From Roseivivax lentus (lineage in GTDB: Bacteria; Pseudomonadota; Alphaproteobacteria; Rhodobacterales; Rhodobacteraceae): a stretch of 64,000 nucleotides of DNA. Location of the stretch: assembly GCF_900156805.1 (NCBI RefSeq), contig NZ_FTOQ01000002.1, positions 558,001 to 622,000 on the forward strand, written 5' to 3'. The first letter of the stretch is position 1. Every line of letters begins with the position of its first letter. Below, in pieces: positions 1 to 64,000 of this stretch. The notes under the pieces are model-generated. The model was not told the DNA's origin and searched no databases. It was given only the letters and a program-made list of their open reading frames with translations. A program made the position numbers and the translations under genes.

Positions 1-925
1 ACTCGGCCATGGTCGGCTTGAAGGTCGCGGCATCCATCGGGTCGATCAGGCCTTCATCCGCGTCCTCGGCCTCGTAACGGTCATCGAGATAGACCGCCTG
101 CGCGCCGAATTCGGGCTCGTTCTCGATCCAGTAGAGAACGTCGTCGAGGTTGAAGCTCTGCGCCCAGACGCGGCTCGGGTCGATCCCGGCGGCCTTGTAT
201 TCGTCGATCAGCTTCTGGGCATAATCCGCCTGGCTGAACCCGTCGAAGGGCATGTCCACCGAGGCGCCTTTCAGCTCCGGGGTGAAGTCGGCCCCGAGGC
301 TGTCGAACAGCGCGATGGACTCCGCATGGGTCATCAGCGTCGCGTCGTCCTCGTAGAGCGTGGTCCGCCACGGGGCGACGCCGCCGATATAATCCTCGGG
401 GGTGGTGGCGGCAGCGTTGGCCGCATCCATGGTCGGCGCGAGCCTGCGGAATTCCGCAAGCGTGAGATCGGAGGTGCGGCATTCCGCCCGGGCGTCGCTA
501 TCCCCCTCGGCCGGGCTGAAGGGCTGGGTGCATTTCGCGCCAAGATCGGTCGCGACGATATTCGTCGTCGTGTGCAGGTCGTTCTGCGCGTGGCGGCAGA
601 CCAGCTCCTTGTCGGCGGTGAAGGTCACGTCGCATTCGAGGATGCCAGCCCCCTGCAGCGCCGCGGCCCGGTTCGATTCCACCGTGTGTTCGGGATACAT
701 CAGCGGCGCACCGCGATGGCCGATGGAAAACGCCGTCCGCGCGGGCGTCTGGCCCATGCAGGCCGCCAGCTCGTCCTTGAGCGGGCCGTCGGCCATCTTC
801 GAGATCAGGAAGGCCGGACGCTGACCGTAGCTGAGCCCGGTATCGGCGGCGTTTTCATGCCCGGCGGAAAAGGCCGGAGCGGCAAGCGCGGTCAGCGCGC
901 CGCCGAGAAGAAAAGATCGTGTCAT
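1..925 (-). CDS. Glycerophosphodiester phosphodiesterase, secreted, 3' end cut by window
   Basis: Probable periplasmic enzyme that hydrolyses glycerophosphodiesters to glycerol-3-phosphate and an alcohol. The reading frame opens at an ATG at 923-925 and runs off the left edge, so about 308 residues are visible. Residues 1-22 look like a cleavable signal peptide. The GDPD hallmark HRGAP begins at H70, followed by the metal-ligand pair E97-x-D99 in LECDV. Residues 23-65 before the barrel have no recognisable domain. The visible length fits the GlpQ family (about 330-380 aa). It appears to be transcribed alone; a strong hairpin separates it from the gene upstream. Family assignment is firm; the substrate is inferred. 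Confidence 0.85.
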
Positions 926-1020
926 GGAAGACCCTCAATAGCGTGACAGATGTCTTCCGCTTGAACCGCTTCCGTAACGGGCAGGTGATGGTCTTGTGAC
1001 GGTTCCGTAACCGCCTTTGC

Positions 1021-1047
1021 GGCCCGCAGGAAGCCGTCCTGCGGGCC
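1021..1047 (-). terminator. Strong hairpin, probable terminator
   Basis: Perfect 11-bp inverted repeat (GGCCCGCAGGA, then a 5-nt loop, then TCCTGCGGGCC). It lies 15 nt past the stop of the MIP18 gene and about 95 nt before the GDPD start, both on the minus strand. There is no T-run, so it may need Rho or act only as a 3' stabiliser. Confidence 0.55.
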
Positions 1048-1061
1048 CGGTGCCGCCGCGC

Positions 1062-1424
1062 TTACATGAACCCCAGTTCGAGCCGCGCCTCGTCCGACAT
1101 CATGTCCATGCCCCAGGGCGGATCCCAGGTGATTTCCACGTCGACCTGCTTCACGCCCTCCACCGGCTCGACCGCATCGGCCAGCCAGCCCGGCATCTCG
1201 CCGGCCACCGGGCAGCCCGGCGCGGTCAGCGTCATGATGATCCTGACTTCGTTCTCGGGCGAGATGTCGATCGTGTAGACAAGGCCCAGATCGTAGATAT
1301 TCACAGGGATTTCCGGGTCGTAGACACCGCGACAGGCCTCGACGATCCGGTCGTAGAGCGGGTGGTCCGTGCTCGACGGCTGGATCAGCGGTGCGCCTTC
1401 GAGTTGCGGGCTCTGATCGTTCAT
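1062..1424 (-). CDS. MIP18/PaaD-like Fe-S assembly protein (DUF59)
   Basis: A 120-residue DUF59 protein of the family that helps insert or mature Fe-S clusters (SufT/MIP18/PaaD-like). Visible signatures are DPEIPVNIYDLGLVY at about 36-50 and TAPGCP with C71, the conserved reactive cysteine. The start is the ATG at 1422-1424, preceded by AAGGGACG at a good distance. A longer frame reaches 1598 but runs through the neighbouring promoter and has no family similarity there. No suf genes are adjacent, so this is a stand-alone copy. Family is sure; its client protein is unknown. Confidence 0.85.
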   Translation of the reverse strand: MNDQSPQLEGAPLIQPSSTDHPLYDRIVEACRGVYDPEIPVNIYDLGLVYTIDISPENEVRIIMTLTAPGCPVAGEMPGWLADAVEPVEGVKQVDVEITWDPPWGMDMMSDEARLELGFM

Positions 1425-1534
1425 GGAGCGTCCCTTCGCATCAATTCCGACAATTGATATAAGGAATAGCCCCGAGCGGGTAAAGGGCGCGTGCCGTTCT
1501 TGGCCGCACCGTGATGTCGCGCTACCTTGCGGGC

Positions 1535-2089
1535 ATGAACCGACGCAATGCCCTTTTCGGCGGAGCCGCCGCTGCCCTTCTTGCCGCCGCTCCGGCAACC
1601 GCAGGCCCCTTGATGCAGGACAGTTTTGACGACCGCCCCGAAACCCGCTGGCGCTTCTTCACCGATGGCGTGATGGGCGGCGTTTCCTCGGGGCAGGTAA
1701 CCTTCCTCTCCGAGGGCGGGCGCCGCATCGCGCGCCTGTCGGGCGAAGTGTCGACCGCCAATAACGGCGGCTTCATCCAGATGCGCCGGGCCCTGTCGGA
1801 CGTGCCGCCCGGGGCCGAGGGCGTGCGTCTCGTCGTGCGCGGCAACGGCGAACGCTACTTCGTGCACCTGCGCACCGAGGCGATGTACCTGCCTTGGCAG
1901 CATTACCGCGCGGGCTTCGTCGCGGGGCCGGACTGGGGCGAGGTGCGCCTCCCGTTCGCGAGTTTCTCCGCGCAGGGCCGCCCGCTTTCGGCCACCCCCG
2001 CGCCCGAGACGCTGACCGCGCTCGGCATCGTGGCCTACGGCGCCGATTACACCGCCGCACTCGATATCCGCGAGGTGGCGCTTTACTGA
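1535..2089 (+). CDS. CIA30-family protein with Tat-type signal
   Basis: A 184-residue protein of the NADH:ubiquinone oxidoreductase intermediate-associated protein 30 (CIA30) family. The conserved opening is W-RFFTDGVMGGVS, followed by an FIQMR segment and a galactose-binding-like beta fold to the end. I chose the ATG at 1535 because it places a twin-arginine motif (NRRNALFGG) at the extreme N-terminus, followed by an Ala-rich core. GTG 1511 and ATG 1514 are alternatives with no better ribosome-binding site. Export by Tat is therefore likely, which fits poorly with a classical complex I chaperone role. Its function in bacteria is not established. Confidence 0.75.
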   Translation: MNRRNALFGGAAAALLAAAPATAGPLMQDSFDDRPETRWRFFTDGVMGGVSSGQVTFLSEGGRRIARLSGEVSTANNGGFIQMRRALSDVPPGAEGVRLVVRGNGERYFVHLRTEAMYLPWQHYRAGFVAGPDWGEVRLPFASFSAQGRPLSATPAPETLTALGIVAYGADYTAALDIREVALY

Positions 2090-2148
2090 GACGAAATGAC
2101 CCTGCCGCGCGGCTGGACGCGCCGGGGCAGGGCCATATCTCGTGCGCC

Positions 2149-2994
2149 ATGACAGACACGTCCCGCCCCCCCGAGCACCTCCCTGAGCACCGCACGGAAC
2201 ATCCCATCGCCAGGCTCATCAAGCTGGTCCTGGGCAATTTCGACGCGCCTGCCGGGGCGGGCCGGATCGCCTTCGCCCTTGTCTACGGGCTCGTGTGTCA
2301 CCTGATCTTCGCGGTCGCGGTGATCTGGATGTTCTGGACGCTCTACAATGGCATGACGACCGGGCTCGGCACGCTGCCCTGGCCCTGGGCGGGGCTCGCG
2401 AACCTGCTGCTTCTGGCGCAATTCCCGGTCCTGCATTCGCTCCTGCTGAACGGGCCGGGCGCGAAGCTGCCCGCGCGGCTTTTCCCCGAACCCTACGGAT
2501 CGGTGCTGGCCTCGACCTCCTACACGATCTTCGCCTCGCTGCAGCTTCTGGCGCTCTTCGCGCTCTGGACGCCCTCGGGCATCGTCTGGTGGCAGGCGGA
2601 GGGCTGGGCGCTCTGGGCGATGACCGCGCTCAACCTCGCGGCCTGGGGCTTCCTGATGAAATCCAATCTCGATGCCGGGGCGGAGCTGCAATCGGGCGCG
2701 CTGGGCTGGATGTCGCTCCTGCAGAAGATCCGGCCGCGCTATCCCGACATGCCGACCCACGGCATCTTCCGCCATATCCGCCAGCCCATCTATCTGGGCT
2801 TCGCGCTGACGCTCTGGACGGTGCCCACATGGACGCCCGATCAACTGGCGCTGGCGCTGGGCCTGACCGCCTATTGCGTCCTCGCCCCCCGCAAGCTCAA
2901 GGAAAAGCGCTACGCAAAGCGCCACGGCGCCCGCTTCACCGAATGGCGCGACCGAACGGGCTACATGTTCCCGAAAAGAGGCGACGATGGCTGA
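2149..2994 (+). CDS. Integral-membrane methyltransferase, ICMT/PEMT-like
   Basis: A 281-residue protein with about five to six hydrophobic segments. The C-terminal part HGIFRHIRQPIYLGF followed by KLKEKRYAKRHGARFTEW matches the isoprenylcysteine carboxyl methyltransferase/phospholipid methyltransferase superfamily, where this region binds S-adenosylmethionine. The substrate cannot be told from sequence. The stop overlaps the start of the next gene by 8 nt, so it is translationally coupled to the UbiG-like methyltransferase and to the membrane protein after it. The three probably form one operon. An NnrU-like label is a possible alternative. Confidence 0.7.
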   Translation: MTDTSRPPEHLPEHRTEHPIARLIKLVLGNFDAPAGAGRIAFALVYGLVCHLIFAVAVIWMFWTLYNGMTTGLGTLPWPWAGLANLLLLAQFPVLHSLLLNGPGAKLPARLFPEPYGSVLASTSYTIFASLQLLALFALWTPSGIVWWQAEGWALWAMTALNLAAWGFLMKSNLDAGAELQSGALGWMSLLQKIRPRYPDMPTHGIFRHIRQPIYLGFALTLWTVPTWTPDQLALALGLTAYCVLAPRKLKEKRYAKRHGARFTEWRDRTGYMFPKRGDDG

Positions 2995-3697
2995 GACGCA
3001 CCGCAACAACCTGAGGATCTACGACGATGTCGCCGACAAGTGGTGGTCGGACGAGATCCGCTGGGTCCGCACCCTGAAAAACCTCGTGCCCGGGCGCCTG
3101 CGCTATTTCGACCGCCACGTGGACTGGACCGGCAAGACAGTCCTCGATCTGGGCTGCGCGGGCGGCTTCATGGCCGAGGCGCTGGCCCGGCGCGGCGCCG
3201 AGGTGACGGGCATCGACCCCGCCCGCGACGCCATCGCCGCTGCGATCCGACACGCCGAGGCCGAGGGGCTGTCCATCCGCTACGACACCGGCGTGGGCGA
3301 GGCGCTGCCCTATGACGACGCAAGCTTCGACGCGGTGGTCTGTGTCGACGTGCTGGAACACGTGGCCGACCTGCAGAAGACGCTGGAGGAGGTGACCCGC
3401 GTGCTCCGGCCCGGCGGGCACTTCCTTTACGACACGATCAACCGCAACCCGATCGCGCGGCTGATGGCGATCATCATGGCCGAGGACGTGGTGCGCATCC
3501 TGCCCAAGGGCACCCATGATCCGGAGATGTTCATCACCCCCGCCGAACTGCGGGCGGGCATGAAGGCGGCGGGCCTCGACGACGTCGACATGACCGGGCT
3601 CGGACCGCGCGGCATCACCCGGCGCGGCGATCTGACCTTCGGGCCGCTGCCCCTGAAAACCGTGCAATACATGGGCATCGCGGAGAAGCCGGCATGA
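2987..3697 (+). CDS. UbiG-family SAM-dependent O-methyltransferase
   Basis: A 236-residue class I methyltransferase. Motif I is LDLGCAGGFM near residue 48; the segment around INRNPIARLMAIIMAEDVVRI and PKGTHDPEMFITPAEL is characteristic of UbiG, which methylates hydroxyls of the ubiquinone ring. It overlaps the upstream membrane methyltransferase by 8 nt and the downstream gene by an ATGA. It could be the genuine ubiquinone O-methyltransferase or a paralogue; no other ubi gene is adjacent, so I leave the symbol empty. Confidence 0.8.
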   Translation: MAETHRNNLRIYDDVADKWWSDEIRWVRTLKNLVPGRLRYFDRHVDWTGKTVLDLGCAGGFMAEALARRGAEVTGIDPARDAIAAAIRHAEAEGLSIRYDTGVGEALPYDDASFDAVVCVDVLEHVADLQKTLEEVTRVLRPGGHFLYDTINRNPIARLMAIIMAEDVVRILPKGTHDPEMFITPAELRAGMKAAGLDDVDMTGLGPRGITRRGDLTFGPLPLKTVQYMGIAEKPA

Positions 3698-4083
3698 CGA
3701 CCCTCGCACTTCTCGTCACCGCGCTCCTGTTCGGCGGATCGGTGCTCTATTCCTTCGGTTTCGCGGTCTTCCTGCTGAAACACACCGAAGAGAGAGAGGC
3801 CCGCCGCCTTCTGCGCGCCGCTTTCCCGCATTTCTACACGCTGGTGATCGGTGTCGCGGCCCTCGCCGCCGCGCTCGCTCTGCCCTTCGACATGCTGTCC
3901 GCGGGCATCCTCGCGGCCATCTCGCTCAGCACGATCCCCGCGCGGCAGATGCTCATGCCCGCGATCAACGCCGCCACGGATGCCGGTGACAAGCGCCGCT
4001 TCGGGCGCCTGCACGGGCTCTCGGTGGGCTTGGGGCTCGCGCAGATCGCCGCCATGGCCTACGTGCTGACGCGCTTCGTCTGA
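3694..4083 (+). CDS. Small DUF4149/TMEM205-like membrane protein
   Basis: A 129-residue protein with four predicted membrane helices (about 5-28, 47-66, 68-86, 110-127). A PHFYTL segment and a basic/acidic loop around KHTEEREARR resemble the DUF4149 (TMEM205-like) family. It starts on an ATGA overlap with the UbiG-like gene, so it is the last gene of that operon. No catalytic motif is visible and function is unknown. Confidence 0.65.
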   Translation: MTTLALLVTALLFGGSVLYSFGFAVFLLKHTEEREARRLLRAAFPHFYTLVIGVAALAAALALPFDMLSAGILAAISLSTIPARQMLMPAINAATDAGDKRRFGRLHGLSVGLGLAQIAAMAYVLTRFV

Positions 4084-4206
4084 CCGGCGCTTCGCCGCCG
4101 GGCGCCGCGCCCGGGCTCGAGGAAAACCGCGTCTTCCATGATCTGCCGCAATCACCGCGCGCTGCGGACAGCGTACCCTGATCCCGTTTTGATTCAGGAG
4201 GCCGCC

Positions 4207-5337
4207 ATGCCGCGCATTTTCACATGCCTTTTCACCATATTCCTCGCGCTGCCCGCGCTGCCAGCGCTGGCGCAAGACACCGAGGCCCTGCTCGATTTCG
4301 GCGGCGACGTGTTCCGCGCGGGACGGGATGTCGTTTACGACGGCTCGGACGCGGACGATCTCTTCATGGCCGGGGAAACCGTCGCCGCGCGCGGCGCGAT
4401 TGCCGGATCGGCCTATCTCGCGGGCCGCGAGGTGCGCGTCGCGGGCGATGTCGGCGGCGATGTCTTTGCGGCCGGCGACAGCGTGACCCTCGAGGGCACG
4501 GTGACCGGCGATGCGACGCTGGCCGGGCGGGCGGTGAGCGTGCGCGCGCTCGGCGGCGATCTGCGCGTCATGGGCTCCGAGGTGACGCTTCTGGGCGATA
4601 TCGCCGGCTACGCGATGATCGCGGGCGAGGATATCCGCATCGAGGGCGTCGTCGCGGGCGATGTCCGCCTGACCGGAGAACGGGTGGAATGGGGGCCCGA
4701 CGCACGCATTGACGGCCAGCTCGTGCTCTACGAGGAGCGCCCGGGCAGCATCGCGGTGCCCGAAGGCATCCCGGTGGAGCGGATCGAGCGGCGCGACATC
4801 GCGGAATGGGAAGGCATCGAGGCGCCGAGCTGGGGCGAGGTGATCCTGTCCTTCCTGATGGGGGTTCTGGTCATCACGGCGATCGCGGCACTCATCGCAG
4901 CGCTGGTGCCGAAGCGCCTGGCCGAGATGCGCCGCCAGGTGCTGGCACGGCCCTTCTTCACGCTCTGGTCCGGCTTCCTCGTGCAATCGGCGCTGATCGG
5001 GTCGGGCATCATCCTCGCGATGACCCTGATCGGTCTGCTGCTGCTGCCCGCGATCGTGGCCGTGGCCCTTGCCGCGGGATTTGCGGGCTACGTGGTCGCC
5101 GCCTATTCCTTCGGCGTGGGCCTTCTGCTGGCCTTCGGGCGCGACGAGCCCGGCAGCATCGGCGCGCGGGCGCTGGCGGGGGCGGTGGGCGCGCTCGCGG
5201 CGGGGCTTCTGGGCCTCATTCCTTTCTTCGGCTGGATCTTCGTCCTCGCGCTGGTGCTGACCGGGATCGGGGCGATCACCAACCGGATCTTCCGTCCGGC
5301 CTTCTTTTCCAAGGACAGCTCTATCCCGGTGGGGTGA
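4207..5337 (+). CDS. Secreted bactofilin-like beta-repeat protein with C-terminal membrane domain
   Basis: A 376-residue protein. Residues 1-22 form a signal peptide ending near AQD. Residues about 30-175 are a run of short Gly/Val-rich repeats of the type AGDVGGDVFAAGD, which resemble the right-handed beta-helix of bactofilins (polymer-forming cytoskeletal proteins). Residues about 205-370 hold four to five membrane helices. Unlike cytoplasmic bactofilins, the repeat domain should face the periplasm, with the protein anchored at its C-terminus. The ATG at 4207 is preceded by a perfect AGGAGG about 5 nt away; an in-frame ATG at 4138 has no such site. Function is not known. Confidence 0.75.
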   Translation: MPRIFTCLFTIFLALPALPALAQDTEALLDFGGDVFRAGRDVVYDGSDADDLFMAGETVAARGAIAGSAYLAGREVRVAGDVGGDVFAAGDSVTLEGTVTGDATLAGRAVSVRALGGDLRVMGSEVTLLGDIAGYAMIAGEDIRIEGVVAGDVRLTGERVEWGPDARIDGQLVLYEERPGSIAVPEGIPVERIERRDIAEWEGIEAPSWGEVILSFLMGVLVITAIAALIAALVPKRLAEMRRQVLARPFFTLWSGFLVQSALIGSGIILAMTLIGLLLLPAIVAVALAAGFAGYVVAAYSFGVGLLLAFGRDEPGSIGARALAGAVGALAAGLLGLIPFFGWIFVLALVLTGIGAITNRIFRPAFFSKDSSIPVG

Positions 5338-5376
5338 CTCCACCGGGCTCTTGCGCAAAGCATTGTAAAGATTGGT

Positions 5377-5402
5377 AAAACCTTTCGCATGCGAAAGGTT
5401 TT
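5377..5402. terminator. Bidirectional intrinsic terminator
   Basis: Perfect palindrome with 11-bp arms around a CATG loop, beginning AAAACCTTTCG and ending CGAAAGGTTTT. It lies between two convergent genes, 40 nt after the bactofilin-like stop and 62 nt after the rimK-like stop. The A4/T4 flanks allow it to work both ways. Confidence 0.8.
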
Positions 5403-5464
5403 CCGCGCGCCGGGACGGTGTGGGTCATGCCCTAAGCAACCCCGGCCCGCGGCGCTTGCGCCCG

Positions 5465-6874
5465 TCAGCCCAGAAGCTTGCGCTTGCGCACCGGGGTGGG
5501 GCGGACCCGCTCCTCGATATGATCGTAAAGCCGTCCCGCGATGTTCTTGCTGGTCGCCGCCTCGATCCCCTCGAGCCCGGGGGAGGAATTGACCTCCAGC
5601 ACCTTCGGTCCCGCCTCGGAACGCAGAAGATCGACGCCCGCGAGGTTCAGCCTAAAGGCCTTGGCCGCGCGCAGCGCCGTCTCGCGTTCCTCCTTCGAGA
5701 TGCGCACCACCGTGGCCGACCCGCCGCGATGCAGGTTCGAGCGGAAGTCGCCCTCGGCCCCGGTGCGCTTCATCGAGGCCACGACCTTGCCGCCCACCAC
5801 GAGGCAGCGGATGTCCTCTCCCGCGGCTTCCTTGACGAAATCCTGCACGAGGAAATTGGCGCGCAACCCCCGGAAGGCGTCGATCACCGAGGAGGCGGCC
5901 TTCTTGGTCTCGGCCAGCACCACGCCCTTGCCTTGCGTCGATTCGAGCAGTTTCACGATCAGCGGCGCCGTCCCCACGAGCCGCATCAGGCTGTCGGTGT
6001 CCTTGGGGCTTGCCGCGAAGGCGGTGTTGGGCATGCCGATCTTGTGGCGCGCCATAAGCTGGTGCGCATAGAGCTTGTCGCGCGAGGCGGTGATGCCTTC
6101 GGAGCCGTTCACGCAGAAGGTGCCGATGGTCTCGAACTGGCGGATGACGGCGGTGCCATAGGCGGTGACCGAGGCGCCGATGCGCGGGATCACCGCGTCG
6201 TAGCGCGGCAGGCGCTTGCCGTCGTAATGCACTTCCGGGGCCATGGCGTTGATCGCCATGTAGCACCGCGTGGTGTCGATCACCTCGACCGTGTGGCCGC
6301 GCGCCTCGCCTTCCTCGACCAGCCGGCGGGTGGAGTAATTGTTCTCGCGGCTCAGGACCGCGATCCGCAGCGCGCGTTTCGGCGCGGCGGAGCGGACCTT
6401 GGTGGAGGCATAGATGTCGTAGCTGAGCTCGGGCTGCAGGAAGCGGTCGGTCGCGACGATGGCGATGTGATCCTTCAGCGCCTCGCGGCCGAGGAGCATC
6501 CGGCTCGCCATGCCGGACCGGTTGGTGAGCGTCATCTCGATGGGCCAGGCCTCGCCGCCCACGTTGATCGTGGTGCCGATCACGTAGCGGCTTTCGCCCT
6601 CGCCGTTGGAGGAGGTGACGACGCGGCGGTCGACGATCTCGGCCGAGCAGGGAATGACGAGGTCCTGCCGTTCGGGCACCGGGTGCACGGTGAAGCGCAC
6701 CTTGGGTTTCCCGGCCGGGCCGAAGGTCTCGATATCCGAGGCGTGCAGCGCGGAGGTCCGCGCGCCGGTATCGACCTTGGCGCGCAGCGCGGGCAGGCCG
6801 AGATCGGGCAGCGAGACCCATTCCTCCCATCCGAAACGGATGAGGTCGGTGGCGGGATCGGTCTCTTCGGTCAT
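5465..6874 (-). CDS. RimK-type ATP-grasp ligase fused to RimB-like retropepsin domain
   Basis: A 469-residue two-domain protein. Residues about 15-145 form an ATP-dependent-zinc-protease/RimB-like retropepsin domain with the active-site triad region [14 protein letters not shown] (D35-T36-G37). From about residue 168 it is a RimK-type ATP-grasp glutamate ligase; visible elements include STRRLVEEG, the nucleotide-binding [12 protein letters not shown] and the metal-binding end [13 protein letters not shown]. RimK adds glutamates to the C-terminus of ribosomal protein S6; in Pseudomonas, RimB is a separate protease acting in the same system. The ATG at 6874 has GGAG 9 nt upstream; a TTG two codons earlier is less likely. 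Confidence 0.85.
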
Positions 6875-6964
6875 GGGCAACGGCTCCTGTCGGATTTGCG
6901 CGGAGACCTAACAGCCGGTGTCGGCGGCGGCCAGTGGCCATGGGCTCCGGCCGGGCACTTGATG

Positions 6965-7043
6965 TCGGATCGGCGCGGGGCAGACCCGCGCCGATCCGCT
7001 GGAGGCGCTGCCTCCAGACCTCCGGAGGTATTTTCGGTCCGAT
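6965..7043 (-). repeat. Dispersed palindromic element, copy 1
   Basis: Read on the minus strand it has the order: core CGGACCGAAAATACCTCCGG, then hairpin TGGAGGC-AGC-GCCTCCA, then a long hairpin GGATCGGCGCGGG/CCCGCGCCGATCC. The same order recurs at 7132, 53155 and 63671, and a shortened form at 20016. Confidence 0.85.
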
Positions 7044-7131
7044 AGTGAGGGGGCGACAGGGGCGCGCGGGCGGAATCGGGGCGCGGCGCGGGGATGGGGC
7101 GTTGCGGTGGGTTCCGGCCGGGCACGTGATG

Positions 7132-7210
7132 TCGGATCGGCGCGGGGCGGGCCCGCGCCGATCCGCTGGAGGCGCTGCCTCCAGACCTCCGGAGGTATTT
7201 TCGGTCCGAT
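7132..7210 (-). repeat. Dispersed palindromic element, copy 2
   Basis: Second copy within the tandem duplication, nearly identical to copy 1. The loop of the long hairpin differs and the outer end reads CACGATCGG, as in the copies at 53155 and 63671. Confidence 0.85.
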
Positions 7211-7391
7211 CGTGAGGGGGCGACCGGCGTGCGCGGGCGGGATCGGGGCACTGCGCGGGGATGGGGCGTTGCGGTGGGCTCCGGTCGGGCGGGGCGGGCG
7301 CGTCGGCGCCGCGGGGTGGCCCGACAGGTCCGGGGGGAGGCGGGCCGGCCGGGCTTGCGGGGGAGGTCCGTTCCGGGGCATGGAACGCGCC

Positions 7392-8519
7392 ATGACACCT
7401 TTCTCCTTCACCCTCGAGGCCCGGTCGGGCGGCGCACGGCTGGGCCGGATCGACACCGCGCGCGGCGCCATCCGGACCCCCGCCTTCATGCCCGTGGGCA
7501 CCGCCGCGACCGTGAAGGCGATGCTGCCCGAAAGCGTCGCGGCCACCGGCGCCGACATCCTGCTCGGCAACACCTACCACCTGATGCTGCGCCCGACGGC
7601 GGAACGCATCGACCGGCTGGGCGGGCTTCACCGGTTCATGAACTGGTCGAAGCCCATCCTGACCGATTCGGGCGGCTTCCAGGTGATGAGCCTCGCGGGG
7701 CTCAGGAAGCTCACCGAGAAGGGCGTCACCTTCAAGAGCCATATCGACGGCTCCAAGCACGAGTTGACGCCCGAACGCTCGATGGAGATCCAGCGGCTGC
7801 TGGGCTCCGACATCGTGATGGCCTTCGACGAATGCCCCGCATTGCCCGCGTCGCGCGACCGGATCGCCGAGAGCATGCAGCTTTCGATGCGCTGGGCCGC
7901 GCGGTCGCGCGACGCCTTCGGCGACCGGCCCGGTCACGCCCTGTTCGGCATCATGCAGGGCGGGCTCGAGAAGGACCTGCGCGAGGAAAGCGCCCGCGCC
8001 CTCACGGAGATCGGCTTCGAAGGTTATGCCATCGGCGGGCTCGCGGTGGGCGAGGGGCAGGAGGCGATGTTCGATTGCCTCGATTACGCGCCCGGCTTTC
8101 TGCCCGAGGACCGTCCGCGCTACCTGATGGGGGTGGGCAAGCCCGACGATATCGTCGGCGCCGTCAAACGCGGTGTCGACATGATGGATTGCGTGCTGCC
8201 CTCCCGCTCGGGCCGCACCGGGCAGGCCTGGACCCGGCGGGGCCAAGTCAACATCAAGAATGCCCGGCACATGGACGACTCCCGGCCCCTCGACGAGGCG
8301 TGCAGCTGCCCGGCCTGCCGCCATTACAGTCGCGCCTACCTGCATCATGTGTACCGCGCGGGCGAGATGATCTCGGGCATGCTGCTGACCTGGCACAACC
8401 TGCATTACTACCAAGAGCTGATGCAGGCCATGCGCGACGCCATCGCCGCCGATGCCTTCGACGCCTTCGAATCGGCCTTTCACGCGCAGCGCGCCGAAGG
8501 GGATATCCCGCCGCTCTGA
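7392..8519 (+). CDS. tgt: tRNA-guanine transglycosylase
   Basis: A 375-residue bacterial Tgt, which swaps guanine 34 for the queuosine precursor preQ1 in GUN-anticodon tRNAs (Asp, Asn, His, Tyr). Visible residues are D92 of DSGGFQ (general base), D266 of RGVDMMDC (nucleophile) and the zinc site CSCPAC...H near the C-terminus. The window also encodes two tRNA-Asp(GTC) substrates. I prefer the ATG at 7392 (MTPFSF) because it matches the family N-terminus; ATG 7380 would add four residues. The upstream region is the tandem repeat, so its promoter probably lies within or just after the repeat. Confidence 0.95.
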
Positions 8520-8749
8520 CCGGGCTGCGACCGCGCCCTGACGCGCCGCCCAGACGGCATGTCCCGCGCTTTGCAGGACCTGCGCGCTTGCGCTTCATTC
8601 CGCCGAGGTGGCGCGACAGAAACGGCGATATCCCGCCGGTTCTGCCCCGAACGGCTCGGTTATCTGATAACAATCAATCGAAATCGCCTTTCATGCGTTA
8701 GGCGATATACCGGATGAGAAAATTCTAACGGACAAAAGGAAGGTCCATC
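8520..8749 (+). other. Intergenic region upstream of lipoprotein gene
   Basis: A 230-nt non-coding stretch. The last 80 nt are clearly A/T-richer than the surroundings (TTATCTGATAACAATCAATC and following), as expected for a promoter, but I cannot place -35/-10 boxes with confidence. GATATCCCGCCG of the tgt 3' end recurs near 8627. Confidence 0.4.
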
Positions 8750-9043
8750 ATGAAGAGATCATCGATTGCCGCATTGGCGCTTGGCGCCGCGTTCCTCGCG
8801 GGGTGCGCGAACATGTCCTCGGATCAGCGTTACGCCACGGGCGCGCTGGTGGGGGGCGCTGCAGGCCTTGCCGCGGCGGATGCCAACAAGGAGAACAACA
8901 CCGGCCGCGCCGTGGCCACGCTCGTTGGCGCCGCTGCGGGCGGGGCGATTGCCGCCAATTCCGGCCCACCGGCCCAGAACACGTCGACGGTGCGCTGCGT
9001 CTATCCCAACGGCCAGCCCGCACCGTGCCCGCCGGGCTACTGA
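8750..9043 (+). CDS. Small lipoprotein with glycine-zipper segment
   Basis: A 97-residue protein. Residues 1-19 are a type II signal with lipobox LAGC, so the mature protein should be acylated at C19 and membrane-anchored. Residues about 30-70 are Gly/Ala-rich with repeated GGAAG patterns like glycine-zipper 2TM (OsmB/SlyB-type) lipoproteins. The C-terminus CVYPNGQPAPCPPGY has two Cys that could form a disulfide. It has an AAGGAAGGT ribosome site and its own terminator, so it is a monocistronic unit. No specific function can be given. Confidence 0.75.
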   Translation: MKRSSIAALALGAAFLAGCANMSSDQRYATGALVGGAAGLAAADANKENNTGRAVATLVGAAAGGAIAANSGPPAQNTSTVRCVYPNGQPAPCPPGY

Positions 9044-9070
9044 GCGCGGCATAACGATCAAGCCGCAGAA

Positions 9071-9100
9071 GGGCGCCGCATCGCACGCGGCGCCCTTTTT
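9071..9100 (+). terminator. Intrinsic terminator of lipoprotein gene
   Basis: GGGCGCCGC, 7-nt loop, GCGGCGCCC, then five T. It sits 28 nt past the lipoprotein stop. Confidence 0.9.
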
Positions 9101-9270
9101 CCTGCGCGGTCGCGAGCCGCGAGCGAGGCCGAGGCGCGGCGTTGCGCGCGCGCGCCACCCTCAATTCCGGCAAGGCCCGGCTTGCGGCCCCGTGGCTTTC
9201 ATTTTCGCCGGATTCGTTTAGCTGGACACCATGGCGCCCCTCCAGGCCGAAGCTGCGAAAGGACCTGGCC

Positions 9271-9708
9271 ATGCTCGACTCGCTCAAGACCGCCCTCGAA
9301 GACATCGACGAGGCCCGCGCCACCGGCGTGGCGCTCGATGCGCGCACGGCGATGCTGATGTCCTGTTCGCGCGACTGCGTGAAGCTGATGACCCCCAATG
9401 GCAGCCTGCGCTACATGAGCCGGAACGGGCGCTGCGTGATGGAAATCGACGACCTGAACGCCATCCTCGGCAAGAAGTGGTGGTCGCTCTGGCCCGATTC
9501 GGCGCGCGGCATGCTGACCCGCGCGGTGGAGGAGGCCAGCGAAGGCCATTGCGTGAATTTCGTGGCCGAATGCCCCACCGCCAAAGGCCGCCCGGCCTGC
9601 TGGGACGTCACCGTGATCGGCGTGCCGGACCGCACGGGCGTGATCACCGAGATCATGTCGGTCTCGGCGCTGACCGAGGCACCGGCCCGCGGCCTGACCA
9701 TCACCTGA
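9271..9708 (+). CDS. Stand-alone PAS-domain protein
   Basis: A 145-residue protein consisting almost wholly of one PAS fold. The segment ILGKKWWSLWPDSARGMLTRAVEEA followed by CPTAKGRPACWDVTV is typical of PAS domains in alphaproteobacterial sensor kinases and diguanylate cyclases. No kinase, cyclase or DNA-binding domain follows, so it may sense a ligand or redox state and act through protein contacts. The ATG at 9271 has AAAGGA upstream; a longer frame from 9142 gives an Arg/Pro-rich extension unlike the family. Confidence 0.7.
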   Translation: MLDSLKTALEDIDEARATGVALDARTAMLMSCSRDCVKLMTPNGSLRYMSRNGRCVMEIDDLNAILGKKWWSLWPDSARGMLTRAVEEASEGHCVNFVAECPTAKGRPACWDVTVIGVPDRTGVITEIMSVSALTEAPARGLTIT

Positions 9709-9848
9709 CCACCGCCTGACCGCCCGATCGCCCGACCGGGCGGCCGCCCGCAGCGGTTTTCCACCGCGGGCGCGGATCTGTCGCGCGGCGCGTCTTGCGC
9801 CGGCCGGGCGGCTTGGTCATTCTGCAGGGGATGCGGGGCGCCCGGGAG

Positions 9849-9878
9849 CTTGAATTGGCCGGGGGATCGCCCCACTTA
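9849..9878 (+). promoter_or_regulatory. Sigma-32-like heat-shock promoter of lon
   Basis: CTTGAA at 9849-9854, 15-nt spacer, then CCCCACTTA at 9870-9878. This is close to the known RpoH consensus (CTTGAA, 13-17 nt, CCCCATTTA). It lies about 75 nt upstream of the lon start codon, and lon is a classic heat-shock gene. Confidence 0.7.
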
Positions 9879-9953
9879 CATAGTCCAGACGGGGACGGAT
9901 GGGGCTGCCGATTGCCGGGGCCGCGACCGTTCTGCCAGGTACAAGGAACAAGC

Positions 9954-12362
9954 ATGCAACAGCCACTCAACACATCTTATCCGGTGCTGCCGCTGCGCGA
10001 TATCGTGGTTTTCCCGCACATGATCGTGCCGCTCTTCGTGGGCCGCGAGAAGTCGGTGCGCGCGCTGGAAGAGGTGATGAACGACGACAAGCAGATCCTG
10101 CTTGTCAGCCAGATGGACGCCTCCGACGACGATCCGACCGCGGATCGCATCTACAAGGCGGGCGTTCTGGCCAACGTCCTGCAGCTGCTGAAGCTGCCCG
10201 ACGGCACCGTGAAGGTGCTGGTCGAGGGCCAGGCACGCGTGCGGATCGAGCATTTCACCGACAACGAGGCCTTCTTCGAGGCCTCCGCGGAATACCTGAC
10301 CGAGATGCCGGGCGACGCCACCGCGATCGAGGCGCTGGTGCGCACGGTCGAGGCCGAGTTCGAGCGCTACGCCAAGGTGAAGAAGAACATTCCGGAAGAG
10401 GCGCTGTCGGCGGTCTCGGAGACCGACGAGCCGGCGAAGCTTGCCGATCTCGTGGCGGGCCATCTCGGCATCGAGGTCGACCAGAAGCAGGAGCTTCTGG
10501 AGACGCTGTCGATCTCCGAGCGGCTGGAAAAGGTCTACGGCCACATGCAGGGGGAAATGTCCGTCCTGCAGGTCGAGAAGAAGATCAAGACCCGCGTCAA
10601 GAGCCAGATGGAGCGGACCCAGCGCGAATATTATCTGAATGAGCAGATGAAAGCCATTCAGAAGGAGCTGGGCGACGGCGAGGACGGCCAGAACGAAGTG
10701 GCCGAGCTGGAAAAGCGTGTCTCGGAGACGAAGCTGTCCAAGGAAGCTCGCGAGAAGGCCGAGGCCGAGATCAAGAAGCTCAAGAACATGAGCCCGATGT
10801 CGGCGGAAGCCACCGTCGTTCGCAACTATCTCGACTGGATGCTGTCGATCCCGTGGGGCACGAAGTCGCGCGTGAAGAAGGATCTGGGCCGCGCCCAGAA
10901 GATCCTCGACGACGACCATTACAGCCTCGAGAAGGTGAAGGAGCGGATCGTCGAGTATCTCGCGGTGCAGCAGCGCTCGAAGAAGCTCAAGGGGCCGATC
11001 ATGTGCCTCGTGGGTCCTCCGGGCGTGGGCAAGACCTCGCTCGGCAAGTCGGTCGCCAAGGCCACGGGGCGCGAATTCATTCGCATCTCGCTGGGCGGCG
11101 TGCGCGACGAGAGCGAGATCCGCGGCCACCGCCGGACCTATATCGGCTCCATGCCGGGCAAGATCATTCAGGCGCTGAAGAAGGCCAAGACCACGAACCC
11201 GCTCATCCTGCTCGACGAGATCGACAAGATGGGGCAGGACTTCCGTGGCGATCCGGCTTCGGCGATGCTCGAAGTGCTCGACCCCGAGCAGAATGCCACC
11301 TTCGTGGATCACTATCTTGAGGTGGAATACGACCTCTCGAACGTGATGTTCCTGACCACGGCGAACTCCTACAACATGCCGGGCCCGCTTCTGGACCGGA
11401 TGGAGATCATCCCGCTTGCGGGCTACACCGAGGACGAGAAGGCCGAGATCGCCAAGCGTCACCTGATTGGCAAAGCGATCAAGAACCACGGCCTGAAGAA
11501 GGGCGAGTTCGAGATCACCGACGCGGCGCTCACGGACGTGATCCGCTACTACACCCGCGAGGCGGGCGTGCGGAACCTCGAGCGGGAGCTCTCGAAGCTC
11601 GCGCGGAAGGCGGTCACCACGATCGTCAAGAAAGAGGCCGACAAGGTCGTCATCACGCCGGAAAACCTGTCCGATTACCTGGGCGTGCGGCGGCACAAAT
11701 ACGGTCTCGCCGAGGAAGAGAACCAGGTCGGTGTGGTCACGGGCCTCGCCTATACCTCCGTCGGGGGCGATCTGCTGCAGATCGAGGCGCTGCGCCTGCC
11801 GGGCAAGGGCCGGATGAAGACCACCGGCAAGCTCGGTGACGTGATGAAGGAATCGATCGACGCGGCGTCGAGCTACGTGCGCTCGATTTCGCCCCAGATC
11901 GGGGTCAAGCCGCCGAAATTCGAGCGGATGGACATCCACGTCCACGTCCCCGAGGGAGCGACGCCCAAGGACGGCCCCTCGGCCGGTCTCGCGATGGTGA
12001 CCTCCATCGTGTCGGTGCTGACGGGCATCCCGGTGCGCCGCGACATCGCCATGACGGGCGAGGTGACGCTGCGCGGCAACGCGCTGCCCATCGGCGGCCT
12101 GAAGGAGAAGCTGCTCGCGGCCCTGCGCGGCGGGATCAAGACGGTCTTCATCCCGAAGGAGAACGAGAAGGACCTCGCCGAGCTGCCCGACAACGTGAAG
12201 GACGGGCTCGAGATCGTGCCGGTCAGCCACGTCTTCGAGGTGCTGGACCGGGCGCTCGTCTCCAAGCCCGAGCCCATCGAATGGGACGAGGCGGCGGAAG
12301 AGGCCGCGGCGCAGGCCCTGGCCGAGAAGCGCGGCGAGGAGCCCGGTGCCATCGCGCACTGA
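9954..12362 (+). CDS. lon: ATP-dependent protease Lon (endopeptidase La)
   Basis: An 802-residue Lon protease that unfolds and degrades misfolded and regulatory proteins in the cytoplasm; in alphaproteobacteria its clients include cell-cycle regulators. Order: LON substrate-binding domain (about 5-200), coiled-coil, AAA+ module with Walker A GPPGVGKT (about 353-360) and Walker B LILLDEID (about 417), then the protease domain with the catalytic dyad S676 (DGPSAG) and K719 (LKEKLL). The ATG at 9954 has AAGGA upstream and begins at the expected family N-terminus. An RpoH-like promoter precedes it and a T-rich terminator follows, so it is monocistronic. Confidence 0.97.
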
Positions 12363-12389
12363 GCGCATCGCGCGAGATGAGAACGAACG

Positions 12390-12420
12390 ACGCCGCGGGT
12401 CTCTGGCCCGCGGCGTTTTT
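12390..12420 (+). terminator. Intrinsic terminator of lon
   Basis: ACGCCGCGGG, 7-nt loop, CCCGCGGCGT, then a T-run; 28 nt past the lon stop. Confidence 0.9.
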
Positions 12421-12632
12421 CATGGGCGCCGGGCCCGGCAGGCGGGCAGGACGACGCTGCGCTCTGCGGTGATCCCATGGCGCGCCCGGACCGCCGCCCG
12501 AGGCGGGATCCGACCCGTTTCGCCTCCGCCCCTATACCAATGGGGCGCGACAAGGTTTTGGCTTGACGCGCAGAACCTGCTATCCTGTGCCCGACAGAAG
12601 GCCGTCAATGGCCCCAGAGCAAGGAAACAGGC

Positions 12633-13106
12633 ATGACCTCCTCGAAATCCTCGACGCGGACCGGGTCCGCCAAGACCGCGCGCAAACCTGCCAAGACGGC
12701 GGTGAAATCCGAAACGAAAAACGCGGCCAAATCGAGCGCGACGCAGCCTGCGCGGGCGCCCCTGGCGGCGGAGGACGCGCTGCATACCGCGGTGGCGGCC
12801 ACGCTCGATCCGACGCTTCTGCCGCCCGGCATGCAGCCCGAACTGAAGAAGCGCGAGCTGATCGACAAGGTCGTGCGCCGCTCCGGCGTCAAGAAACGCG
12901 ACGCGAAACCGGCTGTCGAGGCGGTGCTCGCCATCCTCGGCGAAGCGCTGGCCGAGGGCCGCGAGCTGAACGTCAAACCCTTCGGCAAGATGAAGGTGCA
13001 GCGCGTGCGCGACACCGGCAACGGGCAGGTTCTGGTCACCAAGGTGCGCCAGCCTGCCGAGGCCGAAAAGGACGCGCCCGACCCCCTTGCGCAGGCGGCG
13101 GAGTAA
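12633..13106 (+). CDS. HU/IHF-family DNA-binding protein with basic N-terminal tail
   Basis: A 157-residue protein. Residues about 70-150 are an HU-type fold (KKRELIDKVVRRSG, then EGRELNVKPFGKMKVQ), with the usual proline-tipped DNA arm shortened. The first 45 residues are a Lys/Ala/Thr/Ser-rich, probably unstructured tail similar in composition to eukaryotic H1 tails. HU itself is about 90 aa, so this is an extended variant. AAGGAAACAGGC before ATG 12633 supports the start. It is likely a nucleoid-associated protein; it may be the Rhodobacteraceae paralogue rather than the main HU. Confidence 0.75.
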   Translation: MTSSKSSTRTGSAKTARKPAKTAVKSETKNAAKSSATQPARAPLAAEDALHTAVAATLDPTLLPPGMQPELKKRELIDKVVRRSGVKKRDAKPAVEAVLAILGEALAEGRELNVKPFGKMKVQRVRDTGNGQVLVTKVRQPAEAEKDAPDPLAQAAE

Positions 13107-13125
13107 AGCTAAAGACGCCCGCACC

Positions 13126-13200
13126 GGGTGATTAGCTCAGTGGTAGAGCGCTTCGTTCACATCGAAGATGTCAGGAGTTCGAATCTCTTATCACCCACCA
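13126..13200 (+). tRNA. tRNA-Val (anticodon CAC)
   Basis: Full cloverleaf: acceptor GGGTGAT pairs with ATCACCC, D-stem GCTC/GAGC, anticodon stem CTTCG/CGAAG with loop TTCACAT giving CAC, T-stem AGGAG/CTCTT, and an encoded CCA. It reads GTG codons. It begins 19 nt after the HU-like stop. Confidence 0.95.
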
Positions 13201-13209
13201 GAATTCCTG

Positions 13210-13238
13210 AAGGCGCGTCCCGGCCGGGCGCGCCTTTC
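13210..13238 (+). terminator. Hairpin after tRNA-Val(CAC)
   Basis: AAGGCGCG, 11-nt loop, CGCGCCTT followed by TCTC. It probably ends the first tRNA transcript before the second tRNA-Val. Confidence 0.6.
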
Positions 13239-13303
13239 TCGTGGCGATCGAGGCCGCGAGAGGACTTGAAGGCCACGCGGCGCCGCTCTAGACAGCGGGC
13301 CGG

Positions 13304-13379
<76 letters not shown>

Positions 13380-13404
13380 TGCCCCCCGGCGAAGCCTTGC
13401 GCCG

Positions 13405-14502
13405 TCACTCGCGCGGCGGATAGCCGGTCATTTCCAGATAACCGCGCCCGGGATGGCTGCCCGAGAGGCTGATTGGCCCTTCCCAATAGGGAAAGAGCGT
13501 GTCCATCCAGGCCTGGGGATTGAGCGGCTCGGTGGTGATGTCGAGCCCTTCCTCGGGCAGCGTCACGCGCCAGCGCACGGGAATGTCGCGCCCGGCCACA
13601 TCGGCCGTCTCCAGCGGTGTCACGCTGAGCGCGCCGTCGCCGTAGGGCCGCGTCGCGCCGGTGGCCGTGATCCAGGTGGCGGAGGTGAAGTGGCTGCCAT
13701 CGGTGGAGCGCAGTCCGAAGCCCATCAGCTTGTCGCCGCTGTCGAAATTGAGCGAGAACCAGTCCCAGCCGGTCTGCGTCTCGGACAGGGGCTGCGAGGA
13801 CCATTCCCGGTCGAGCCAAGCCGTCCCGGTCACCGCCACGTCGCCTTCGGGCAGGGACAGCGTGCCCGCCACCTCGTAGAAGGGTTGCGAATAGTAATAG
13901 CTGGCCTGGCCTTCGGGCGATTTCACCGAATAGCCGTCATCGCCCTGGAAGATCAGCGGCCCGGTCGCGTCGAGCGCGAGGTCGTATGCGAAATCCGCGC
14001 CCCGCGCGGTCAGCTGCACCGAGGAGAGCGCATCGGCCCCGTCCGCGGCCCGGGAGCGCAGCGTCCAGTCGTCGATGAAGGCCTCGAAGGGCGCCTCGGT
14101 CACGCCGGCCTGCCCGGTGCCGCCCCGGCCCAGACGCTCCGCGACGCGGTGCTGCCCGGCGGAGGTCAGCGCGGCATGGCCCATCCAGAGCTGATCCGCC
14201 TGCCAGCCCGGCGCGGTGCCGGGCCGCCGGGCGGAGCGGAAGAGCGTCCATTGAACGCCGTAGGGCGTGCCGTCCGCGGCCTCCAGGTTGGCGGTCAGGT
14301 ACCACCATTCGATGCGGTAATCGGGATGCGGCAGGTGATCGGCGGGAAAGGCGAACTCGGTGTCGGGGTCGGGTACGGCGAAGCTCTCCGCCTCGGCGCC
14401 GAGCCCGGCAAAGCCCTGCGCTGTCGCGGGGCCCGGCACGGACAGGGGCAGGGCGAGGCACAGGGCCACGGACAGGGCGGTGAGGCGCGCTTTAACGGTC
14501 AT
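13405..14502 (-). CDS. Secreted AttH/CrtC-type lipocalin-like protein
   Basis: A 365-residue exported protein. Residues 1-28 are a signal peptide ending ATAQ. The rest matches the AttH/CrtC lipocalin-like family: YRIEWWYLTANL near 63-74 and the conserved WLDREWSSQ near 226. Family members include carotenoid hydratase CrtC and the AttH proteins encoded with ABC exporters. Its start overlaps the end of the FtsX permease gene by 11 nt, so it is the fourth gene of that operon and probably a periplasmic partner of the transporter. Ligand or substrate unknown. Confidence 0.8.
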   Translation of the reverse strand: MTVKARLTALSVALCLALPLSVPGPATAQGFAGLGAEAESFAVPDPDTEFAFPADHLPHPDYRIEWWYLTANLEAADGTPYGVQWTLFRSARRPGTAPGWQADQLWMGHAALTSAGQHRVAERLGRGGTGQAGVTEAPFEAFIDDWTLRSRAADGADALSSVQLTARGADFAYDLALDATGPLIFQGDDGYSVKSPEGQASYYYSQPFYEVAGTLSLPEGDVAVTGTAWLDREWSSQPLSETQTGWDWFSLNFDSGDKLMGFGLRSTDGSHFTSATWITATGATRPYGDGALSVTPLETADVAGRDIPVRWRVTLPEEGLDITTEPLNPQAWMDTLFPYWEGPISLSGSHPGRGYLEMTGYPPRE

Positions 14503-16894
14503 TGGCGAAGACCCGCAGAAGGTGGGAGGGCGGCAGCCGCGTCAGCCGGTAGACCGGCCAGAGGCAGGCGAGGATCGCCGCCGCCAGCGCGGCGAGCGCC
14601 AGCCACAGCCATTGCGCGGGAAAGAGCACCATGGGCAGGCGCCAGCCGAAGGCCTCCACGTTGGCGATGGCCAGAAGCACCCAGGCGAGCAGCAGGCCCA
14701 CCGGGACCGCGACCGCCCAGGTGAGCAGCGCCAGAAGCGCGGTGCGCGCCACTTCGAGCCGCCCGAGCCGCCCCGGCGTCAGCCCCAGCGCCCAGACCGG
14801 GGCCAGCTGCGGCAGGCGCAGGGTCGACAGCGTCAGCAGGCTGGTGAGGATGGCAAAACCCGCCACGCCCAGCGTCAGCACGTTGAGCGCGCCCGAGACG
14901 AGGAAGGTCTGGTCGAAGATGCGCAACGACAGCGCCTTGACCTGCGCCTGGTCGATCACGTTGGCGGCGGGCAGGTCGAACCGGTCGCGCAGCATGGCGA
15001 CGAGGTCGGGCACCGCCTCGGGGTCGACCCGCAGGGCGAAGCGCAGGCGCGGGCGGTTCGGAAAGCGCTGGTCCAGCGCCTCAATGCCGGTGATGAGCTG
15101 GCCCGCCGGGTTGCCGTAATCGGAATAGACCCCGGCGATGGGCAGAGTCCAGTCGGGGGTGATGGCGATGGGCTCGCCCAGGGCCAGCGCCTCGCGCCGG
15201 AAGAGCTGTTCGTTGACCAGCACCGCGTCGCCCGCGGCGATCCGGTCCCAGACCTGCGGCTCGGCGCGCAGAAGCGGCCAGTTGTCGCGATAGGTGGGAT
15301 GATCGACGATGCCGAAGATCTCGGCCGGTTGCGCGGCGACGGTCACGTCCACCGACCAGACCGGCAGGATCGCGTCGACCTCGGGCGCCACCGCGGCGCG
15401 GATCGCCTGCGCCTCAGAGGGCGTGCGCGCGGTCACGTAAAGCTCCGCCGCGAGCCGCTGATCGAGCCAGCCGGTGAAGGTGGTGCGGAACGAGCCCACC
15501 ATCGTGCCGACGCCGATATTGGCCGACAGCGCCAAGAGAAGCGCCATCAGCGCGAGCGACAGGGCGGGCACCTGCTGGCGCGCATCGGCCAAAAGCCAGC
15601 CGCCGACCGGGCCGCGCGCCAAGGGGCGCAGCAGGCGCAGCGTGCCGATCAGCACCGGCGGCAGCGCCAGCGCGGCGCCGATCAGCAGGGCGGCGAGGCA
15701 GGCGAAGGCGAGAACCAGCCCGTCGCCCCAGATCGCGAGCCCGAGGCTCGCCCCCAGCAGCGCCGCGGCGAAAGCCCCCTGCAGCCGCAGCGCGCGGGCA
15801 TTGGCCATCGCCCAGGCGCGCGGCCGGGCCGGGGCCAGAAGCGGCATCTGCGCCACCCGCCACAGCGCCTGCGCCCCGGCCAGCCCCGCCCCCAGAAGCG
15901 CGATCGCGAGCGCCGACAGCGCCCAGAGCGGATCGAAACCGAGCTGGCCCGACACATCGGCGCCATAGAGCCCGCGCAACGTGCCCGCGACCCCCGGCAG
16001 CAGCGTCGCCGCGATGGCATAGCCGAGCGCGATGCCCGCGATCCCCGCCAGAAGCGCGATCAGCGACAGCTCGGCCGCCAGCAGCACCATCAGCCGCGAC
16101 AGCGGCAGGCCCAGGGCGCGCAGGGTGCGAAAGGTCGCGCGGCGCTGCTCGAAGGCGAGCCCGATGGCCGATTGCACGATGAAAAGACCCACGGCGAAGG
16201 ACAGCAGGCCGAAGGCGGTGAGGTTGAGGTGAAACGAATCCGTTAGCCGCGCCAGATCGCCGCCCGATTGCCCCTCGATCCGGGTCAGGCGCGTGGCGGT
16301 CTCGATTGCGGGCAGGCCGAAAGGCTGCTCGGGCGCGAGCACGAGGGCGGTCAGCTCTTCGACGCCCAGGAGCCGCTGAGCGGTGGTGATTTCGGTGAGC
16401 GCCGTGCCCTGGTCGACCTGCCCCGAGAGGCGCAGGGGCGGCAGGCCGTCGCGCGGCAGGCCACGGGCGGTTTCGGGCGCGACCAGCAGCAGGCCGTCTT
16501 CGGAGAGAAGCCCGTCGAGCGCGGTGTCGTCGCCCGCGATGGCGGCGTTGCCGAGCCCCGGCGGCGCGGTGAGCGGGTCGATCCCGCGCAGCGTGAGGCG
16601 CGTTTCGCCCAAAGCCAGCGTGCCCTCGACAAGCGGCGTGACGACGTAGCCCGCGCGCCGCAGATCGGCGAAATCGCCCAGCGTGACGCCCTCGGCCGAG
16701 ACCAGACGGTCGAGCGTGCCTTGCCCCAGCGCCCCCGCCGCGCGGTCATAGCTCGCCCGGGCCTCGGCATTGATCGCCTGCACTCCGGACCAGAGCGCGG
16801 TGGCGAGCGCGAGCCCGATCAGCAGCGTCGCCAGCTGGATCGGATGCCGCCGCCAATGCGCCAGCAGGGCCGACATCCCGGTGCGCATCATCAT
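14492..16894 (-). CDS. Large ABC transporter permease with two FtsX domains
   Basis: An 800-residue membrane protein. After an N-terminal helix and a MacB-like periplasmic region come an FtsX domain (about 225-320), further central helices, a second periplasmic domain, and a second FtsX domain at the C-terminus (LTLGVAGFAILTSLLTLSTLR onward in two parts). It thus looks like two FtsX-type permeases in one chain, as in YbbP-type proteins. It starts with three successive ATGs; the first overlaps the ATPase stop as ATGA. With the adjacent ATPase it should form a MacB/Lol-type complex acting on periplasmic or membrane substrates. Confidence 0.85.
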   Translation of the reverse strand: MMMRTGMSALLAHWRRHPIQLATLLIGLALATALWSGVQAINAEARASYDRAAGALGQGTLDRLVSAEGVTLGDFADLRRAGYVVTPLVEGTLALGETRLTLRGIDPLTAPPGLGNAAIAGDDTALDGLLSEDGLLLVAPETARGLPRDGLPPLRLSGQVDQGTALTEITTAQRLLGVEELTALVLAPEQPFGLPAIETATRLTRIEGQSGGDLARLTDSFHLNLTAFGLLSFAVGLFIVQSAIGLAFEQRRATFRTLRALGLPLSRLMVLLAAELSLIALLAGIAGIALGYAIAATLLPGVAGTLRGLYGADVSGQLGFDPLWALSALAIALLGAGLAGAQALWRVAQMPLLAPARPRAWAMANARALRLQGAFAAALLGASLGLAIWGDGLVLAFACLAALLIGAALALPPVLIGTLRLLRPLARGPVGGWLLADARQQVPALSLALMALLLALSANIGVGTMVGSFRTTFTGWLDQRLAAELYVTARTPSEAQAIRAAVAPEVDAILPVWSVDVTVAAQPAEIFGIVDHPTYRDNWPLLRAEPQVWDRIAAGDAVLVNEQLFRREALALGEPIAITPDWTLPIAGVYSDYGNPAGQLITGIEALDQRFPNRPRLRFALRVDPEAVPDLVAMLRDRFDLPAANVIDQAQVKALSLRIFDQTFLVSGALNVLTLGVAGFAILTSLLTLSTLRLPQLAPVWALGLTPGRLGRLEVARTALLALLTWAVAVPVGLLLAWVLLAIANVEAFGWRLPMVLFPAQWLWLALAALAAAILACLWPVYRLTRLPPSHLLRVFANDR

Positions 16895-17544
16895 GCGATG
16901 CGGCCCTGTTCGAGATGCAGCCGCCGGTCCATGCGGGCGGCGTGCCGGTCGGAATGGGTGACCATCAGGAAAGCCGCGCCGGTCTCGCGGGCAAGCTCGA
17001 GCAGCAGGTCCAGCACGCGGCCCGCGGTTTCCTCGTCGAGATTGCCGGTGGGCTCGTCGGCCAGCAGCAGGGACGGGCGGTTGGCGATGGCCCGGCCGAT
17101 TGCGACGCGCTGCTGCTGGCCGCCCGAAAGCTCCTCGGGGTAGCGGTCGAGATAGGGGGTAAGGCCCAGCCGTTCGGACAATTCCGCCTGCCATTGGGGA
17201 TCGGCCCGCCCCGAGAGCCGCGCTTGGAACGACAGGTTGGCGCGCACGTCGAGCGACGGGATGAGGTTCAGGCTCTGGAAGACGACGCCGATCCGGTCGC
17301 GGCGCATGGCCGCGCGGCCCGCCTCGTCGAGGCCCGAGATCCGGGTGCCATCGAGCGTCACCTCACCCCGGTCGGGCGTATCAAGACAGCCGATGCAATG
17401 CAGAAGCGTCGACTTGCCGGACCCCGATTCGCCCGTCAGCGCCACGCTTTCGCCGCCCGCCACCTCGAGCGAGACGCCGCGCAGGACGGCATGCGCACGG
17501 TCGGCGCCGGTGAAGCTTTTCTCGATATCGCGGACGGTCAGCAT
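16891..17544 (-). CDS. ABC transporter ATPase, LolD/MacB type
   Basis: A 217-residue nucleotide-binding protein. Walker A is GESGSGKST (38-46), the signature is LSGGQQQR, Walker B is LLLADEPTGNLD, followed by a switch histidine (THSD). The GDLD/GNLD and VVFQSLNLIP features place it with LolD/MacB/YbbA ATPases that partner FtsX-type permeases. ATG 17544 has GAGGAG 5 nt upstream; a GTG at 17550 is possible but badly spaced. A hairpin covers part of this ribosome site. Confidence 0.9.
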   Translation of the reverse strand: MLTVRDIEKSFTGADRAHAVLRGVSLEVAGGESVALTGESGSGKSTLLHCIGCLDTPDRGEVTLDGTRISGLDEAGRAAMRRDRIGVVFQSLNLIPSLDVRANLSFQARLSGRADPQWQAELSERLGLTPYLDRYPEELSGGQQQRVAIGRAIANRPSLLLADEPTGNLDEETAGRVLDLLLELARETGAAFLMVTHSDRHAARMDRRLHLEQGRIA

Positions 17545-17552
17545 AAGCACTC

Positions 17553-17570
17553 CTCGGTCGTGAGACCGAG
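17553..17570 (-). promoter_or_regulatory. Hairpin overlapping the ribosome site of the ABC ATPase
   Basis: CTCGGTC, 4-nt loop, GACCGAG lies in the 42-nt gap between the LytTR gene and the ATPase gene. The 3' arm shares the GAG that begins the GAGGAG Shine-Dalgarno sequence, so folding could lower translation of the transporter relative to the regulator. Confidence 0.5.
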
Positions 17571-17586
17571 GTAGCGGGGGCAGGCG

Positions 17587-18438
17587 TCAAGGCAAAGGCG
17601 CCCGCGCGGCAAGCCAGTCCTCGATGGCGCGGATCCGGCCGCGCGCGACCGGCACATCGCGGCCATCGACCAGACGCAGCACGCATTTGCCGTCCTCGCG
17701 GCGCATTTCGGCCACCGCCCGCGCCGCCACCCACCAGGACCGGTGCGGCTGGATGCCGCTGTCGCGGGGGGCCTGCGCCACCGCGTCGCGCAGCCGCCCG
17801 CGCAGCGTGCGCTTGCCGTTTTCCTCGATGATCCGGAGGTGATGCTGCCGCGCCTCGATGGCAATGAGCCGGTCGATCTCGAAGGCGATGCCGTCGATGA
17901 CGATCGCGCCCTCGCCGGGGGCGGGCTCGGCGGCAGGTTCCGCGTCGGCGTCGGTTGCTGCGTCGCGGCGGGTCTCCTGCGGCAGGACGAAGCGCAGGAA
18001 CAGCGTCTCGAACACGCCGAGAAGAATTGCGTAGAGCACCGCCCGGCTGGCGGTCATGGCCCAGCTCACCTCGCCGGTCCAGAGCAGGAGCGGCGTCGTG
18101 ACCGCCACCGCGGAGATCAGCGAGGAAAGCAGGATCGGCCAATGCGCCAGCAATCCCGCCTGCCGCAGCCAACGGCTGCCATGCAGGATCGCCCAATGGC
18201 AGAGCGCATAGACCCAAAGCAGCACCGCGTAGCCCACCGCCGTGGCCGGCCCGCCGAGGAGTCCCGCGATCCGCAACGGGTCGGCGATGATGACCACGAT
18301 CAGCAGTAAGCCGAGGAAGATCTGCCCGCTGGGCGACAGCAGGCAGCGGCGAATCCGGGCGGATTCGCAGACATGCACCCGGCCGAGAAGGTCGCGGATG
18401 TGCCATTCGGGCTTCGGGTTGAACGCAGACTCGGTCAC
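17587..18438 (-). CDS. Membrane-bound LytTR transcription regulator
   Basis: A 283-residue protein. Residues about 35-150 hold four membrane helices; residues about 180-280 form a LytTR DNA-binding domain (IAIEARQHHLRII, then GIQPHRSWWVAARAV). There is no receiver domain, so the membrane part probably senses the signal or binds a partner. A GTG at 18438 is the only plausible start: the in-frame upstream stop is five codons away. It is the first gene of the LytTR-ATPase-permease-AttH operon and may control it, perhaps with the exporter as co-sensor. Confidence 0.85.
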   Translation of the reverse strand: MTESAFNPKPEWHIRDLLGRVHVCESARIRRCLLSPSGQIFLGLLLIVVIIADPLRIAGLLGGPATAVGYAVLLWVYALCHWAILHGSRWLRQAGLLAHWPILLSSLISAVAVTTPLLLWTGEVSWAMTASRAVLYAILLGVFETLFLRFVLPQETRRDAATDADAEPAAEPAPGEGAIVIDGIAFEIDRLIAIEARQHHLRIIEENGKRTLRGRLRDAVAQAPRDSGIQPHRSWWVAARAVAEMRREDGKCVLRLVDGRDVPVARGRIRAIEDWLAARAPLP

Positions 18439-18652
18439 GGCGGCAACATTTCACGCAGGAAAGTGTCTTTTGAGTGCAGCAGAGGCGGTCGGGAAGGCGC
18501 AAAATTGAGACAACAATGACGCCAATGCGCGTCAGGTGGCGCAGTGGCCGGGTCGGTCTGCGCATCTTCGCACAGAAGCCGCTCGGCGGTGGCGGTTTTC
18601 GAACGGGCGATCTCTGCCAATATCGGGGTGGAACCCAAAGGAGTGTCACCCC

Positions 18653-19591
18653 ATGAGCTGGAACCCCGCCCTCGATCCGCATTGCCCCACCGGCGACGAT
18701 GTGGATGCCATCGACACCGTCATCATCCCGCGCGCCCGCGATCTCGGCGGCTTCAAGGTGCGCCGCGCGCTGCCCGCGCCCAAGCGGCAGATGGTCGGGC
18801 CGTTCATCTTCTTCGACCAGATGGGCCCGGCGGAATTCCTGCCCACCAAGGGCCTCGACGTCCGCCCGCACCCGCATATCGGGCTCGCGACCATCTCCTA
18901 TCTCTTCCGGGGGCGGATGCACCATCGCGACAGCCTCGGGACCGATGCCTGGATCGAGCCCGGCGCGGTGAACTGGATGGTGGCGGGCCACGGCATCACC
19001 CATTCCGAGCGCACCGACGACGCGACCCAGACCGACCCGATGCCCTTTTTCGGCATCCAGACCTGGGTGGCGCTGCCCAAGGATCACGAGGACCGCGCGC
19101 CGGACTTCGAACATGCGCCGGCCTCGGCGCTGCCCTTCATGGAAGGCGAGGGCAAGGAGGTGCGGCTCATCCTCGGCTCCGCCTGGGGCGAGACCGCGCC
19201 GGTCAAGACCGCCTCCGAGATGTTCTATGCCGATGCGGTGCTTGAGCCGGGCGCGCAGATCCCGCTGCCCGAGGATCACGAGGATCGCGGCGTCTACGTG
19301 GTCTCGGGCGCGGTCGAGATCGCGGGTGAGACCTATGAGGCCGGGCAGATGATGGTCTTCCGCCCCGGCGACCGGGTGTCGCTGAAGGCGGGCGGGCAGG
19401 GCGCGCGGGTGATGCTGCTGGGCGGCGAGACGCTGGAGGGGCCGCGCTATATCTGGTGGAACTTCGTGGCCTCCTCGAAGGAGCGGATCGAGGAGGCGAA
19501 AGAGGCCTGGCGGCGCGAGGATTGGGCCGATGGCCGCTTCCATCTGCCCCCGGGCGACGACGCGGAATTCATCCCGCTGCCCGACCGCTGA
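18653..19591 (+). CDS. Pirin-family bicupin protein
   Basis: A 312-residue pirin. The N-terminal cupin carries the metal-binding pattern HPHIGLATISYLFRG and GHGITHSE, with the usual three His and one Glu. The second cupin covers about 190-280. Pirins bind a mononuclear metal; some have quercetinase activity and some act as protein partners. AAAGGAG precedes ATG 18653. It is transcribed divergently from the LytTR operon, with a 214-nt shared upstream region. Confidence 0.9.
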   Translation: MSWNPALDPHCPTGDDVDAIDTVIIPRARDLGGFKVRRALPAPKRQMVGPFIFFDQMGPAEFLPTKGLDVRPHPHIGLATISYLFRGRMHHRDSLGTDAWIEPGAVNWMVAGHGITHSERTDDATQTDPMPFFGIQTWVALPKDHEDRAPDFEHAPASALPFMEGEGKEVRLILGSAWGETAPVKTASEMFYADAVLEPGAQIPLPEDHEDRGVYVVSGAVEIAGETYEAGQMMVFRPGDRVSLKAGGQGARVMLLGGETLEGPRYIWWNFVASSKERIEEAKEAWRREDWADGRFHLPPGDDAEFIPLPDR

Positions 19592-19729
19592 GCGGAGCGC
19601 CGCGCGGGGCGCGGAAAAAACGCCGCCGGGCGTGCCGATGATCTGCGTTTCGCCGCCAATTCCGCTTGACGGGGCAGGAGACCGGCCATAGAACGCCCGA
19701 CACGTCCGGGGCACCCGGGCGGGCAGCGA

Positions 19730-19806
19730 GCGGTTGTAGCTCAGTTGGTTAGAGTACCGGCCTGTCACGCCGGGGGTCGCGGGTTCGAGCCCCGTCAACC
19801 GCGCCA
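19730..19806 (+). tRNA. tRNA-Asp (anticodon GTC), copy 1
   Basis: Acceptor GCGGTTG/CAACCGC, anticodon stem CCGGC/GCCGG with loop CTGTCAC giving GTC, T-loop GTTCGAG, encoded CCA. It is a substrate for queuosine insertion at G34. Confidence 0.96.
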
Positions 19807-19842
19807 CCGCTGTCCCGTCCCGATCCACCCCGCACGCGATGC

Positions 19843-19919
19843 GCGGTTGTAGCTCAGTTGGTTAGAGTACCGGCCTGTCACGCCGGGGGTCGCGGGTTCG
19901 AGCCCCGTCAACCGCGCCA
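19843..19919 (+). tRNA. tRNA-Asp (anticodon GTC), copy 2
   Basis: Identical over all 77 nt to the copy 36 nt upstream, with encoded CCA. The spacer is unrelated to the flank of copy 1, so the duplicated unit is the tRNA itself. Confidence 0.96.
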
Positions 19920-20015
19920 CTTTCCCTCGATGTTCCGAAAATCCCGCGCATATTCTGCGCGCCGCCCCGACCGCCGCCGGGCGTCCCACCTCTGCGGGAA
20001 GCGCCGCGCCCCTGT

Positions 20016-20063
20016 CACGGCCGGACCGAAAATACCTCCGGAGGTTTGGAGGCAGCGCCTCCA
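20016..20063 (+). repeat. Dispersed palindromic element, shortened copy
   Basis: Carries the core CGGACCGAAAATACCTCCGG and the second hairpin TTGGAGGC-AGC-GCCTCCAA, with one extra base pair compared with other copies. The third hairpin module is missing. It lies between tRNA-Asp and the 3' end of the YcbK-like gene. Confidence 0.8.
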
Positions 20064-20133
20064 ACGCGGCCGCAGGACGCGCCCGCCGCCGAGCCGGTCT
20101 GAAGGCGCCGCGCCGGCCCGGACATGCGGCACG

Positions 20134-20157
20134 AAAAAAGGCGCCGAACCCGGCGCC
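20134..20157 (-). terminator. Intrinsic terminator of YcbK-like gene
   Basis: On the minus strand: GGCGCCG, GGTT loop, CGGCGCC, then six T. It lies 31 nt past the stop. Confidence 0.9.
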
Positions 20158-20187
20158 TCGTTTCACAATCCCCTGCGGTTCCGGCGC

Positions 20188-20757
20188 TTATCCGCCCCAG
20201 CTGCGCACCGGGCCGCAATCCATATGCACGAAGTTCGAACCCGAATAGCGCCCGACCCCGCCCGCGCGGCAGGCCGCGGCGGCGCGGGCGATCTGGCTGA
20301 CCGAGCGGGAATTGAGTCGCAGATCCGCGGCCTCCCCGCGCAGGTGACGCGAATTCTTCGCCACGCCCGAAGAGCGGCGGCGCAGCATCGCGTTCGTCTC
20401 GGGGCTGCGGTAGCCCGAGATCAGCATGTAGGGATCGGACGCGTCGAGCAGGTTGTGCGACGCCGCCATGATGTCGATCGTGCGCAGGTCGATCGACTTC
20501 ACCTTGTTGTTGCGCCAGTCGCGCATGAAGTAATTGATCTCGTTCACGGCGTCGGCGATGTAATCGCCATCCACCCAGTAGATCATGTCGATGCGTTCTC
20601 CGGTGCGCCCGGAATACATCTTGATGCGGCGGATGTCGCCGCCCCCGCGAAGGAACCCCGCGGCGTTCGCGAAAGTCGGTGCGGCTGTGATCGTCGTCGC
20701 GGCGAAGGCCTGTAAAAGCCCACGGCGCGTAATGCCGCCAAAGCGTGCTTGAGTCAT
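20188..20757 (-). CDS. YcbK-like M15-family (DUF882) peptidase, Tat exported
   Basis: A 189-residue protein. ITRRGLLQAF at residues 9-18 is a twin-arginine signal followed by a hydrophobic core. The mature part shows the DUF882/M15 pattern ISGYRSPETN, SRHLRGEAADLR and NFVHMDCG, containing the His and Asp residues expected to bind zinc in D,D-carboxypeptidase-type enzymes. It probably trims peptidoglycan stem peptides. It is divergent from an L,D-transpeptidase gene, a coherent cell-wall pair. Confidence 0.85.
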   Translation of the reverse strand: MTQARFGGITRRGLLQAFAATTITAAPTFANAAGFLRGGGDIRRIKMYSGRTGERIDMIYWVDGDYIADAVNEINYFMRDWRNNKVKSIDLRTIDIMAASHNLLDASDPYMLISGYRSPETNAMLRRRSSGVAKNSRHLRGEAADLRLNSRSVSQIARAAAACRAGGVGRYSGSNFVHMDCGPVRSWGG

Positions 20758-21090
20758 CGGAAGCCTGTCCCGTTGTTCTGTCCTGTATCGCGCGCCTCGT
20801 TGGGCACGCCTGCCATCTATCCCCAGATGTCTTAAATTTTATTGCATAAACCGAATCTAACCGAAACCCGGCCCGGGGATGTTCACGAAGCGTACAATAC
20901 TTTTCGGCGAAAAGTTGCCCAAAGTATCGCGCCGTGTCCGGATTGTCGCAGTCATGTCACAGACCCGGTGCAGCGAGGCGGCGCAGCGCAAAAGAGGCGG
21001 CCCGTGCATGCATTTGTGAATGGACAGCAGGAACTTTCCGGCTTCTGATGGGGTAACCCCTTTGTGTCAAAGTCTTTTGAGGTGCCTCGC
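20758..21090. other. Divergent promoter region between two cell-wall genes
   Basis: A 333-nt A/T-richer region with no credible gene. It holds a small hairpin ACTTTTC-GGC-GAAAAGT at 20899-20915, nested in a looser ATACTTT/AAAGTAT repeat, and an 11-nt palindrome GGGGTAACCCC at 21050-21060. These could be operators for the divergent YcbK-like and L,D-transpeptidase genes, but no known motif fits. Confidence 0.5.
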
Positions 21091-22704
21091 ATGTCCGTCC
21101 GTCTTCCCCGCGCGCTGAAACCCCTTGCCATGGCGGGCGCGCTGGCCCTGGGTGTCGCGGTCGCGCCGGCACCCGCAACGGCGCAGGTCACCGCGTTCAA
21201 GCAGGCCGTGGCCGAAACGGTGGCCGATCACGACGGGCTCAGCGATTTCTACCGGACGCGCCTCTTCGAGCCGGTCTGGACCGGCCCCGGCGAGCTCGAC
21301 CGCCAGCGCCGGGCCTTCCTTCTCGACGCGATGCGCCGCGCCCCGTCCCACGGGATTCCCGCCGCGCGCCACGATGCCGACGCGCTTTACCGGAAATTGC
21401 GCGACGCCCGCACCCCCCGGGATCGCGGCCTGGCCGAGATCGCGCTGTCGAAGGCTTACCTGCGGCTGGCCCATGACCTGCAGACCGGCATCCTCGATCC
21501 GCGCGAGGCCGCCAGCGGCATCAAGCGCGACCCGCAGCAGCGCAGTCCCGAGGAACTGCTCGCGCGGCTGATGAACGAGGACCCGCGCGCGCTTTTCCGC
21601 TCGCTCGCGCCGCAAAGCCCCGAATACATCCGCCTGATGGCGACCCGCGTAGCGCTCGAGACGCGGCGCGCGAGGGGCGGCTGGGGCAAGCCCGTCAACG
21701 CCTCCAGCCTCGAGCCCGGCCAGTCCGGTGCGGCGGTGGTCGACCTGCGCAACCGGCTCATCGCGATGGGCTATCTCGGCCATACCTCGACCGCGCTCTA
21801 CGACAAGGCGATCGAGGCGGCGGTGCGCGACTTCCAGCGCGATCACGGCATGGAGGAGGACGGCGTCGCGGGCGCGGCCACCCTGAAGGCGATCAATGTC
21901 GGCATCGACGAACGGCTGAAATCGGTGATCGTCGCGATGGAGCGCGAGCGCTGGATGAACATGCCCGGGGGCCTCGGCGACCGGCACATCAAGGTCAACC
22001 TGACCGAGTTCGTGGCCCGCATCTACGACGACGACAAGGTCACCTTCGAGACCCGGTCGGTCATCGGCAAGAACCTCTCGACGCATCAGACGCCCGAGTT
22101 TTCCGACGTGATGGAGCATATGGAGATCAATCCGAGCTGGTACGTGCCGCGCTCCATCATCGTGAACGAATACCTGCCCGCGTTGCGGCGCAACCCAGGG
22201 GCCGCGGGCCATCTGCGCATTGTCGACAGCCGCGGCCGGACGGTGAACCGGGGGCGGGGCTTCTCGCAATATTCGGCCTCGAGTTTCCCCTACTCGATGC
22301 AGCAGCCGCCGGGGCCGAAAAACGCGCTCGGGACCGTGAAGTTCATGTTCCCCAACCGCTACAACATCTACCTGCACGACACGCCCGCCAAGAGCCTGTT
22401 CAGCCGCGATGTGCGCGCCTTCTCGCATGGCTGCATCCGGCTGAACGATCCGCATGACTTCGCCTATGCGCTCCTGGCCCCGCAGGAGGCCGATCCGGAG
22501 AGCTTCTTCCAGGCCAAGCTGCGCACCGGCGTGACCCAGCGGGTGGTGCTGGACAAGCAGGTGCCGGTGCACCTGATCTACCGCACCGCCTTCACCACCG
22601 CCAAGGGCCGCACCCAGTTCCGCGACGACATCTACGGGCGCGATGCGCAGATCTGGCGGGCGCTGGAAGCGGCAGGGGTTTCGCTGGGCGACCTTCAAAG
22701 CTAA
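21091..22704 (+). CDS. YcbB-type L,D-transpeptidase with peptidoglycan-binding domain
   Basis: A 537-residue exported enzyme. Residues 1-32 are a signal peptide. A scaffold domain follows, then a PG_binding_1 domain around 205-265 (LEPGQSGAAVVDLRNRL), then a YkuD catalytic domain with H446-G-C448-IRL, C448 being the nucleophile. It should make 3-3 cross-links in peptidoglycan; YcbB (LdtD) is the E. coli relative. I chose ATG 21091, preceded by TTGAGGTG; a GTG at 21064 would add nine residues with no good ribosome site. Confidence 0.92.
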   Translation: MSVRLPRALKPLAMAGALALGVAVAPAPATAQVTAFKQAVAETVADHDGLSDFYRTRLFEPVWTGPGELDRQRRAFLLDAMRRAPSHGIPAARHDADALYRKLRDARTPRDRGLAEIALSKAYLRLAHDLQTGILDPREAASGIKRDPQQRSPEELLARLMNEDPRALFRSLAPQSPEYIRLMATRVALETRRARGGWGKPVNASSLEPGQSGAAVVDLRNRLIAMGYLGHTSTALYDKAIEAAVRDFQRDHGMEEDGVAGAATLKAINVGIDERLKSVIVAMERERWMNMPGGLGDRHIKVNLTEFVARIYDDDKVTFETRSVIGKNLSTHQTPEFSDVMEHMEINPSWYVPRSIIVNEYLPALRRNPGAAGHLRIVDSRGRTVNRGRGFSQYSASSFPYSMQQPPGPKNALGTVKFMFPNRYNIYLHDTPAKSLFSRDVRAFSHGCIRLNDPHDFAYALLAPQEADPESFFQAKLRTGVTQRVVLDKQVPVHLIYRTAFTTAKGRTQFRDDIYGRDAQIWRALEAAGVSLGDLQS

Positions 22705-22708
22705 CACT

Positions 22709-22726
22709 CCGGGCATATCTGCCCGG
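22709..22726 (+). promoter_or_regulatory. Hairpin just upstream of lpxD
   Basis: CCGGGCA, TATC loop, TGCCCGG starts 5 nt after the L,D-transpeptidase stop. Its last bases touch the CGGAGA ribosome site of lpxD. It may be a processing or attenuation hairpin between the two genes. Confidence 0.5.
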
Positions 22727-22734
22727 AGACCGCC

Positions 22735-23826
22735 ATGCGCCACACCATCGCCGAGATCGCCCGTGCCACGGGACTGGACGCCGTGGGCGACGGCAGCATC
22801 GCGGTCGTCGGCGTGGCCGAGCCCGCCGATTGCCCGCCCGACCGGCTGGCCATCGCGCTGAAGCCCGCCTTCGCCGAACAGCTGGGCCAGGGCGGCGCGC
22901 GGGTGGCGCTTTTGTGGGAGGGCGCGGATTGGCAGGGCTTCGGCCTCGAGGCCGCGATCCTCGCGAAGCGGCCGCGCTACGCGCTGTCGGGCGTCTCGGC
23001 GGCCTTCGATCCGGGGCAGGGCTACGGGCCGGGCGTGCATGAAAGCGCGGTGATCGATCCCAGCGCGAAGCTGGCGCCGGATGTCGCCGTGGGGCCCTTT
23101 ACCATGATCGGCGCGGAGGTGGAGATCGGCGCGGGCAGCGTGATCGGCCCGCAGGTCTTCATCGGGCGCGGCGCGCGGATCGGGGCGGGCGCGCTCATCC
23201 ATGCGGGCGCGCGGATCGGGGCGGGCGTCACCGCCGGGGACCGGCTCATCGCGCAGTTCAACGCGGTGATCGGCTCGGACGGCTTTTCCTTCGTCACCCC
23301 CGAAGTCTCGGGCGTCGAGCGCGCCCGCGAAAGCCTCGGCGATCAGGGCGGGACAGAGGCGCAAAGCTGGGCGCGCATCCATTCGCTGGGCGCGGTCACG
23401 CTGGGCCACGATGTCGAGGTTGGCGCCAATTCGTCCATCGACCGGGGCACCGTGCGCGACACCGCGATCGGAACCGGGACCAAGATCGACAACAACGTGC
23501 AGGTCGGCCACAACGTGGTGATCGGGCAGCATTGCCTGCTCTGCGGCCTCGTCGGCATCGGCGGGTCCACGGTGATCGGCGATCACAGCGTGCTGGGCGG
23601 CGCGTCGGGGGTCGCGGACAACCTGCGGATCGGCGCGCGCGTCATCCTGGGCGGCGGCACGATCGCGCTCTCGAACGTGCCCGAGGGGCGGGTGATGATG
23701 GGCTACCCGGCAATGAAGATGGATCAGAACATCGAGGTCTATAAGGGACTGCGCCGCCTGCCGCGGCTCTTCCGCGACGTCGCTGCGCTGCGGAAAGCGG
23801 TTTCAAAGTCTTCGGGGAATGACTAA
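22735..23826 (+). CDS. lpxD: UDP-3-O-(3-hydroxyacyl)glucosamine N-acyltransferase
   Basis: A 363-residue LpxD, the third enzyme of lipid A synthesis, which transfers a 3-hydroxyacyl chain from ACP to the 2-amino group of UDP-3-acyl-glucosamine. After a uridine-binding domain (1-100) the protein is a left-handed beta-helix of hexapeptide repeats. The catalytic His is in DNNVQVGHNVVIG; a C-terminal helix (GLRRLPRLFRDVAAL) binds ACP. lpxA/lpxB/fabZ are not adjacent; instead an ACP and a ketoacyl synthase follow. Confidence 0.95.
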   Translation: MRHTIAEIARATGLDAVGDGSIAVVGVAEPADCPPDRLAIALKPAFAEQLGQGGARVALLWEGADWQGFGLEAAILAKRPRYALSGVSAAFDPGQGYGPGVHESAVIDPSAKLAPDVAVGPFTMIGAEVEIGAGSVIGPQVFIGRGARIGAGALIHAGARIGAGVTAGDRLIAQFNAVIGSDGFSFVTPEVSGVERARESLGDQGGTEAQSWARIHSLGAVTLGHDVEVGANSSIDRGTVRDTAIGTGTKIDNNVQVGHNVVIGQHCLLCGLVGIGGSTVIGDHSVLGGASGVADNLRIGARVILGGGTIALSNVPEGRVMMGYPAMKMDQNIEVYKGLRRLPRLFRDVAALRKAVSKSSGND

Positions 23827-23864
23827 ATCGCAGGCGAATGCGTGACAGAGCGGACAGACGCCCC

Positions 23865-24125
23865 ATGGATGTGAAGACGAAGGTTGTGGAAATCCTGGCC
23901 GAGCAGGCGGTGCTCGAGCCGTCCGACGTGGAGATGGACATGACACTCGAGGATCTGGGCATCGATTCGATGGCGCTTGTGGAATCGATCTTCACCATCG
24001 AGGAAGCCTTCGACATCTCCGTGCCCTTCAACGCCAACGCTCCGGGCGAGAGCGGTTTCGACATCTCCTCGGTCTCGCGCATCGTGGCGGAGGTGGAGCG
24101 GCTCGTCGCCGAACAGCACGCGTGA
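23865..24125 (+). CDS. Specialised acyl carrier protein
   Basis: An 86-residue ACP. The phosphopantetheine site is S35 in LGIDSMALVE. It differs from housekeeping AcpP by an insertion after helix II (NANAPGESGFD), reminiscent of specialised ACPs such as AcpXL. ATG 23865 gives the normal ACP length. Its stop overlaps the GTG start of the ketoacyl synthase (GTGA), so the two are coupled and probably work together, perhaps supplying a particular acyl chain for lipid A. Confidence 0.85.
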   Translation: MDVKTKVVEILAEQAVLEPSDVEMDMTLEDLGIDSMALVESIFTIEEAFDISVPFNANAPGESGFDISSVSRIVAEVERLVAEQHA

Positions 24126-25330
24126 AGCGCGTCGTCATCACCGGCGCGGGCACGATCAACGCGCTGGGGCACGACGTGGCCACGACCTGTGCCGCGATGC
24201 GCGAGGGCCGGTCGGGGATCGGCCCGCTCGATATCCGCGACGCGGACCGGCTGTCGATCCGGATCGGCGGGCAGGTCACCGGCTACGAGGCCGAGGCGCG
24301 CTTCAACCGCCAGCAGATCGCGCTTTACGACCGCTACACGCAGTTCACCCTGCTCGCCGCCGCCGAGGCCATCGGCCAGTCGGGCCTCAGCTTCGAGGGC
24401 GAGCTTGCCGCGCGTTCGGGCGTGGTGCTGGGGACCTCCGGCGGCGGGCTGACCACGCAGGACGAGAATTACCGGGCGGTCTACGAGGAGGGCAAGAACC
24501 GGGTGCATCCGTTCATCGTGCCCAAGCTCATGAACAACGCTGCCTGTTCGCATGTCTCGATGCAATACAACATCAAAGGGCCGTCCTTCACCGTGGCCTC
24601 GGCCTGCGCCTCGTCCAACCACGCCATGGGCCAGGCCTTCTGGTTCGTCCGGTCGGGCATGGCGCCGGTCATGGTCACCGGCGGCTCCGAATCGATGCTC
24701 TGCTTCGGTGGGATCAAGGCCTGGGAAGGGCTGCGGGTGATGTCGAAGGACGGCTGCCGGCCGTTCTCGGCCAACCGCAACGGCATGGTGCAGGGCGAGG
24801 GGGCGGGCATTTTCGTCTTCGAGGAATACGAACATGCCCGCGCGCGCGGCGCCGAGATCCTGGCCGAGGTGGTGGGGGCGGCGATGTCCTCGGACGCCGC
24901 CGACATCGTCATGCCGTCGAAACAGGGCGCGGCGCGGGCCATGCGCGGGGCGCTCGCCGATGCCGGGCTCGCGCCCGAGACCATCGGCTACATCAACGCC
25001 CACGGCACCGGCACCGCCGCCAACGACAAGACCGAATGCTCCGCCGTGGCGGATGTGTTCGGCGCGCATGCGGACCGGCTGATGATCTCGTCGACGAAAT
25101 CCATGCACGGCCACGCCATCGGCGGCACCGGGGCCATCGAGGCGCTGGCTTGCCTCATGGCGTTGCGCGAGGGCGTGATCGCGCCCACCATCAATTACGA
25201 CGAGCCGGATCCGGAATGCGCGCTCGACGTGGTGCCGAACGAGGCGCGCGAGGCGCGGGTCGAGGCGGTGCTCTCCAACGCTTTCGCCTTCGGGGGGCTC
25301 AACGCGGTGCTGGCCTTCGCACGGGTCTGA
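24122..25330 (+). CDS. Beta-ketoacyl-ACP synthase, KAS II (FabF/NodE) type
   Basis: A 402-residue condensing enzyme with the Cys-His-His triad C162 (ASACASS), H294 (NAHGTGT) and H331 (KSMHGH). The GTG start overlaps the ACP stop. FabF proper is about 413 aa and usually sits with fabD/fabG/acpP; this copy is instead paired with the specialised ACP behind lpxD. A role in making an unusual fatty acid is likely; lipid A is the natural guess from context. Confidence 0.88.
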   Translation: MKRVVITGAGTINALGHDVATTCAAMREGRSGIGPLDIRDADRLSIRIGGQVTGYEAEARFNRQQIALYDRYTQFTLLAAAEAIGQSGLSFEGELAARSGVVLGTSGGGLTTQDENYRAVYEEGKNRVHPFIVPKLMNNAACSHVSMQYNIKGPSFTVASACASSNHAMGQAFWFVRSGMAPVMVTGGSESMLCFGGIKAWEGLRVMSKDGCRPFSANRNGMVQGEGAGIFVFEEYEHARARGAEILAEVVGAAMSSDAADIVMPSKQGAARAMRGALADAGLAPETIGYINAHGTGTAANDKTECSAVADVFGAHADRLMISSTKSMHGHAIGGTGAIEALACLMALREGVIAPTINYDEPDPECALDVVPNEAREARVEAVLSNAFAFGGLNAVLAFARV

Positions 25331-25384
25331 GCCGGATTTGCCGATCCCGCGGTGCGGGCATGCCGCCAGCGCATGGCGTCTCGC

Positions 25385-25475
25385 CCGGGGCCTATGGCCC
25401 CGGTCTCGGGTGAAGGGGGCGCTGCCCCCTCTTGGCCTTCGGCCAATTCACTCCCGGCGGTATTTGTCCAAGAGG
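25385..25475. repeat. Cluster of three hairpins, second palindromic element type
   Basis: CCGGGGCC-TAT-GGCCCCGG (25385-25403), AGGGGGC-GCT-GCCCCCT (25414-25430) and TTGGCC-TTC-GGCCAA (25432-25446), followed by ACTCCCGGCGGTATTTGTCC. It lies between the convergent ketoacyl synthase and mnmA genes. The GGTATTT box recalls the core of the other dispersed element, but the overall sequence differs. Confidence 0.75.
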
Positions 25476-25560
25476 CAAGCGCAAGGGGGCTTGGCGCGCC
25501 TGTCGGCCGTCCCGCCCGGCGCGGGGGCCGAGGCGCGCCCGGGCCCGGGGTGGCGCGAGG

Positions 25561-26703
25561 TCAATGCCCGCGCCAGATCCATCCGCCGCCCAGGATGCGG
25601 CTGCCGCCGGTTTCGTAGAACACGCAGGCCTGGCCCGGCGAGACACCTTCCTCGGGGCTGAGAAGTTCGACCTCCGCCTCGGTCGCCGAGAGCGGGCGGA
25701 TCACCGCCTCGCGCGGGGGACGGGTGGAGCGGACCTTGACCGAGACATGCCATTCGGCCCGGCTCTCGAAGGCCGCATCGCCCAGCCAGTTGATCTCGCG
25801 CACCGGGATGGTGCGGGTGGCGAGCAGGCTTTTCGGGCCGACGATCACGCGTTTCGCGTCGACGTCGAGCCGGACGACGTAGAGCGGCTCGTCGAGGCCG
25901 CCGATGCCGAGGCCGCGGCGCTGGCCGATCGTGTAATGGATCACGCCCTTGTGGCTGCCGAGAACGCGGCCATCGGCATGCACGATCTCGCCCGGCTCCG
26001 CAGCACCCGGGCGCAGTTTCTCGATCACCGCCGCGTAATTGCCGTCGGGCACGAAGCAGATGTCCTGGCTGTCGGGCTTGTCGGCCACCGTGAGCCCGTA
26101 TTTCGCCGCGAGCGCCCGGGTCGCGTCCTTCGAGGGCAGGTGGCCCAGCGGGAAGCGCAGGTAGTCGAGCTGCTCGGGCGTCGTGGAGAACAGGAAGTAG
26201 GACTGGTCGCGATTGGCATTGGCGGCTGAATGCAGCTCCGGCCCCGCCGCACCCATCTTGCGCTGGATGTAATGGCCGGTCGCCATGCAATCGGCGTCGA
26301 GATCGCGGGCGGTCGCCAGGAGGTCCTTGAACTTCACCCGCTCGTTGCAGCGGATGCAGGGCACCGGCGTCGCGCCACCGAGATAGCTTTCGGCAAACTC
26401 GTCGATCACCGCGTCGCGGAAGATGTTCTCGTAATCGAGCACGTAATGGGGAAAGCCCATCTCCTCGGCCACGCGGCGGGCGTCGTGGATGTCGATGCCG
26501 GCGCAGCAGGCGCCCTTCTTGGCCAGGGCCGCGCCATGGTCGTAAAGCTGCAGCGTCACGCCCACCACGTCGTAGCCTTCCTCGGCCAGCTGGGCGGCCA
26601 CGACCGAGCTGTCCACGCCGCCCGACATGGCGACCACCACGCGCGTCTCGGACGGGGGTTTCGCGAAGCCGAGGGAATTCGGGGTCGATGCGTCGAAGGC
26701 CAT
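25561..26703 (-). CDS. mnmA: tRNA-specific 2-thiouridylase
   Basis: A 380-residue MnmA, which thiolates U34 of tRNA-Lys, -Glu and -Gln. The PP-loop SGGVDSS lies at 27-33, the catalytic Cys pair at C116 (PCIRCN) and C216 (SQDICFV). Length is normal. It converges with the ketoacyl synthase gene and is divergent from sciP with a 137-nt gap. Confidence 0.96.
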
Positions 26704-26809
26704 GTTCTTCCTGCCAGCTGGAGCGTTGGGTAAGACCGGCGGAATATATGAAAATCCAACCTATTCTCAAGGGCGCGGTTCATGCAGCGTTAAGCGCGGC
26801 TGCGCGAGG

Positions 26810-26838
26810 GTCTGATCCGGACGAACAAGGGATCAGAC
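26810..26838 (+). promoter_or_regulatory. Hairpin masking the sciP ribosome site
   Basis: Perfect 9-bp arms GTCTGATCC (26810-26818) and GGATCAGAC (26830-26838) with an 11-nt loop. The 3' arm ends 2 nt before the sciP ATG and includes most of the AAGGGA Shine-Dalgarno sequence. Folding should block translation of sciP. Confidence 0.65.
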
Positions 26839-26840
26839 GG

Positions 26841-27119
26841 ATGTACCTCAAAAGGATCGATGGGCCGCGGGCGGTGCGGTTGCCGGATGGCAGCACGATG
26901 ACACGGGCGGACCTGCCGCCGGGCGATACGCAGCGCTGGGTGGCCTCGCGCAAGCTGGCGGTGGTGAAGGCGGTGCTGTTCGGGCTGATCACCGAGGCCC
27001 AGGCGCAGGAGCTTTATGCGCTGTCCGAGGAAGAGTTGCAGGAATGGATCGGTGCTGCGCGGATGCACGGCCCGGATGCCCTGAAAACAACAGCTTTGCA
27101 GAAATATCGACAACTTTAG
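26841..27119 (+). CDS. sciP: CtrA inhibitor SciP (DUF1153)
   Basis: A 92-residue DUF1153 protein. MYLKRIDGPRAVRLPDG followed by a helix-turn-helix region (RWVASRKLAVVKAV, then LITEAQAQELYALSEEEL) is the SciP signature. In Caulobacter SciP binds CtrA and stops it activating promoters in G1 cells. Here it lies 96 nt upstream of ctrA itself in the same orientation. An in-frame ATG at 26688 exists but lies across the mnmA promoter and lacks family similarity. Confidence 0.92.
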   Translation: MYLKRIDGPRAVRLPDGSTMTRADLPPGDTQRWVASRKLAVVKAVLFGLITEAQAQELYALSEEELQEWIGAARMHGPDALKTTALQKYRQL

Positions 27120-27156
27120 GTTGTATTTGATGCTTTTGCGGGTATGTTTAGGAGTG

Positions 27157-27201
27157 GTTAACTCTTTTCGTCGCAGATTGAGCATAGCCGGGACAGCTCA
27201 A
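27157..27201 (+). promoter_or_regulatory. ctrA leader: GTTAAC half-site and inverted repeat
   Basis: GTTAAC at 27157-27162 contains a single CtrA half-site (TTAAC); a second one at the normal 7-nt spacing is absent. Further down, TTGAGC (27178-27183) and GCTCAA (27196-27201) form a 6-bp inverted repeat just before the GGAGA ribosome site of ctrA. Regulatory role inferred only. Confidence 0.45.
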
Positions 27202-27215
27202 TCGGAGACACCAAA

Positions 27216-27932
27216 ATGCGTGTTCTACTCGTCGAAGACGATCTGACGACGTCCAAGAGCATCGAAATGATGCTTACCCATGCGAACCTGAACGTCTATG
27301 CGACGGATATGGGGGAAGAGGGCGTCGATCTTGCGAAGCTTTACGATTACGACCTCATTCTGCTCGATATCAACCTGCCCGATATCACCGGTCATGACGT
27401 GCTGCGGCAATTGCGCACGGCGCGGATCAACACGCCGATCCTGATCCTGTCGGGCGACGATGATACCGAAAGCAAGCTGAAAAGCTTCGGATTCGGCGCC
27501 GACGATTACCTCACCAAACCGTTCCACCGCGACGAGCTGGTGGCGCGGATTCACGCGATCATCCGCCGCTCCAAGGGGCATTCGCAATCGGTGATCCGCA
27601 CCGGCAAGATCTCGGTCAATCTCGACGCGAAGACCGTCGAAGTGGGCGACACCCAGGTGCACCTGACCGGCAAGGAATACCAGATGATCGAGCTTCTGAG
27701 CCTGCGCAAGGGCACGACCCTGACCAAGGAGATGTTCCTCAACCATCTCTATGGCGGCATGGACGAGCCGGAATTGAAGATCATCGACGTGTTCATCTGC
27801 AAGTTGCGCAAGAAACTCTCAGTGGCGACCGGCGAGGACAGCTATATCGAGACCGTATGGGGCCGCGGCTACGTGCTGCGCGATCCCGAACCCAATGGCG
27901 AGACCGCCGATCCCATCGCCATCGGCGCCTGA
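27216..27932 (+). CDS. ctrA: Cell-cycle response regulator CtrA
   Basis: A 238-residue OmpR-class regulator: receiver domain with phosphoacceptor D51 (LLDINLP) and K in YLTKPF, then a winged-helix DNA-binding domain. The residues match CtrA closely (MRVLLVEDD, then [12 protein letters not shown] and [22 protein letters not shown] in parts). CtrA controls division, motility and, in Rhodobacteraceae, flagella and gene-transfer-agent genes; there it is generally not essential. The C-terminus lacks the AA degradation tag of Caulobacter CtrA, ending instead in IAIGA. Confidence 0.96.
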
Positions 27933-28005
27933 TCCGAGGCTGGACGCCGCACTGCCCGGGCTGGACCCCCGACGCCCTGCGACCTATCACTTGGCCCATC
28001 TGTGA

Positions 28006-32246
<4,241 letters not shown>

Positions 32247-32276
32247 ACCGGCGCCTGTTCCTCAGTGTTCACGAAT

Positions 32277-32291
32277 GTTCTTAAAAAGTTC
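32277..32291 (+). promoter_or_regulatory. LexA (SOS) box
   Basis: GTTC-TTAAAAA-GTTC is a perfect match to the alphaproteobacterial LexA consensus GTTC-N7-GTTC. Two further GTTC half-sites lie upstream at 32257 and 32267, so the four half-sites are 10, 10 and 11 nt apart, on one face of the helix. The box is 59 nt upstream of the small-protein start and 30 nt past the recG stop. Confidence 0.8.
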
Positions 32292-32349
32292 TTTACAGAA
32301 TCGACCATACGTGAGAACAAAAGAGCAACCAGAACGAAAGGATGCTCCG

Positions 32350-32466
32350 ATGATCCACCAGATCAAGACCACGATCCGCCGCTCCCAGGACACGCTGTGG
32401 ATGGATACGCTTGGCGTGTTGTCGCTGGTCGTCATGCTGGTGGCGGGGCTGCATTTCGGCGCGTGA
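32350..32466 (+). CDS. Small single-helix membrane protein under a LexA box
   Basis: A 38-residue open frame: a basic, amphipathic start (MIHQIKTTIRRSQDTLW) followed by one hydrophobic helix (about 21-36) and a short tail. AAAGGA lies about 10 nt upstream of the ATG. It has its own promoter region with a perfect LexA box and a strong terminator 140 nt later, so it looks like a real SOS-induced gene. By analogy with the 29-residue SOS division inhibitor SidA of Caulobacter it may slow cell division, but there is no clear sequence similarity and this is inference. Confidence 0.7.
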   Translation: MIHQIKTTIRRSQDTLWMDTLGVLSLVVMLVAGLHFGA

Positions 32467-32639
32467 GTCTTCTGTTTCTGCCTGCGTAGCTTGTACCGGA
32501 CCCCTGTTCGACCGCATCCACTGTCCCCGATGCATCGCCACCGACACTGCCTGTCCCCCATGTGCGCGATCCCGAACGTCCCCATTGTCCGCAAGACACG
32601 CCACTGGCCGCTGCGTCCCCCAAGACGCAGCGGTTTTTT
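32467..32639 (+). ncRNA. Possible 3'-UTR-derived small RNA
   Basis: A 170-nt stretch between the small-protein stop and a strong terminator, with no open frame of interest. It contains three similar C-rich motifs: CTGTCCCCGATG (32521), CTGTCCCCCATG (32551) and CGTCCCCATTG (32577). C-rich loops behind small genes are typical of Rhodobacter sRNAs that pair with ribosome sites. It could equally be a simple long 3' UTR. Confidence 0.35.
32608..32639 (+). terminator. Strong intrinsic terminator
   Basis: CCGCTGCGTC, 6-nt loop, GACGCAGCGG, then six T. It ends the SOS small-protein transcript. Confidence 0.92.
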
Positions 32640-32789
32640 CTTGCCATGACGGCGGGGCCGCATGCTGACGTGCCAGCGACGCGCCTGAGCTTTCCTGCCG
32701 GCCAGTCCCTGACCGCATTGCGCTGCGCGCAAACGGCATTCCGGGCAGGCGGACCTGCCCTTCCTGACGCCGTAACTCGAAAGATCCGG

Positions 32790-33242
32790 TTAAGCCGTTT
32801 CGCGCGCGCGGACGATTTCCATCGCCTCCGCCGCCGCATCGAGTGCCAGCATGATCGAGGCATGCCGGTTCTTGTAGGCGGCCGCCGGGCGCAGCACTTC
32901 GAGCCCGTCGAACGGCGCGTCGGGCGCGGGGCCGCCGTCTTTCAGCATCGCCTTGAGCGCATCGCGCGCCGCGGTGATCTGGTCCGCGTCGCAGCCGACG
33001 ATCGCGCCGCCCACGACCGAGGCCGCGGCCTGGCCCAGGGCGCAGGCCTTCACGTCCTGGCCATAGGCCGTCACGCGCCCGTCCGCGACGTTCAGATCGA
33101 CCGTCACGGTTGACCCGCAGAGCGGCGAGCGTTTCTTGACCGTCGCATCCGGCGCCTCCAGCCGCGTGGTGCAGGGGATATCCGCCGCCAGCGCGAGGAT
33201 GCGATCGGAATAGAGCTTGATGAGATCCTGTTCGGCCGACAT
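32790..33242 (-). CDS. IscU/NifU-like Fe-S scaffold family protein lacking one Cys ligand
   Basis: A 150-residue protein of the IscU/NifU-N family. Two of the three cluster-binding cysteines are recognisable: C42 (PLCGST) and C67 (KACALGQ). At the third site, where IscU has HCS, this protein has RHAS, with Ala at 128. It may therefore not hold a cluster in the usual way, or use another residue. ATG 33242 has AAAAGGGA upstream; an ATG at 33296 would add 18 residues. It is divergent from hisI with a 68-nt gap. Confidence 0.75.
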   Translation of the reverse strand: MSAEQDLIKLYSDRILALAADIPCTTRLEAPDATVKKRSPLCGSTVTVDLNVADGRVTAYGQDVKACALGQAAASVVGGAIVGCDADQITAARDALKAMLKDGGPAPDAPFDGLEVLRPAAAYKNRHASIMLALDAAAEAMEIVRARETA

Positions 33243-33310
33243 GGCTTTCCCTTTTCGTGCTTCCTCCATAAATAGGCGTTCGACCCATTTGTGCAAAAAG
33301 GTTTCTTGCC

Positions 33311-33673
33311 ATGACCTTCGATCCCGAGACCTTGGTCTATGACCAGCGCGGCCTTTTGCCGGCCATCGCGCAGGATGCAGAAACGGGCGAGGTCCTCATG
33401 CTGGCTTGGATGAACGCCGAGGCGGTGGCGAAAACGCTTGAAACACACCGCGTAACCTATTGGTCTCGATCGCGAAAAGCGTTCTGGGTGAAGGGCGAGA
33501 CCTCGGGCCACACGCAAGAACTGGTCGAGATGCGCGTCGACTGCGACCGTGATTGCCTGCTGCTCCGTGTGCGACAAAGCGGCCCGGCCTGTCACACCAA
33601 CCGGCGCAGCTGCTTCTATACTGCCATCGAACACGGCGCGGAACGCGAGTTGATGACGCCGATGGTCGAATGA
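33311..33673 (+). CDS. hisI: Phosphoribosyl-AMP cyclohydrolase
   Basis: A 120-residue HisI, third step of histidine synthesis, opening the purine ring of PR-AMP. Signatures: [29 protein letters not shown], the magnesium-binding VDCDRDCLL and the zinc Cys residues in [11 protein letters not shown]. It is a single-function protein without the HisE part and stands away from other his genes, as is common in alphaproteobacteria. Confidence 0.95.
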
Positions 33674-33683
33674 TATCAGGCCA

Positions 33684-34544
33684 TTAGAGGCCGACTTTCG
33701 CGCGAATATCCGCAGGGGTCAGGCCCTCGTCGCGATAGGTCCGGATGGCACGGGCATCGTCGCGCTTGGCAAGCCGTTTGCCGGCGGCGTCGCGGATCAG
33801 GCGATGATGGTGGTAGATGGGTGAGGTAAAGCCCAGAAGGCGTTGAAGAAGAACGTGAATCGGCGTTGCTTCGAACAGGTCCTCGCCCCGGACCACATGG
33901 CTGACGCGTTGCTCGGCGTCGTCCACGACCACCGACAGATGATAGGACGTGCCCATGTCGCGCCGGGCCAGAACCACGTCTCCGGCGGCGCGCAGCAGGC
34001 TGTCGCCGGGGATGGCGATCTGCCCGGTTTCGCCGCCGGGGCCGCGGCCGGTTTCCTCATGGCGCAAAGGCGCATCCAGCACCGAGAGCGCGCGGGCCAT
34101 GTCCAGCCGCAGCACCGCGCGGTCGGGCATCGGACCTTGCGGTGGCGCCTCCGGGCGGCAGGTGCCGGGATAGACGAGCCCGTCCGGCCCGACCGAGGGT
34201 TCGGCCCCTTCCTGCGGGGCGGATACGGCGTCCTGGATGTCCCGCCGCGTGCATGAACATGGATAGAGAAGCCCTCGGGACCAAAGGGTTTCGAGCGCCG
34301 CGCGATAGGCCGGAAGGCGCTCGGACTGGCGCATGACCGGCGCTTCCCAGTCCAGACCGAGCCAGCGCAGATCCTCGTAGATCAGGGCCTCCCATTCGGG
34401 GCGCGCGCGGCTCTGGTCGATATCCTCGATCCGCAGCAGAAAAGTGCCGCCAGCGGCCTGCGCCATGTCATGGGCCAGAAGCACCGAATAGGCGTGGCCG
34501 AGATGCAGCGGACCCGTGGGCGACGGCGCGAAGCGCGTGCGCAT
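33684..34544 (-). CDS. gluQ: Glutamyl-Q tRNA(Asp) synthetase
   Basis: A 286-residue truncated glutamyl-tRNA-synthetase-like enzyme with catalytic domain only. HLGH is at 14-17, the KMSKS-like KRLAKRD at 256-262, and CSC...C residues bind zinc. It attaches glutamate to the queuosine of tRNA-Asp. Both tRNA-Asp genes and tgt are in this window. Its start overlaps the stop of the small membrane protein upstream (TGATG). Confidence 0.93.
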   Translation of the reverse strand: MRTRFAPSPTGPLHLGHAYSVLLAHDMAQAAGGTFLLRIEDIDQSRARPEWEALIYEDLRWLGLDWEAPVMRQSERLPAYRAALETLWSRGLLYPCSCTRRDIQDAVSAPQEGAEPSVGPDGLVYPGTCRPEAPPQGPMPDRAVLRLDMARALSVLDAPLRHEETGRGPGGETGQIAIPGDSLLRAAGDVVLARRDMGTSYHLSVVVDDAEQRVSHVVRGEDLFEATPIHVLLQRLLGFTSPIYHHHRLIRDAAGKRLAKRDDARAIRTYRDEGLTPADIRAKVGL

Positions 34545-34747
34545 CAGGGGTCGCGGCGGCGCGCGCGGGCCTCTTCGCCGGATTGATAGATCAGGATCCA
34601 GGCCAGCAGGATGAACATCGGATGGGTCAGCCCGCCCGAGAAGATGATCGCGGGCACCCAGATGATGAAGACCACGATGGCGGTGATGATCCGGCCCGTG
34701 AGCAGGATCGACAACGGCGGCAGGAAAAGGGCGAGGACGTAGTTCAT
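34544..34747 (-). CDS. Small two-helix membrane protein, YqaE/Pmp3-like
   Basis: A 67-residue protein with two hydrophobic helices (about 2-27 and 31-55) joined by a short loop, plus a basic C-terminus. LPPLSILLTGR and the second helix recall YqaE/Pmp3 (UPF0057) proteolipids linked to membrane-potential stress. It starts 6 nt after the trmFO stop and overlaps gluQ, forming a trmFO-this-gluQ run. Family call is moderate. Confidence 0.6.
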   Translation of the reverse strand: MNYVLALFLPPLSILLTGRIITAIVVFIIWVPAIIFSGGLTHPMFILLAWILIYQSGEEARARRRDP

Positions 34748-34752
34748 GGGCG

Positions 34753-36129
34753 TTACTCCGCGGCGGCGGCGGGCGCGCCCGCCTGATCGGACAACCAGCC
34801 CTGCCACGCGTATTTCGCGCGGTCGGTATAGGCCTTGTAGCGCTCGCGGCGTCCGCGCCGCCCGCCCTTGATTCCGGCGCTGTCGTCGAGCGGGCGGAAC
34901 AGGCCGAAATTGACGTTCATCGGCTGGAAGGTCTTGGCCTCAGCGCCGCCGGTGATGTGGTGGACCAGCGCGCCATGGGCGCTGTCTTGGGGCACGGTGG
35001 CGAGCGGCTGGCCCAGTATCTCGGCAGCAGCCATGCGGCCCGCGAGAAGCCCCATCGCGGCGCTTTCCACGTAGCCCTCGACGCCGGTGATCTGGCCCGC
35101 GAAGCGGATATTCGGCTGCGATTTCAGCCGCATCTGGACATCCAGCAAGGTGGGCGAATTGAGGAAGGTGTTGCGGTGGATGCCGCCCAGCCGGGCAAAG
35201 CGCGCCTCTTCGAGGCCGGGGATCATCCGCAGCACCTCTTTCTGCGCGCCGTATTTCATCTTGGTCTGGAAGCCCACGATATTATAGAGCGTTCCCAAGG
35301 CGTTGTCGCGGCGCAGCTGCACGACGGCCCAGGGTTTCACATCCGGCTGATGCGGGTTCGTCAGGCCGACGGGCTTCATCGGACCGTGGCGCAGGGTTTC
35401 GCGGCCGCGCTCGGCCATGACCTCGATGGGCAGGCAGCCGTCGAAGTAGCCGGCGGTCTCGCCTTCGTGGAACTCGGTCTTGTCGGCGGCGATCAGCGCG
35501 TCGATGAACGCCTCGTAAGTGGTCTTGTCCATGGGACAATTCAGGTAGGCGCGCTGCTCTTCCTCGGTCTCGCCCTTGTCGTAGCGCGACTGCATCCAGG
35601 CCTTCGACATGTCGATGCTGTCGGCATAGAGGATCGGCGCGATGGCGTCGAAAAACGCGAGGCTTTCCTTGCCGGTGGCGCGCGCGATGGCACCGCCGAG
35701 CCCTTCGGAAGTGAGCGGCCCGGTGGCGATGATCCACTGTCCCTGATCGGGAAGCTCGGTCACTTCCTCGTAGCTGACCTCGATATTGGGATGGGCGTTG
35801 AGCGCCGCGGTGATCTGTTCCGAGAATGCCTCGCGGTCCACGGCCAGTGCGCCGCCGGCGGGCAGGCGGTGATCGTAAGCCGTTGAAATCACGAGACCGC
35901 CCGCCGCCTTCATTTCCCAATGAAGAAGGCCCACGGCGTTCTGTTCATGGTCGTCCGACCGGAACGAATTGGAACACACCATCTCGCCCAGTTTGCCGGT
36001 CTTGTGCGCGAAGGTCTCGACCTTGGGGCGCATCTCGTGGATCACCACGCGCAGCCCCAGATTGGCGGCCTGCCATGCGGCCTCGGACCCGGCCATGCCG
36101 CCGCCCACGATATGCAATGTCTCTGTCAT
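34753..36129 (-). CDS. trmFO: Methylenetetrahydrofolate-tRNA-(uracil-5-)-methyltransferase
   Basis: A 458-residue TrmFO, the folate- and FAD-dependent enzyme that makes m5U54 in the tRNA T-loop. The FAD motif [12 protein letters not shown] is at the N-terminus; [10 protein letters not shown] and GLTNPHQPD are typical of the family. Normal length. It heads the minus-strand group with the YqaE-like gene and gluQ. Confidence 0.95.
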
Positions 36130-36183
36130 GGCGCCGAGATAGTCATTCGCGCGGACCTTGTCACGGGGTGGTCAGCGCGCGCG

Positions 36184-36972
36184 TCACTCCTGCGACCAGG
36201 CGGGCGCGCGCTTTTCGAGGAAGGCCTGGATGCCTTCCTCGGTGTCGCGGTCGAGCATGTTGGTCACCATCACGTCGCCGGTATAGCGGTAGGCCTCGTC
36301 GAGGGGCATCCGCGCCTGGGCGTAGAAGGCTTCCTTGCCGATGCGCACGGCGGTGGCGAGCTTGGCCGCGACCGTCTCCGCAAGCTCGGTCGTGGCGCTG
36401 TCGAGCGCGTCCTCCGGCACCACGCGGTTCACGAGGCCCAACTCCTGCGCGCGGAAGGCATCGACGAAGGCACCGGTGGTCAGCATCTCGAAGGCGTGCT
36501 TGCGCGGGATGTTGCGGGTCAGCGCGACCATGGGCGTGGAGCAGAAGAGGCCGATATTCACCCCGTTCACGCCGAAGCGCGCGGTCTCGGCGGCGACGGC
36601 CATGTCGCAGGTCGCGACCAGCTGGCAGCCCGCGGCGGCGGCCAGTCCGTGCACCTGCGCGATCACCGGCTGCGGCAGGCGCTGCAGGCTCTGCATCATC
36701 GCCGCACAACGGTCGAAGAGATCGGCGAAGGCCGCGCGTCCCTTGTCGTCGCCGGCGCGCGCCGCGGTCATCTCTTTGAGGTCGTGGCCCGCGCAGAAGG
36801 CCCGGCCCGCGCCCTTGATGACCACCACGCGGATGCTGCGATCTTCGGCCAGCCGGGCGATTTCCTCGGACAGGGCGGCGAGCATCGCGTCGGACAGGGG
36901 GTTGAGCTTGTCGGGCTGGTTCAGCGTCAGATGCGCCACCGGTCCGATGTCGTTGCGTAACAGATGCGCCAT
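36184..36972 (-). CDS. Enoyl-CoA hydratase/isomerase family protein
   Basis: A 262-residue crotonase-fold protein. The oxyanion-hole segments are AFCAGHDLKEM and HGLAAAAGCQL. In standard hydratases two catalytic glutamates follow; here the corresponding stretch reads VNIGLFCSTP, so both are replaced. This resembles the ECHDC3-like branch, and the reaction may differ from hydration. Divergent from the thioesterase gene, 59 nt apart. Confidence 0.8.
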   Translation of the reverse strand: MAHLLRNDIGPVAHLTLNQPDKLNPLSDAMLAALSEEIARLAEDRSIRVVVIKGAGRAFCAGHDLKEMTAARAGDDKGRAAFADLFDRCAAMMQSLQRLPQPVIAQVHGLAAAAGCQLVATCDMAVAAETARFGVNGVNIGLFCSTPMVALTRNIPRKHAFEMLTTGAFVDAFRAQELGLVNRVVPEDALDSATTELAETVAAKLATAVRIGKEAFYAQARMPLDEAYRYTGDVMVTNMLDRDTEEGIQAFLEKRAPAWSQE

Positions 36973-37031
36973 CTTGCCCTCCGCTCGTGTCGGCGGCAGC
37001 TTAAGGGTCCGAGAGACGGGAGGAAAGCCGG

Positions 37032-37457
37032 GTGACGATAAAGATTTCCGCCGACGAGATGGCGGTGTTTCTGGACGAGGTCTTTCCGCAGGTGCGGGGC
37101 ATGTTCGGCATCGACCGTCTGGACGAGGAGCTGCTGGTGATGCGGCTTTTCGCGCATGAGCGGCATCTGCGCCCGGGCGGCACGGTGTCGGGGCCCGCGA
37201 TGTTCAGCCTCGCGGACGTGTCGGCCTACGTCGCGACCATGGCGCGGATCGGGCGCGAGGCGCTGGCGGTGACCACCAACTGCTCCATCGATTTCATGCG
37301 CAAGCCGGTGGCGGGGCAGGACGTGCTGGCCGAATGCCGCGTGCTGAAGCTGGGCCGGGCGCTGTCGGTCTGCGATGTGCTGTTGTTCTCGGAGGGGCAG
37401 GCGGCGCCGGTGGCGCGGGCGAATCTGACCTATTCCCTGCCGCCCGCGAAGGGCTGA
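37032..37457 (+). CDS. PaaI-type hot-dog thioesterase
   Basis: A 141-residue hot-dog fold protein. HLRPGGTVSGPAMFSLADVSAYVAT holds the usual Gly-rich turn and the acidic catalytic position (D in SLADVS); SIDFMRKP and ARANLTYSLP close the fold. It probably hydrolyses an acyl-CoA. It uses a GTG start with GGAGGAAA upstream. Its neighbour, the enoyl-CoA hydratase-like gene, suggests a shared acyl-CoA role. Confidence 0.85.
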   Translation: MTIKISADEMAVFLDEVFPQVRGMFGIDRLDEELLVMRLFAHERHLRPGGTVSGPAMFSLADVSAYVATMARIGREALAVTTNCSIDFMRKPVAGQDVLAECRVLKLGRALSVCDVLLFSEGQAAPVARANLTYSLPPAKG

Positions 37458-37505
37458 GCCCGCCCCGGTCCGGCAGCCGGGGTGTCAACCGCTTGGGCCA
37501 GCGGC

Positions 37506-37535
37506 AAAAAAAAAGGCCGAGCACAAAGCTCGGCC
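37506..37535 (-). terminator. Intrinsic terminator facing the LysR gene
   Basis: On the minus strand: GGCCGAGC, TTTGT loop, GCTCGGCC, then nine T. It is about 147 nt past the LysR stop. Another hairpin, CCCCGG/CCGGGG at 37463-37482, lies just past the thioesterase stop and may end that transcript. The rest of 37458-37681 shows no convincing gene. Confidence 0.85.
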
Positions 37536-37681
37536 GAAGTCCAACAGGGAGGTATGAAGATGATGCGCTGTGCAGCGTCTCATCGCCATAACGATGAAAT
37601 AGTTGGCAGGGTTGAGTCGATCAAGCCAGAACATGCCGCAGGTGCAACATGCCCGCTATGCTGTGGCGTCATGGCTGCAGG

Positions 37682-38587
37682 TCAGATGGCTCCCATGGCC
37701 TTGCGGGTCTTGCGATGGGCGATGATTTCGTCCTGAACGAAGTCACGGAAGGCCTCTATGCGTTTGGAATGGCGCAATTCTTCCGGATATGCCAGAAAAA
37801 CGGGCACCTCGATGCTCTCCACGTCGGGCAAAACCCGCACGACCGAGGGGAAATCCTCGATGATGTAGTCGGGCAACACGCCGATGCCGAGATTGGACAT
37901 CACCGCCTGCAGTACGCCGAAATAGTTGTTGACCGACAGCGTCGCCTGGATGTCGTGCGTCAGCAATTGCTGGACGAGCTGCAGACCCGCGGAGACCTGC
38001 GCCGAGCGGGTGTTCTGACAGATCAGCCGGTGCGAGGCCATGTCGTCGAGCGATTTGGGCGCGCCGTTCTTCTCGATATATTCCTCGGAGGCGTAGAGCC
38101 GCATGCGGATGTTCATCAGCCGCTTGCGGATGAGGTCGGCCTGCGACGGCTCCTTCATGCGGATCGCCACATCCGCCTCGCGCATGGGCAGGTCCAGCAC
38201 GCGCTCTTCGAGCATCAGGTCGATATTGAGGTCGGGATACTTGTCGTAGAGCTTCGACAGGCGCGGCGCGAGCCAGAGCGACCCGAAGCCCGTCGTCGTG
38301 GTCACGCGCAATTCGCCGAAGACTTCCTCTTCGCTGTCGCGGATGCGCGCGGTGGCGGCGTCGATGCGCTTGACCATCGCGACCGTCGCATCGAACAGCA
38401 ATTCGCCCTGTTCGGTGAGAATCAGCCCGCGCGCATGGCGGTGGAACAGCGTGGTATCGAGCGATTCCTCCAGCGACCGGATCTGCCGGGACACCGCCGA
38501 TTGCGACAGGTGCAGCGCATCCCCGGCATGGGTGAGGCTGCCCGCATCCGCAACCGCGTGAAAGATTCTGAGCTTATCCCAGTCCAT
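37682..38587 (-). CDS. LysR-type regulator divergent from indolepyruvate oxidoreductase
   Basis: A 301-residue LysR protein: helix-turn-helix at about 18-40 (LTHAGDALHLSQSAVSRQIRSLE) and an effector domain from about 90. It is divergent from the fused indolepyruvate ferredoxin oxidoreductase, with 165 nt between the starts, the standard layout for a LysR regulator and its target. The effector is unknown; an aromatic-amino-acid metabolite would be sensible. Confidence 0.9.
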   Translation of the reverse strand: MDWDKLRIFHAVADAGSLTHAGDALHLSQSAVSRQIRSLEESLDTTLFHRHARGLILTEQGELLFDATVAMVKRIDAATARIRDSEEEVFGELRVTTTTGFGSLWLAPRLSKLYDKYPDLNIDLMLEERVLDLPMREADVAIRMKEPSQADLIRKRLMNIRMRLYASEEYIEKNGAPKSLDDMASHRLICQNTRSAQVSAGLQLVQQLLTHDIQATLSVNNYFGVLQAVMSNLGIGVLPDYIIEDFPSVVRVLPDVESIEVPVFLAYPEELRHSKRIEAFRDFVQDEIIAHRKTRKAMGAI

Positions 38588-38752
38588 GCGTCGTGCTTTC
38601 GGTTGTCTTGCCGTCTGATGTCGAAACTTTGTTGGATGGTACGGACCTAGTGCACAAAACTGTTAAAGTTCCAGTGAAAACGCTATGCGGGTCAGATATT
38701 TTGACCTAAAATCGGTCGTGAAGCCCGCACATTTGGCGACTGGAGGCGCAGA

Positions 38753-41700
38753 ATGTCGAAGCATCGGATTTCTCTTGAAGATCGGTTCGACCTGCAATCG
38801 GAGCAGGTTCTGCTGAACGGCACGCAGGCGCTTGTGCGGCTCATGCTGACACAGGCCGCGCGCGACCGCGCTGCGGGGCTGAATACCGCCGGATATGTCA
38901 CCGGGTATCGCGGCTCGCCCCTGGGCGCGGTCGACCTGCAAATGAACAAGGCCGCCCGGCACCTGGAGGCCGCCAATGTCCGTTTCCAGGAGGGCCTGAA
39001 CGAGGATCTGGCGGCGACCGCGCTCTGGGGCAGCCAGCAGGCGGAACTGCGCGGCGAGGGGAAGTATGACGGGGTTTTCGGGCTCTGGTACGGCAAGGGG
39101 CCGGGGGTCGACCGGTCGGGCGACGTGATGCGGCACGCCAACATGGCGGGCACCTCGCCCCATGGCGGCGTGCTGATGGCCATGGGCGACGATCACACGG
39201 GCGAATCCTCCACCGTGCTGCACCAGTCCGAATGGGCGATGGTCGATGCCTACATGCCGGTCGTCTCGCCCGCGGGCGTGCAGGAAATCCTCGATTACGG
39301 CATCTACGGCTACGCGTTGTCGCGGTATTCCGGCCTCTGGGTCGGTCTCAAGACCATGAAGGACACGGTCGAGGCGACGGCGGTGGTCGATGGCCGCGTG
39401 GACCGCGTCGCGCTGACCACGCCGGCTGATTTCGCCATGCCCGAAGGCGGGCTGAACATCCGCCTGATCGACACGCCGCACGCGCAGGAAGCGCGGATGA
39501 TCGACTACAAACGCTTCGCCGCCGAGGCGTTCAGCCATGCCAACCGGATGGACAAGCGCGTCTGGGGCAAGGCCGGGGCCAAGATCGGCTTCGTCGCGGC
39601 GGGCAAGAACTGGCTCGACCTCGTGCACGCGCTGTCGCTTCTCAATATCGACGAGGCCGAGGCCGAGCGGCTGGGCCTCACCACCTACAAGATCGGGCAG
39701 ACCTTCCCGCTCGACATGCAGGGCTTTCACGACTGGGCCGAGGGGCTCGATCTGATCGTCATCGTCGAGGAAAAGCGCAAGCTCATCGAGGTGCAGGTCA
39801 AGGAGGCGATCTTCGACGACCGCCGTGGCCGCCGCGTCTATGGCTGGTACAAGGGCGGCGCGGGCGGCATGCACCGCGAGGAGCTGTTCCCGACCCGCGG
39901 CGCGCTCGATCCGGTCTGGATCGCCGAGAAGCTGGGCGGCATCCTGCTGGAAGAGGGCCGCGAGACGGACGGCATCAAGGCCGGGCTCGCGCAGCTGGCC
40001 GAGGCCCGCCGCGCCGACAATGCCGAGGAGATCGCGGCCCGGCTGCCGTATTTCTGCTCGGGTTGCCCGCATAATACCTCGACCAAGGTGCCCGAGGGCA
40101 GCCGCGCCTATGCCGGGATCGGCTGTCACTACATGGTCCAGTGGATGGACCGCCAGACGACGGGCTTCACCCATATGGGCGCCGAGGGCGCGAACTGGAT
40201 CGGCGAGGCGCCGTTCTCGAGGACCGAGCACGTCTTCCAGAACCTGGGCGACGGCACCTACAACCATTCGGGCGTGCAGGCGATCCGGGCGGCCCTCGCG
40301 GCGGGCACCAACATCACCTACAAGATCCTCTACAACGACGCGGTCGCCATGACCGGCGGGCAGAAGAACGAAGGCGGCCTGACCCCCGACCGCATCGCCC
40401 GCGAGCTCGAGGCGATGGGCGTGCCGCGGATCGAGGTGGTGTTCGACGAGAAGGAAGAGCCGCTGCGCGACGGCTTCCCCCCGACCGTGGGATGGAGCAG
40501 CCGCGAGCATCTCGACACGATCCAGAAGGAGCTGCGGGAGGCCAAGGGCGTCTCGGCGATCATCTACGTGCAGACCTGCGCGGCCGAGAAGCGCCGCCGC
40601 CGCAAGCGCGGCCAGTTTCCCGACCCCGACCGGCGCGTCTTCATCAACACCGATGTCTGCGAGGGCTGCGGCGATTGCGGCGTGCAGTCCAACTGCGTCT
40701 CGATCGTGCCGGTGGAGACCGAGTTCGGGCGCAAGCGCGCCATCGACCAATCGTCCTGCAACAAGGATTTCTCCTGCCTCAAGGGCTTCTGCCCGTCCTT
40801 CGTGACCCTCGAGGGCGCGCATCGCAAGAAGGGCGGCGGCACCGGGCTCGACCTGCCGCATCTGCCCGAGCCCGAGCTGCCGCAGATCGACAAGACCTGG
40901 AACATGGTCGTAACCGGCGTCGGCGGCACCGGCGTCGTGACCGTGGGCGCGGTGCTGGCGCAGGCCGCGCAGATCGCGGGCAAGGGCGCGGGCATGATGG
41001 AGATGGCCGGTCTGGCCCAAAAGGGCGGCGCGGTGCATATCCACCTGCGGCTCGCCGAGCGTCCCGACGACATCAGCGCGATCCGGGTCGCGACCGGCGA
41101 GGCCGATGCGCTCATCGGCGGCGATCTGGTGGTCTCGGCGGGGGCGAAGACGCTGGGACTGACCGCCGAGGGCCGCACCGGTGCCGTGGTGAACAGCCAC
41201 GAGATCATCACCGGCGATTTCACCCGCGACACCGAGTTCACGCTGCCCGCAGACCGGCTGCGCCTGTCGCTCGAGCGGCGGATGGGCGCGCGCGCCACCT
41301 TCTTCGACGCGACCGAGCTCGCGCGCGTGGTGATGGGCGATTCGATCTATTCCAACACGATGATCCTTGGCGCGGCCTGGCAGAACGGGCTCATCCCGCT
41401 GCCCCAGCAGGCGATCGAGGACGCGATGCGCCTCAACGGGGCCGCGGTGGAAAAGAACCTCGAGGCCTTCGCCATCGGGCGCTGGGCGGCGCTGCATCCC
41501 GAGGAGGCGGCAGCGCGCGTCGCCGCCAATGTCGTGCAGAAGCCGAAGACGCTCGAAGAGCGGATCGAGGTGCGCGCGGCCCATCTGACCGCCTACCAGT
41601 CGGCGCGGCTCGCGCGGCGCTACCGCAAGCTTGTGGACCAGGCCGGCGAGGCGCGCCTGCGCGAGGCCGTCGCCAAGGGCTACCACAAGCTTCTGTCCTA

Positions 41701-42175
41701 CAAGGACGAATACGAGGTCGCCCGCCTGCATCTCGCGACCCGGGCGAAAGCCGCCGAGCAGTTCGACGGCGATATCACCATGACCTTCCATCTCGCCCCG
41801 CCGCTTCTGTCGAAGACGGGCCCCGACGGTCGCCCGCAGAAGAAGGAATACGGCGCGTCGATGCTGCGCAATTTCCGTCTTCTGGCAAAGCTCAAGGGCC
41901 TGCGCGGCACGCCCCTCGATCCTTTCGGCTATACCGCCGAACGCCGGGCCGAACGCGCGCTCATCCGGCAATACGAACGCGACATGGCCGAGTGGCTGCC
42001 GCAGGCCGATGCCGCGCGGATGGACGCGCTGGTGGCACTGGCCGAGCTGCCCCTGCAGATCCGCGGTTTCGGGCCGGTGAAGATGGCCAATCTCGCCCGC
42101 GCCGAAAAGCGCCGGGAAGAGCTGCTGGCGGCCCTCTCCGAACCGGCGGCACCGATGCGTCAGGCGGCGGAGTAA
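38753..42175 (+). CDS. Fused indolepyruvate ferredoxin oxidoreductase (IorA-IorB)
   Basis: An 1140-residue enzyme that oxidatively decarboxylates aryl-pyruvates to acyl-CoA with ferredoxin. The N-terminal part carries the pyrimidine and TPP-binding regions (MGDDHTGESS, then CSGCPHN near 432). A ferredoxin-like cysteine cluster lies around 635-680 (CEGCGDCGVQSNC, then CNKDFSCLKGFC). The gamma domain begins near 720 (VVTGVGGTGVVTVG). Archaeal enzymes use two subunits; this is the single-chain proteobacterial form. Probable use: breakdown of Phe, Tyr or Trp. TGGAGG precedes the ATG. Confidence 0.92.
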   Translation: MSKHRISLEDRFDLQSEQVLLNGTQALVRLMLTQAARDRAAGLNTAGYVTGYRGSPLGAVDLQMNKAARHLEAANVRFQEGLNEDLAATALWGSQQAELRGEGKYDGVFGLWYGKGPGVDRSGDVMRHANMAGTSPHGGVLMAMGDDHTGESSTVLHQSEWAMVDAYMPVVSPAGVQEILDYGIYGYALSRYSGLWVGLKTMKDTVEATAVVDGRVDRVALTTPADFAMPEGGLNIRLIDTPHAQEARMIDYKRFAAEAFSHANRMDKRVWGKAGAKIGFVAAGKNWLDLVHALSLLNIDEAEAERLGLTTYKIGQTFPLDMQGFHDWAEGLDLIVIVEEKRKLIEVQVKEAIFDDRRGRRVYGWYKGGAGGMHREELFPTRGALDPVWIAEKLGGILLEEGRETDGIKAGLAQLAEARRADNAEEIAARLPYFCSGCPHNTSTKVPEGSRAYAGIGCHYMVQWMDRQTTGFTHMGAEGANWIGEAPFSRTEHVFQNLGDGTYNHSGVQAIRAALAAGTNITYKILYNDAVAMTGGQKNEGGLTPDRIARELEAMGVPRIEVVFDEKEEPLRDGFPPTVGWSSREHLDTIQKELREAKGVSAIIYVQTCAAEKRRRRKRGQFPDPDRRVFINTDVCEGCGDCGVQSNCVSIVPVETEFGRKRAIDQSSCNKDFSCLKGFCPSFVTLEGAHRKKGGGTGLDLPHLPEPELPQIDKTWNMVVTGVGGTGVVTVGAVLAQAAQIAGKGAGMMEMAGLAQKGGAVHIHLRLAERPDDISAIRVATGEADALIGGDLVVSAGAKTLGLTAEGRTGAVVNSHEIITGDFTRDTEFTLPADRLRLSLERRMGARATFFDATELARVVMGDSIYSNTMILGAAWQNGLIPLPQQAIEDAMRLNGAAVEKNLEAFAIGRWAALHPEEAAARVAANVVQKPKTLEERIEVRAAHLTAYQSARLARRYRKLVDQAGEARLREAVAKGYHKLLSYKDEYEVARLHLATRAKAAEQFDGDITMTFHLAPPLLSKTGPDGRPQKKEYGASMLRNFRLLAKLKGLRGTPLDPFGYTAERRAERALIRQYERDMAEWLPQADAARMDALVALAELPLQIRGFGPVKMANLARAEKRREELLAALSEPAAPMRQAAE

Positions 42176-42326
42176 ACCCTCAAGGCGCATGGATTTTTCC
42201 CGCGATCCGCCGTAAGAGCGAAACCAATGCCGCAGGGGCCTCCTGCAGGCGCGCCGTGGCGGGACGGAAAGCCGCAGGCGCGCATGCGGGCTAAGCCCCT
42301 GATCTGCCGCGTGAAAGGGACGGGCC

Positions 42327-43139
42327 ATGGCCATCGGGGTTTTCGATTCGGGTTTGGGCGGGCTCACCGTGCTCGACGCGGTCAGCAAGCGTCTGCCGGA
42401 CACGCCGCTCATCTATCTCGGCGACAATGCCCACACGCCCTACGGCGTGCGCGAGGCCGATGACATCTACGACCTGACCACCAAGGGTGTCGAGCGGCTC
42501 TGGCAGGAGGGCTGCGATCTGGTCATCCTCGCCTGCAACACCGCCTCGGCGGCGGCCCTCCGGCGCATGCAGGAATCCTGGGTGCCGCGCGACAAGCGCG
42601 TGCTCGGGGTCTTCGTGCCGCTGATCGAGGCGCTCACCGAACGGCAATGGGGCGACAATTCGCCCCCGCGCGAGGTGGCGGTGAATTCCGTGGCGCTTTT
42701 TGCCACGCCCGCCACCGTGCGCAGCCGGGCCTTCCAGCGGGAGCTTTCGTTCCGCGCCGTGGGCGTCGATGTCGAGGCGCAGGCCTGCGGCGGGCTCGTC
42801 GATGCGATCGAGGAGGGCGACATGATCCTCGCCGAGGCGCTGGTGCGCTCCCACGTGGACGCGCTCAAGCGCAAGATGCCCGAACCCGACGCCGCGATCC
42901 TGGGCTGCACGCATTATCCGCTGATGGAAGACGTCTTCCGCGACGCGCTGGGGCCCGACGTATCGGTCTATTCCCAGCCCTCGGTGGTGGCCGAAAGCCT
43001 GGCCGATTACCTCGCGCGCCATCCCGAAATGGCCGGCAAGGGCGCGGAGACGAAATTCCTGACCACCGGCGATCCGCGCAAGGTCTCGGGCCAGGCCACG
43101 ACCTTTTTGCGACGACGGATCGCCTTCGAGGCGGCCTGA
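42327..43139 (+). CDS. murI: Glutamate racemase
   Basis: A 270-residue MurI that supplies D-glutamate for peptidoglycan. DSGLGG at 7-12, catalytic C70 (ACNTAS) and C194 (GCTHYP). The first nine residues after Met are the conserved family start. A T-rich stretch after the stop (CCCTTTTTTCTTTT) may end its transcript before argC. Confidence 0.95.
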
Positions 43140-43193
43140 GCCGCCCGATCCATCCAACCCTTTTTTCTTTTCGTTCCTGACAGGAGCCCCGCC

Positions 43194-44222
43194 ATGCCGT
43201 ACAAAATCGCCATCATCGGAGCCTCGGGCTATACCGGCGCCGAACTTCTGCGCATCATCGCGACCCATCTCGAGCTGGAGGTCGCGGCCCTCGCCGCCAA
43301 TTCCAAGGCCGGGCAGACCATGGCCCAGGTCTTTCCGCATCTGCGCCATCTCGACCTGCCGACCCTCGTGACCTGGGAAGAGATCGACTTCTCGCAGATC
43401 GACCTGTGCTTCTGCGCGCTGCCGCACAAGACGAGCCAGGAGGTCATTTCCCGGCTGCCCGGGCATCTGAAGATCGTCGATCTTTCGGCGGACTTCCGGC
43501 TGCACGATCCGGGCGCCTACAAGCGCTGGTATGGCAACGATCACGCCGCGCCCGAGATGCAGAAAGAGGCGGTCTACGGCCTGACCGAGTTCTACCGCGC
43601 CGAGATCGCCGCGGCGCGGCTGGTCGCGGGCACCGGCTGCAATGCGGCCACGGGGCAATTTATGCTGCGCCCGCTGATCGCGGGCGGCGTGATCGGGCTC
43701 GACGACATCATCCTCGATCTGAAATGCGGGGTGTCGGGGGCAGGGCGGTCGCTGAAGGAAAACCTGCTGCATGCGGAGCTTTCCGAGGGCACGCATGGCT
43801 ACGCGGTGGGCGGTACGCACCGGCATCTGGGCGAGTTCGACCAGGAGTTCTCCGCCCTCGCGGGCCGCGATGTGAAAATCCAGTTCACCCCGCATCTGCT
43901 GCCGATCAACCGCGGTATCCTCGCCACCGGCTACGTGTCGGGCGAGGCGCAGGCGGTGCATGCGGCCCTTGCCGCGGCCTATGCCGACGAGCCCTTCATC
44001 GAGGTGCTGCCCATGGGCGAGACACCGTCGACGCATCATGTCCGCGGCTCGAATTTCTGCCATATCGGGGTGGCGGGCGACCGCATCCCGGGCCGCGCCA
44101 TCGTGGTGGCGGCGCTCGACAACCTGACCAAGGGCTCGTCAGGCCAGGCCGTGCAGAACGCCAACCTGATGCTCGGGATCGCCGAGACGACGGGGCTGAT
44201 GTTCGCGCCCTGTTATCCCTGA
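43194..44222 (+). CDS. argC: N-acetyl-gamma-glutamyl-phosphate reductase
   Basis: A 342-residue ArgC, third step of arginine synthesis. The NADP-binding motif [10 protein letters not shown] is at 9-18 and the active-site C149 is in AGTGCNAAT; the usual motif is PGCYPT, so this is a variant seen in the long ArgC branch. AGGAG lies before ATG 43194. Its last 10 nt overlap the 3' end of the convergent ThiE-like gene. Confidence 0.92.
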
Positions 44223-44839
44223 TCCATCGCCGCGATCAGGGCGCCGAGGGCCCCCGCGGGGTCCTCGGTGCGCCAGATCTCCTCGCCCACCGAGAAGAAA
44301 TCGACGACCGGTGCGAGGTCGCGGATGACGGCCTCGGTCAGCCCGCCTTCGGCCACGACCGGCAACTCGATCATCTGCGACCACCATTCGAACAGCTCGC
44401 GTTCGGCGACCGAGCCATCGCCGAGCGCGGTCTCCGCCACCGGCCCGAAGGCCACGTAATCGGCGCCCGCCTCGCCCGCATTCATGCCGTCATGGCGCGA
44501 CGTGCCGCAGAAGGCGCCGACGATGGCGTCTGGGCCAAGCTCCTTGCGGGCGGCGCGCACCGACCGGCCGCCATCGGGAAAATGCACCCCGTCGAGGCCC
44601 AGCCGCTCGGCCAGAACGATATGGGTGTCGATCACCAGCGCCACGTCATGGGCATGGGCGACCTCGCGCACCGCATCGGCGGCGCGCAGCAGCGTGTCCT
44701 CGTCGCGGGTGGCGAGGCTGAGGCGCAGGCAGGCCACCGCATGGGCATCGAGAACCGCCGCCAGACGGTCCGGGAAGGCCATCAGGTCGATATCGGGCGG
44801 GGTGACGAGGTAGATTTGCGGGCGGTCGTCCTCGGCCAT
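44213..44839 (-). CDS. Thiamine-phosphate-synthase-like (ThiE/TenI superfamily) protein
   Basis: A 208-residue TIM-barrel protein. The barrel order and [10 protein letters not shown] match ThiE/TenI. However, where ThiE has HLGQ-D and GVSTH to bind pyrophosphate, this has HFPDGG and GAFCGTS, so true thiamine-phosphate synthase activity is doubtful. No other thi genes are nearby. Rhodobacteraceae genomes often carry such a copy annotated as thiamine phosphate synthase. Confidence 0.7.
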
Positions 44840-45164
44840 GGCGCGGGGGTCCTTCGTTCGTTTCCGCCGTCATATCCGAGGCTTGGCGCGGATGCCAGCG
44901 GGGCCGTCGCCGCATTGGCCTGCCGGGGCGCGGGATTGCGCCGCCGCGGTCGCGTTTTTTCGGAAAGGTGAAGCGCAAAGGGGCGTCCCCGGGATCGCCG
45001 GCAGGGCGCGGGCGGCGGGGTGGGGAGCCGTGGCATCCTCAAGGGCGGCACGCCGCCCGGGACCGCGCGCGTTTTCGCGGAACGCCGCGACCGGGGTCCG
45101 CCTGCGATCTTGCGGGCGCGGGCGCGGCGCCGTAGATGCGGGCCGCAAGCCGCAAGGAGCCGTC
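44840..45164. other. Intergenic, nothing recognised
   Basis: A 325-nt G/C-rich gap between divergent ThiE-like and TrmJ-like genes. It presumably holds both promoters. Open frames crossing it are Arg/Pro-rich by-products of base composition. A small GGGCGG-CAC-CCGCCC-like hairpin near 45043 is the only structure noticed. Confidence 0.5.
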
Positions 45165-45914
45165 ATGCCCACCCCACCCGCATCCCAGCCCGCCTTCGTC
45201 CTCGTTGAGCCGCAGATGGGCGAGAATATCGGCGCCGCGGCGCGGGCGATGTGGAATTTCGGGCTCGACCGGATGCGCCTCGTGGCGCCGCGCGACGGCT
45301 GGCCCAATCCCAAGGCCGTGGCGATGGCCTCGGGCGCGGGGCGGCTTCTGGACGCGGCGCAGGTCTTCGAGACGACCGCCGAGGCGGTGGGCGAGGCCGA
45401 TTTCGTGCTGGCCACCACCGCGCGGCCGCGCGGCCTGACGAAACCCGTCTATTCCCCCGAGGCGGCCATGGCCGAGATCGCCGCGCGCATCCGGGACGGG
45501 CAGAAGGCCGCGGTGCTCTTCGGTCCCGAACGCGCGGGTCTCGAGAACAGCGATATCGCGCTGGCCAACGGCATCATCTCGGTGCCGGTGAACCCCGATT
45601 TCCCGTCGCTGAACCTTGCGCAATGCGTGCTGCTGACGGGCTATGAATGGCGCCGCGCGACAAGCGAGGTTACGCCCCGGACCGTCGAGATGGCCGGAAC
45701 CGAATGGGCCAACCAGGCCGAGATCGACGCGTTGTCGCGCCATTACGAGGAGCGCATGGAGGAGGCCGGGTTCTTCTTTCCCGACCACAAGGCCGAAACC
45801 ATGAAGCGCAACCTGCGCAACCTCTGGAGCCGCATGCCGTTGACCCGGTCGGACGTGCAGACCTTCCACGGCATGCTGCGTCAAATAGTGCGGTGGAAAG
45901 ACCGGGGCGGCTGA
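45165..45914 (+). CDS. TrmJ-type tRNA 2'-O-methyltransferase (SPOUT)
   Basis: A 249-residue TrmH/SpoU-family enzyme. EPQMGENIGAAARAMWNFG is the N-terminal signature; the SAM-binding knot is VLFGPERAGL, VPVNPDFPSLNLAQCV. TrmJ methylates position 32 in the tRNA anticodon loop. AAGGAG lies upstream of ATG 45165; the longer frame from 44838 is only base-composition noise. A C-terminal helical extension after residue 165 fits TrmJ. Confidence 0.88.
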   Translation: MPTPPASQPAFVLVEPQMGENIGAAARAMWNFGLDRMRLVAPRDGWPNPKAVAMASGAGRLLDAAQVFETTAEAVGEADFVLATTARPRGLTKPVYSPEAAMAEIAARIRDGQKAAVLFGPERAGLENSDIALANGIISVPVNPDFPSLNLAQCVLLTGYEWRRATSEVTPRTVEMAGTEWANQAEIDALSRHYEERMEEAGFFFPDHKAETMKRNLRNLWSRMPLTRSDVQTFHGMLRQIVRWKDRGG

Positions 45915-45977
45915 CTTGAAGCGCCCCGGCGCGAGGCATAGTGTCTGGCGCGACACGACAAGAGGTGCGCAAGCCGC

Positions 45978-47123
45978 ATGAGCAAATCCCGCAAGCTGTT
46001 CGAGGAGGTGGGCGCAGAGACGCCCGCCCGGACCCCCCGCGAGACCGGGTTGATCGACAAGGGCCGCCGCGGCGCGCGCGGTGCGATCCGCATCTGGCTG
46101 ATGATGCTGTTCGTGCTGGTGATGGCGATGATCGTGGTGGGCGGTCTGACGCGGCTGACCGATAGCGGACTGTCGATCACCGAATGGGCACCGGTATCGG
46201 GCGCGCTGCCGCCGATGAGCGACGCCGCCTGGCAATCCGAATTCGACAAGTATCGCGCGATCCCGGAATACCGGCTGCAGAATGTCGGCATGTCGATGGC
46301 CGAGTTCAAGGTCATATATTGGTGGGAATGGGGTCACCGGCAGCTTGGCCGCTTCGTGGGGCTGGTCTGGGCGCTGGGCTTCGTGGGCTTCCTCGTGACC
46401 CGCAAGATCCCGCCGGGCTGGACCGGGCGGCTTCTGATGCTGGGCGCGCTGGGCGGACTGCAGGGGGCGATCGGCTGGTGGATGGTGGCCTCGGGCCTCA
46501 CCGGCGACCGGATCGACGTGGCAAGCTACCGGCTGGCCACCCATCTGGGCCTCGCCTTCGTCATCCTCGGCGTCATCGCCTGGTTCACCTTCCAGCTCGG
46601 CCGGTCCGAGGGCGACCTGATGCAGCAGCGCCGCGTGCGGGAGGGCAAGCTCTTCTCGATGTCCACGGGGCTCATGCACTTCACCTTCCTGCAGATCCTG
46701 CTCGGCGCGCTGGTGGCGGGGATCGATGCGGGGCGGAATTACACCGACTGGCCGCTGATGGCGGGCGGAATCTTCCCGCCGACCCCGTTCGAGATCGAGC
46801 CGCTCTGGCGCAATTTCTTCGAGAATTCCGGCACGGTGCAGTTCATGCACCGCGTCGCGGGCTACCTGTTGATGGCGTTCGGCGTGGTGGTCTGGCTGCG
46901 CGCGCGCCGCTCGCCCAATGCCGAGACGCGCTTCCGGTTCAACGCGGTGCTGGCGATGATGGTGGTGCAGATGGTCCTCGGCATCGTCACGGTGATCTAC
47001 GGCGCGCCCCTCGAGATTGCCATCGTGCACCAGCTTGGTGCGGTGCTGCTGTGGGTGCTGGTCATCCGGGCGCGCTTCGGCGCAGGGTATCCGAAATCCC
47101 AATCCCTGCGAGGCCCTGCATGA
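45978..47123 (+). CDS. ctaA: Heme A synthase
   Basis: A 381-residue membrane enzyme converting heme O to heme A for cytochrome oxidase. Eight helices; GGLTRLTDSGLSITEW is the family signature; conserved His occur in EWGHRQLGR, THLGLA, MHRVAGY and VHQLG. It is the alphaproteobacterial, Cys-poor type. ctaD, which needs heme A, lies 15 kb away. Its stop overlaps the M32 peptidase start (ATGA). Confidence 0.95.
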   Translation: MSKSRKLFEEVGAETPARTPRETGLIDKGRRGARGAIRIWLMMLFVLVMAMIVVGGLTRLTDSGLSITEWAPVSGALPPMSDAAWQSEFDKYRAIPEYRLQNVGMSMAEFKVIYWWEWGHRQLGRFVGLVWALGFVGFLVTRKIPPGWTGRLLMLGALGGLQGAIGWWMVASGLTGDRIDVASYRLATHLGLAFVILGVIAWFTFQLGRSEGDLMQQRRVREGKLFSMSTGLMHFTFLQILLGALVAGIDAGRNYTDWPLMAGGIFPPTPFEIEPLWRNFFENSGTVQFMHRVAGYLLMAFGVVVWLRARRSPNAETRFRFNAVLAMMVVQMVLGIVTVIYGAPLEIAIVHQLGAVLLWVLVIRARFGAGYPKSQSLRGPA

Positions 47124-48595
47124 GCGATCCCTTTTCCGACCTGATGGCCTTCCAGCGCGAGACGGAGGCGCTGTCACAGGTCGCGGGGCGTCTTTCCTGG
47201 GATCAGGAAACGGTGATGCCGCGCGGGGCCGCCGCGCAGCGGTCCGACGAGATGGCGGCGATCGAGGGCGTGCTGCATGCCCGCCGGACCGATCCGCGCG
47301 TGGGCGAGTGGCTGGCGGCGATCGACGGGGCCGCGCTCGATCCAGCGGGGCAGGCCAATCTGCGCCATATCCGCCGCAGCTACGACCGCACCATGAAGGT
47401 GCCCGCGAAGCTGGCCGCGGCGCTGGCGCGGCTCACTTCGGTGGCGCAGGGCGTCTGGGCCGAGGCGCGGGCCAATGACGATTTCGCGGCCTTCGCACCC
47501 ACCCTGCGCGAGGTTCTGGCGCTGAAGCGCGAGGAGGGCGCGGCGCTGGCGGATGGCGGCAATGTCTACGACGCGCTGCTCGACGATTACGAACCGGGCG
47601 CCACCGCCGAGAGCCTCGAGGCGATGTTCGGCGCGCTGCGCCCGCGGCTCGTGGCCCTGCGCGACAAGGTGCGGGGCCGTCCGGCCCCCGCCGCGCTGAG
47701 CGGGCAATTCGACGAGGCGGCGCAGATGAAGCTGGCCCGCCACATCGCCCGGACCTTCGGCTACGACATGAGCCGGGGCCGGGTCGACAAGGCCGTGCAT
47801 CCCTTCTCCTCCGGCTCGGGCAACGATGTGCGGATCACCACGCGCACCGCCGCCGAGGACCCGTTCAACTGCCTCTACTCGACGATCCACGAGGTGGGCC
47901 ATGCGAGCTACGAGCAGAATATCGACGCCGCGCATCTGCTGACGCCGGTGGGCGCCGGGGTGTCGATGGGCGTGCATGAAAGCCAGAGCCGCATCTACGA
48001 GAACCAGCTTGGCCGCAGCCGGGCCTTCTGCGGCTACCTCTTCGGCCAGATGCGGGAGACCTTCGGCGATATCGGCATCGCGGATGCGGAGGCCTTCTAC
48101 GGCGCCGTGAACCGGGTGCATGGCGGCTTCATCCGCACCGAGGCGGACGAGGTGCAGTATAACCTGCATGTGCTTCTGCGCTTCGACCTGGAGCGCGCGC
48201 TCATTGCCCGCGACCTCGAGGTCGATGACCTGGAGGCGGCCTGGAACGACCGGTTCGAGGCGGATTTCGGCTACAAGGTGGACCGCGCGTCGAATGGCGT
48301 GCTGCAGGATGTGCATTGGTCGGTGGGGCTGTTCGGCTATTTCCCGACCTACACGCTGGGCAATGTCTATGCGGGCTGTCTGCATGCGGCCCTGCGCGCG
48401 GCGCGGCCCGAGCTTGACGCGGAATTGTCCTCGGGCGACCTCGCCGGGGCGACGGAATGGCTGCGCGCGCACGTGCAGGTCCATGGCGGGCTCTACGAGC
48501 CGCGCGCCCTGATCGAACGGGCGACCGGACGCGCGCCCGACGAGGGGCCGCTTCTCGATTATCTCGAAGAGAAGTTCACGGCGATCTACGGATGA
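47120..48595 (+). CDS. Metallocarboxypeptidase, M32 (Taq) family
   Basis: A 491-residue thermostable-carboxypeptidase-1-type enzyme removing C-terminal residues from peptides. Zinc motif HEVGH is at 257-261, preceded by the family DVRITTR; the third ligand lies in MGVHESQSR. All-helical fold and length fit. Coupled to ctaA by ATGA, although no functional link is obvious. Confidence 0.93.
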   Translation: MSDPFSDLMAFQRETEALSQVAGRLSWDQETVMPRGAAAQRSDEMAAIEGVLHARRTDPRVGEWLAAIDGAALDPAGQANLRHIRRSYDRTMKVPAKLAAALARLTSVAQGVWAEARANDDFAAFAPTLREVLALKREEGAALADGGNVYDALLDDYEPGATAESLEAMFGALRPRLVALRDKVRGRPAPAALSGQFDEAAQMKLARHIARTFGYDMSRGRVDKAVHPFSSGSGNDVRITTRTAAEDPFNCLYSTIHEVGHASYEQNIDAAHLLTPVGAGVSMGVHESQSRIYENQLGRSRAFCGYLFGQMRETFGDIGIADAEAFYGAVNRVHGGFIRTEADEVQYNLHVLLRFDLERALIARDLEVDDLEAAWNDRFEADFGYKVDRASNGVLQDVHWSVGLFGYFPTYTLGNVYAGCLHAALRAARPELDAELSSGDLAGATEWLRAHVQVHGGLYEPRALIERATGRAPDEGPLLDYLEEKFTAIYG

Positions 48596-48620
48596 AAAAA
48601 GCGCGGCCCTGAGGCCGCGC
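48595..48620. terminator. Hairpin between convergent genes
   Basis: GCGCGGCC-CTGA-GGCCGCGC begins 6 nt after the M32 peptidase stop, with six A on its left. It can end the plus-strand transcript as a stem and works as a true T-run terminator for the minus-strand LysR gene. The 236 nt beyond it up to 48856 hold no convincing gene. Confidence 0.8.
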
Positions 48621-48856
48621 AGTCTACGGTGTGCCCGTTGCGATGCCGTGGCATCTATGAGGGTCCGGAGCGGCCTCCGAAAAGCTTGCACCGCGCCCGC
48701 TGCAGAGGGAAACACCACGGCGAGGGCGGTTCGGGCGCGCGACGAGAGCAGCGGCGCCCCTACAACCTATCGGGGAATACTGGAACACGAGCGCGGGCGT
48801 TTCGCAAGCATCCGCGCATCAATCTCGGCTTTGCATTTTTCGCGAAACGTCGCGGC

Positions 48857-49723
48857 TCAGGCGGATTTCGGAACGCTCGTGCGCTGCTCCCGCTCGAGCG
48901 CGGAGAAGCAGGACATGATCCAGTCCACGACCCGGCGCATGACCGGATCGGAGCGGCGCGTCTCGTGGTACATCACCCAGAATTCCGCCGGATAGGACGG
49001 CATCGACTGGTCGAGATAGGTCAGTTCCGGATCGCGCAACGCCATGATATCGGGCAGGGGGCCGGGCAATCCGGTCGCGTGCACGAGCGCGTTGACGGCG
49101 GCGAAATTCTCCACCCGGACGCGGGGCGGGCGGCGGAACCGCTCGAATCCCATCTGCTGCGCGGGGACGTTCTCGAAGGTCTCCGACAGCCCGATCCAGT
49201 CGTCGAGCGCGCTGTCCGCCGAGACGGTGCGGAAGAAGTTGAAGTTCAGCGTGCCGGCTTTCCGGGTCATGATGCGCCCGGCTTCCGGGGCGCCCATCTG
49301 CACCACGATGTCGTGCTCGCCCAGCCCTTCGCGCAGAAGCCTGTCGCTGAAGGTCAGCGTTATCCCGTTCAACTCATTGAGGGATCTGGCGTAGCCCGGC
49401 ACCAGCACCTGGGTCGTGACGATCTGCGGCGCGCCGAGGCTGATCGCGGCCTCGGTGAACGGATTTTCCAGATCCCGGGCATTGAGCGTGCTCTGCAATT
49501 CGCCGTCGAAGGTCTGCGCAAGCTCGATCAGCTTGGTCACCGAGGGCGAGGGCTGCCAGCCCGACGCGGTCTTGACGAAGGCCGCTTCGCCCAGCGTCTC
49601 CGACAGGCGGTCGATCCGACGCGACACGGTCGCGGTGTTCGTGCCGAGCATCTTCGCCGCGGCGGTCATTGTCCCGGTGCGCGACAGCGCCACGAGAAAT
49701 CTCAGGTCGTCCCAATTGTCCAT
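48857..49723 (-). CDS. LysR-type transcription regulator
   Basis: A 288-residue LysR regulator. The N-terminal helix-turn-helix is GTMTAAAKMLGTNTATVSRRIDRL; the C-terminal effector part is more divergent. The start at 49723 (MDNWDDLRF) matches the family; an upstream GTG/ATG run to 49798 adds residues without similarity. No divergent gene is paired with it: the next gene upstream, gyrA, is on the same strand and ends 175 nt away. Target unknown. Confidence 0.85.
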   Translation of the reverse strand: MDNWDDLRFLVALSRTGTMTAAAKMLGTNTATVSRRIDRLSETLGEAAFVKTASGWQPSPSVTKLIELAQTFDGELQSTLNARDLENPFTEAAISLGAPQIVTTQVLVPGYARSLNELNGITLTFSDRLLREGLGEHDIVVQMGAPEAGRIMTRKAGTLNFNFFRTVSADSALDDWIGLSETFENVPAQQMGFERFRRPPRVRVENFAAVNALVHATGLPGPLPDIMALRDPELTYLDQSMPSYPAEFWVMYHETRRSDPVMRRVVDWIMSCFSALEREQRTSVPKSA

Positions 49724-49898
49724 CTCGTCCCACCATCCGCGATGCCGACAGGTCCCGGCGACAGGCGCGGCTCCGGGTCGGGACTGCGCATCCGGCATCG
49801 GCGTCTTCCGAACCGCCGCATTCGAAAAAGGTAAATGCGAAATTGCGCATGCGCAATACGGTTCGGAATTGCCGTGCGGGAAGGTCGCGCAGTCCGAC

Positions 49899-52664
49899 TC
49901 AGCTCTCGTCCGGGTCGTCTCCGTCGGAATCGGCGATCAGCCCGACCTCATCCTCCGGTTGATCAGCGATCCAGGCCACCGAGACGACCTCCTCGCCCTT
50001 GGCGGTGTTGAACACCCGCACGCCGCCCGCGGAGCGGGACCGGAACGAGATGCCTTCGACCGGCACGCGGATCGACTGGCCCTTCGAGGTGGCCAGCATG
50101 ATCTGGTCGTCGAGATCGACCGGGAAGCAGGCCACGACCGGCCCGCCGCGCATCGCCTTGTCCATCGCCTGCACGCCCATGCCGCCGCGTCCGCGGATCG
50201 GGTAATCGTGGCTGGAGCTGAGCTTGCCCGCGCCCTCGCGGGTGATGGTCAGGATCAGGTTCTCCGCTGCCGACATCTCGGCGTAGAGCTCGGTCGAGAA
50301 GTTGGGATCGGCGACCACGCCCTCCTCGTCGCCGGCCTCGGCCTCGTCCGACAGGCCCGCCATGGCGCGGCGCATCTTGAGATAGGCGGTGCGTTCCTCG
50401 GGCGTGTAGCGCGAATGGCGGATCACCGCCATGGACACCACATGATCGTCGCCCGAAAGCTTGATGCCCCGGACGCCAGTGGATTTCCGGCCCTTGAAGA
50501 CCCGCACATCGGTGGTGCGGAAGCGGATCGCGCGGCCCGAATCCGTGACCAGCATGATGTCGTCATCCTCGGACGCGATGCGCGCATTCACGAGGCTCAC
50601 GCCCTCGCTCAGATCCATCGCGATCTTGCCGTTCCGCTTGACGTTGGTGAAGTCCGACAGCGCGTTGCGGCGCACATCGCCCGCCGAGGTGGCGAAGACG
50701 ATCTGCAGATCGTCCCAGTCTTCCTCGTCACGGTCCACCGGCATGATCGCGGCGATCGACACGCCCGTCGGAATCGGCAGGATGTTGACGATGGCCTTGC
50801 CCTTCGAGGTGCGCCCGCCCAGGGGCAGACGCCAGGTCTTGAGCTTGTAGACCATGCCTTCTGTGGTGAAGACCAGAAGCTGCGTGTGGGTGTTGGCGAC
50901 GAAGAGCGTGGTGACCGCGTCGTCATCCTTGAGCGTGCCGCCCGACAAGCCCTTGCCGCCGCGCTTCTGCGACCGGAAATCCGCAAGCGGCGTGCGCTTG
51001 ATGTAACCGCCGGCGGTCACGGTGACGACCATGTCCTGACGCTCGATCAGGTCCTCGTCCTCCATGTCGCCCGACCAGTCGACGATCTCGGTCCGGCGCG
51101 GCACGGCGAAGAGCTCTTTCACCTCGCGCAGCTCGTCGGAGATGATCCCCATGATCCGCTCGCGGCTGCCGAGGATCTCCAGGTATTCCTTGATCTTGCC
51201 CGCCAGCTCCTCGAGCTCGTCGGTCACTTCCTTCACGCCGAGCTGCGTCAGGCGCTGCAGCCGCAGCTCGAGGATCGCGCGCGCCTGCGCCTCGGAAAGG
51301 TTGTAGGTGCCGTCGTCGTTCATCGTGTGCGTCGGATCGTCGATCAGCCGGATGAAGGGCGCGATCTCGCCCGCGGGCCAGCGCCGGGTCATCAGCTTCT
51401 CGCGCGCCTCGGCGGCGTCCTGGCTGGCGCGGATGGTGGCCACCACCTCGTCGACGTTCGACACCGCGACCGCGAGGCCGCAGAGGATGTGGCTGCGCTC
51501 GCGCGCCTTCCGGAGCAGATAGGCGGTGCGCCGCGCCACGACATCCTCGCGGAAGTCGATGAAGGACGTGAGGAAGCGCCGCAGCGTCAGCTGCTCGGGC
51601 TTGCCGCCATTGAGCGCCAGCATGTTGCAGCCGAAATAGGTCTGCATCGGGGTGAAGCGGAAGAGCTGGTTCAGCACCACGTCGGGCGTCGCGTCGCGCT
51701 TCAGCTCGACCACGACGCGCACGCCGTTGCGGTCGCTCTCGTCCTGCACATGGGCGATGCCCTCGATCTTCTTGTCGCGCGCGGCCTCGGCGATCTTCTC
51801 GATCATCGCGGACTTGTTCACCTGGTAGGGGATCTCGTCGATGACGATGGCATAGCGATCCTTGCGCAGCTCCTCGATCCGGGTCTTGGAGCGCACGATG
51901 ACCGAGCCGCGTCCCTCGAGGTAAGCCTTCCGCGCGCCCGAGCGGCCCAGCATGATGCCGCCGGTGGGGAAATCGGGGCCAGGGATATACTCGATCAGCG
52001 CCTCGGAGCTCAGATCCGGCTCGTCGATCAGCGCCAGCGTCGCGTCGATCACCTCGCCCAGATTGTGCGGAGGGATGTTGGTGGCCATGCCGACGGCGAT
52101 ACCGCCCGCACCGTTGACCAGCATGTTCGGAAAGCGCGCGGGCAGGACCGTGGGTTCGCGGTCCTTGCCGTCGTAATTATCCTGGAAATCGACCGTGTCC
52201 TTGTCGATATCCGCCAGCACATAGGCCGCGGGCTTGTCCATGCGCACTTCGGTGTAGCGCATGGCCGCGGGGTTGTCCCCGTCCATGGAGCCGAAATTGC
52301 CCTGGCCGTCCAGCAGCGGCAACGACATGGAGAAATCCTGTGCCATCCGCACCAGCGCGTCGTAGATCGCGCTGTCGCCATGCGGGTGATACTTGCCCAT
52401 CACGTCGCCCACGGGGCGGGCGGATTTGCGGTAGGACTTGTCATGCGTGTTGCCGGTCTCGTGCATCGCGTAGAGGATGCGCCGGTGCACCGGCTTCAGA
52501 CCGTCGCGCAGGTCCGGAATCGCGCGGCTCACGATCACCGACATGGCATAATCGAGATAGGAGGATTTCATCTCCTGCTCGATCGAGATCGAGGGGCCGG
52601 TCTTCGGCGCCGGCGGAGGCGGCATATCGTCTGCGTTTTCAGGGGGTTCGGGCGTATCGGTCAC
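49899..52664 (-). CDS. gyrA: DNA gyrase subunit A
   Basis: A 921-residue GyrA. Catalytic Tyr is Y137 (AAMRYTEV); the quinolone region [10 protein letters not shown] has S98 and D102, the drug-sensitive residues equivalent to E. coli S83 and D87. The GyrA box (QKRGGKG) opens the C-terminal beta-pinwheel at about 560, and the tail is acidic. The start is GTG 52664 with a weak ribosome site. The DNA opposite this gene carries a long open frame that is not real. Confidence 0.97.
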
Positions 52665-52859
52665 GGGTAGGTCCGCCTGTCGTTTTTCTATATGTTGTTG
52701 CCGGGACTATAACAGAACGCAAGAGAGAGGCGCAATGCCGGAGCCGCCCGGCGCGCGGATTGGCAGCCATCGGGGCGCATTGATAACAACCTGTTTTTGT
52801 TGATTTTTAATGAAGATCGGGCAGGATTCTCCTCCGAGGCAAACGAGGAGAAAAACACG

Positions 52860-53129
52860 ATGCCGCAAAGCGAGACGGAGTTGATGCTCAAGGGCTACGG
52901 TCTGACCACGGCCGAGATCTTCTATCGCATGCCGGATTACCGGAATGTGCTCAACACGTTCGTCTGGCAGGATTACGACCTGGCGCCGGATCACCCCAAG
53001 CTCTTCGACTTCATCGACTTCTGGCAATCCGAGATCGAGGGCCCGCTGCATTCGGTGCGCTTCACCCACCGCAAGATGATCTCGCCCGGGGAATGGCGCC
53101 ATATCACCGGGGAGTTTTCCTACCACTAG
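52860..53129 (+). CDS. usg: Usg family protein
   Basis: An 89-residue protein matching the short alphaproteobacterial Usg family, first named for lying upstream of a trp gene in Caulobacter. The pattern LKGYGLTTAEIFYRMPDYRN then LNTFVWQDYD and FIDFWQSEIEGPLHSV is highly conserved. GAGGAG precedes ATG 52860. It is divergent from gyrA with a 195-nt A/T-richer gap. Biochemical function unknown; no trp gene is nearby here. Confidence 0.85.
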   Translation: MPQSETELMLKGYGLTTAEIFYRMPDYRNVLNTFVWQDYDLAPDHPKLFDFIDFWQSEIEGPLHSVRFTHRKMISPGEWRHITGEFSYH

Positions 53130-53154
53130 GGGACGGGCAAGGGCGCGGCCCCCC

Positions 53155-53242
53155 TCACGATCGGACCGAAAATACCTCCGGGGGTTCGGGGGCGGAGCCC
53201 CCGACGGATCGGCGCGGGCTTGTCCCGCGTCGATCCGATCAG
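53155..53242 (+). repeat. Dispersed palindromic element with altered second stem
   Basis: Same three-part order as the others: core CGGACCGAAAATACCTCCGG, a second hairpin that here is TCGGGGGC-GGA-GCCCCCGA instead of TGGAGGC/GCCTCCA, and the long hairpin ending GTCGATCCGATCAG. The stem changed on both sides, keeping pairing. Its last bases include the stop codon of the convergent UbiH-family gene (TCA at 53239-53241). Confidence 0.85.
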
Positions 53243-54426
53243 CGCGCCTTCGCCCCGAGGCCGAGCTCCATGACCGACCGGCGCACCGGTGCAAGGTCGT
53301 GCAGCAGGCTCAATCCCCGCGACCGCGCGGCCTGCAGCACCGGCGCGCCCTGCATCGAGGCGCGGTTCAGCGCGGAAATGCCGGACATGCGCAGGTGGAT
53401 ATCGGGGCCGCGAGCCTTCTCGTAGGCGTCCAGCATGGGCTGGTCGCCCAGCCGTTCCGGCGCCGCGACCGCGAGGTCGAGCAGCGTCTCGAGATCGCGC
53501 AGCGACATGTTCAGCCCCTGCGCGCCGATGGGCGGCATGACATGCGCGGCCTCGGCGACAAGCGCGAGGCGCTGGGCGGTCAGCCGGTCTGCGCCCTGCG
53601 TGATGATTGGCCAGAGATTGCGCTTCGAGGCCAGACGTAGCGGCCCGTACAGCCCCGCGGAGCGGTCGGTCATCTCGGCCTCGAACGTCGCCACGTCGAG
53701 CGCCGCGCGCCGCTCGGCGGCGCGGGCCTCCATCATCCAGACCACCGCCGAGGACGGACGCCCGTCGTGATCGGGCAGCGGCACCAGCGTGAAGGGGCCG
53801 CCCGCGCGATGGACCTCGGTCGAGACATTGCCGTGCGGGGCGTCATGCGTGACCGCGAAGGCGAGCGCCTTCTGGCAGTAGCGCGTGGTCTTCACGCCGA
53901 TGCCCGCCGCCTGCCGCATTGGCGAGCCGCGCCCGTCGGCGGCGATGACCAGCCGCACCTTCACGCGGCTGCCGTCCGACAGCCCGACCCGCGCCTCGCC
54001 GGTGCGGGTGAAGAGCGACGTGGTCGCGGTGCCGGGGCGGTAATCGACGCCCGGCATGGCACCGAGCGCCGCCGCCATCTCGCGCCGCAGCAGCCAGTTC
54101 GGCAGGTTCCATCCGAAGGGCAGGTCCGAGATGTCGGAGGCGTCGAAATCGCGCGTGACGGGCGGCGACTGGCTGGCATCGGCGATGCGCATCACCTGCA
54201 AGGGCGTCGCGTGGTCCGCCAGCCTGTCCCACAATCCCGCCCGGTCGAGAAAGGCGCGCGCGGGCTGCAGGAAGGCGGTGGTGCGCAGATCGGCGCCCTC
54301 GGCGTCGCGCTCGGTGACCGGGGGCGCCGGATCGACGATCAGCACCGAGAAGCCCGCGCGCCCGAACGCCGCCGCCGCAGTCATCCCGGCGATCCCGCCG
54401 CCCGAAATCAGGATATCGAAGTCCAT
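53239..54426 (-). CDS. UbiH/Coq6-family FAD monooxygenase
   Basis: A 395-residue flavoprotein hydroxylase, probably one of the ubiquinone ring hydroxylases (UbiH/UbiL type). Rossmann motif SGGGIAGMTAA at 8-18, the DG motif in IAADGRGSPMRQ, and the second FAD motif region HVMPPIGAQGLNMSLRDLETL. The usual GD before AAH is replaced by AE. The gene ends inside a dispersed palindromic element. The product site (C1, C5 or C6) cannot be read from sequence. Confidence 0.87.
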   Translation of the reverse strand: MDFDILISGGGIAGMTAAAAFGRAGFSVLIVDPAPPVTERDAEGADLRTTAFLQPARAFLDRAGLWDRLADHATPLQVMRIADASQSPPVTRDFDASDISDLPFGWNLPNWLLRREMAAALGAMPGVDYRPGTATTSLFTRTGEARVGLSDGSRVKVRLVIAADGRGSPMRQAAGIGVKTTRYCQKALAFAVTHDAPHGNVSTEVHRAGGPFTLVPLPDHDGRPSSAVVWMMEARAAERRAALDVATFEAEMTDRSAGLYGPLRLASKRNLWPIITQGADRLTAQRLALVAEAAHVMPPIGAQGLNMSLRDLETLLDLAVAAPERLGDQPMLDAYEKARGPDIHLRMSGISALNRASMQGAPVLQAARSRGLSLLHDLAPVRRSVMELGLGAKAR

Positions 54427-54519
54427 TCGTGACGCCTCCTTCGGGTCTTCGCGTCCAAAGATGGGGCGGGCGGGCCGCCCGTGCCAGTGGGCGCTTGGTC
54501 GCGGCAGCCCCGCGCGCGG

Positions 54520-55161
54520 CTAGAGCACGCGCGACAGGAACTCCGACAGATCGTCGGTATGGTGGTGGATATGCGGCGCCGGCCGGGCCTCGGGGGCGAC
54601 GTGGATCGTGCGCATGCCCATCGCATGCGGCGCCGCGAGGTTGCGCGGCTCGTCCTCGAACATCGCCGCGCGCGCGGTGTCGGTGCCGTCCTTGGCGAAG
54701 ACCCGCTCGAAGGCGGTGCGCTCGGGTTTCGGGGCGAAGCCCGCGTGCTCGACGCCGTAGATCGCGTCGAAAAGCCCCGTGAGCCCGCGCGCCTCAAGCA
54801 CCCGCGACGCATAGGGCGCCGAGCCGTTGGTGTAGACGATGCGCCGCCCGGGCAGGGCGCCGATCCGCTCCGCCAGCACCGGATCGGGCGAAAGCGGCGC
54901 GAAGGAAATGTCGTGCACCTCATGCAGGTAGCCGTCCGGATCGACGCCATGCACCTGCATCAGCCCGGCCAGCGTGGTGCCGTATTCCGCCCAGTAGACC
55001 TTGCGCAGCCGGTTCGCCTCTTCGGCATCGACGGAGAGTTCGCGCATCACCCAATCGGTCATGCGCGTCTCGATCTGGTCGAAGAGCCGCGCCTCGGGCG
55101 GATAGAGCGTGTTGTCGAGGTCGAAGACCCAGTGGCGGATATGGGAAAAACTGTCGCGCAT
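54520..55161 (-). CDS. HAD-superfamily pyrimidine 5'-nucleotidase
   Basis: A 213-residue HAD phosphatase. Motif I is DLDNT with D14 and D16, motif II is YTNGS, the motif III lysine lies in APKPERT and motif IV is FEDEPRN. NTLYPPEARLFDQIE closely matches the SDT1/PYNP-type pyrimidine 5'-nucleotidases. It is divergent from the GntR regulator with a 99-nt gap, so it is a possible target of that regulator. Confidence 0.85.
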   Translation of the reverse strand: MRDSFSHIRHWVFDLDNTLYPPEARLFDQIETRMTDWVMRELSVDAEEANRLRKVYWAEYGTTLAGLMQVHGVDPDGYLHEVHDISFAPLSPDPVLAERIGALPGRRIVYTNGSAPYASRVLEARGLTGLFDAIYGVEHAGFAPKPERTAFERVFAKDGTDTARAAMFEDEPRNLAAPHAMGMRTIHVAPEARPAPHIHHHTDDLSEFLSRVL

Positions 55162-55232
55162 GGGGCTGAGCTAATGCGCGCGGCGGCCCGGGGCAATGGC
55201 TGGCTTGCCAGAGTGCTGCGAACCTGCGTATT

Positions 55233-55249
55233 TTTGTATTGCGTACAAA
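55233..55249 (+). promoter_or_regulatory. Palindromic operator before GntR gene
   Basis: TTTGTA-TTGCG-TACAAA, a 6-bp-arm palindrome 11 nt upstream of the GntR start codon. FadR-subfamily GntR proteins bind palindromes of the form TGTATACA, so this is a likely autoregulatory site, also placed to affect the divergent HAD gene. Confidence 0.6.
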
Positions 55250-55260
55250 GGAATACCGTC

Positions 55261-55905
55261 ATGCGAGACCGCGCCACCCCCAATCGCGACGCCTATTCGC
55301 TGATCCTCGAGGCGATCGACGTGGGCACCTTCAAGCCCGGCGACCGACTGGTGGAAAGCGATCTGGCGGAGCGTTTCGGCGTCTCGCGCACGCCCATCCG
55401 CGAGGCGCTGCAGCGCCTCGAGACGCAGTCGCTGCTGGCGCGCGACGGGCGCTCGCTGATCGTGGCCTCGCTCGATCACAACCAGATGGCCGAGCTTTAC
55501 GCGGTGCGCACCGAGCTCGAAGGGCTGGCCGCGCGGCTGGCCGCGCGCCACGCCACCGAGGAGGAGATCGCGGTGCTCGCCGACATGGTCGAGGAGGACC
55601 GCGCCCGGCTCGACGATCCCAAGGCGCTGGCGCGGGCGAACCGGCGGTTTCACAAGCAGATCCACCTGGCCTCGCACAACCGCTACCTCGTGCAGCAGCT
55701 CGACCTCGTGCACCGCTCCATGGCGCTGATGGCGACGACCTCGCTGGCGGCGGAGGGGCGCGGCACCCGCGCGCTCGAGGAACACGGCGCCATCGTCGAC
55801 GCGATCCGCCGCCGCGACGAAGAGGCCGCCTACAAGGCGCTCCGCGACCATATCTCGGTGGCCTTCGTCACGCGCCTGAAGCTCGACGCCGCCACCGAGC
55901 GCTGA
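55261..55905 (+). CDS. GntR-family (FadR/FCD) transcription regulator
   Basis: A 214-residue regulator: winged helix (LVESDLAERFGVSRTPIREALQRLE at about 30-54) and an all-helical FCD domain with the metal-binding pattern (RRFHKQIH, then H near EEHGAIVDAI and RDHISVAF). AAGGA precedes ATG 55261, and a palindromic operator lies immediately upstream. No metabolic operon is adjacent on its own strand; the divergent HAD nucleotidase is the only obvious candidate besides itself. Confidence 0.88.
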   Translation: MRDRATPNRDAYSLILEAIDVGTFKPGDRLVESDLAERFGVSRTPIREALQRLETQSLLARDGRSLIVASLDHNQMAELYAVRTELEGLAARLAARHATEEEIAVLADMVEEDRARLDDPKALARANRRFHKQIHLASHNRYLVQQLDLVHRSMALMATTSLAAEGRGTRALEEHGAIVDAIRRRDEEAAYKALRDHISVAFVTRLKLDAATER

Positions 55906-55957
55906 TCCGCCCGCAGCGCGCCGATTGATCCCGTCCAAGACGCCCGGTCCCGAAGGC

Positions 55958-57838
55958 TCAGTCCGGCACGCGATCCGCGTCGGGCCGGTCGGGGGCGGAA
56001 TGGCCGTGCTGGGTCTTGTCCCAGTGAAAGGGCCGGGTGACGAGTTCCCAGGCGGCGCGGTACATGGCGATCGTGCCCAGCGGAAAATACAGGATCAGCC
56101 CCGGCACCCAGGCCATCAGATGCGGATGCGGGCTGCGCGCCACGGCGATCAGGCCCGCGAGCACCGTCACCGCCTCGCCCGCGATGAAGATCGCGAAAAG
56201 CCCGGCCAGCGCCTCGGGCAACAGGAGCCCCGCCACCGGGTGCGGCGCGCCCGCAAGCAGCAGCCAGAAGGACCAGAGCACCGGCGCCAGCAGGAATTGC
56301 AGAAGCGTGCCGAGAAACAGGACCTGCACCGCGCCCGCGCGCCACGGCCCGAGATCGCGCACCAGCGCAGCCGGATCGCGGCTATGGGTGGCCCAGGTCA
56401 TGGCGTAGCCCTTGAGCCAGCGCGCGCGCTGCTTGATCCAGGGCCAGAGCCGGTTGTTGGCCTCTTCGCGGGTGACGGTCTGCACGATCTCCGTGCGAAA
56501 GCCGTGCCGCGCAAGGCGCAGGCCCAGATCGGCATCCTCGGTCACGTTGTGGGCGTCCCAGCCGCGCACCGCCTCGAGCGCCTCGCGCCGGAAGTAGACC
56601 GTCGTGCCGCCGAGCGGGATCGGCACGCCCAGCCGCGCGAGCCCCGGAAGGACCAGCCGGAACCAGGTGGCGTATTCGATGGCGAAGCAGCGCGACAGCC
56701 AGTTCGCGCGCGGATTGTAGAAATCGAGGATGCCCTGCAGGCAGGCCACCTCGGGCGGGGCGGTCTGGAAGCGCGCGACGACCCGTTCGATCTGGTCGAC
56801 CGCCGGGGCGTCCTCGGCATCCAGAATGCCGATCACGCTGCCCTTCGAAAAGCGCAGCGCGTAGTTCAGCGCGCGCGGCTTGGTGCGGATCGTGCCGCCC
56901 GGCACGACGATGGTGCGGACCCAGCCCGGCAGCTCTGCCGCGGCGAGAAGGCGGGCGGTCTCGGCGTCGATATCCTCGAGCACGAGCAGCACGGAGAGGC
57001 AGGATTTGGGATAGCTGAGCCGCCGCAGCCGCTCGACAAGGGCGCCCGCGATGGCCGCCTCGCGAAAGAGCGGCACGAGGATCGTCACATGGGGCAGGGG
57101 ATGCGTCGGCGGGCCGGGCAGGGGCACCGGTTTGCGGCTGGCGATGAGTGCGGCGAATTTCAGCGTCTGGGTGGCGATCAGCGTCACCACCGACAGCGCC
57201 AGAAGGGCCGCGAAGAAGCTGACCGGCGCCAGCGCCAGAAGCCCCACGCTGCCGATGGCGAGCGCGCTGGCGACGGCGACCCGCGCGGCGCCCGCATGGC
57301 CCAGGTCGCGGCAGGCCTCGGCATCGGGCACCGAGGTTTCGGCCTCTGCGATCAGCTGCTGTCCGTGGCGCTGGCCGATCTCCGCATGGATGTCGGTCTC
57401 CGAGGCGACGGCCATGACGACCGCGTACCCCGCCGCTTCCAGCCCGCCGCGCACCGCCTCGAAACCCTGCCGGGCCGTGGCCGCGACGACCAGCGTCGCC
57501 CCGATCCACATCCAGGGCAGGACGCCGTGGGTGATGCAGATCTCGGCCGACAGGATCCGGTCGAGCCCGCGATCGGGCGGATGTTCCTCGCGGTTGAGCG
57601 CCATGACCCCGTAGCGCCGCGCGAGCGTCGAGACGTATTCGCTCTCGTCCACGAGGTCCTGGGCCAGCAGCACATGGCGCAGCGGCGCGCCGGTCGCGAC
57701 CGCCTCGCCCAGGGCCTCCACCATCTGCGATGCGGAGACCTGGCGCGCGTCGACCATCAGACCCGCGACCGAGCGGCCGCGATCATCGACGCTGGCCGCG
57801 GGACGGCCCGGCTGGGATACGACCTTGCCCGAAAGCAT
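55958..57838 (-). CDS. Family 2 membrane glycosyltransferase with MshEN-like N-terminal domain
   Basis: A 626-residue protein. Residues about 25-165 resemble the N-terminal domain of type II secretion/pilus ATPases (GspE-N/MshEN), a fold known in some proteins to bind c-di-GMP. Two membrane helices follow (185-235), then a GT-A domain (250-480) with LDAED (339-343), TEDADLG (433-439) and Q470-RARW, the processive beta-glycosyltransferase pattern, then four C-terminal helices. It probably builds an exported polysaccharide. ATG 57838 has GGAG 8 nt upstream. A CtrA box lies 45 nt before the start. Confidence 0.82.
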   Translation of the reverse strand: MLSGKVVSQPGRPAASVDDRGRSVAGLMVDARQVSASQMVEALGEAVATGAPLRHVLLAQDLVDESEYVSTLARRYGVMALNREEHPPDRGLDRILSAEICITHGVLPWMWIGATLVVAATARQGFEAVRGGLEAAGYAVVMAVASETDIHAEIGQRHGQQLIAEAETSVPDAEACRDLGHAGAARVAVASALAIGSVGLLALAPVSFFAALLALSVVTLIATQTLKFAALIASRKPVPLPGPPTHPLPHVTILVPLFREAAIAGALVERLRRLSYPKSCLSVLLVLEDIDAETARLLAAAELPGWVRTIVVPGGTIRTKPRALNYALRFSKGSVIGILDAEDAPAVDQIERVVARFQTAPPEVACLQGILDFYNPRANWLSRCFAIEYATWFRLVLPGLARLGVPIPLGGTTVYFRREALEAVRGWDAHNVTEDADLGLRLARHGFRTEIVQTVTREEANNRLWPWIKQRARWLKGYAMTWATHSRDPAALVRDLGPWRAGAVQVLFLGTLLQFLLAPVLWSFWLLLAGAPHPVAGLLLPEALAGLFAIFIAGEAVTVLAGLIAVARSPHPHLMAWVPGLILYFPLGTIAMYRAAWELVTRPFHWDKTQHGHSAPDRPDADRVPD

Positions 57839-57882
57839 GCTGGTCTCCAATGTCTTTGGAGAACCAGTTACGCCTCAGAGGG

Positions 57883-57904
57883 TTAATGAGCGCTTAACGT
57901 TAAC
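57883..57904 (-). promoter_or_regulatory. CtrA binding box before glycosyltransferase gene
   Basis: TTAA-TGAGCGC-TTAAC at 57883-57898 is the full CtrA consensus TTAA-N7-TTAA, and a further GTTAAC follows at 57899-57904. It lies 45-66 nt upstream of the glycosyltransferase ATG, just past the carA stop. Confidence 0.7.
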
Positions 57905-57910
57905 CGGGTT

Positions 57911-59062
57911 TTAAGCCGTCGCGGCCTTGCGCGCGGCCATGCCCTCGGCGAAGCGCTCGAACAGGTAGTAGCTGTCCATCGGGCCGGGGCTCGCCTCGGG
58001 GTGCTGCTGCACCGAGAAGACCGGCTTGCCCTCGACCCGCAGGCCGCAATTGGACCCGTCGAAGAGCGAGACATGCGTCTCGAGCACGCCCTTGGGCAGG
58101 GTCTGGCTGTCCACCGCGAAGCCGTGATTCATCGAGGTGATCTCGACCTTGCCGGTTTCGGTGTCCTTCACCGGGTGGTTGGCACCGTGATGCCCGTGGT
58201 TCATCTTGACCGTCTTCGCACCGAGCGCGAGGGCCAGCATCTGGTGGCCGAGGCAGATGCCGAAGACCGGCAGGTCGCGGGCCAGCACCTCTCGGATCAT
58301 CGGCACCGCATATTCCCCGGTCGCCGCCGGATCGCCGGGCCCGTTCGACAGGAAGACCCCGTCGGGGTTGAGCGCGAGCACGTCCTCGGCGGTGGCGGTC
58401 GCGGGCAGCACGGTCACGTCGCACCCCGCCGAGGCGAGGCAGCGCAGGATGTTGCGCTTGGCGCCGTAATCGATGGCGACGACTTTGTGCACCGGGTCCG
58501 TCTGCCGGGTATAGCCCTCGGGCCAGGCCCAACGCATCTCGTCCCAGCGGTAGCTCTGCGCGCAGGTGACGTCCTTGGCGAGGTCGAGCCCTTCGAGCCC
58601 GGCGAAGTCGCGCGCCTTGGCGACCAATGCCGCGGTGTCGAACACGCCGTCCGGGGCATGGGCGAGGGCGGCGTGCGGCGCGCCCTGCTGGCGGATCGCG
58701 CGGGTCAGGCGCCGCGTGTCGATGCCGCCGATGGCGATGCGGCCCCGGCTCGCCAGCCAATCCGACAGTTCAGAGACCGCGCGCCAGTTCGAGCTTTGCG
58801 TCGGCATCCACTTGACGACCATGCCCGCGGCGACCGGATCCTGCGTCTCGTCGTCCTCCGGGTTCACCCCGGTATTGCCGATATGCGGAAAGGTGAAGGT
58901 CACGATCTGGCCCGCATAGGAGGGGTCGGTCATGATCTCCTGGTAGCCGGTCATCGCGGTGTTGAAGCAAAGCTCGGCCACCGTCTCTCCGGTGGCGCCG
59001 AAGCCCATGCCGTAGAACAACGTGCCGTCGGCCAGGGCGAGGCATGCGGTAGGGGCGGTCAT
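57911..59062 (-). CDS. carA: Carbamoyl-phosphate synthase, glutaminase subunit
   Basis: A 383-residue CarA that makes ammonia from glutamine for carbamoyl phosphate (pyrimidines and arginine). The N-terminal domain carries FNTAMTGYQE; the class I amidotransferase domain has nucleophile C270 (GICLGHQ) and the His-Glu pair in QQHPEASPGP. carB is not adjacent, as in many alphaproteobacteria. CGGAGG precedes ATG 59062. Divergent from the YqeY gene across an inverted repeat. Confidence 0.96.
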   Translation of the reverse strand: MTAPTACLALADGTLFYGMGFGATGETVAELCFNTAMTGYQEIMTDPSYAGQIVTFTFPHIGNTGVNPEDDETQDPVAAGMVVKWMPTQSSNWRAVSELSDWLASRGRIAIGGIDTRRLTRAIRQQGAPHAALAHAPDGVFDTAALVAKARDFAGLEGLDLAKDVTCAQSYRWDEMRWAWPEGYTRQTDPVHKVVAIDYGAKRNILRCLASAGCDVTVLPATATAEDVLALNPDGVFLSNGPGDPAATGEYAVPMIREVLARDLPVFGICLGHQMLALALGAKTVKMNHGHHGANHPVKDTETGKVEITSMNHGFAVDSQTLPKGVLETHVSLFDGSNCGLRVEGKPVFSVQQHPEASPGPMDSYYLFERFAEGMAARKAATA

Positions 59063-59160
59063 GGGCGAGCCTCCGGTGTTTTCGGGTGTCGCGCCTGTCT
59101 AAGTCCGGCGGCTTTCCGGGTCAAGACCGGCTGATTTTGGAAATTCGTATGTATATCAAT

Positions 59161-59184
59161 GCCTTGACGGATTCTCGTCAAGGC
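59161..59184. promoter_or_regulatory. Inverted repeat between carA and yqeY-like gene
   Basis: GCCTTGACG, 6-nt spacer, CGTCAAGGC: 9-bp perfect arms midway between two divergent genes (99 nt from carA, 62 nt from the YqeY start). It could be an operator or a leader hairpin of the YqeY transcript. No known regulator motif is matched. Confidence 0.55.
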
Positions 59185-59245
59185 TTGCGCCCGTCCCGGC
59201 AACGCCCTACCTATCGGTCTCTATCCAATCGAGGGATGAGAGGCC

Positions 59246-59707
59246 ATGGAATTGCGCTCGCGGATCACCACCGCCATGAAACAGGCGATGAAAGACAAGG
59301 ATGCCGACCGGCTGTCGACGCTCCGTCTGATCAACGCCGCCATCAAGGATCGCGACATCGCCGCACGGGGCGAAGGCCGCGAAGACGGCGTCGGCGACGA
59401 CGAAGTGCTGGCCATCCTGTCGAAGATGGTCAAGCAGCGGATCGAGAGCGTGAAGACCTACGAAGAGGGTGGACGGCTCGACCTCGCCGCGCGGGAAGAG
59501 GCCGAGATCGCGGTGATCGAGGAATACCTGCCCAAGAAGCTGTCCGATGCCGAGGTGACCCAAGCCATCGACAAGGCCGTGGCCGAGGTCGGCGCGGATT
59601 CGATCCGCGACATGGGCCGGGTCATGGGCGTGCTGAAGTCGAGATACCAGGGCCAGATGGATTTCGGCGCCGCCGGCGCACGGGTGAAGGACCGCCTCGC
59701 AGGCTAG
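59246..59707 (+). CDS. GatB/YqeY-domain protein
   Basis: A 153-residue YqeY protein, all helical, related to the tail domain of the GatB amidotransferase subunit that contacts tRNA. ELRSRITTAMKQAMKDKD is the family start; the C-terminal LKSRYQGQMDFG is also conserved. Its exact role is unknown, a link to tRNA being inferred from the domain. The gene is usually near dnaG/rpoD or carA in alphaproteobacteria, as seen here with carA. Confidence 0.88.
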   Translation: MELRSRITTAMKQAMKDKDADRLSTLRLINAAIKDRDIAARGEGREDGVGDDEVLAILSKMVKQRIESVKTYEEGGRLDLAAREEAEIAVIEEYLPKKLSDAEVTQAIDKAVAEVGADSIRDMGRVMGVLKSRYQGQMDFGAAGARVKDRLAG

Positions 59708-60113
59708 GGCCCGGTCGCTGCGACCGAAGGATGAAAGGTCATCCTCGGGCGCGACCCGAGGACCTCCAGCCAGATGCGCATCCCCTGAGGGCCTTGTGCT
59801 GACCCGCGGAGCAATCGCGGTGCTTTAGATCCCGCGCCAGCGCCGCCCCGCTGCATGCACCCTTGAACACCCCGGGCCTTCGCGCCGCGCGCGTCAGCAG
59901 GAAATCACAACCGCCCGTCGTGCAAAGAACCCGCAGCGCGGAAAAAGGCTGCCCGCGGCCGCCGCGCTCCACGCATCCTGCGCGCGGGCGAAACGAGAAG
60001 GCACTTCCCGACGCCCACCGCCAGCGCCCTTCCGCAGACAGGGGCTGCACCGCGTGGCGCATGTGGTTCCGCCGCATGCGCGTGGTTCAACCCGGGTGAG
60101 CGCCGCCGCAAAC
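59708..60113. other. Intergenic region with two hairpins
   Basis: About 400 nt with no credible gene; a frame at 59863-60099 is Arg/Pro-rich with no ribosome site. Just after the YqeY stop are CGGTCG-CTG-CGACCG (59712-59726) and CCTCGGG-CGCGA-CCCGAGG (59743-59761). The latter, with its flanks CAT and ACCTC, looks like a palindrome that I recall as common between genes in alphaproteobacteria. They may also stop yqeY transcription. Confidence 0.6.
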
Positions 60114-61016
60114 CTAACCCGGAAACTCCCGCGCCACCTCTTCCAGCACCTGCGCATTCGTCACCCGGAACCGTTCCACGAAGCGGGTCTTGAACGACAC
60201 CCGCCCGCGCCGGGCGCCGAAATTCTCGCCGTGGTTCAGCTCGTACATGACCGACGGCCGGGGCAGGGCGCGCAATCGCAGCCCGGCGAGACGGGCGAGA
60301 TAGGGAAACATCCGGTGCTCGTGCTGGGTCATCTCGCGCAGGAAGGCGGCACTTTCGGGCAAGGTCGGGTCGTGCCGCACCGCCATGCAGGAGCCGCAGA
60401 GCTTCCAGAACGCCCGCTGCCGCGGCGCGCTGAGCGATGCGGGGGCCGCCAGCGCCACCTGCCCGGTCGCGACGTCCCGCACGAAGCCGCGCTCGACCAG
60501 CCAGCCATCGCCGCCGCCCACCAGCATCTCGGCCACGACGCCCTGCCGCAGCAGGTCATCGGCGTCGAAGGACATCACGTAGGCGGGCGGGCCGTCCCGC
60601 GCCGCGAGGTCGTCGCAAAGTGCCGCCAGCTTGCGCCACTTGTCGTTGCCGGGGGCAGGATCGTCGAAGGGCAGGTGCCGGATGCGCGCATCCTGCGGCA
60701 GCGGCGGGGCCGCCTGGCAGCAGATCACCGCCTCCCAGTTCGGGTTGTCCTGCGCGCGGAAGCTTTCGAGCGTGCGGGCAAGCCGGGCCGTGACCGCCTC
60801 CCAGTCGCCCACATGGTCGGGCGAGACGAGCGGCATGAGAAAGACGACCTTTTCCGCCGCTGGACCGGGCCCGCGCCGCGCCGCCCGCAAGGCCAGTGCC
60901 GCTGTTTCGGAGCGCTGCAGATCCGCCCGTGCCGAGGCCCGGTCCGAGCCGAGAAGGGCCGCCCGCAGAAGATGCGCCCAGCGGCGAGGCTTCGGCGTGG
61001 CGGGAACCTGCGCCAT
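60114..61016 (-). CDS. GT-A fold glycosyltransferase-like protein
   Basis: A 300-residue protein. VVFLMPLVSPDHVGDWEAV opens a GT-A-like Rossmann fold; YVMSFDADDLLRQGVV holds the DxD metal motif. The C-terminus (SVMYELNHGENFGARRG) is family-specific. No membrane helix, so probably cytoplasmic. ATG 61016 overlaps the DUF2244 stop by one base (TGATG), making these two an operon. Acceptor unknown. Confidence 0.72.
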   Translation of the reverse strand: MAQVPATPKPRRWAHLLRAALLGSDRASARADLQRSETAALALRAARRGPGPAAEKVVFLMPLVSPDHVGDWEAVTARLARTLESFRAQDNPNWEAVICCQAAPPLPQDARIRHLPFDDPAPGNDKWRKLAALCDDLAARDGPPAYVMSFDADDLLRQGVVAEMLVGGGDGWLVERGFVRDVATGQVALAAPASLSAPRQRAFWKLCGSCMAVRHDPTLPESAAFLREMTQHEHRMFPYLARLAGLRLRALPRPSVMYELNHGENFGARRGRVSFKTRFVERFRVTNAQVLEEVAREFPG

Positions 61017-61513
61017 CAGGCGGGGCTGTGCCGTGCCAGCCGGTCGCACAATTCCCCGTAGAGCGCCTTGCGCTCGTCCTCGGACAGGAAGGCGCCGATC
61101 TCGACCTCGCGGCCCGATCCGTTCAGGGTGACGTAATTCGGCACGGGGCCTCCGGTCTGGTGCAGGGCGACCTTGGCCCAGTAGGGATTGCAATGCCAGT
61201 CCTGCGCGTCGCCCTTGGGGTTGTAGCGCGTCAGGTGCACGTCCTCGGGGCCGATCTTCAGGATCTCGAGGATCCGGCGATCCGCCTCGTTCTTGCGCAA
61301 GGCCGCGTACATGCCGCCGAGCGCCAGCAGCAGGAAGGGCAGCATCCCCCACAGAAGCGCCGTGCCGAGCAACCCGTATAGCGGGATCGTCGCAAGGGTG
61401 AAGGTGCCGAGGATGAAGGCGGCGAAGCCCTTCGGCGGCAGCGAATTATGCGGCCAGAGCGTCAGCTCCTGATCGGGGCGGGTCGGGTCGTCGGGGGTCC
61501 AGCGGTAGGGCAT
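61016..61513 (-). CDS. DUF2244 membrane protein
   Basis: A 165-residue protein with two membrane helices (about 30-50 and 52-72) and a conserved C-terminal beta domain (NPYWAKVALHQ, then VEIGAFLSEDERKALYGEL), typical of DUF2244. In Rhodobacteraceae it is commonly found next to cytochrome oxidase subunit I, as here. ATG 61513 matches the family; upstream residues to 61606 look non-coding. Function unknown; an oxidase-related role is inferred from position only. Confidence 0.82.
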   Translation of the reverse strand: MPYRWTPDDPTRPDQELTLWPHNSLPPKGFAAFILGTFTLATIPLYGLLGTALLWGMLPFLLLALGGMYAALRKNEADRRILEILKIGPEDVHLTRYNPKGDAQDWHCNPYWAKVALHQTGGPVPNYVTLNGSGREVEIGAFLSEDERKALYGELCDRLARHSPA

Positions 61514-61609
61514 GGGATGGGTCCGGTCGTCACTCTGTTCAGGCGGGTCGGGATCGGTCGATGATGCGCCGCGGGACTCGTGCCGCCGGCGCGTGTCTTG
61601 TCTCAATGC

Positions 61610-61637
61610 AAAAGGCCCCGGACGCTGATCCGGGGCC
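61610..61637 (-). terminator. Intrinsic terminator of ctaD
   Basis: On the minus strand: GGCCCCGG, 8-nt loop, CCGGGGCC, then TTTT. It lies 31 nt past the ctaD stop and separates ctaD from the DUF2244 operon. Confidence 0.88.
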
Positions 61638-61667
61638 TCTCGTCATGTCAGGTCGGAAACCCGGGGA

Positions 61668-63341
61668 TCAATGGGCGTGGCCCTTGTCCCAATCCTCGCG
61701 CTTCGGCAGCTGCTCGAACGTGTGCTCGGGCGGCGGCGAGGGCAGGGTCCATTCCAGGGTGTCCGCATATTCGTTCCAGGGGTTCTCGCGGGTCTCGGGC
61801 TTGCCCTTGAACAGCGCGTAGAACATCACGCCGAAGAAGAACAGGAACGAGGCGAAGGAGATGAACGCACCCCAGCTCGACACGTAGTTCCAGAGGGCAT
61901 AGGCCTCGGGATAGTCGATATAGCGGCGCGGCATGCCCTGACGGCCCAGGAAGTGCTGCGGGAAGAAGGTGATGTTGGCCCCGATGAAGAAGGTCCAGAA
62001 ATGCACCTTGCCGGCCCATTCGGGATACATCTTGCCGGTCATCTTGGGGAAGTAGAAGTAGATCCCCGCGAAGATGGCGAAGACGGCGCCGAGCGACATC
62101 ACGTAGTGGAAATGCGCGACCACGTAATAGGTGTCATGGTAGGCGCGGTCCACGGCGGCCTGGCTCAGCACGATCCCGGTGACGCCACCGAGGGTGAAGA
62201 GGAACAGGAAGCCGAAGGCCCAGAGCATCGGCGTCTTGAACTCGATCGAGCCGCCCCACATCGTCGCGATCCAGGAGAAGATCTTCACGCCCGTCGGCAC
62301 CGCGATGACCATCGTGGCCAGCATGAAGTAGCTCTGCTGGGTCAGCGACATGCCCACCGTGTACATGTGGTGCGCCCAGACGACGAAGCCGAGGGCCCCG
62401 ATCGCGATGATCGCCCAGACCATCGGCAGGTAGCCGAAGACCGGCTTGCGCGAGAAGGTCGCGATCACATGGCTGATGATGCCGAAGCCCGGGAGGACCA
62501 CGATGTAGACTTCCGGATGCCCGAAGAACCACAAGATGTGCTGGTAGAGCACAGGGTCCCCGCCACCGGCCGGATCGAAGAAGGTCGTGCCGAAGTTGCG
62601 GTCGGTCAGCAGCATGGTGATCGCGCCCGCCAGAACCGGCAGCGCCAGGAGGATCAGCCAGGCGGTGACGAAGATCGACCAGGCGAAAAGCGGCACCTTG
62701 AAGAGCGTCATGCCCGGGGCGCGCATGTTGAGGAACGTCGTGATGACGTTGATCGCACCGAGGATCGACGAGGCACCCGAGACGTGGACCGCGAAGATCG
62801 CGAGGTCCATCGACAGGCCGCCTTCCCGCACCGAGAGCGGCGGATACAGCACCCAGCCCACACCGGAGCCCAACTGACCGTTGCCGCCCGGCGAATAGAC
62901 CGAGCAGATCGCGAGCGTCGTGCCCGCCACATACAGCCAGTAGGACAGGTTGTTCAGGCGCGGGAACGCCATGTCCGGCGCACCGATCTGCAGCGGCATG
63001 AAATAGTTGCCGAAGCCGCCGAAGAGCGCCGGAATGACCACGAAGAACATCATCAGGATGCCGTGGCCGGTGATCAGAACGTTCCAGAGATGGCCGTTCG
63101 GGGTACATTCGCCCGGGGCCGCGGCGAACATCCGCGCGCCTTCCAGACACATGTACTGAACGCCCGGCTCCATGAGCTCGAGACGCATGTAAACGGTGAA
63201 GGCGACCGAGATGAAACCTGCCAGGGCCGACGTGACCAGGTACAGGATCCCGATATCCTTGTGGTTGGTGGACATGAACCACCGGGTGAAGAACCCCCGG
63301 TTGTCTTCGTGCTCATGGCCGTGGATGGCGGCGTCTGCCAT
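61668..63341 (-). CDS. ctaD: Cytochrome c oxidase subunit I (aa3 type)
   Basis: A 557-residue subunit I with twelve membrane helices. [10 protein letters not shown] contains the copper-B His and the cross-linked Tyr; the remaining copper-B ligands are in [10 protein letters not shown], and heme a/a3 His in VAHFHYVMS and the early [10 protein letters not shown]. Strong AGGAGG precedes ATG 63341. Heme A for it is made by CtaA, also in this window. Subunits II and III are not adjacent, so this is the stand-alone ctaD arrangement. Confidence 0.97.
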
Positions 63342-63786
63342 GTAAGCCTCCTCAAGGTGTTATCCGATCGGACGGGACAGACTCGCCCGCCGCGTCAAAG
63401 GCCTGTTTAGGCAAAGCGATCCGCACGGGCAATGACCGCTTTCGTCGCAGGCCGGTCATTTTTGTCGCAGATGTCCGGTTTCCCGGAAAGCTGTCACTCT
63501 CGCCTGACAGTTTCGGGCCGCGCGCTGTCAAGGCCGCCCGGCCGGGCCGGGGCAGATTGCGCGAAACCCCGGGGCGCGCCCGCCGCGCGCTTCCGGCCCG
63601 CCGCTTCGTCGCGCCAACGCCCCGACCGCGCCGCCCGGGGTGTCCCGAACCCGGCAGGGCGCGCCCCCTGTCACGATCGGACCGAAAATACCTCCGGAGG
63701 TCTGGAGGCAGCGCCTCCAGCGGATCGGCGCGGGCAGGGCCCGCGTCGATCCGATCAGCTTTCGAGAATGCGCGCGCCAAGCGAGG
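63342..63786. other. Intergenic region upstream of ctaD
   Basis: About 445 nt without a gene. The first 170 nt upstream of ctaD are less G/C-rich and should contain its promoter. The distal part holds a dispersed palindromic element (63671-63758). Open frames over this area are composition artefacts. Confidence 0.6.
63671..63758 (+). repeat. Dispersed palindromic element, full copy
   Basis: Core CGGACCGAAAATACCTCCGG, hairpin TGGAGGC-AGC-GCCTCCA, and a long hairpin of GGATCGGCGCGGG with CCCGCGTCGATCC. It starts with TCACGATCGG and ends GATCAG, like the copy at 53155. It lies 28 nt past the stop of the partial alpha-glucosidase gene. Confidence 0.88.
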
Positions 63787-64000
63787 TCAGCCCAGCGACA
63801 ACCGCCCCGCCCCCGGCGCCAGCGGCCCGTCCTCCACGTCGTCGGTGGCCAGCACCACCGAGCCGGGCAGGGGCGCGTCCACCGGTGCGTCGCCCCAGTT
63901 GATCGCCACATGGGCGATCTCCTCGCCCGCGCGGCGGGAATAGTAAAGCACGCCGTCCTCGGCGCGCAGGCCCTCCAGATCGCCCCGGCGCAAGGCGTCG
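63787..64000 (-). CDS. Probable alpha-glucosidase (GH13), C-terminal fragment
   Basis: The last 71 codons of a minus-strand gene that begins beyond the right edge. The sequence ALRRGDLEGLRAEDGVLYYSR then INWGDAPVDAPLPG and VLATD, ending GAGRLSLG, resembles the C-terminal beta domain of GH13 alpha-glucosidases/oligo-1,6-glucosidases. The catalytic barrel is outside the window, so the assignment is provisional. Confidence 0.55.
   Translation of the reverse strand, partial: DALRRGDLEGLRAEDGVLYYSRRAGEEIAHVAINWGDAPVDAPLPGSVVLATDDVEDGPLAPGAGRLSLG

What the first reader, a model, noticed from the sequence alone, without database searches (positions are those of the whole stretch)
32257..32466. SOS-controlled 38-residue membrane protein beside recG (SidA-like candidate)
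Seen: a perfect GTTC-N7-GTTC LexA box with two extra phased GTTC half-sites, then a ribosome site, then a 38-codon frame encoding a basic head and one membrane helix, then a strong terminator. Known: LexA of alphaproteobacteria binds GTTC-N7-GTTC, and in Caulobacter the 29-residue SidA is an SOS-induced inner-membrane division inhibitor. Inference: this is an unrelated or diverged functional counterpart in Rhodobacteraceae, coupling DNA damage to division arrest. It is too short for most gene callers.
Basis: partly seen in the sequence, partly recalled or inferred. Interest (0 to 1): 0.8.

Follow-up and report, generated by a model that had tools for sequence, protein, structure and literature searches.

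The report
SOS gene: mini-protein plus structured RNA
Next to the recG gene, most of the Rhodobacteraceae genomes searched carry a tiny gene behind what looks like a DNA-damage switch; it encodes a 40-residue membrane protein and ends in a conserved folded RNA, an unnamed two-output part of the bacterial DNA-damage response that may delay cell division.

Summary
The 38-codon frame at 32350-32466 belongs to an unnamed protein family found in 175 of 198 same-family genomes and, apart from one chance-like partial hit, in no other family among 385 class-wide genomes. It nearly always lies just after recG. In 30 of 30 loci found by protein alone (window included), a perfect GTTC-N7-GTTC box lies upstream, with an extra phased half-site in 29. 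The same box in the other orientation precedes recA in 22 of 22 genomes. The protein is a predicted single-pass membrane helix with invariant Asp.

Between stop and terminator sits a structured RNA whose stems covary while its loops keep CUGCCUG and CUGUCCC; no Rfam family matches at the gathering score. The locus reads as a LexA-controlled two-output transcript: a SidA-like small membrane protein plus a candidate regulatory RNA. Homology to SidA is not supported. Division arrest is an inference (about 0.5). The RNA's target is unknown; ftsZ was tested and not supported; the nrdJ 3' region is a weak lead.

The parts
32257..32270 (+). two additional GTTC half-sites (32257, 32267) spaced N6, about one helical turn apart, upstream of the box
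   Evidence: the half-site one N6 step upstream of the box is present in 29 of 30 protein-found loci, the second in 10 of 30
32277..32291 (+). LexA-type operator GTTC-TTAAAAA-GTTC
   Evidence: 30 of 30 loci, window included; recA control 22 of 22 in the other orientation
32292..32318 (+). probable core promoter: TTTACA (32292-32297) next to the box, then GTGAGAAC (32311-32318) at fixed spacing; resembles the alphaproteobacterial TTGAC...ANAAC type (consensus recalled, no call)
   Evidence: spacing from the second GTTC to GAGAAC is 25 in 28 of 30 loci; four diverged loci read GTTC-TTGAC (L270, L275, L277, L283). The sigma-70 scan found no promoter.
32337..32342 (+). ribosome-binding site AAAGGA
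   Evidence: sequence
32350..32466 (+). 38-codon frame: basic N-terminal segment, Asp19 and Gly22 (invariant in the 85-row alignment), one membrane helix; member of an unnamed family, typically 40 aa
   Evidence: no credible Pfam, NCBIfam or named PHROG match
32475..32639 (+). structured 3' RNA: 5' motif UUUCUGCCUGCG (32475-32486), long-range stem, inner hairpins, loops CUGUCCC (32521-32527) and CUGCCUGUCCC (32547-32557)
   Evidence: below-threshold Rfam matches only; the window's own copy scores only E=8 with model R1
32606..32635 (+). intrinsic terminator hairpin, followed by T run
   Evidence: hairpin plus T run detected in 122 of 147 loci

Best explanation
A LexA-repressed gene downstream of recG makes one short transcript with two products. 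DNA damage inactivates LexA, which clears an operator of tandem GTTC half-sites abutting the promoter (inferred from the box, not measured). The transcript is translated into a ~40-residue inner-membrane protein, N-terminus inside, one helix, invariant Asp at the cytoplasmic face. I infer that it acts like SidA: its helix docks on a membrane division protein and delays septation. The 3' part of the transcript folds into a conserved RNA presenting C-rich loops. I infer that, alone after RNase processing or as part of the mRNA, it base-pairs with target RNA(s). Shown: conservation, box, coding constraint, membrane-helix character by prediction, covarying RNA structure. Inferred: LexA binding, induction, topology, division arrest, base pairing.
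For: Protein family in 175 of 198 same-family genomes. Box in 30 of 30; recA control 22 of 22; mmcB behind a box in the same genome. Coding: 143 frames, 99 of exactly 40 aa, Asp 143/143, Gly 142/143, third codon position most variable, pN/pS 0.56 with pS near saturation. Hydrophobic 18-mer mean >=1.6 in 141 of 142; net charge >=+1 before the Asp in 113 of 142. RNA: in 54 of 147 loci CTGCCTG 58 against 3.5 in shuffles, CTGTCCC 51 against 2.5, reverse complements 0; own-strand pairing beats cross-species pairing on average for three stems; 31 of 34 pairs change on both sides against 19.9 in shuffles. Precedents: SidA (PMC4211646, passages) and DinR, an SOS 3'-UTR sRNA on ftsZ (PMC10907235, passages).
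Against: No expression or binding data. No sequence relative of SidA or any known inhibitor was found. In 23 of 198 genomes the profile finds nothing; of 14 such genomes whose recG 3' end was held, 7 keep a box and 7 do not. The window's own copy lacks the near-invariant Pro and its RNA scores only E=8 with model R1. Of 141 loci with at least 200 nt of 3' sequence held, 22 have neither C-rich motif exactly, and the 12-nt 5' motif is exact in 57 of 147. In one search many single loci do not stand out: the outer stem ranks in the best 5% of its own cross-pairings in 43 of 93, the inner ones in 28 of 116 and 30 of 93. No conserved complement was found at eight dcw gene starts including ftsZ.
Confidence: 0.5

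Rival explanations
1. The peptide is a TisB/DinQ-like SOS-induced membrane toxin that lowers membrane potential and growth, not a specific division inhibitor; the 3' RNA controls its translation or stability.
For: Size, single helix and SOS-type box fit such peptides (DinQ: PMC3567139, start of the abstract seen; TisB recalled). An extra operator half-site in 29 of 30 loci suggests a product that must be held off; about 97% of Caulobacter SOS promoters carry a single box (PMC12700426, passages).
Against: Near-universal, almost always single-copy gene of the family; Asp in 143 and Gly in 142 of 143 suggest a specific partner; no pairing between 5' leader and 3' RNA beyond cross-species level (native -30.10, cross -30.64); no sigma-70-like promoter found on either strand near it.
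Confidence: 0.2
2. The RNA is the main product; the small frame is a minor or auxiliary product, as in dual-function RNAs where the RNA does most of the work.
For: Loop sequences persist while stems are rewritten; C of the motifs unpaired at 0.85 against 0.44 for other C, n=99.
Against: The peptide is under clear amino-acid constraint and found family-wide by protein profile, while 22 of 141 loci lack both exact motifs.
Confidence: 0.15
3. The 3' structure only protects or terminates the mRNA, or is a protein-binding site, with no trans-acting role.
For: It ends at a strong terminator; no long complementary target was found: the only perfect GGGACAGGCAG in the genome is the gene itself.
Against: Sequence conservation sits in unpaired loops, strand-specifically, which a mere stability element does not need.
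Confidence: 0.3
4. The box and frame are a chance coincidence.
For: Expected number of such boxes per window is about 1.
Against: Box, frame and RNA co-conserved across the family.
Confidence: 0.01

Closest known systems
SidA of Caulobacter (29-aa SOS-induced inner-membrane division inhibitor; PMC4211646, passages)
   Same: alphaproteobacterial, LexA-type GTTC-N7-GTTC control, very short single-helix membrane protein
   Different: no credible sequence relative found outside the family; sits after recG; conserved Asp/Gly/Pro pattern; carries a structured 3' RNA; function untested
DinR of Klebsiella (SOS sRNA processed from the dinI 3' end, represses ftsZ; PMC10907235, passages)
   Same: RNA in the 3' part of a LexA-controlled small-protein mRNA
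   Different: unrelated mRNA, multi-loop fold with C-rich loops, no ftsZ complement seen; the ftsZ-pairing stretch of DinR lies in a Klebsiella-specific region whereas this RNA spans a family; processing and Hfq binding unknown here
TisB / DinQ of E. coli (SOS-induced membrane peptides; DinQ: PMC3567139, start of abstract; TisB recalled)
   Same: SOS control, tiny single-helix peptide
   Different: no antisense antitoxin RNA recognised; conserved charged residue; core chromosomal gene
UdsC of Rhodobacter sphaeroides (3'-UTR sRNA of RSP_7527; PMC9779115 first of six parts and passages, PMC8625941 passages)
   Same: 3'-UTR-derived sRNA of a small-gene mRNA in the same family
   Different: 67 nt, RpoHII-dependent, no LexA link in the text seen; whether RSP_7527 is this locus could not be checked, but nothing seen suggests it

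Membership tests
LexA/SOS regulon of alphaproteobacteria | GTTC-N7-GTTC operator at the promoter | tested here: met
   30 of 30 loci, window included; recA control 22 of 22; consensus in PMC12700426 passages
LexA/SOS regulon of alphaproteobacteria | LexA binding and induction by DNA damage | not testable with these tools
   no expression or binding data available
SidA family (Caulobacter) | sequence homology | tested here: inconclusive
SidA family (Caulobacter) | very short single-pass inner-membrane protein behind a LexA box | tested here: met
   by prediction only:
SidA family (Caulobacter) | binds FtsW/FtsN and blocks division | not testable with these tools
   needs two-hybrid and microscopy
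Known protein family (Pfam, NCBIfam, PHROGs) | match to a curated model | tested here: not met
   85 members scanned: Pfam and NCBIfam gave only single-member hits (best E 0.024 and 0.047), PHROGs three unnamed families with 1-2 members (best E 0.0021)
Known RNA family (Rfam 15) | match to a covariance model at gathering score | tested here: not met
   window 32200-33000 and 10 loci searched at permissive E-values; only hits below the gathering score, the best of them upstream of the frame, within the recG part of the loci
DinR-type SOS 3'-UTR sRNA | RNA element in the 3' UTR of a LexA-controlled mRNA, ended by a terminator | tested here: met
   LexA control itself is inferred from the box
DinR-type SOS 3'-UTR sRNA | base-pairs with ftsZ start region | tested here: not met
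   complementary 7-mers in at most 2 of 20 ftsZ start regions
DinR-type SOS 3'-UTR sRNA | processed by RNase E and bound by Hfq | not testable with these tools
   no RNA data available
Type I toxin-antitoxin (TisB-like) | antisense RNA antitoxin | tested here: inconclusive
   no sigma-70-like promoter in 31500-33500 on either strand, but the scan also missed the gene's own promoter, so it says little

The most novel reading that the evidence does not exclude
A family-wide core SOS gene whose single LexA-controlled transcript is a dual-function RNA: it encodes a division-delaying membrane micropeptide and is itself a trans-acting RNA with several near-identical C-rich loops. In the boldest form its 5' motif UUUCUGCCUGCG pairs with a conserved hairpin right after nrdJ (B12-dependent ribonucleotide reductase), which carries the exact 12-nt complement in 7 of 24 genomes searched, tying DNA damage to both division and dNTP supply. 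The probability given is for the dual-function claim; the nrdJ part alone is about 0.12.
Probability: 0.45. Interest if true: 0.85.

Novelty: new variant of a known kind. Interest (0 to 1): 0.72.

Why it matters
How alphaproteobacteria other than Caulobacter hold back division during DNA damage is largely open as far as I know; [quoted passage not shown] This locus gives Rhodobacteraceae, a large family with cultured models, one near-universal single-gene candidate that can be deleted or expressed directly. If the box works as it looks, it is also one of few LexA-controlled transcripts with a conserved RNA domain; [quoted passage not shown] Neither the protein (85 members scanned) nor the RNA (window stretch and 10 loci) has a match at threshold in Pfam, NCBIfam or Rfam, so annotation by those libraries would give it no name.

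Tried and rejected
Rejected: chance box (conservation). ftsZ or neighbouring dcw genes as RNA target: in 20 regions of 20 kb ending in ftsZ I could follow 8 ortholog groups (19-20 genomes each; only ftsZ was identified by name, starts are approximate); each complementary 7-mer was in at most 3 genomes per group, while one reversed control 7-mer reached 10 of 20. Long complementary target in the own genome: the only perfect GGGACAGGCAG is the gene itself; 125 places with at most one mismatch against 182 for the reversed pattern. Pairing of the 3' RNA with its own leader: native no better than cross-species, n=122. Plain MAFFT plus RNAalifold on 105 core sequences found no consensus structure, and on 13 (A1) only the terminator; MAFFT's structural mode was not usable. 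So I used an alignment-free native-versus-cross test and a structure model seeded from three relatives. Of its 39 matches in 70 sources, 19 at the right place with low E were aligned; one match elsewhere (L089) and the weaker ones, the window's among them, were left out. That alignment leans towards its own structure. R1 is narrow: 9 of 198 genomes at E<=0.05, all nine beside the small frame. A scan of viral contigs for the nrdJ element found nothing.

nrdJ lead, for and against: the pattern CGCAGGCAGAAA gave 69 hits in 24 genomes (reversed control 19), 16 at the recG locus itself. All 53 others were fetched. Seven are one conserved hairpin-plus-terminator element; NrdJ's C-terminus lies just upstream in 6 of 7 (named through the annotated relatives). 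The other 46 lie in stop-to-stop frames of 525 nt or more, a weak sign of coding in GC-rich DNA. In 5 of the 7 the genome's own RNA offers at least 9 complementary nucleotides, in G105 and G065 only the 7-mer CUGCCUG. In the genus only 2 of 9 genomes have the exact element, although others (for example G580-G583, G585) have the motif in the RNA.

Counts to read with care: the 30 protein-found loci are the best 30 of 95, the window's own among them; they partly share genomes with the 118 pattern-found loci, so the 148 are not all distinct (one search removed near-duplicates, 115 of 122 kept; one search did not). Motifs counted were chosen after reading the sequences, and a strict terminator rule let in 54 of 147 loci. 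The HMM was built from the 30. In one search the three without RecG are L109 and L124 (under 70 nt upstream held) and L135; in L035 and L134 RecG ends about 545 nt away (in L134 the match is partial). L120 and L051 are cut at the locus end, so the frame could not be read fully. L006 has the module without recG upstream. One recG locus without a GTTC box (L279) still shows a small D..G frame by eye.

Full report
What is in the sequence. Directly after recG (frame 29760-32246; the RecG match covers residues 134-828) come four GTTC half-sites starting at 32257, 32267, 32277 and 32288, the last two forming GTTC-N7-GTTC, then TTTACA, GTGAGAAC, a ribosome site, ATG at 32350 and a 38-codon frame ending at 32466. 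A strong terminator lies at 32606-32635, about 140 nt after the stop, not at once as the finding implied. A convergent gene with a weak NifU_N match (32790-33296, minus; below Pfam's cut-off) and a phosphoribosyl-AMP cyclohydrolase gene follow. One such box per window is the chance expectation (1.09), so the claim rests on comparison.

Conservation of the protein. A single-sequence search finds relatives in 95 of 198 same-family genomes, the window's own included. A profile of 85 diverse members finds it in 175 of 198, nearly always once per genome, and in 9 of 9 genomes of the genus. In 385 genomes drawn across the class it finds five same-family genomes (own included) and one partial, chance-like match (17 positions in a 290-residue frame, E=0.003). 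The genus is probably Roseivivax: a contig of same-genus genome G581 has the same length (99,490) as the Roseivivax marinus contig behind L131, and the two loci give the same peptide; this is inference. Of 143 frames of 28-46 aa (of 147) 99 are exactly 40 aa; Asp is in 143 of 143, Gly 142 of 143, two Leu 136 of 143 and 140 of 142, Pro 137 of 139. Codon positions differ 0.45/0.31/0.60 and pN/pS is 0.56 with pS 0.665, near saturation. So it is a real gene. The window's own copy lacks the Pro (LHFGA).

What the protein is. A short basic helix, a break, and one hydrophobic helix (AlphaFold2: helices 2-11 and 13-37, mean pLDDT 81, pTM 0.41). The best 18-residue hydropathy is at least 1.6 in 141 of 142 members, the part before the Asp is net positive in 113 of 142, and the net charge after it is zero in 141 of 142. 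By the positive-inside rule (recalled) the N-terminus is cytoplasmic. No credible Pfam, NCBIfam or named PHROG match and no credible solved structure (best E 0.84).

The operator. All 30 loci found by protein alone have a perfect GTTC-N7-GTTC upstream, 29 have a further GTTC one N6 step upstream, 10 one at the next step, and in 28 the distance from the second GTTC to GAGAAC is 25. As a positive control, recA in 22 of 22 genomes has the same repeat in the other orientation, while 8 of 4000 random 260-nt windows have one in either orientation. In the own genome, of 80 boxes I fetched 11 and ran Pfam on the frames by six of them: one is mmcB, a DNA-repair family; the others are an alcohol dehydrogenase, release factor 3, an MT-A70 methylase, an OB-fold frame, and one without match. 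So a box alone is weak evidence. In Caulobacter about 97% of SOS promoters carry a single box (PMC12700426, passages), so the conserved extra half-site is unusual. An earlier survey noted LexA regulation of recG in some alphaproteobacteria (PMC3323433, passages) without, in the passages I saw, describing this gene.

Search from the promoter side. RecG lies upstream in 115 of 118, ending within 240 nt in 113; two of the three misses have under 70 nt upstream held. The frame scores E<=1e-3 in 112 of 118. Paracoccus members have a shortened form (about 31-36 aa) and Planktomarina-like ones score weakly. Twenty of the 23 genomes without a profile hit were then searched for recG; for 14 the recG end was held, and 7 of these have a box, several followed by what looks like a diverged small frame (read by eye).

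The RNA. After the stop codon, CTGCCTG and CTGTCCC recur: in the 54 of 147 loci passing a strict terminator rule, 58 and 51 times against 3.5 and 2.5 in dinucleotide shuffles, with no reverse complements (motifs chosen after reading). Of 141 loci with at least 200 nt held, 119 have at least one and 85 both. The motifs sit in loops (C unpaired probability 0.85 against 0.44 elsewhere, n=99), and the two strands of the outer stem pair far better within a genome than across genomes (-20.3 against -14.0 kcal/mol, n=93); so do flanks of CTGTCCC (-8.1 against -5.7, n=116) and of later CTGCCT (-7.9 against -5.0, n=93). In a 19-row alignment fitted to a three-sequence model, 31 of 34 pairs show changes on both sides (19.9 in shuffles), 127 such cells against 38 in shuffles and at most 32 when partners are slid; this alignment leans towards its structure, the test does not. 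In the genus 8 of 9 keep the exact 5' motif and the consensus keeps the outer stem. Rfam has no match at gathering score. The model R1 finds the window's own RNA at the right place but at E=8, so for the window itself the structure rests on the relatives and on the fold.

How it most likely works. Inferred: LexA represses the transcript until damage; [quoted passage not shown] the RNA domain acts by base pairing, with DinR, an SOS 3'-UTR RNA acting on ftsZ (PMC10907235, passages), as the nearest precedent. ftsZ itself is not supported as target, nor is any long complement elsewhere in the own genome, nor pairing with its own leader. One lead: the complement of UUUCUGCCUGCG occurs in a conserved element in 7 of 24 genomes, just after nrdJ in 6 of them, including the window's genome, but it does not track changes of the RNA motif in two of the seven and is exact in only 2 of 9 genomes of the genus. 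I give it about 0.12.

Literature. Ten searches of the open-access library, judged from their listings, and the passages read showed no description of this gene or RNA; subscription papers and supplements were not searched.

Verdict. It is a new protein and RNA family within a known kind of system (SOS-induced membrane micropeptide; SOS 3'-UTR RNA), and the combination in one conserved transcript is what looks new.

Noticed in passing
L346 (G000:C26:117190-118200), also L351, L322, L325, L365, L324, L320: A conserved hairpin-plus-terminator element (GGCCGCAGGCAGAAA shared by the seven found, which were selected for 12 of those letters) right after nrdJ in six of seven genomes; no Rfam family at gathering score in the four loci searched. 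It carries the exact complement of the SOS RNA's 5' motif.
   Followed up: partly
L006 (reoriented copy used): Box, promoter and frame are intact but recG was not found upstream: the module can exist away from recG, so the box is not simply a recG element.
   Followed up: partly
L036, L086, L106, L145 (Paracoccus): Shortened relatives of about 31 aa that keep the Asp and the hydrophobic helix (Gly in three of the four) but lose most of the basic head.
   Followed up: no
window 26688-27932: DUF1153 gene (26688-27119; the family of the CtrA inhibitor SciP, recalled) and ctrA (27216-27932, NCBIfam equivalog) lie about 2-3 kb upstream of recG: cell-cycle genes near the SOS gene.
   Followed up: no
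L239 (G000:C45:286900-289100), box at 67-81: GTTCATGAATTGTTC directly before the mmcB-like DNA repair gene in the window's genome.
   Followed up: partly
L238 (G000:C45:222300-224500): An AT-spaced GTTC-N7-GTTC upstream of a zinc-binding alcohol dehydrogenase family gene; possible unexpected SOS gene or chance.
   Followed up: no
L279 (recG 3' end): A recG locus without GTTC boxes in a small genome still shows, by eye, a short D..G membrane-type frame after recG: the peptide may outlive the operator.
   Followed up: no
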